From contig JAIWOG010000303.1 in assembly GCA_020217035.1 (NCBI GenBank), forward strand, positions 1 through 18,239: a DNA stretch of 18,239 bases, written 5' to 3'. The translations under genes were made by a program, and so were the position numbers. The stretch comes from Magnetospirillum sp. GTDB lineage: Bacteria > Pseudomonadota > Alphaproteobacteria > Rhodospirillales > Magnetospirillaceae. Positions 1 to 18,239 of this stretch are shown here, piece by piece. Position 1 is the first letter of the stretch. Every line of letters starts with the position of its first letter. The notes beneath the pieces were generated by a model, which was not told where the DNA came from, made no database searches, and saw only the letters and a program-made list of their open reading frames with translations.

Positions 1-317
<317 letters not shown>

Positions 318-372
318 CTAGCCTTCGGAATAGGTCGGCGGGACATCGGTCTCCGCCTCTGCTCCCATAGAG

Positions 373-387
373 GCAATGGGCGTGCCA
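373..387 (-). promoter_or_regulatory. Sigma-54 promoter of nifH
   Basis: On the minus strand the site reads TGGCACG-CCCA-TTGC, a perfect match to the -24/-12 consensus TGGCACG-N4-TTGC. The predicted transcript start is near 362, giving a leader of about 65 nt before the nifH ATG. Two NifA activator sites lie 71-105 bp further upstream, the usual distance. Confidence 0.93.
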
Positions 388-419
388 ACTTTTCGAAACA
401 ACGAAAAAATAAATAAAAA

Positions 420-432
420 CAATATATTGATA
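420..432 (-). promoter_or_regulatory. IHF binding site between nifH promoter and NifA sites
   Basis: The plus-strand sequence CAATATATTGATA is the reverse complement of the full IHF consensus WATCAANNNNTTR with no mismatch. It lies in an AT-rich stretch between the -24/-12 element and the NifA sites, where IHF bends DNA so that bound NifA can reach sigma-54 polymerase. The match is read directly. Binding is inferred. Confidence 0.7.
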
Positions 433-457
433 TGTTTTGTGGGGTGGTTTTGGCAGG

Positions 458-473
458 TGTCGGGAAGCCGACA
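458..473. promoter_or_regulatory. NifA upstream activator site 1 (nifH/draT)
   Basis: TGTCGGGAAGCCGACA matches the NifA site TGT-N10-ACA, with the extended palindrome TGTCG-N6-CGACA seen at other promoters in this window. The site is symmetric, so it can serve nifH to the left and draT to the right. Confidence 0.9.
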
Positions 474-476
474 CAC

Positions 477-492
477 TGTTGCAAGCCACACA
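477..492. promoter_or_regulatory. NifA upstream activator site 2 (nifH/draT)
   Basis: TGTTGCAAGCCACACA fits TGT-N10-ACA, but its inner bases are less symmetric than those of site 1. It starts 19 bp (about two helical turns) from site 1, so both would face the same side of the DNA. It lies about 60-75 bp upstream of the draT -24 element. Confidence 0.75.
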
Positions 493-549
493 TTGTCCTT
501 CAAAAATTGTGGATATTTCCGGAAAGGCGCGGTTTCCCTCTTTGCTGCG

Positions 550-565
550 GGGCACAAAAATTGCA
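550..565 (+). promoter_or_regulatory. Probable sigma-54 promoter of draTG
   Basis: GGGCACA-AAAA-TTGCA has the invariant GG-N10-GC spacing and a perfect -12 element. The -24 element differs from consensus at its first and last bases. A start near 576 would give a leader of about 24 nt before the draT GTG. The NifA sites at 458-492 are at normal activator distance. Confidence 0.75.
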
Positions 566-599
566 TGGTGCACAAGGGCAAGGATGGGAGAGTGACGGC

Positions 600-1412
600 G
601 TGACAGCGAAGCAAAAGCGCAGTTTCGGCCAGTCCACCAATCTGGTGGGGCTGCCCACCGAGCTTCTGGGGTGTCGTGAATTCAACGACTATCCCCAGGA
701 CATGCACATTTCCGGTGCCCGCGAAATGAACAAAAGCCTGTTCGAGATGCTGTCGCAGGCGCCCGACCTCGCTGATGCCGGCATCGCCTTCCACGCTTAC
801 ATGCATGCCATGTTCGGCACCGATCCCGACCAGATGGAAGGCGGCGGCAAGGCGCGGCGCTACCGTTCGTCGTTCCTACGCCTGTTGAAAGGATGGGGCT
901 ACGACAGCAACGGGCCGGAAGGCGCGGTGCTGAAAGGCTGGGTGCAAAGCCGCTTCGGCTTGTTCCCCACCTACCACAAGGCCGTCATCGACCGCATCTC
1001 GGGGCCGGTGTGGACGGCTTATGTGGAAGAAAAGATGTCGTCGCGCTTCCACAACAACGCCATCCACACCCAGTTGGACATGCTGTACGAATTCTGCCAA
1101 TGGGCCTTGGCCAGTTTCGTGGCGCCTGGGCAAAAGCACATCACGCTCTATCGCGGCACCAATTCCTTCGATGAACATCAGATTGTCGAACGTCTGGACC
1201 GCCGTCGGGTGGTCATGCGCATCAACAACCTGGCGTCGTTTTCCGAACATCGCGACGTCGCCGGCTGTTTCGGCGACATCATCGTTACCGCCCAGGTCCC
1301 GGCGGTGAAGGTGGTTTTCTTCAACTCGCTGCTGCCCATCCATCCGCTGAAGGGCGAAGGCGAGTATCTGGTCATTGGGGGCGAGTATCTGGTGGACGCC
1401 AGCTACCTTTAG
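600..1412 (+). CDS. draT: NAD+-dinitrogen-reductase ADP-D-ribosyltransferase DraT
   Basis: Transfers ADP-ribose from NAD+ to the target Arg of NifH and so switches nitrogenase off after ammonium addition or energy loss. The protein has 270 residues and a GTG start at 600. GGGAG lies 9 nt upstream, and homology to DraT (SFGQSTNLVGLPT) begins just after this start. A longer in-frame reading from 432 has no DraT-like sequence before residue 57 and would run across the promoter. The R-S-E pattern of ADP-ribosyltransferases is visible: R185 in TLYRG, S213-F-S215 in ASFSEH, and E253-x-E255 in KGEGEYLVIGG. draG follows after 14 nt, so the two form an operon. DraT activity is known to be controlled by PII proteins, and glnK is at the other end of this window. 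Confidence 0.96.
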   Translation: MTAKQKRSFGQSTNLVGLPTELLGCREFNDYPQDMHISGAREMNKSLFEMLSQAPDLADAGIAFHAYMHAMFGTDPDQMEGGGKARRYRSSFLRLLKGWGYDSNGPEGAVLKGWVQSRFGLFPTYHKAVIDRISGPVWTAYVEEKMSSRFHNNAIHTQLDMLYEFCQWALASFVAPGQKHITLYRGTNSFDEHQIVERLDRRRVVMRINNLASFSEHRDVAGCFGDIIVTAQVPAVKVVFFNSLLPIHPLKGEGEYLVIGGEYLVDASYL

Positions 1413-1426
1413 GAAAGACGGGTTCG

Positions 1427-2308
1427 ATGGAACAACAGATCCCTATGCTTGAACGAGCCTTGGGGGCTTACCTGGGATTGGCCGTCGGCGACGCCTTGGG
1501 CGCCACGGTGGAATTCCTGACCAAGGGCGAGATCCAAAGCCAATACGGCGTGCACCGCAAGATGGTCGGCGGCGGCTGGCTGCACCTGCCGCCGGGCCAG
1601 GTCACCGACGACACCGAGATGTCGCTGGCCCTGGGCCGTTCGCTGATCCGCATGGGCCGCTTCGACGCGGTGGACACCTGCGACGAATTCGCCGCCTGGC
1701 TGAAATCGGGGCCGGTGGACATCGGCAACACCTGTCGGCGCGGCATCCGCCGCTACATGCTGCATGGAACCGTCGACGGTCCGTTCTGCGACGGCGACGC
1801 TGGCAACGGCGCCGCCATGCGGGTGCTGCCCCTGGCCTTGGCCAGCCTGAACCAACCCGACCGGGTCGAGCCCTGGACCTTGGCCCAGTGTCACATCACC
1901 CACAACCATCCGCTTTCCGACGCGGCATCGCTGTGTATGGTGCGCATGGTCCAGGCCCTGTTGCGGGGCGAGGGCATGCGTGGCGCCAGGGCCATCGCCA
2001 CCCAATTGGTAGACCAGCACAAAAGCTTCAAGTTCGAGGTGTTCAAGGGCCAAAGCACGGCCTATGTGGTCGACACCATGCAGACGGTGCTGCATTTCTA
2101 CTTCGTCACCGATTCGTTCCAGGATTGCCTGATCCAGACGGTGAACCAGGGCGGCGACGCCGACACCACCGGGGCCATGGTCGGCATGCTGGCCGGCGCC
2201 ACCTATGGCGTGACCGCCATCCCGCGTGCCTGGTTGGGCAAGTTGGACAAGGGCGTGGCCGACGAGATCCGCGACCAGGTGCCGAAATTGCTGGCCATCG
2301 GGGGGTGA
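1427..2308 (+). CDS. draG: ADP-ribosyl-[dinitrogen reductase] hydrolase DraG
   Basis: Removes ADP-ribose from the modified NifH Arg and so restores nitrogenase. It has 293 residues, the normal length for this dimetal ADP-ribosylglycohydrolase family. Metal-ligand motifs are visible in order: GLAVGDALGA (17-26), TDDTEM (60-65), the central NGAAMR (127-132), THNHP (158-162), and GGDADTTGAM (242-251) with D244 and D246. The start is the ATG at 1427, with AGGAAAG 9 nt before it. In relatives DraG is held at the membrane by a GlnK-AmtB complex under ammonium excess, and both partners are encoded at the right end of the window. Its stop lies one base from the stop of the convergent ArsC-like gene. 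Confidence 0.97.
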   Translation: MEQQIPMLERALGAYLGLAVGDALGATVEFLTKGEIQSQYGVHRKMVGGGWLHLPPGQVTDDTEMSLALGRSLIRMGRFDAVDTCDEFAAWLKSGPVDIGNTCRRGIRRYMLHGTVDGPFCDGDAGNGAAMRVLPLALASLNQPDRVEPWTLAQCHITHNHPLSDAASLCMVRMVQALLRGEGMRGARAIATQLVDQHKSFKFEVFKGQSTAYVVDTMQTVLHFYFVTDSFQDCLIQTVNQGGDADTTGAMVGMLAGATYGVTAIPRAWLGKLDKGVADEIRDQVPKLLAIGG

Positions 2309-2309
2309 T

Positions 2310-2729
2310 TCAGGCCGCTGGCGGCGGGCAGGGCGAGGCGGTTTCGTGCTTGGGGCAGCCTTCGCCGACGCCCGAGGCGTTCAGGCCGATCCAGGCGGCG
2401 ACCTTGGCTTCGTCCCAGCCGACCATGCGGTCTTCCCCCACCTGCATCAGCGGGCGGCGGATCAGCAGGTGGTTTTCCTGCAGCAATTCCAGCGCCTTGG
2501 TCGGCCCCAGCCGCTCGGGGACGATTTCCCCCGACTTCACCTGCGGCGCGGCGCGGTTGAACCATTCGGCCACCGGCAGGCGACCCAGGAAGGCCAGCAA
2601 CTGGGCGCCGCTCCACGGATGCGACAACAGGTCGCGGACCTCCAATTGATGTCCCGAATCCGACAATGTCTTCTTTTGCCGGGCATTGCCGCCACAGCCG
2701 GGCTTTTCATAGAAGATCACAAAGGCCAT
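2310..2729 (-). CDS. ArsC/Spx-like nitrogenase-associated protein
   Basis: A 139-residue thioredoxin-fold protein of the arsenate-reductase/Spx type. It matches the group annotated as nitrogenase-associated protein, related to NifO of Azotobacter. FYEKPGCGGNARQKK (6-20) aligns with the ArsC active-site loop, with the single cysteine C12. The segment ERLGPTKALELL and the later LLIRRPLM (88-95), with its conserved Arg-Pro, are typical of the family. The last 20 residues are Pro/Ala-rich and carry two more cysteines. No function has been shown for this group. The start ATG has GGAGTGA upstream. It follows the heme oxygenase gene by 19 nt, so it probably belongs to the bacteriophytochrome operon. 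Confidence 0.82.
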   Translation of the reverse strand: MAFVIFYEKPGCGGNARQKKTLSDSGHQLEVRDLLSHPWSGAQLLAFLGRLPVAEWFNRAAPQVKSGEIVPERLGPTKALELLQENHLLIRRPLMQVGEDRMVGWDEAKVAAWIGLNASGVGEGCPKHETASPCPPPAA

Positions 2730-2748
2730 GGGTCACTCCGGGACTGCG

Positions 2749-3339
2749 TCAGCGAGGAACGACGGGCCTTTCCACGAACCGGTCGAACCAAGTGGCGATG
2801 TCGTCGAACAACCGTCTTGCCGCCGTGATCGCCAGGTCCTGCTGATGGGAAGGGCAGGTCGCCTCGGCCAAGCAGCAAAATCGGTGCCAGGTGTCGGGAT
2901 CGTTGCGGCCGAAGAAGGCCATCGGCGCCCGCTTGCCCAACTGGGCCTGGATCCGTGGCGCCAGGACCGCCGCTCCCATCACCGAGCCTTCCAGCACGTA
3001 GCGCATGCCCACATACTCGGGCAGGTCCGCGGGCAGGGTGCCGGGCCATTGTGGCAGGTTGCCGGGCAAGTGGTCCAATTGCTTCAGGTCGTCGGTCAGC
3101 AGGGCGGCCCGAGCCAGCGGCAATTCGGCGAAGGCCGCCATGGCGGGGGTTTGGTGGCAGGCGGAAAACGCCCGTTCCAGCGGCTGGTGCACGCCCAGCA
3201 AGGCCCGCAGGACCAGGGCATAGCTGTCCTGGGTCAAGCTGCCGTCCACCAGTGGGCGCATCAACGGGTGGCGGTCGACCTTGTGGTGGCCCTGACGGGT
3301 GCCCAGGCGCAGGGCGTCGCGCAAACCGCTGTCAGACAC
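2749..3339 (-). CDS. bphO: Biliverdin-producing heme oxygenase (BphO-type)
   Basis: Cleaves heme to biliverdin, CO and iron. Biliverdin is the chromophore of the phytochrome encoded just upstream. The chosen start is the GTG at 3339, giving 196 residues, usual for bacterial heme oxygenases. It overlaps the end of the kinase gene by 8 bases, which suggests translational coupling. A longer reading frame starting at 3423 adds only out-of-frame kinase sequence. Visible signatures are LRLGTRQGHHK (10-20) with the candidate proximal heme ligand H18 in the T-x3-H pattern, and RYVLEGSVMGAAV (113-125), the distal-helix motif usually written EGSxLGG. The pairing with bphP is classical. Its place inside a nif cluster is not. 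Confidence 0.87.
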   Translation of the reverse strand: MSDSGLRDALRLGTRQGHHKVDRHPLMRPLVDGSLTQDSYALVLRALLGVHQPLERAFSACHQTPAMAAFAELPLARAALLTDDLKQLDHLPGNLPQWPGTLPADLPEYVGMRYVLEGSVMGAAVLAPRIQAQLGKRAPMAFFGRNDPDTWHRFCCLAEATCPSHQQDLAITAARRLFDDIATWFDRFVERPVVPR

Positions 3340-5617
3340 CGGCTGACAGCCGCTCGGGGGGGAACAGCAGGATGACGCGGGTGCCCATACCCGGCTCGCT
3401 TTCCAAGTGAATGGTGCCGCCATGCAATTCGATCAGCGACTTGACGATGGGTAGTCCCAGTCCGGTGCCGCGGCGGGTGATGTCGATCGTGTCGTCCCCC
3501 TGGCGGAAGGGTTCCAGCACCCGTTGCAGCAAATTGGGGGGAATTCCCTTGCCGCTGTCGGCGATCTCCAACCTAAGGCCGCCATCGTCCTGCCGGGCGG
3601 CGATGATGGTGATGGTTCCATCCGCCGGGGTGAACTTGATGGCGTTGGACAGCAGGTTGATGACCATTTGCAGCATCATCCGCCGATCGGCCCAAAGTGG
3701 CGGCAGATCGGGGGCAAGGACCAGGTCCAGGCGGACATGGGCCTCGCGCAACAGCGAAGACATCAATTGCCGGGAATACTCGCACAAGGCGGCCAGGTCG
3801 ACCTTTTCCTCGTTCAGGTCGAATCCGCCGGCCTCGATCTTGGACAGGTCCAGCACGTCGTTGATCATGGACAACAGGTGCCGGGCAGCCTCCAGGATGT
3901 TGTCGACGCTACCTTTCTGCCGTCCGTTCAACGGGCCGTAAACTTCCATGGACAACAATTCGCTGAAGCCCAGGATGGCGTTCATCGGCGTCCGCAACTC
4001 GTGGCTCATATGGGCCAGGAAGCGGGATTTCGCCTTGTCGCTTTCCGCCAGTTGCAGGTTCAGGTTCTTGATGGTCCGCATCTGACGCAAGATGACGTCG
4101 TTGAGCGCCGTGCGCAGCGAGCGGGCGATCTCGATCTTCCAGTCCGGCCAGGGACGGGAATGACCACGCTTGACCTCCACCCAGCGTTCGAAGGACTGGC
4201 GGGGCAGATAGTCGCCCCGATCCTTGTCGATCCGGACCTGGCAGGGCGACTTGCCGCCCCAGATGGTGGTGCGCACCGTCTCGGGACGGAACCACATGAT
4301 CATGTGTTGCGCCCAGTCGCCGACGGAAATGCCCAAGACGCCGCTGGCGGTCGCCGTGTGGTCGGCGAATTCCGGCAGGTGCTGACTGATGCAGTCGCTG
4401 GCGTAGACACCGTTGACCAGATTGCGGCGGCAGAATTCCGCCAAATGGATCACTGCCGCGCTGTTCGGCGCACTGCCGACGGTGCGCACTTCCAGCGGGC
4501 GGCCGCTGCCGTCGTCATAGACCACCGCCGCGCCCGACGAGGCGAAGAAGATGTCGGTCAGCTTGACCTCGCCTTCGACCAAGGGCGAGACGAAGTCGTC
4601 GGCGCCGGCGATCTGTTCCAGCAGACGGGCGTGCAGGATGGTGTGCAGCGCCCGCGCGTCCTTTTCCTCGGCGGTCTCGCAGGCATGCAGCGCCAAGGCG
4701 TAGGTCTGGGTCAAGCCCATCACCCGGTGTCTTGCGCCTTGGCTGACCCGGTGTGATTGGCGATGGTGCCCCACCACCAGCCCCCACAACGCGCCGCCCG
4801 AGATGATGGAGGCGGAAAAGGAACCGTCCACCCCCAGGTTGCGCTGATAAAGGCGATGCATGGGGGAAACCGGACGTGCCCGGCAGCGCCCCAGGTTGTA
4901 AGGACGGCCACTTCGCGGGTTGATCGGGTGGTTCAAGGGCGAATCCCGGTAATCGCGTGACGGCGTGAACCGCAGCGGAGCCCGCAGATAAAGGGTGCGG
5001 GCTTGCGCGGGGATGTCGTCGGCGGGGAAGTGAAAACCCTTGAAGCTTTCGTCGAAATCGGCGGCCAGGCTTTCCCCCAGGACCGAGCCGTGGCCTTCCT
5101 TGTCGAAGCGGTAGACCAGCACCCGTTCCATGCCGGTCAGCAGCCGCAAGTTGTCGCACAGGATTTGGCTGAGCGCTTCCAGCGAGGTGGCGTCGCGCAT
5201 GCGCTGCATGGCGTCCAGCACGATCCACATGTCGCGGGCGTGGTCGTGGTCGCAGTCCTGGCTGGGTTCGATCTCGCACAGCAAGACCTCGTCTTCCATA
5301 TGCAGGAACAACTCGGCGCCGTAAGGCGGCCAGTTTTCGGCGCCCAGTTCCAGCAAGATGCCGTTGTCGTGTCGGGCGCGGCCGTCGTCGCGGGCGTCGC
5401 GGATTTGCCGAAGGCATTCGGCGGGCAGCAAGCCGTCCAGACGGCCCGGAAAGGGACGCTCGGCGCTGTGCGGCCAAAGATCGGCGGCATTATCCGAATA
5501 AGCCAGGATGTCCAGGCTATCAGGATCGGCGCAGACCAGCAGCACATGGGGTTGGACGCTGCCTGGCGCGTGGATGGGTTCTTGTTCGCAAGGAATTGCG
5601 GAAGGAATGGTGTTCAC
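3332..5617 (-). CDS. bphP: Bacteriophytochrome sensor histidine kinase
   Basis: A 761-residue cytoplasmic red/far-red photoreceptor kinase. Order: PAS domain (about 15-125), GAF (about 140-310), PHY (about 325-500), dimerisation/phosphoacceptor domain (about 530-600) and ATPase domain (about 645-755). C10 in CEQEPIHAPGS is the biliverdin-binding cysteine position. PADDIPAQAR (198-207) corresponds to the usual PASDIP motif, with Ser replaced by Asp and D201 kept. SPMH (H254) and GHH (284-285) are the conserved chromophore-pocket histidines. PRQSF (472-476) and the upstream WGG belong to the PHY tongue. H539 in HMSHELRTP is the phosphoacceptor. N658, DSGKGIP (687-693) and GTGLGLP (717-723) are the ATP-binding boxes. 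There is no receiver domain and no response regulator next to it, so the output partner is unknown. The start is a GTG with no clear Shine-Dalgarno sequence. Confidence 0.95.
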   Translation of the reverse strand: MNTIPSAIPCEQEPIHAPGSVQPHVLLVCADPDSLDILAYSDNAADLWPHSAERPFPGRLDGLLPAECLRQIRDARDDGRARHDNGILLELGAENWPPYGAELFLHMEDEVLLCEIEPSQDCDHDHARDMWIVLDAMQRMRDATSLEALSQILCDNLRLLTGMERVLVYRFDKEGHGSVLGESLAADFDESFKGFHFPADDIPAQARTLYLRAPLRFTPSRDYRDSPLNHPINPRSGRPYNLGRCRARPVSPMHRLYQRNLGVDGSFSASIISGGALWGLVVGHHRQSHRVSQGARHRVMGLTQTYALALHACETAEEKDARALHTILHARLLEQIAGADDFVSPLVEGEVKLTDIFFASSGAAVVYDDGSGRPLEVRTVGSAPNSAAVIHLAEFCRRNLVNGVYASDCISQHLPEFADHTATASGVLGISVGDWAQHMIMWFRPETVRTTIWGGKSPCQVRIDKDRGDYLPRQSFERWVEVKRGHSRPWPDWKIEIARSLRTALNDVILRQMRTIKNLNLQLAESDKAKSRFLAHMSHELRTPMNAILGFSELLSMEVYGPLNGRQKGSVDNILEAARHLLSMINDVLDLSKIEAGGFDLNEEKVDLAALCEYSRQLMSSLLREAHVRLDLVLAPDLPPLWADRRMMLQMVINLLSNAIKFTPADGTITIIAARQDDGGLRLEIADSGKGIPPNLLQRVLEPFRQGDDTIDITRRGTGLGLPIVKSLIELHGGTIHLESEPGMGTRVILLFPPERLSAGV

Positions 5618-5645
5618 TGTCGCAATACGAAAGTTTTAATTGGTA

Positions 5646-5658
5646 GCTCAGTCTGAGC
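5646..5658. promoter_or_regulatory. Palindrome upstream of bphP
   Basis: GCTCAG-T-CTGAGC is a perfect 6-bp inverted repeat around one central base, 29 bp upstream of the bphP GTG. It lies in the only stretch that could hold that gene's promoter. The symmetry suggests an operator for a dimeric regulator, but no regulator is identified. Chance occurrence is possible. Confidence 0.3.
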
Positions 5659-5708
5659 CCAAATCCTGGTGATCGCAAGGACTGAGTTCCGCGTCATGCG
5701 CAAAGAAA

Positions 5709-5732
5709 GGGGGCGCCCCGAAGAGCGCCCCC
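5709..5732 (-). terminator. Rho-independent terminator of the nifB-ferredoxin operon
   Basis: GGGGGCGC and GCGCCCCC form an 8-bp GC-only stem with an 8-nt loop, 28 bp after the stop codon of the [2Fe-2S] ferredoxin. Read on the minus strand, the stem is followed by TTTCTTTG. It separates the nif operon from bphP on the same strand. Confidence 0.85.
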
Positions 5733-5759
5733 CCGATATCGATCCGCGTGCTTCCGCCA

Positions 5760-6143
5760 TCAACGCCGCAGATCGATCTCGACCCCGGCTTCGCCGGAGA
5801 ACTCAACCAGGATGTCTTCGTCCCGCACGATGTACTGGCACGCCAGACGGTAGGGCGGGGGCATGTCTTCCACTTCGGTCTTGGCCAACAGATCCTTGGA
5901 CAGCTTGCCGTTCACCGACAAGGTCAGCTTTTCCTTGTCGGTCAGGTGGATGGCCTTGGGGGCGTTGGGGCCCAGATGGGTCACCTTGATCAGGCACGAG
6001 CCGCACTCGCCGTCCTGACACTGGAACGGGATTTCGATGTTGTTGGCCTTGGCCACCGCCAGAAGGGTGCCGTTGTCGCCGGCGACGGCGTAGACGGTGA
6101 TGTTCTTGGCAAGCGTCGGTCCGCTGAAGGTTACGTTGGCCAT
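5760..6143 (-). CDS. [2Fe-2S] ferredoxin, nif-associated
   Basis: A 127-residue plant/adrenodoxin-type ferredoxin. Cluster ligands C42, C47 and C50 lie in CQDGECGSC, with C102 in RLACQY (pattern C-x4-C-x2-C...C). The N-terminal part (VTFSGPTLAKNITVYAV) is the beta-grasp start seen in FdxC/FdxD-type nif ferredoxins. It probably carries electrons within nitrogenase assembly or delivery. Which specific paralogue it represents cannot be settled here, so no symbol is given. The ATG at 6143 has AAGGAG 9 nt before it. It is the last gene of the nifB operon, 34 nt after the SIR2-like gene and before a strong terminator. Confidence 0.9.
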   Translation of the reverse strand: MANVTFSGPTLAKNITVYAVAGDNGTLLAVAKANNIEIPFQCQDGECGSCLIKVTHLGPNAPKAIHLTDKEKLTLSVNGKLSKDLLAKTEVEDMPPPYRLACQYIVRDEDILVEFSGEAGVEIDLRR

Positions 6144-6177
6144 CTTGGAATTGCTCCTTGGGGATTTGTCGGAAGGG

Positions 6178-7044
6178 TCACAGAACCGGGGCTGTCGCCA
6201 CCAGCACCTCGGCCGCCTGGGCCAAGGGCATGGAAACCGGGATGATGTTCTCGATCTCCATGAACTTCTTCTCGTTGGGGGTCAGGTCCTCCATGGGCAC
6301 GATGGCGTAGCGCGGCCCCTTGGAATGCTTGGTCAGACAGCGGGCGAAAGTGCGCAGGATCTGGTCGTAGAAACGGCAGCCGATGAACACGAAGCCCATT
6401 TCGGCGCGGCGCTGCTTGACCGTCTCGGGGATCGGCGTCTGGATGTCGATGTCGGTCAACACCTCGACGTAATCGGCGTCCGATGCCAGCACGTCGCCGG
6501 CCGGCTGGGCGGCGCCGTGCGGCTTGTAAAGCACGGTCGAAGCCTTGGCGCCGTCGTCATAGCCCATCTCGGCGCCATCGGGGGCATAGGCGCGGAACCA
6601 CGGCGCGTCGCCGGTGCGCCGGGCCTTGGAGGTGCCCTGGAACAGCGCCCAGTCGGATCGGGCCTCGCCCAGGGCCTGGGCCATGGTTCCGTCGTACCAG
6701 GTGTCGACGATCAGCGGCAATTGGGTGCGGCCGGCCAGCCAGCGGTGCAGGGCGCTGGGTTGGGGAACCGGCTTGAAGATTTCCAGCATCAGCTTGTCCA
6801 GCGTCACCCGGTGCCGGAACGTCTCGATGTATTGGGCGGTGTGCCACATGTTGTTGCGGATGCGGCCGGGCACCGCCACCCGCTTGCACAAGCGCTGTGA
6901 CAATTCCCGCGCCCCCGTCGGCACCGGCCAGGGTTCGGGGGTCAGGGTCAGCACTTCGGGGCCCAGGAAGGGCACCAATTGGCCGGCCACGATCCGATGC
7001 CCCAGATCGGTGACGAGTTCAACGGGGGAGACGGGAACGTTCAT
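6178..7044 (-). CDS. SIR2-like domain protein in the nif operon
   Basis: A 288-residue soluble protein whose motif order resembles the SIR2_2 branch of NAD-binding proteins. GQLVPFLGPEVL (21-32) stands where the glycine-rich GAG-type loop lies. IVDTWYDGTM (112-121) aligns with the family's TTNYD segment. VLYKPHGA (171-178) corresponds to the K-x-H-G motif, with H176. GFVFIGCRFYDQILR (217-231) matches the late GfSlxD segment. The catalytic Asn of TTNYD is Trp (W116) here, so NAD+ cleavage is doubtful and a binding or assembly role is possible. It starts 4 nt after the nifT stop, tightly inside the nif operon, so a role in nitrogen fixation is likely but unknown. SIR2 assignment is by motif reading only. 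Confidence 0.72.
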   Translation of the reverse strand: MNVPVSPVELVTDLGHRIVAGQLVPFLGPEVLTLTPEPWPVPTGARELSQRLCKRVAVPGRIRNNMWHTAQYIETFRHRVTLDKLMLEIFKPVPQPSALHRWLAGRTQLPLIVDTWYDGTMAQALGEARSDWALFQGTSKARRTGDAPWFRAYAPDGAEMGYDDGAKASTVLYKPHGAAQPAGDVLASDADYVEVLTDIDIQTPIPETVKQRRAEMGFVFIGCRFYDQILRTFARCLTKHSKGPRYAIVPMEDLTPNEKKFMEIENIIPVSMPLAQAAEVLVATAPVL

Positions 7045-7048
7045 GGGC

Positions 7049-7264
7049 TCAATCCTCGTCGTCGGCGAGCTTGCGGGCGTCGACGGTGATGGGCAGCGGG
7101 GTGTCCGCCGGCATGTCGGGCATCTGGAACGACCAGCCGTTGCCGATCTTGATCACGCCGCCCCAAATGCCGGGCTTTTCCGTTTCGACGACTTTTTCTT
7201 CCAGGTCCTTCTTGGGGACATAGATTTCGTAATAGTCATCGACCTTACGCAGGGTCACCTTCAT
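7049..7264 (-). CDS. nifT: NifT/FixU family protein
   Basis: A 71-residue small protein of the NifT/FixU family. Recognisable features are the start MKVTLRKVDDYYEIYVPKKDLEE, cited here only in part, and the core GGVIKIGNGWSFQMPDMP with the acidic tail ADDED. The function is unresolved. Deletions in other diazotrophs have little effect, and a link to nitrogenase maturation is assumed. Its ATG overlaps the nifZ stop (ATGA), so translation is coupled. nifZ-nifT adjacency is the standard arrangement. Confidence 0.93.
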   Translation of the reverse strand: MKVTLRKVDDYYEIYVPKKDLEEKVVETEKPGIWGGVIKIGNGWSFQMPDMPADTPLPITVDARKLADDED

Positions 7265-7530
7265 TGCGGCTTCTCCATGCTTTCGATTTCGTGCGTGCGC
7301 ATGCCGACCAGCATGCCGCGATCCACGAAGTCGATGGCGTAGACATAGAAGCGGTTCAGGAAGGTCCCTACCGACTTCACATAGCCCACGTCGCCCCGGT
7401 GGATCAGGAACGCCCCCATGGCATGGCCGGGATAGGTGCCGTCGTTACGGACTTCCTTGGTGGCCTGAACCTTTTCCCCCGGTTCAAAGGCCGGTGGGCT
7501 GTAAAGTTCGCTGGCTTCGGCTTCGACCAT
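7261..7530 (-). CDS. nifZ: Nitrogen fixation protein NifZ
   Basis: An 89-residue NifZ family protein. FEPGEKVQATKEVRNDGTYP (15-34) and the later GDVGYVKSVGTFLNRFYVY, cited in part, are family hallmarks. NifZ acts with the chaperone system in forming the second P-cluster of the MoFe protein in Azotobacter. It starts 15 nt after the ferredoxin stop with GAGG upstream, and its stop overlaps the nifT start. Confidence 0.94.
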   Translation of the reverse strand: MVEAEASELYSPPAFEPGEKVQATKEVRNDGTYPGHAMGAFLIHRGDVGYVKSVGTFLNRFYVYAIDFVDRGMLVGMRTHEIESMEKPQ

Positions 7531-7545
7531 TGGGGGCCTCGCTGA

Positions 7546-7734
7546 TTACGCCTTGACGATGCAGTTTTCGACCGGGCAGACGGCGATGCACTTCGGGTCG
7601 TCGCCGTCGCATTCGGTGCAGGCCGACGCCTTGATGACATAGGTCTCGCCCTTCATGGCGATGGCCGCGTTCGGGCATTCGAATTCGCAAGCGCCGCAAG
7701 CCGAGCAGGTGGAGGTGGTGATCTTCAGAGCCAT
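7546..7734 (-). CDS. fdxN: 2[4Fe-4S] ferredoxin, FdxN type
   Basis: A 62-residue bacterial-type ferredoxin. First cluster ligands: C10, C13, C16 and C20-P. Second set: C39, C42, C49 and C53-P, with the 6-residue insert between the second and third Cys (ECDGDDPKC) typical of nif-linked FdxN ferredoxins. C58 is extra. In Rhodobacter and Rhodospirillum relatives this protein is a main electron donor to NifH, and it also has a role in NifB-dependent cofactor synthesis. The ATG at 7734 has AGGAG upstream. It sits 27 nt after nifB. Confidence 0.92.
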
Positions 7735-7761
7735 GGCGGTTCTCCTGGTTGGGGGTAAAAC

Positions 7762-9234
7762 TTAAGCGATGGAACCCATCACCACCTCGTTGGTGCCGTT
7801 GATGTCGGCGTACCAGCGGGCGATGGCGGTTTCGATGTATTCGAAGGGGTAGGAATCGATGGCGGTGATGCCGGCGGCGGCCAGATCCTTCTTGGGGCAC
7901 GATCCGATCTTCGACACGAAGACCGCCTCGATGCCTTCCAGGGTCGGGATCAAATTGTCTTCCAGCACGTCGTCGTCGCCCCAGCCGCCCTGGCAGTAAT
8001 TGTCCACCTTGCGATGGCCGACGAAGCGCACGCCGTCATGGTCCACTTCGTAGACCTGGAACTCGCTGGCATGGCCGAAATGCTGGTTGACGCGGCCGCC
8101 GCCCTTGGTGGCGACGGCGACCAGACGGGCGGGCGCGGCGGTGTGCGACAGGGTGTCCTCGGCGATGGCGACGGCGGCGTTGCGGTCGGCGCGTTCACGT
8201 TCCACCACTTCGCGGTAAAGCCGGCGGGCTTCGGGGTCGTAGATCACGTCGGAATCGATCTTGTCCATGGTGAAGTCCTGGGACAAGTCCTCGCCCAGCA
8301 TGCCCACCGCGTCGGCGCGGCACTGGCGGCAGTGGCGCATCAAATTGGCGCCGCCGGCCAGCTTGTCTTGCAGGTCCTTCAACTCGGCGGCCGTGGGGCC
8401 GCGCTGACCGGTCAAGCCGAAATGGGTGCCGTGGGCCGGGTCGGAAATCAGCGGCATGACGTTATGCAGGAAGGCGCCGCGCTGCTTGATGGCGGTGTTG
8501 ACCTCCAGCAGGTGCTGGTCGTTGATCCCGGGGATCATCACCGAGTTCACCTTGACCAGGATGTCCTTTTCCTTCAGGCGCTCCAGGCTTTCCATCTGGC
8601 GTTCATGCAGGATCTTGCTGGCGTCCAGGCCGGTGTAGCGCTTGCCGTTGAAATAGATCCACGGATAGATACGCGTGCCGATCTCGGGGTCCACCATGTT
8701 GATGGTGATGGTGACGTGGTCGATGTTGTGGTCAGCCAGCTGGTCGATGTGGTCGGGCAGGGCCAGGCCGTTGGTGGACACGCAGAACTTCAAATCGGGC
8801 AGGCGCTTTTCCACCTGGGCGAAGGTCTCGAAGGTCTTGCGCCAGTCGAACATGGAATCGCCGGGGCCGGCGATGCCCAACACCGACAGTTGCGGCACCT
8901 TGTTGGCCACCGCGACAACCTTCAAGGCCGCCTGTTCGGGCGTCATGCGCTCGCTGGTGACGCCGGGGCGCGATTCGTTCGAGCAGTCATATTTGCGATT
9001 GCAATAATTGCATTGGATGTTGCAAGCCGGCGCCACCGCCACATGCATGCGGGCGAAATAGTGGTGGGCTTCTTCCGAATAGCACGGATGGTCCTTGATC
9101 TTGTCCCATACGTGGTCGGGCATCTCGCCCTGCGCAGCGCTGCTGCCGCAGGACGACTTGGTGGAACAGCCGCTGGTCTGGGGCTGGGCGTCACCGCGTT
9201 TGGTGATGCTTTGCAGGGAAACGATGTTGGACAC
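7762..9234 (-). CDS. nifB: FeMo-cofactor biosynthesis protein NifB
   Basis: Radical-SAM enzyme that builds NifB-co, the carbide-containing [8Fe-9S] core of FeMo-co. It has 490 residues, the full two-domain length. The radical-SAM motif is C71-NIQ-C75-NY-C78, within VAPACNIQCNYCNRKYDC. AGPGDSMFD (122-130) is the SAM-binding region. HCRQCRADAVG (301-311) holds two further cluster-binding cysteines. The NifX/NafY-like domain begins near 370 with LVAVATKGGGRVNQHFGHA. The start is a GTG at 9234, with GGAGG at good distance. It is the first gene of a six-gene operon with its own sigma-54 promoter. Confidence 0.98.
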   Translation of the reverse strand: MSNIVSLQSITKRGDAQPQTSGCSTKSSCGSSAAQGEMPDHVWDKIKDHPCYSEEAHHYFARMHVAVAPACNIQCNYCNRKYDCSNESRPGVTSERMTPEQAALKVVAVANKVPQLSVLGIAGPGDSMFDWRKTFETFAQVEKRLPDLKFCVSTNGLALPDHIDQLADHNIDHVTITINMVDPEIGTRIYPWIYFNGKRYTGLDASKILHERQMESLERLKEKDILVKVNSVMIPGINDQHLLEVNTAIKQRGAFLHNVMPLISDPAHGTHFGLTGQRGPTAAELKDLQDKLAGGANLMRHCRQCRADAVGMLGEDLSQDFTMDKIDSDVIYDPEARRLYREVVERERADRNAAVAIAEDTLSHTAAPARLVAVATKGGGRVNQHFGHASEFQVYEVDHDGVRFVGHRKVDNYCQGGWGDDDVLEDNLIPTLEGIEAVFVSKIGSCPKKDLAAAGITAIDSYPFEYIETAIARWYADINGTNEVVMGSIA

Positions 9235-9273
9235 CGGCAGCCTCCAATTCAGGGGTCTCTGCCAAAGGGTGTT

Positions 9274-9288
9274 GCAACAGGGATGCCA
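9274..9288 (-). promoter_or_regulatory. Sigma-54 promoter of the nifB operon
   Basis: On the minus strand the site reads TGGCATC-CCTG-TTGC, differing from TGGCACG-N4-TTGC only at two bases of the -24 block. The start is expected near 9262, about 28 nt before the GTG. A NifA site lies only about 46 bp upstream, closer than at nifH. Confidence 0.85.
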
Positions 9289-9333
9289 ATTTCAGAATGG
9301 CGGAAATTAAGGGCTTTGGATGGTTTTGTCGCT

Positions 9334-9349
9334 TGTCGCATCCCCGACA
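9334..9349. promoter_or_regulatory. NifA upstream activator site of nifB
   Basis: TGTCGCATCCCCGACA is TGT-N10-ACA with the extended TGTCG...CGACA form. It is also the left half of a larger hairpin (9334-9369), whose right half, CGTCAGGGATGCGACA, is a one-mismatch second copy of the same site. Confidence 0.88.
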
Positions 9350-9369
9350 GCGGCGTCAGGGATGCGACA
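9334..9369. repeat. Inverted repeat spanning the nifB activator region
   Basis: TGTCGCATCCC (9334-9344) and GGGATGCGACA (9359-9369) are perfect inverse complements of 11 bp. After one C-A mismatch, GAC/GTC extend the pairing around a loop of about 6 nt. It lies between the nifA terminator and the nifB promoter, and it overlaps one perfect and one near-perfect NifA site. Confidence 0.85.
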
Positions 9370-9379
9370 GGAAAAGCAC

Positions 9380-9403
9380 AAGGCCGGCCCATTGGCCGGC
9401 CTT
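9380..9403 (-). terminator. Terminator of nifA
   Basis: AAGGCCGGCC and GGCCGGCCTT form a perfect 10-bp stem with a 4-nt loop, 22 bp after the nifA stop. On the minus strand the stem is followed by GTGCTTTTCC, a moderate U-run. Confidence 0.8.
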
Positions 9404-9425
9404 GGGGGCAAAAATGCCAAGCCGG

Positions 9426-11105
9426 TTACAACTGACGGATTTCGATGTCGTATTTCTTCAGCGCATAGCCGATCTGGCGCGGGGTCAGCCCCAACAGGCG
9501 GGCGGCCTTGGCCTGGACCCATCCGCACCGCTCCATGGCCTGGATCAGGCGCGAACGCTCGTCCAGGGAATTCAGATCGACTTCCGTTGCCGGTTCGTCG
9601 TTCCCGGCGGCCGGGGGCGCGGGTGTCGGCGACGGCGACGGCTCGCGGTGGGGGGCGGTGGGGGCGGGGACGAACTGGCTGGTGCCTTGCCCCTGGCCCG
9701 GCTTGCCGTCCCAAAGCGTGGACGACAGGCACAAATCGCGGCGGCACGACAGGTCGATCTCGTCGATGACGTCGCCTTGCGCCATGGTGGCGGTGCGGTA
9801 GATGCAATTTTCCAGCTCGCGCACGTTGCCGGGGAAATTACAGCGTTGCAGGGTTTGCAGGGCCTTGGCGGTGATGCCCACCTTGCGGCCGTTTTCCTGG
9901 TTGAACGCCTTAAGGAAATGGTCGGCCAGCAGCGGGATGTCGCCGTGGCGTTCGCGCAAGGGCGGCAGGAAAATGGGCACCACGTTCAGGCGGAAATAAA
10001 GGTCGGCGCGGAACTCGCCCTTGGTCACCGCCATTTCCAGGTTGCGGTTGGTGGCGGCGACCAGTCGGACGTCGACCTTGATGGTCTTGGCGCCGCCGAC
10101 CCGCTCGAATTCGCCTTCTTGCAAGACGCGCAGCAACTTGGACTGGAAATTGGCGGAAATCTCGCCGATCTCGTCCAGGAACAGGGTGCCACCATTGGCC
10201 AGTTCGAAGCGGCCTTTGCGGTCGGCCACGGCGCCGGTGAAGGCGCCTTTTTCATGGCCGAACAATTCCGATTCCAGCACGCTTTCCGACAAAGCCGCGC
10301 AATTGACCTTGACGAAGGGTTTGTCGGCCCGCTTGGACAGCATGTGCACGGCGTGGGCGACCATTTCCTTGCCGGTGCCGCTTTCGCCGCGCAGCAGCAC
10401 GGTGGCCTTGGTCGGCGCCGCCTGCTGCACCTGGGCGAAGACGCGGCCCATGGCGTCGGACGTGCCGACGATCTCATCCAGGCCGGCGGCTCGGGCGGCG
10501 GGCTTGATCTTGATGACCTGCTTTTGCAGTCGGGCGTTATCTTCCATCAATTGTTCGCGGTCGGCCAACACTTTCCGGTAAAGGCCGACGGTCTGGCCGA
10601 TCAGGGTGCCGACCATGGTCAAGAAGCGGATGTCGTGCTGGAAGCCGCGAAGGGCGCCGCTTTCCCGGGACCGCATCACCGAAAGCGTGCCGAAGGGCTT
10701 GTCGTTGGTTTTGACCGGAACGCACAGGAAGGCCAGGGAATCGTCGTCGGGGTCCAGGAACTCGGCGACGTAATCGGCCAAGCTGGGTTCGCCCACGGCG
10801 CTGGGCACCACCATGGGCATGGACCCTTCCAGCACTGGGCGGATGGCGTCCATGGGGAACTTCAGTCCGCCGTCGCGGGCTTCGCGCAGGCCCATGCCGG
10901 TCACGGCGGCCAGGGTTTGCTGGCCGGTGCCGTCGTCCAGGGTGACGACGCCGTGGCGCATTTCCAGGTAGGACGCCAGGATGTTCAAGACGTCGTGCAA
11001 GGATTTGTCCAGGTCGAAGGTCGACCCCAACAGCTTGCCGATCTCGTAGATGCCGATGAGATGGGCTTCGCTGTCCTCGTTGCGCGTCTTGTTCACATTA
11101 CCCAT
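9426..11105 (-). CDS. nifA: Nif-specific transcriptional activator NifA
   Basis: Sigma-54-dependent activator of the nif genes. Domains: GAF (about 15-180), AAA+ (about 210-450) with Walker A GESGTGKE (240-247), the sigma-54 contact loop GAFTGA (287-292) and Walker B LFLDEIGE, a Pro-rich linker, and a Fis-type helix-turn-helix at the C terminus (about 520-557). Cysteines 422, 434, 454 and 459 give exactly C-x11-C-x19-C-x4-C, the signature of oxygen-sensitive alphaproteobacterial NifA. The start chosen is the ATG at 11105 (559 residues), because GGGGTGA sits 5 nt upstream. A GTG at 11114, three codons earlier, is the alternative. A NifA site upstream suggests autoregulation. Confidence 0.96.
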
Positions 11106-11192
11106 GCGCGTCACCCCAATGCTGCCGAATTAGGCACGCCCTAAACGTGATTAACTTTTAGACTTTAGCGCTTGGTGAAGTGTTTCGTCCAG

Positions 11193-11208
11193 TGTCGGCA
11201 ACCCGACA
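11193..11208. promoter_or_regulatory. NifA-type activator site upstream of nifA
   Basis: TGTCGGCAACCCGACA is a perfect TGT-N10-ACA site in the extended form, about 90-100 bp upstream of the nifA start codon. No GG-N10-GC sigma-54 element could be found between this site and nifA on the minus strand, so its promoter is unclear. Confidence 0.8.
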
Positions 11209-11227
11209 ATTGCTGCAAATGCGAAAG

Positions 11228-11256
11228 GCGCCCATGCGTTTCGTGCACATGGGCGT
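11228..11256 (-). terminator. Probable terminator of the membrane-protein gene
   Basis: CGCCCATG (11229-11236) and CATGGGCG (11248-11255) pair as an 8-bp stem with an 11-nt loop, 15 bp after the gene's stop. On the minus strand the stem is followed by CCTTTCGCATTT, a weak U-rich tail. Confidence 0.6.
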
Positions 11257-11270
11257 CCTGTTCGGAGGGG

Positions 11271-12776
11271 TCAAGGGGAAACTTGGTAAACCGCGCCGAA
11301 TTCTCCCTGAAACAGCCGCTTCGCCGAAGCAGGAGGAGCATAGCGATCCGGGCGTCCTCCCACCGCCACTCCGCCCGGCAGGTCGGCGTCAACGATGGTC
11401 AGGTCAGCCATGGGCTGATGGGGGGGCAGTTGCGGGACGATCCGTCCGGTGTGAATAAGAATGAAGGCTTGGCTGAGGTCGCTGGCCGCGAAGACGTTTT
11501 TTTCTGGCAGGTCGTTCTTCAGGAAACGCACGAAATCCGAATTCACCACGATGCGGCTGGTGGTGGTCGGTCCCAAGGCCAGCAATCCATGAGTATGAAA
11601 CATGGTGGCCCACACGCTGCGCACCGGGGCGGCCAACCAACCAAGCCATACCAGCGCCAGGGCCGCCGCGATCCATTTTTCCCAGCGGCCAGAGCCTTGG
11701 GGGATGACGGCATGGATGGCGACGGCGATGGGGATGGCGACAACGGGGGCCAACGGCAGCACGTAACGCTGATTCATGGGTTCGTCAAGGAACAGGGCAC
11801 TGAACACGGCAAGGGTGAATGCGCTATAGACGGCGATCAATCCCATGGCCAGCCAAGCGATCCGCTTGGCTGGCCGGGCTAGGCGACCGGACAGCAAGGC
11901 CAAGCTGCCGATGACGGCGATCATGGCGGCGTAAAAAAGCAGCCAACGGAAGTTCGCCAGTTGTGGCAAGTAGAACAGCCAACCGCCGATTTCGTTGCCA
12001 TACGCGACGACGCTGTTCATGAAACCAGCCGGGGTTCCCTTCCAATTGGCGCAAGAGGTCGGGCACCCCGTCAGCGTCCAACTGCGATACATCCACAATC
12101 CGGCGATCGCGATTGCCGGGGCGCTGGCAAGGATGCCGTCACGCAGACGACGTGGAAAATTGCGTGGATTAAGTGGGGACAGGATGGCCAAGCCGGCAAA
12201 GGCGACGATGGCCACCCCGAAATAGCGGGTACCGGCGCATAAGGCCAAACACAAGGCGACGACGGCGACGTTTTTGTCCGGGTGTTGCAGGTACAGTGTC
12301 ACCGCCAACAAGGTGGCGACCACCAATGCGGCATAGGGGCCATCGGTCATCACCCCGACGGTCTGCCACAACACCAAAGGCGGGTGGACCACCGACATGG
12401 TGGCGGCCAGCACGAACAACCAGGTCGGCAGGCGGGCCATTCCCAACAGGCGGGTGGCGCAATAGCCGGCCAGACCCGCGGTGGCGACGCAAAGGATGCG
12501 GGCGGCGTCGATCACCCCCAGGCCAAGCGCCAGCAAAGCGCCGACGACCATCGGAAGCAGGGGCGGCTGCCCGGTCAGCGGGACGCCGGTGCAGTTCACC
12601 AGGCCGTTTCCCCGGGCGAAATTGGCTGAAATGCAGCTGTAGCTGGCGCTGTCCCCGCCATAGGAAATGATCGGTCCTTCGACGGTGACCGAAGTGCCGA
12701 CCATCGCCATGGCCAGGATGGCGAAGAATGGCGCCCAATTGATGTGGTGGTGGGGATCTTGTTGGACGATGGACAT
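11271..12776 (-). CDS. Polytopic membrane protein, GT-C glycosyltransferase-like
   Basis: A 501-residue inner-membrane protein with about ten hydrophobic helices between residues 15 and 390 and a soluble C-terminal part of about 110 residues. The segment YGGDSASYSCISANFARGNG, after the first helix, places acidic residues in the first outer loop, as in GT-C family lipid-linked-sugar transferases. The long row of helices and the C-terminal periplasmic domain also fit. No specific substrate can be named. The ATG at 12776 has no good Shine-Dalgarno sequence. It is neither nif- nor fix-like in function. It has its own terminator and interrupts an otherwise continuous nitrogen-fixation cluster. Glycosyltransferase assignment is tentative. 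The membrane nature is certain. Confidence 0.75.
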   Translation of the reverse strand: MSIVQQDPHHHINWAPFFAILAMAMVGTSVTVEGPIISYGGDSASYSCISANFARGNGLVNCTGVPLTGQPPLLPMVVGALLALGLGVIDAARILCVATAGLAGYCATRLLGMARLPTWLFVLAATMSVVHPPLVLWQTVGVMTDGPYAALVVATLLAVTLYLQHPDKNVAVVALCLALCAGTRYFGVAIVAFAGLAILSPLNPRNFPRRLRDGILASAPAIAIAGLWMYRSWTLTGCPTSCANWKGTPAGFMNSVVAYGNEIGGWLFYLPQLANFRWLLFYAAMIAVIGSLALLSGRLARPAKRIAWLAMGLIAVYSAFTLAVFSALFLDEPMNQRYVLPLAPVVAIPIAVAIHAVIPQGSGRWEKWIAAALALVWLGWLAAPVRSVWATMFHTHGLLALGPTTTSRIVVNSDFVRFLKNDLPEKNVFAASDLSQAFILIHTGRIVPQLPPHQPMADLTIVDADLPGGVAVGGRPDRYAPPASAKRLFQGEFGAVYQVSP

Positions 12777-12865
12777 GCCGACGCTGGGCTGAGTGGAAAG
12801 GCGCGGCGCATCTTAAAGGAAATCAAGCCACTGTCCATGCGCGGGTGTCGCCGCGAACAAGGAAG

Positions 12866-12898
12866 GCGCCCGTCCCCGGTTGGTTCGGTGACGGGCGT
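12866..12898 (-). terminator. Probable terminator of the fix/ferritin-like operon
   Basis: CGCCCGTC (12867-12874) and GACGGGCG (12890-12897) pair perfectly, extended by one G-T pair, with a further short CCG/CGG pairing in the loop. It starts 9 bp after the stop of the ferritin-like gene. The following minus-strand tail CCTTCCTTGTT is only moderately U-rich. Confidence 0.6.
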
Positions 12899-12906
12899 GC
12901 CGGTGG

Positions 12907-13362
12907 TCAGGCCGCCAGACGCACGATCCAGCGTTGGATGGCTTCCACGTGTTCGGCTTCCTCCTCGGTGAATTCCTGCGCCATGGCGCGGATTTCCGGG
13001 TCGGTGGTGCTGTCCAGGATGGACTTGTAGAACGCGTAGCCGCGGGTTTCCGCTTCCAGCGCCAGACGCATGGCTTCCTGGACGCCCATCAGCGGGTCGG
13101 CGCCCCAGATGGCGGCGGCTTCCGGGCTTTCCATTTCCGGCCATTGGAAGTCGTCCGGGTTCATATCCGGCAGGTCGTGATAGCCGCAGCGTTCCTTGGC
13201 CTGCTGGTAATGCATCTGCGAGTAATGGGCCATTTGGGCGAAGAAGTCGGCGACTTCCTTGTTGCCGTGGGTCTTGGCCGCTTCGGTCAGTTCCTTGAAA
13301 CGCAGCACCGCTTCCTGTTCCAGCTTGCAGGCGTAAGCCAGGAATTCGTCAACACTTTGCAT
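12907..13362 (-). CDS. Ferritin-like (rubrerythrin-type) protein
   Basis: A 151-residue four-helix diiron-type protein made of two ferritin half-repeats. It probably handles peroxide or iron near the oxygen-sensitive nitrogenase machinery. The second half-site is complete: E105 in LEAETRGYAFY and E135-x-x-H138 in EEEAEHVEAI. In the first half, E15 and H51 are present, but the Glu expected three residues before H51 is S48 (YSQMHY), so a full diiron site is doubtful. There is no rubredoxin tail. The start chosen is the ATG at 13362, with GAGGA 8 nt upstream. A second ATG at 13377 overlaps that Shine-Dalgarno sequence. It follows fixX on the same strand. Family call is sound. Function is inferred. 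Confidence 0.85.
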   Translation of the reverse strand: MQSVDEFLAYACKLEQEAVLRFKELTEAAKTHGNKEVADFFAQMAHYSQMHYQQAKERCGYHDLPDMNPDDFQWPEMESPEAAAIWGADPLMGVQEAMRLALEAETRGYAFYKSILDSTTDPEIRAMAQEFTEEEAEHVEAIQRWIVRLAA

Positions 13363-13428
13363 GTCGCATGTCCTCATACTTGTCCCGATGGCCGCAACCA
13401 GCCATCAATCCCCCAAGCCGCGCTGACG

Positions 13429-13453
13429 GCCCGCCAAGCAGGGCTTGGCGGGC
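13429..13453 (-). terminator. Hairpin after fixX
   Basis: GCCCGCCAAGC and GCTTGGCGGGC form a perfect 11-bp stem with a 3-nt loop, beginning 6 bp after the fixX stop. No U-run follows (GTCAGCGCGG on the minus strand), so it may be a partial terminator or an mRNA end-protecting stem between fixX and the ferritin-like gene. Confidence 0.6.
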
Positions 13454-13459
13454 TGGTTC

Positions 13460-13753
13460 TCAGCCGAACTTGAACAGGATGCCGTAGCCGCCGCGCGGAT
13501 AGTTCCACTCGATGTCGCCGGTGGCGGCACAGACGATGCGGCAGGTGCCGCATTCCAGGCAGCCGTCGGGGGCCACTTCCACCTGGCCGGTCTCGGTGCG
13601 CGAATAGCAGCCGGCGGGGCAAATCTTGACCAGCGACGCCAGTGCCTCGGTGGGTTGGGTGTGGGGCTTGACGCTGATATGGGGACGGCCTTCGTCCACC
13701 ATGTAGCGGTTCTGGTAGAGCTTTTCCTCGACCTTGATGCTGATCTCTTGCAT
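13460..13753 (-). CDS. fixX: Ferredoxin-like protein FixX
   Basis: A 97-residue FixX, the iron-sulfur partner of FixC in the FixABCX electron-bifurcating complex. Cysteines 65, 68, 71 and 75 ([11 protein letters not shown]) and the earlier C45-PAG-C49 match FixX and the C-terminal domain of ETF-ubiquinone oxidoreductase. The C-terminal [15 protein letters not shown] is a family hallmark. The start is the ATG at 13753, with AGAGG upstream and 10 nt after the fixC stop. An in-frame ATG at 13798 would overlap fixC and adds no FixX-like sequence. Confidence 0.96.
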
Positions 13754-13763
13754 GACGAACCTC

Positions 13764-15065
13764 TTAGCGGAAGGCGCGAGCCAGGTTGAACACGTCACCC
13801 AACAGGCCGCCCAGTCGGCGGGTCGAGCGGAAGGCCTTGGTCACCTTCTTCTCCTTGGACCGCTTGTCCTCGCCATCCACGCGCAGCATGGTCTCGGCGG
13901 CCTGGGACAGCAGGCGCGGATAGTCGGTGAAGAAGTGCTTGTTGTGGTGCAGCACCTTGGGCAGGCGGCGGTACTTGTGCAGGTCCTTGATGACGAAGCT
14001 GTCGTCCAGGGCCTTCTTGTAAGCGGCCAGCACCGACGCCACCATCGGCTTGCCGGCCTTCTTGGCCTCGATGATGGTCTCGGCGGCCAGGCGGCCCGAG
14101 GTCATGGCCAGGTTCGAGCCCTCGCGGTGCACGGCGTTGACGAATTGCGCCGCGTCGCCGACGATCATCCAACCGTCGCCGTAAAGCTGCGGCACGGCGG
14201 GCAGGCCGCCTTCGGGGATCAGGTGGGCGGCGTATTCCTTGACTTCCGAACCGGCGATCAGCGGCTTGATGGACGGGTGGTTCTTGAACTTCTCCAGCAG
14301 GAAGGCTGGGCGCACCTGGGCCTCGGCGAAGTCGGACACCAGGCAGCCGATGCCGATGGCGATGCTTTCCTTGTTGGTGTAAAGGAAGGCGGTGCCGACC
14401 ATGCCGACGGTGACCGAGCCGGCCACCTCGATGACCACGCCTTCTTCCTCGCCGATGTTGAAGCGGCTTTCGATGACGTCTTGCGGCAGGAAATGCATTT
14501 CCTTGACCGCCAGCGCCACGGTTTCCGGCGCCACTTCCTTCTTGATGCCGGAACGGCTGGCCACCAGGGCGTTGACGCCGTCGGCCATCACCACCACGTC
14601 GGCATAGACCTCGCCGTCCTCGCGGTCGGTGCGCACGCCGATGACCTTGCCCTTGCCGTCCTTGATCAACTCGGTGACGGTGGTTTCGCACACCACCAAG
14701 GCGCCGGCTTCGCGGACCTTGCGGTTGAACCACTTGTCGAACTGGGCGCGGATGATGGTGTAGCGGTTGGGACGCTCCTCGTTGAAGGCGTCCGACCGAT
14801 AATGGCCGCCCACATGGGCCTTGTCGTCCAAGATCCACATGCGCTGCTCGACGATGTGGCGTTCCAGCGGCGCGTCGTCGCGGAAATCGGGGATGATGCG
14901 TTCCAGGGCGTCGGCGTAAAGGATGGCGCCTTGGACGTTCTTGGACCCGGAATACTCGCCGCGTTCGATCTGCAGGACGTTCAGCCCGGACTTGGCCAGG
15001 ACGTAGGCGCAGGCATTGCCCGAGGGGCCGGCACCGATGACGATGGCGTCGAAAGTCTCACTCAT
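13764..15065 (-). CDS. fixC: Electron transfer flavoprotein-quinone oxidoreductase FixC
   Basis: A 433-residue FAD protein of the FixC / ETF-QO family. It takes electrons from FixAB and, with FixX, joins in bifurcation between quinone and the low-potential ferredoxin or flavodoxin that feeds nitrogenase. The N-terminal dinucleotide fold [20 protein letters not shown] shows G11-x-G13-x2-G16. [21 protein letters not shown], cited here as the GDAA-type FAD motif in the second half, is also conserved. It lies 12 nt after fixB. Confidence 0.97.
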
Positions 15066-15077
15066 GGTCTGGTCTCC

Positions 15078-16178
15078 TTAGCCGGCCAGGCGGTTGACCG
15101 CCAGGCGGCGGCGGAACGCTTCGGTCAGCGCCGGCAGGATCTGCAGCGCGTCGCCGACGATGCCCATGTGGGCGAATTCGAAGATGGTGGCGTTGGGGTC
15201 GGTGTTGATTGCCAAGATGATGTCCGAGCCTTCGACGCCGACGCGGTGCTGAATGGCCCCCGAGATACCGGCGGCGATGTAAAGGCGCGGGCGGATGGTC
15301 TTGCCGGTCTGGCCGATCTGACGGTCGGCGGGCATCCAGCCCTTTTGCACGACGGGGCGCGAGCAACCGTATTCGGCCCCCAGCACGGCGGCGAGGTCCT
15401 GGACCAGCTTGAAGTTTTCCGGGCGTCCCAGGCCCATGCCGCCGGCGACGACGATGTCGGCATAGGCCAGTTGGGCCTTCTCGATGTTGGCGTCGGCGAT
15501 GAAGTCCAGGATCTTGGTGATGATGGACGATTCTTCCAGGGCCAGGGAATGGCGGACAATTCGGCCCTCTCGACCTTCCTGGCGTTCCGGCATGGCCATG
15601 ACGCGGGGACGCACGGTGGCCATCTGCGGGCGGAAGTTCAGTGTGTGGATGGTACACAAAAGCGTGCCGCCGAAGGTCGGACGGGTGGCCGCCAGCGAAC
15701 CTTCATGGTCGATGGCCAGTTCGGTGCAGTCGGCGGTGAGCCCCGTGGCCAGGGTGGTGGCCACGGTGCCGGCCAGGTCGCGGCCCAGGTTGGTGGCGCC
15801 CAGCAGCAGGATTTCCGGCTTGTGGGTGTTGACCAGGTCGGTCAGCGAAGCTGCGTATGTCTGGTTGCGGTAATCGGTCAGGATCGGGTCTTCCATCAGG
15901 TAGACCAGGTCGGCGCCGTATTCGAAGCAATCCTTGACGGCGGCCCCAGTGGCGTCGCCGGGGCCGGCCAACAGGGCGCCGGCCAGTTCCACGCCCAGCT
16001 TGTCGGCCAGCTTGCGGCCTTCGCCCAGCAATTCCCACGACACCGGATGTACCTGGCCGCGTTCCATCTCGATGAACACCCAGACGTGCTTGTAGGCATT
16101 GAAGTGCTCGGGGAGCTCCTTCTTCATCCCGGCGCGGTTGCCGCCGGCGGCGGCGGCGGGAGCAGCTTGTTCGCTCAT
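15078..16178 (-). CDS. fixB: Electron transfer flavoprotein alpha subunit FixB
   Basis: A 366-residue ETF-alpha homologue. The C-terminal FAD domain (about 240-355) carries [18 protein letters not shown], beginning at 287, and ISGAIQH (305-311), the FAD-pyrophosphate loops. The N-terminal domain (about 30-215) is the usual ETF fold. The first 20 residues are an Ala/Gly-rich extension. With FixA it forms the NADH-oxidising flavoprotein of FixABCX. It starts 13 nt after fixA. Confidence 0.97.
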
Positions 16179-16191
16179 GTCACTTTCTCCT

Positions 16192-17046
16192 TCAGGCCTG
16201 GGCCACGCGACCCAGAAGGTCGGTGTGCAGCTTGGGGGCGGCGGCGAAGATCGCCTCGACCGCGTCGTTGGCGATGTCGGTGCTGCTGCGGTTGGCGGTT
16301 TCCACCAGCTTGGCCTTGTCGGCGCGCGGCTTGGGGGCGAACACCTTCTTGACCACGGTGGGCGATCCCTTCAGGCCGCAGCGGGTCAGGTCCTCGATGC
16401 CGGCCTTGGCGGCGTTCAGGATGGTGATGGGTTCACGGGCCGCCCGCAGCACGTTGGGCATGGAGCCGCGGCGCACCACGTTCGAGCCTTCCAGCATGGT
16501 GACCATCACCGGCAGCTTGGTCTTCAGCACCTGCACGCCGCCTTCGGCGCGGCGCTGGGCGGTGATCTCGCGCTTGGCGGGGTCCAACGCCTCGATCGAG
16601 GAGATGTAGGTCAGCTGGTTCAGACCCAGGCGACAGGCGATGCCGGGGCCGACCTGGGCGGTGTCGCCGTCGATGGTCTGCTTGCCGCAGAACACCATGT
16701 CGATGGGGCCTTCGGTCTCGGCGATCTTGCTGATCGCCATGGACAGGGCGTAGGAGGTGGCCAAGGTGTCCGAACCGGCGAAGAAGCGGTCGGTCAGCAG
16801 CACCGCCTTGTCGGCGCCGATGCCCATGGCCTTGCGCAGGGCGTCCTCGGCCATGGGCGGACCCATGGTCAGCACGATCACCTTGCCGCCGACCTGGTCA
16901 CGCAGTTGAAGCGCCGCTTCCAGCGAGAACAGGTCGTAGGGGTTGATGATGGTGGGCACACCCTGGCGCATGATGGTGTTGGTGACCGGGTGGACGCGAA
17001 TCTGGGCGCTGTCCGGAACCTGCTTGATACAAACAACGATATTCAT
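16192..17046 (-). CDS. fixA: Electron transfer flavoprotein beta subunit FixA
   Basis: A 284-residue ETF-beta homologue and first gene of fixABCX. It begins [18 protein letters not shown], carries the [15 protein letters not shown] segment, and has [15 protein letters not shown] in the nucleotide-binding region, all typical of FixA. In the complex NADH is oxidised by FixAB and electrons bifurcate to quinone and ferredoxin. The ATG at 17046 has AAGGAG upstream. An in-frame ATG at 17100 is rejected because it would lie upstream of the sigma-54 promoter's own start site. Confidence 0.97.
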
Positions 17047-17084
17047 GGCCGGGCTCCTTGGCGGAAAATCTGGATATGCTTTTC

Positions 17085-17099
17085 GCAATCCGCGTGCCA
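17085..17099 (-). promoter_or_regulatory. Sigma-54 promoter of fixABCX
   Basis: The minus strand reads TGGCACG-CGGA-TTGC, identical to the consensus. The start is expected near 17073, about 27 nt before the fixA ATG. An IHF site and a NifA site follow upstream in the standard order. Confidence 0.93.
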
Positions 17100-17117
17100 C
17101 TAGATCAAACCAATATA

Positions 17118-17130
17118 AATCAATGTGTTA
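17118..17130 (+). promoter_or_regulatory. IHF binding site upstream of fixA
   Basis: AATCAATGTGTTA matches WATCAANNNNTTR at every defined position. It lies in an AT-rich stretch midway between the fixA -24 element and the NifA site, where IHF-induced bending would act. Confidence 0.75.
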
Positions 17131-17154
17131 TGGCGAAGTTTATAGGTATGCTAT

Positions 17155-17170
17155 TGTCGCGGTTGCGACA
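17155..17170. promoter_or_regulatory. NifA upstream activator site of fixA
   Basis: TGTCGC-GGTT-GCGACA is TGT-N10-ACA with six perfectly symmetric bases on each side. It begins 56 bp upstream of the -24 box and 6 bp after the nifW stop. The same symmetry could form a small stem at the end of the nifW mRNA. Confidence 0.92.
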
Positions 17171-17175
17171 GCCTG

Positions 17176-17502
17176 TCAGCCTCGCACCGCTTTCAGGGTG
17201 TCGAGCGAGACAAAAGCCGGGGCCGCCGGTTGTTGGTCCTGGAACACCTTGAAGACCTTCTCCTCGATTCCGCTGCTGGTGACGAAGTCGTCATGGGCCC
17301 GCTTCAGGGCGGCGGCGCAGGCGGCTTTGCGGCTCGCCTCGGGCAGGTCGGCGACGGCGTCCTGGCGCATGTATTGCTGAAAGCGCTTCAGGATGTGCAG
17401 GCGGCTGACATTCACGGTGCCCTGGTCATAGGGCACGTCCAGGACGGTGAAGAAATCCTCGGCGGTGGACAGGCCGCGCAGTTGCTCGATGATGCCGCTC
17501 AT
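17176..17502 (-). CDS. nifW: Nitrogenase-stabilising/protective protein NifW
   Basis: A 108-residue NifW family protein, thought to assist maturation or oxygen protection of the MoFe protein. It begins MSGIIEQLRGLSTAEDFF and contains VPYDQGTVNVSRLHILKRF and the later KVFKVF, the pattern of the family. The start chosen is the ATG at 17502, with AAAGGG upstream. A longer frame from 17676 reads through the sigma-54 promoter and looks non-coding. It is transcribed alone from its own promoter toward fixA. Confidence 0.94.
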   Translation of the reverse strand: MSGIIEQLRGLSTAEDFFTVLDVPYDQGTVNVSRLHILKRFQQYMRQDAVADLPEASRKAACAAALKRAHDDFVTSSGIEEKVFKVFQDQQPAAPAFVSLDTLKAVRG

Positions 17503-17560
17503 GCTGGTACCCTTTCCCTTTGATGGCGCGGGGATGGATGTCCCGCTGCCTAGGGACGCA

Positions 17561-17575
17561 GCAAGGGGCGTGCCA
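17561..17575 (-). promoter_or_regulatory. Sigma-54 promoter of nifW
   Basis: The minus strand reads TGGCACG-CCCC-TTGC, a perfect -24/-12 element. The start is expected near 17549, leaving a leader of about 47 nt. The NifA site at 17619 is 44 bp upstream. Confidence 0.93.
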
Positions 17576-17618
17576 GCCCAAACGCAAGGCATTGCCTGGA
17601 TTTTGGGCAAAACGCCGA

Positions 17619-17634
17619 TGTCGCAGATGCGACA
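17619..17634. promoter_or_regulatory. NifA upstream activator site between nifW and glnK
   Basis: TGTCGC-AGAT-GCGACA is a perfect symmetric TGT-N10-ACA site. It is about 78 bp (centre) upstream of the predicted nifW start. It is also about 95 bp from the predicted glnK start on the other side, so it may serve both. Confidence 0.9.
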
Positions 17635-17695
17635 CAGCAGGCGGTCTTTGCGACAAAAGCGCGGAAATCCGCCCAAAGGACGATTTTTGGAAAAA

Positions 17696-17710
17696 CGGCA
17701 CGGCTTTTGA
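17696..17710 (+). promoter_or_regulatory. Possible sigma-54 promoter of glnK-amtB
   Basis: CGGCACG-GCTT-TTGA has a near-perfect -24 element, correct spacing, and TTGA instead of TTGC at -12. The predicted start is near 17722, with the glnK GTG at 17774. No clear NtrC site was recognised upstream. Confidence 0.55.
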
Positions 17711-17773
17711 ATAAGTCCGGTCGTGGGCCGTCGCCCGCTGGGGATTTTGACCCTTCACTACAAGGGGGAAGCC

Positions 17774-18112
17774 GTGAAACTGATCATTGCCATCATCAAG
17801 CCGTTCAAGCTGGACGAAGTGCGCGAGGCGCTGACCCTTCTGGGCATCCAGGGCCTGACCGCCACCGAGGTCAAGGGCTTTGGCCGGCAAAAGGGGCAGA
17901 CCGAGATTTATCGTGCTGCCGAATACGTCGTCAGCTTCGTGCCCAAGATCAAGATCGAGCTGGTCGTCAACGACGACGTCGTCGACCGTGCCGTCGAGGC
18001 CATCCAAGCCTCGGCGCGAACCGACAAGATCGGTGACGGCAAGATCTTCGTCATGGACGTCGCCCACGCGTTGCGCATCCGCACCGGCGAAGCCGACACC
18101 GAAGCCCTGTGA
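17774..18112 (+). CDS. glnK: PII nitrogen regulatory protein (GlnK/GlnZ type)
   Basis: A 112-residue PII trimer subunit that senses 2-oxoglutarate, ATP and ADP. It binds AmtB and, in relatives, DraT and DraG. The start is a GTG at 17774 with GGGGGAA upstream. The longer frame from 17723 adds an unrelated N terminus. VKLIIAIIKPFKLDEVREAL is the standard opening. The T-loop GRQKGQTEIYRAAEY (37-51) has uridylylation site Y51 but Ala at 48, where PII proteins usually have Gly. The B-loop reads T83-D84-K85-I-G, with Asp at the usual Gly84. The next gene is amtB, which is why glnK is preferred over glnB. Confidence 0.93.
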   Translation: MKLIIAIIKPFKLDEVREALTLLGIQGLTATEVKGFGRQKGQTEIYRAAEYVVSFVPKIKIELVVNDDVVDRAVEAIQASARTDKIGDGKIFVMDVAHALRIRTGEADTEAL

Positions 18113-18137
18113 ATACCCGTCTGGAGAGGACCCGATC

Positions 18138-18239
18138 ATGAGCCATCTGAAGAAGGTAATGGCCGGCGCCGGATTGGCGTTGAGCACGATGTTTGTGGCC
18201 GGCGCCGCGCTGGCGGAAGAGGCGGCGGCGGCGGCCGAG
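18138..18239 (+). CDS. amtB: Ammonium transporter AmtB (N-terminal fragment)
   Basis: The first 34 residues only, cut by the window end. They form a signal-peptide-like sequence: MSHLKK, a hydrophobic run AGAGLALSTMFVAGAALA, and then an Ala/Glu-rich segment. GGAGAGG precedes the ATG and glnK ends 25 nt upstream. The identification rests mainly on the near-universal glnK-amtB pairing. The fragment itself is too short for motif proof. Confidence 0.8.
   Translation, partial: MSHLKKVMAGAGLALSTMFVAGAALAEEAAAAAE

Follow-up and report, generated by a model that had tools for sequence, protein, structure and literature searches.

The bacteriophytochrome of Deinococcus radiodurans (chain 8sgk) consists of a PAS–GAF–PHY photosensory core followed by a kinase, and carries an N-terminal cysteine together with the DIP, SPxH and PRxSF motifs. 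The same layout and motifs are found in the BphP described here. Why non-photosynthetic bacteria retain phytochromes is, to our knowledge, mostly unknown. The closest system in terms of gene arrangement is that of Magnetospirillum gryphiswaldense MSR-1, a model organism for which deletion tools exist, where the nif region reads nifA-nifB-fdxN-nifZ-sir2-fdx-hairpin-bphP-HO-arsC with draTG on the opposite strand. An identical order is found in the window, the whole 18,239-nucleotide stretch analysed here from Magnetospirillum sp. (assembly GCA_020217035.1, contig JAIWOG010000303.1), which belongs to the same genus. The host genome is 94% complete, and the only PHY match and the only heme oxygenase (HO) found in it are the pair at 2749–5617. 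A literature search of titles and abstract openings found no published report of a nif-adjacent bphP–HO arrangement. The pair is real, but its features suggest an insertion with transcription of its own more than a light switch integral to nitrogen fixation.

The bphP–HO locus and its two proteins

The pair lies between two sets of genes associated with nitrogen fixation. On the forward strand are draT (693..1412, an in-frame stretch matching PF07357 with 333.8 bits) and draG (1427..2308; TIGR02662, 462 bits), the latter facing the bphP–HO unit tail to tail at its arsC end. The features that follow are all on the reverse strand. The arsC-like nitrogenase-associated gene (2310..2729; TIGR01616, 147.7 bits against a cut-off of 109) starts 19 bases past the HO stop and is probably the last gene of this unit, preceded by the BphO-like HO gene (2749..3339, 196 residues) and bphP (3332..5617, 761 residues, GTG start). 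Upstream of bphP an 89-base leader (5618..5706) separates it from a terminator-like hairpin with a T-rich tail (5707..5734) at the end of the nifB operon. The last gene ahead of the hairpin is fdx2 (5760..6143), encoding a 2Fe-2S ferredoxin (Fer2), and beyond it are a SIR2-domain gene of the nifB operon in a position common to relatives (6178..7044; PF13289), nifZ (7261..7530; PF04319), nifB (7762..9234; TIGR01290, 677.7 bits) and nifA (9426..11114; TIGR01817, 686.6 bits). These Pfam and NCBIfam/TIGR matches agree with the preliminary description, which had placed the pair among draG, the arsC-like gene and the nifB operon.

BphP contains a PAS_2 domain (residues 10–118), a GAF domain (146–297), a PHY domain (328–512, E 6e-39), a HisKA domain (529–597) and a HATPase_c domain (644–755). 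The three domains of the photosensory core (PF08446, PF01590 and PF00360) all score over their cut-offs, and the protein aligns to 8sgk over residues 9–748 (E 2e-87). C10, located ahead of the PAS domain, aligns with the cysteine of the Deinococcus chain, and Y169, D201, R216, R248, H254, Y257 and H284 are likewise conserved, as is the tongue motif P472-R-x-S-F. C10, the pocket residues, the tongue motif and the H, N, G1, F and G2 boxes of the kinase are invariant in an alignment of 10 rows, and the HisKA/HATPase_c output therefore has its boxes intact. The reading of the protein as a canonical bacteriophytochrome kinase with C10 and all kinase boxes is thus upheld. We take D201, H254 and H284 to be the equivalents of Deinococcus D207, H260 and H290, presumably with the same roles.

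The kinase part, by contrast, gives better scores with other HisKA kinases (4jas, 137.4 bits; DivL 4q20, 118.9 bits) than with 8sgk (63.2 bits). Membership of the narrower NCBIfam equivalog BphP (NF041576) was rejected, as the protein scores 234.5 bits against a curated cut-off of 1040 and is matched over residues 10–506 only. Among the NCBIfam kinase families DivJ matches it best (192.9 bits, cut-off 1000) and PdhS is listed as well; TorS and LuxQ take the top ranks for the MSR-1 kinase. As all of these fall far below their cut-offs, no kinase partner can be named from them.

The HO protein scores 51 bits with PF01126, for which the cut-off is 23, and matches solved structures weakly (best E 0.0025). 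Its proximal heme histidine aligns with that of heme oxygenase-1 and is kept in MSR-1 and five other rows. The GTG at 3339 is preferred as its start over a longer reading frame up to 3423, which is unlikely. The overlap with bphP that had been described is then 8 bases; in MSR-1 the pair overlaps as ATGA. Within the family every genome with HO (E 0.001) also has PHY (E 1e-15; 18/18), and HO is found in none of the 35 genomes that lack PHY. HO would be expected to make biliverdin, which would attach to C10 of BphP. Red or far-red light may then switch the PHY tongue and alter autophosphorylation at H539, and the phosphate would pass to a response regulator encoded elsewhere. No receiver domain was found in 10 window proteins scanned with Pfam (E 0.001; a set excluding the fix genes, the ferritin-like gene, nifW, glnB and the 11271–12776 reading frame), and for these proteins the earlier remark that no response regulator is nearby is borne out. 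Receiver-domain proteins occur near the BphP relatives of strain XM-1 and of a further relative, G030, where an output link is possible. Ten proteins scanned beside relatives elsewhere show no domain that returns regularly as a partner.

Distribution of the pair among relatives

The MSR-1 and window proteins are 63% (BphP) and 55% (HO) identical, in contrast to 82–98% for 12 neighbouring genes. For BphP both dN (0.31) and dS (1.25) exceed those of the neighbours (0.03–0.13 and 0.32–0.83, respectively). Fifteen reciprocal best pairs taken as background, some of them doubtful, have a median identity of 71%, with five pairs below 65%, so that BphP is no clear outlier. The two BphPs form one clade in the BphP tree; this and the shared junction tend to favour one insertion with later losses over two independent ones, and transfer is possible. 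Unlike the window genome, MSR-1 has two further PHY matches.

Full-length BphPs with an adjoining HO are also found in Paramagnetospirillum kuznetsovii LBB-42, Magnetospirillum sp. UT-4, P. marisnigri SP-1 and XM-1 (53–57% identity). Unlike the window pair these are not beside nif on the contigs available, and their neighbours include MCP, PilZ, Crp-type, HD-domain and receiver-domain proteins and a transposase-like HTH protein. In total, full-length or nearly full-length relatives (54–63% identity) occur in eight other genomes of the family: MSR-1 has the identical arrangement, five have bphP and nifB on separate contigs, one (G042) has the two genes at a distance of 249 kb, and in the last (G003) no nifB was found. 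Four sister species have the hairpin-to-arsC junction without the pair. The nif clade that holds both carriers has the pair in 2 of 6 species, and PHY gave no match anywhere in the remaining four. A search for traces of a lost pair in the nif loci of 10 relatives gave one weak match (G028, 32 residues, E 0.017), judged spurious.

Across the order, a PHY domain and nifB lie within 25 kb on one contig in 2 of the 32 genomes having both markers, namely the window genome and MSR-1; this count, like those for the class below, is a lower bound, as fragmented assemblies can hide linkage. The conserved placement beside nif suggested in the preliminary description does not therefore extend beyond one other species, and the occurrence of the pair at unrelated loci in close relatives, which that description had named as counter-evidence, is largely what the comparisons show. 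Outside the family, nifB is present in 14 of 24 order genomes with PHY vs 34 of 238 without, uncorrected for shared ancestry. Eight of 385 genomes sampled from the class have both markers, the window genome among them; in the other seven they are about 21 kb (G640) and 31 kb (G558) apart in two, megabases apart on one contig in two (G660 and G673) and on different contigs in three. The distant BphP of G558 (28%) lies roughly 4–5 kb from nifA. These phytochromes differ from the window BphP.

Hairpin, promoter motifs and transcription

The hairpin folds at -23.7 kcal/mol alone and at -31.9 kcal/mol in context, where z is -1.96 and 10 of 200 shuffles are as good; its tail, TTTCTTT, is imperfect. 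A hairpin follows fdx2 at the same position in 13 genus genomes, with stems that differ yet remain paired, and is also present in relatives without the pair. Folding z-scores range from -4.05 in MSR-1 (0/200 shuffles as good) to -1.02 in G024 (31/200). A scripted search was positive at 12 of 14 loci and missed G029, where an inverted repeat is nevertheless visible; G014, from another genus, has no hairpin at the equivalent locus. A simple terminator scan listed the MSR-1 hairpin and not that of the window, with no excess over shuffles (5 vs 6.4 and 5 vs 6.3). The position of the hairpin, behind fdx2 and ahead of bphP, makes co-transcription of bphP with nifB less likely, but read-through is possible and would carry NifA-driven transcription into bphP.

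We take TGT-N10-ACA to be the NifA site and the -24/-12 pattern to be the sigma-54 promoter element. The former is enriched in the window (12 found vs 2.16 expected; 0/200 shuffles had as many). Upstream of nifB a -24/-12 site with one mismatch (9273–9288) accompanies a TGT-N10-ACA (9334–9349), and the two motifs also occur together upstream of fixA and the nifW-like gene and on the nifH side of draT. Scans for both found neither between fdx2 and bphP. With two mismatches allowed the -24/-12 pattern occurs 13 times in the window vs 10.9 in shuffles, so its absence alone says little. The leader likewise gave no sigma-70-like match, whereas that of MSR-1 has one of 9/12; a promoter of its own is presumed for bphP, none being recognized. 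A perfect -24/-12 match inside HO and upstream of arsC (2874–2889) was treated as chance, as MSR-1 is without it. TGT-N10-ACA motifs inside arsC (2650) and draG (1889) recur in MSR-1, but lie in coding sequence. A further one, just upstream of fdx2 (6167–6182), is not in the MSR-1 list.

Possible roles of the pair

We consider it likely that a canonical BphP with its own HO was inserted into the nif region as a cassette, at a junction flanked by arsC and by the terminator behind the nifB operon and best read as labile. Transcription would come mainly from its own promoter, probably along with arsC, and the pair would serve general light signalling rather than dedicated nif control. In support of this reading, the domains and the pocket and kinase residues are those of a photoreceptor kinase, HO occurs in the family only along with PHY, the hairpin intervenes, the leader has no regulon motifs, relatives occupy unrelated loci and presence is patchy. 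Against it, BphPs only 63% identical occupy the same hairpin–arsC junction and form one clade, which fits an old insertion kept by selection and could mean a nif link. The imperfect tail, the shuffles that fold as well and the access that read-through would give NifA-driven transcription to bphP also count against it. So do the higher frequency of nifB in PHY genomes outside the family and the receiver-domain proteins near the relatives in XM-1 and G030.

A rival reading is a dedicated light input, in which BphP, expressed in part through read-through from the nifB operon, would pass a red/far-red signal to nif transcription at the level of NtrC/NifA or to the DraT/DraG switch, for example to restrain nitrogenase where the water is lit and oxygenated. 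The position common to two species despite strong divergence of BphP makes such an input to nif possible, as the preliminary description had proposed. It would also suit the sole phytochrome found in the genome and its close spacing with a nitrogenase-associated arsC. Azospirillum brasilense, said to carry a bacteriophytochrome, showed increased acetylene reduction on inoculated maize roots in red light, an experiment with no phytochrome mutant in the available text of the report (PMC10383956). The hairpin between operon and bphP, the lack of NifA/sigma-54 motifs at bphP, the absence of the pair from the nif loci of four other species of the same clade, the 30 of 32 order genomes in which the markers are not within 25 kb, as far as contigs allow, and the lack of a receiver-domain gene among the scanned window proteins lead us to regard it as unlikely. 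In a further, rather doubtful reading, a small clade of non-photosynthetic diazotrophs around MSR-1 would have gained the pair in a single event where the nifB operon ends, and retained it because its expression follows nitrogen fixation through read-through of the terminator; if so, it would tell a microaerophilic cell of lit, oxygen-rich water before or during nitrogenase use.

Photosynthesis control was rejected for the genus, as the photosynthetic reaction centre (PF00124) is found in 0 of 13 genomes. This non-phototrophic setting, and the microaerophily that we take to characterize the genus, would suit a BphP signalling mainly without light, as a sensor of redox, oxygen or biliverdin/heme status, which could account for its nif position. 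Light and redox sensing by other BphPs is named in a title cited in PMC10383956. The retained photocycle pocket and tongue residues are hard to explain without photochemistry, making this sensor improbable. An HO that frees iron for nitrogenase cofactor synthesis, with the phytochrome secondary, might explain why it adjoins arsC and the nifB operon; given its overlap with bphP in both carriers and its restriction to phytochrome genomes in the family, this is very improbable.

Should the nif link fail, a largely free-standing cassette of this kind would be a clean case of a gene neighbourhood that misleads, in which the terminator and the empty sister loci indicate insertion. As MSR-1 has the same nif-adjacent pair, the question of light and nitrogen fixation is directly testable. 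In a published MSR-1 strain a deletion of about 20 kb removes 20 genes of the nif cluster (PMC7860042). Sixteen of them are named, and the rest may include bphP and its neighbours.

The BphP and heme oxygenase proteins

The bphP gene (3332–5617, minus strand) encodes a protein of 761 amino acids with PAS_2, GAF, PHY, HisKA and HATPase_c domains that can be aligned with solved bacteriophytochromes over almost its whole length (residues 9–748 against 8sgk, E 2e-87). BphP has the residues important for biliverdin binding and for the tongue, and neither these nor the kinase boxes vary across an alignment of ten rows. The product of the heme oxygenase gene (HO, 2749–3339, minus strand) scores above the Pfam cut-off and keeps the proximal histidine. 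The overlap of the two genes, by 8 bases in the window and as ATGA in Magnetospirillum gryphiswaldense MSR-1, suggests translational coupling. The window's assembly, 94% complete, gave no further match to PHY or heme oxygenase. With its full domain set, retained residues and overlapping HO, the complete red-light sensor module named in the preliminary description is real, and ordinary in kind.

Across the family all 18 HO-positive genomes are also PHY-positive, and HO is found in none of the 35 PHY-negative genomes. G005 and G049 have PHY but gave no HO match, and beside the G049 phytochrome lies a weakly HO-like stretch. This co-occurrence supports a presumptive role for HO in supplying the chromophore rather than in freeing iron for nitrogenase. 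Functional pairing is also supported by five public proteins (P0023, P0027, P0028, P0030 and P0033) in which phytochrome kinase and heme oxygenase domains are fused in one chain.

The probable insertion point in the nif cluster

The minus-strand genes run in the order nifA, nifB, an fdxN-like gene (so labelled by eye from the sequence), nifZ, a SIR2-domain gene, fdx2 (a 2Fe-2S ferredoxin gene), bphP, HO and a nitrogenase-associated arsC-like gene, with draT and draG converging on them from the plus strand. After fdx2 all 13 genus genomes have an inverted repeat rich in G+C and then a T-rich tail (5707–5734, minus strand, in the window), and arsC follows further on in 12 of them, G030 giving no arsC match. 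A scripted search found this hairpin in 12 of 14 loci; it missed that of G029, where the inverted repeat is visible nonetheless, and no hairpin is present at the locus of G014, from another genus. Folding compared with shuffles for the window, MSR-1 and six relatives gave support from strong (MSR-1) down to weak (G024). The stem sequence varies between groups with pairing preserved, as expected of a real terminator.

The window and MSR-1 both have the pair between the hairpin and arsC. The nif clade has four other species, in which this junction is without the pair and whose genomes gave no PHY match; G031 has approximately 200 other bases there instead.

Several other features of the cluster were observed. 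The SIR2-like domain gene (6178–7044, minus strand) is flanked by nifZ and fdx2 at almost every nifB locus that was examined in the relatives. A membrane-protein-like ORF of 501 amino acids (11271–12776, minus strand) lies between nifA and a ferritin-like gene and may be another insertion, since no match was found at that spot in MSR-1, G023, G024 or G025. Extra DNA occurs between nifA and nifB (~2–3 kb; G024, locus L165, and G031, locus L089) and between arsC and draG (~1 kb; G025, locus L083, and again L089 of G031), and a palindromic stretch of ~130 bases, seen by eye, separates hairpin and arsC in G027 (locus L086).

Linkage in relatives and history of the pair

The family is that of Magnetospirillum and Paramagnetospirillum, to which named contigs identical to several of its loci belong. 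Nine of 55 family genomes, the window's included, carry a full-length or nearly full-length BphP relative (at least 54% identity). MSR-1 has the pair in the same position as the window. For the other seven carriers, bphP and nifB are on different contigs in five and 249 kb apart in G042, and G003 gave no nifB match; linkage was judged only within a contig, and four of these seven bphP contigs are shorter than 15 kb. The nif locus of G030 lacks the pair. The same within-contig reading applies to the window's own genome, probably a binned, cut-up metagenome assembly, as 32 of 40 sampled contigs (C1–C40) are exactly 10,000 bases long. In the order survey (317 genomes) PHY was found in 44, nifB in 95 and both in 32, of which only the window and MSR-1 have the markers within 25 kb on one contig. 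The nif-adjacent position is real and common to these two, but rare; the conserved placement raised earlier extends to MSR-1 and, within the contigs available, was not seen in the other 30 order genomes. A class sample (385 genomes) has nifB in 13, PHY in 32 and, by our own reading of the listings, both in eight; apart from the window, these include distant phytochromes ~21 kb (G640) and ~31 kb (G558) from nifB. In G558 (locus L163) a distant bacteriophytochrome (28%; 8663–10246, minus strand) is ~4–5 kb from nifA (2295–3968).

The nif tree places the window beside G023 and G024 and MSR-1 beside G025, three relatives without the pair, and on it the fewest state changes for the pair are two. 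The window BphP groups with the public protein P0002, and that of MSR-1 with P0003 and P0004; all five form one clade (support 100/99) adjoining P. kuznetsovii and BRH_c57. Two insertions, or a transfer, could explain the sharing, but the common junction is more simply read as one old insertion, which with several losses would be the simplest history. Between the window and MSR-1, BphP is 63% and HO 55% identical, and 12 neighbouring genes 82–98%; dN/dS values of ~0.25 (BphP) and ~0.42 (HO) indicate that both are constrained. The median identity of 15 gene pairs, taken as a small background, is 71%, so 63% is not plainly out of range for a histidine kinase. The relevant passages of one study tabulate PHY photoreceptors for MSR-1 and relatives, find no pattern and propose loose selection or horizontal transfer (PMC6532209).

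Expression and output

The NifA site motif TGT-N10-ACA occurs 12 times in the window against 2.16 expected (at least 12 in 0 of 200 shuffles), and stands upstream of a sigma-54 –24/–12 match (at most one mismatch) at nifB, fixA, the nifW-like gene and the nifH side of draT; with two mismatches allowed the –24/–12 pattern shows no enrichment (13 matches, 10.9 in shuffles). Neither motif is found between the hairpin and bphP in the window, and a sigma-70-like match is seen in the MSR-1 leader only, with none in that of the window. The gap of 19 bases from HO to arsC suggests that these two genes may belong to a single unit with bphP.

An inserted cassette with its own transcription fits the evidence better than the light input to nitrogen fixation suggested previously, a dedicated nif light switch being conceivable yet less favoured. 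Red light stimulates acetylene reduction in A. brasilense strains, in an account whose relevant passages include no phytochrome mutant (PMC10383956). A nif cluster and a bacteriophytochrome are described for A. amazonense, with no linkage between them in the corresponding passages (PMC3169532). MSR-1 with a ~20 kb nif deletion is reported in part of another paper to be unchanged in growth, magnetosomes and motility (PMC7860042). Among the papers listed on bacteriophytochromes with nif cluster, nitrogenase or nitrogen fixation, or on Magnetospirillum with phytochrome, no title or abstract opening describes the arrangement. A photosynthetic reaction centre match was found in none of 13 genomes of the genus, to which MSR-1 also belongs.

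No receiver domain was found among ten window proteins scanned, in agreement with the earlier remark that no response regulator is nearby. The BphP kinase domain is of the general HisKA type, the nearest model, DivJ, being distant. Among ten neighbour proteins from relatives' phytochrome loci no partner is constant; they include chemotaxis receptors, PilZ, Crp-type, HD-domain and transposase-like HTH proteins, and the XM-1 and G030 copies have receiver-domain proteins close by. In the relative G048 (locus L037) two different phytochrome genes are adjacent (1049–3295 and 3273–6014, minus strand); upstream of both is a chemotaxis receptor that contains a hemerythrin domain (6221–8581).
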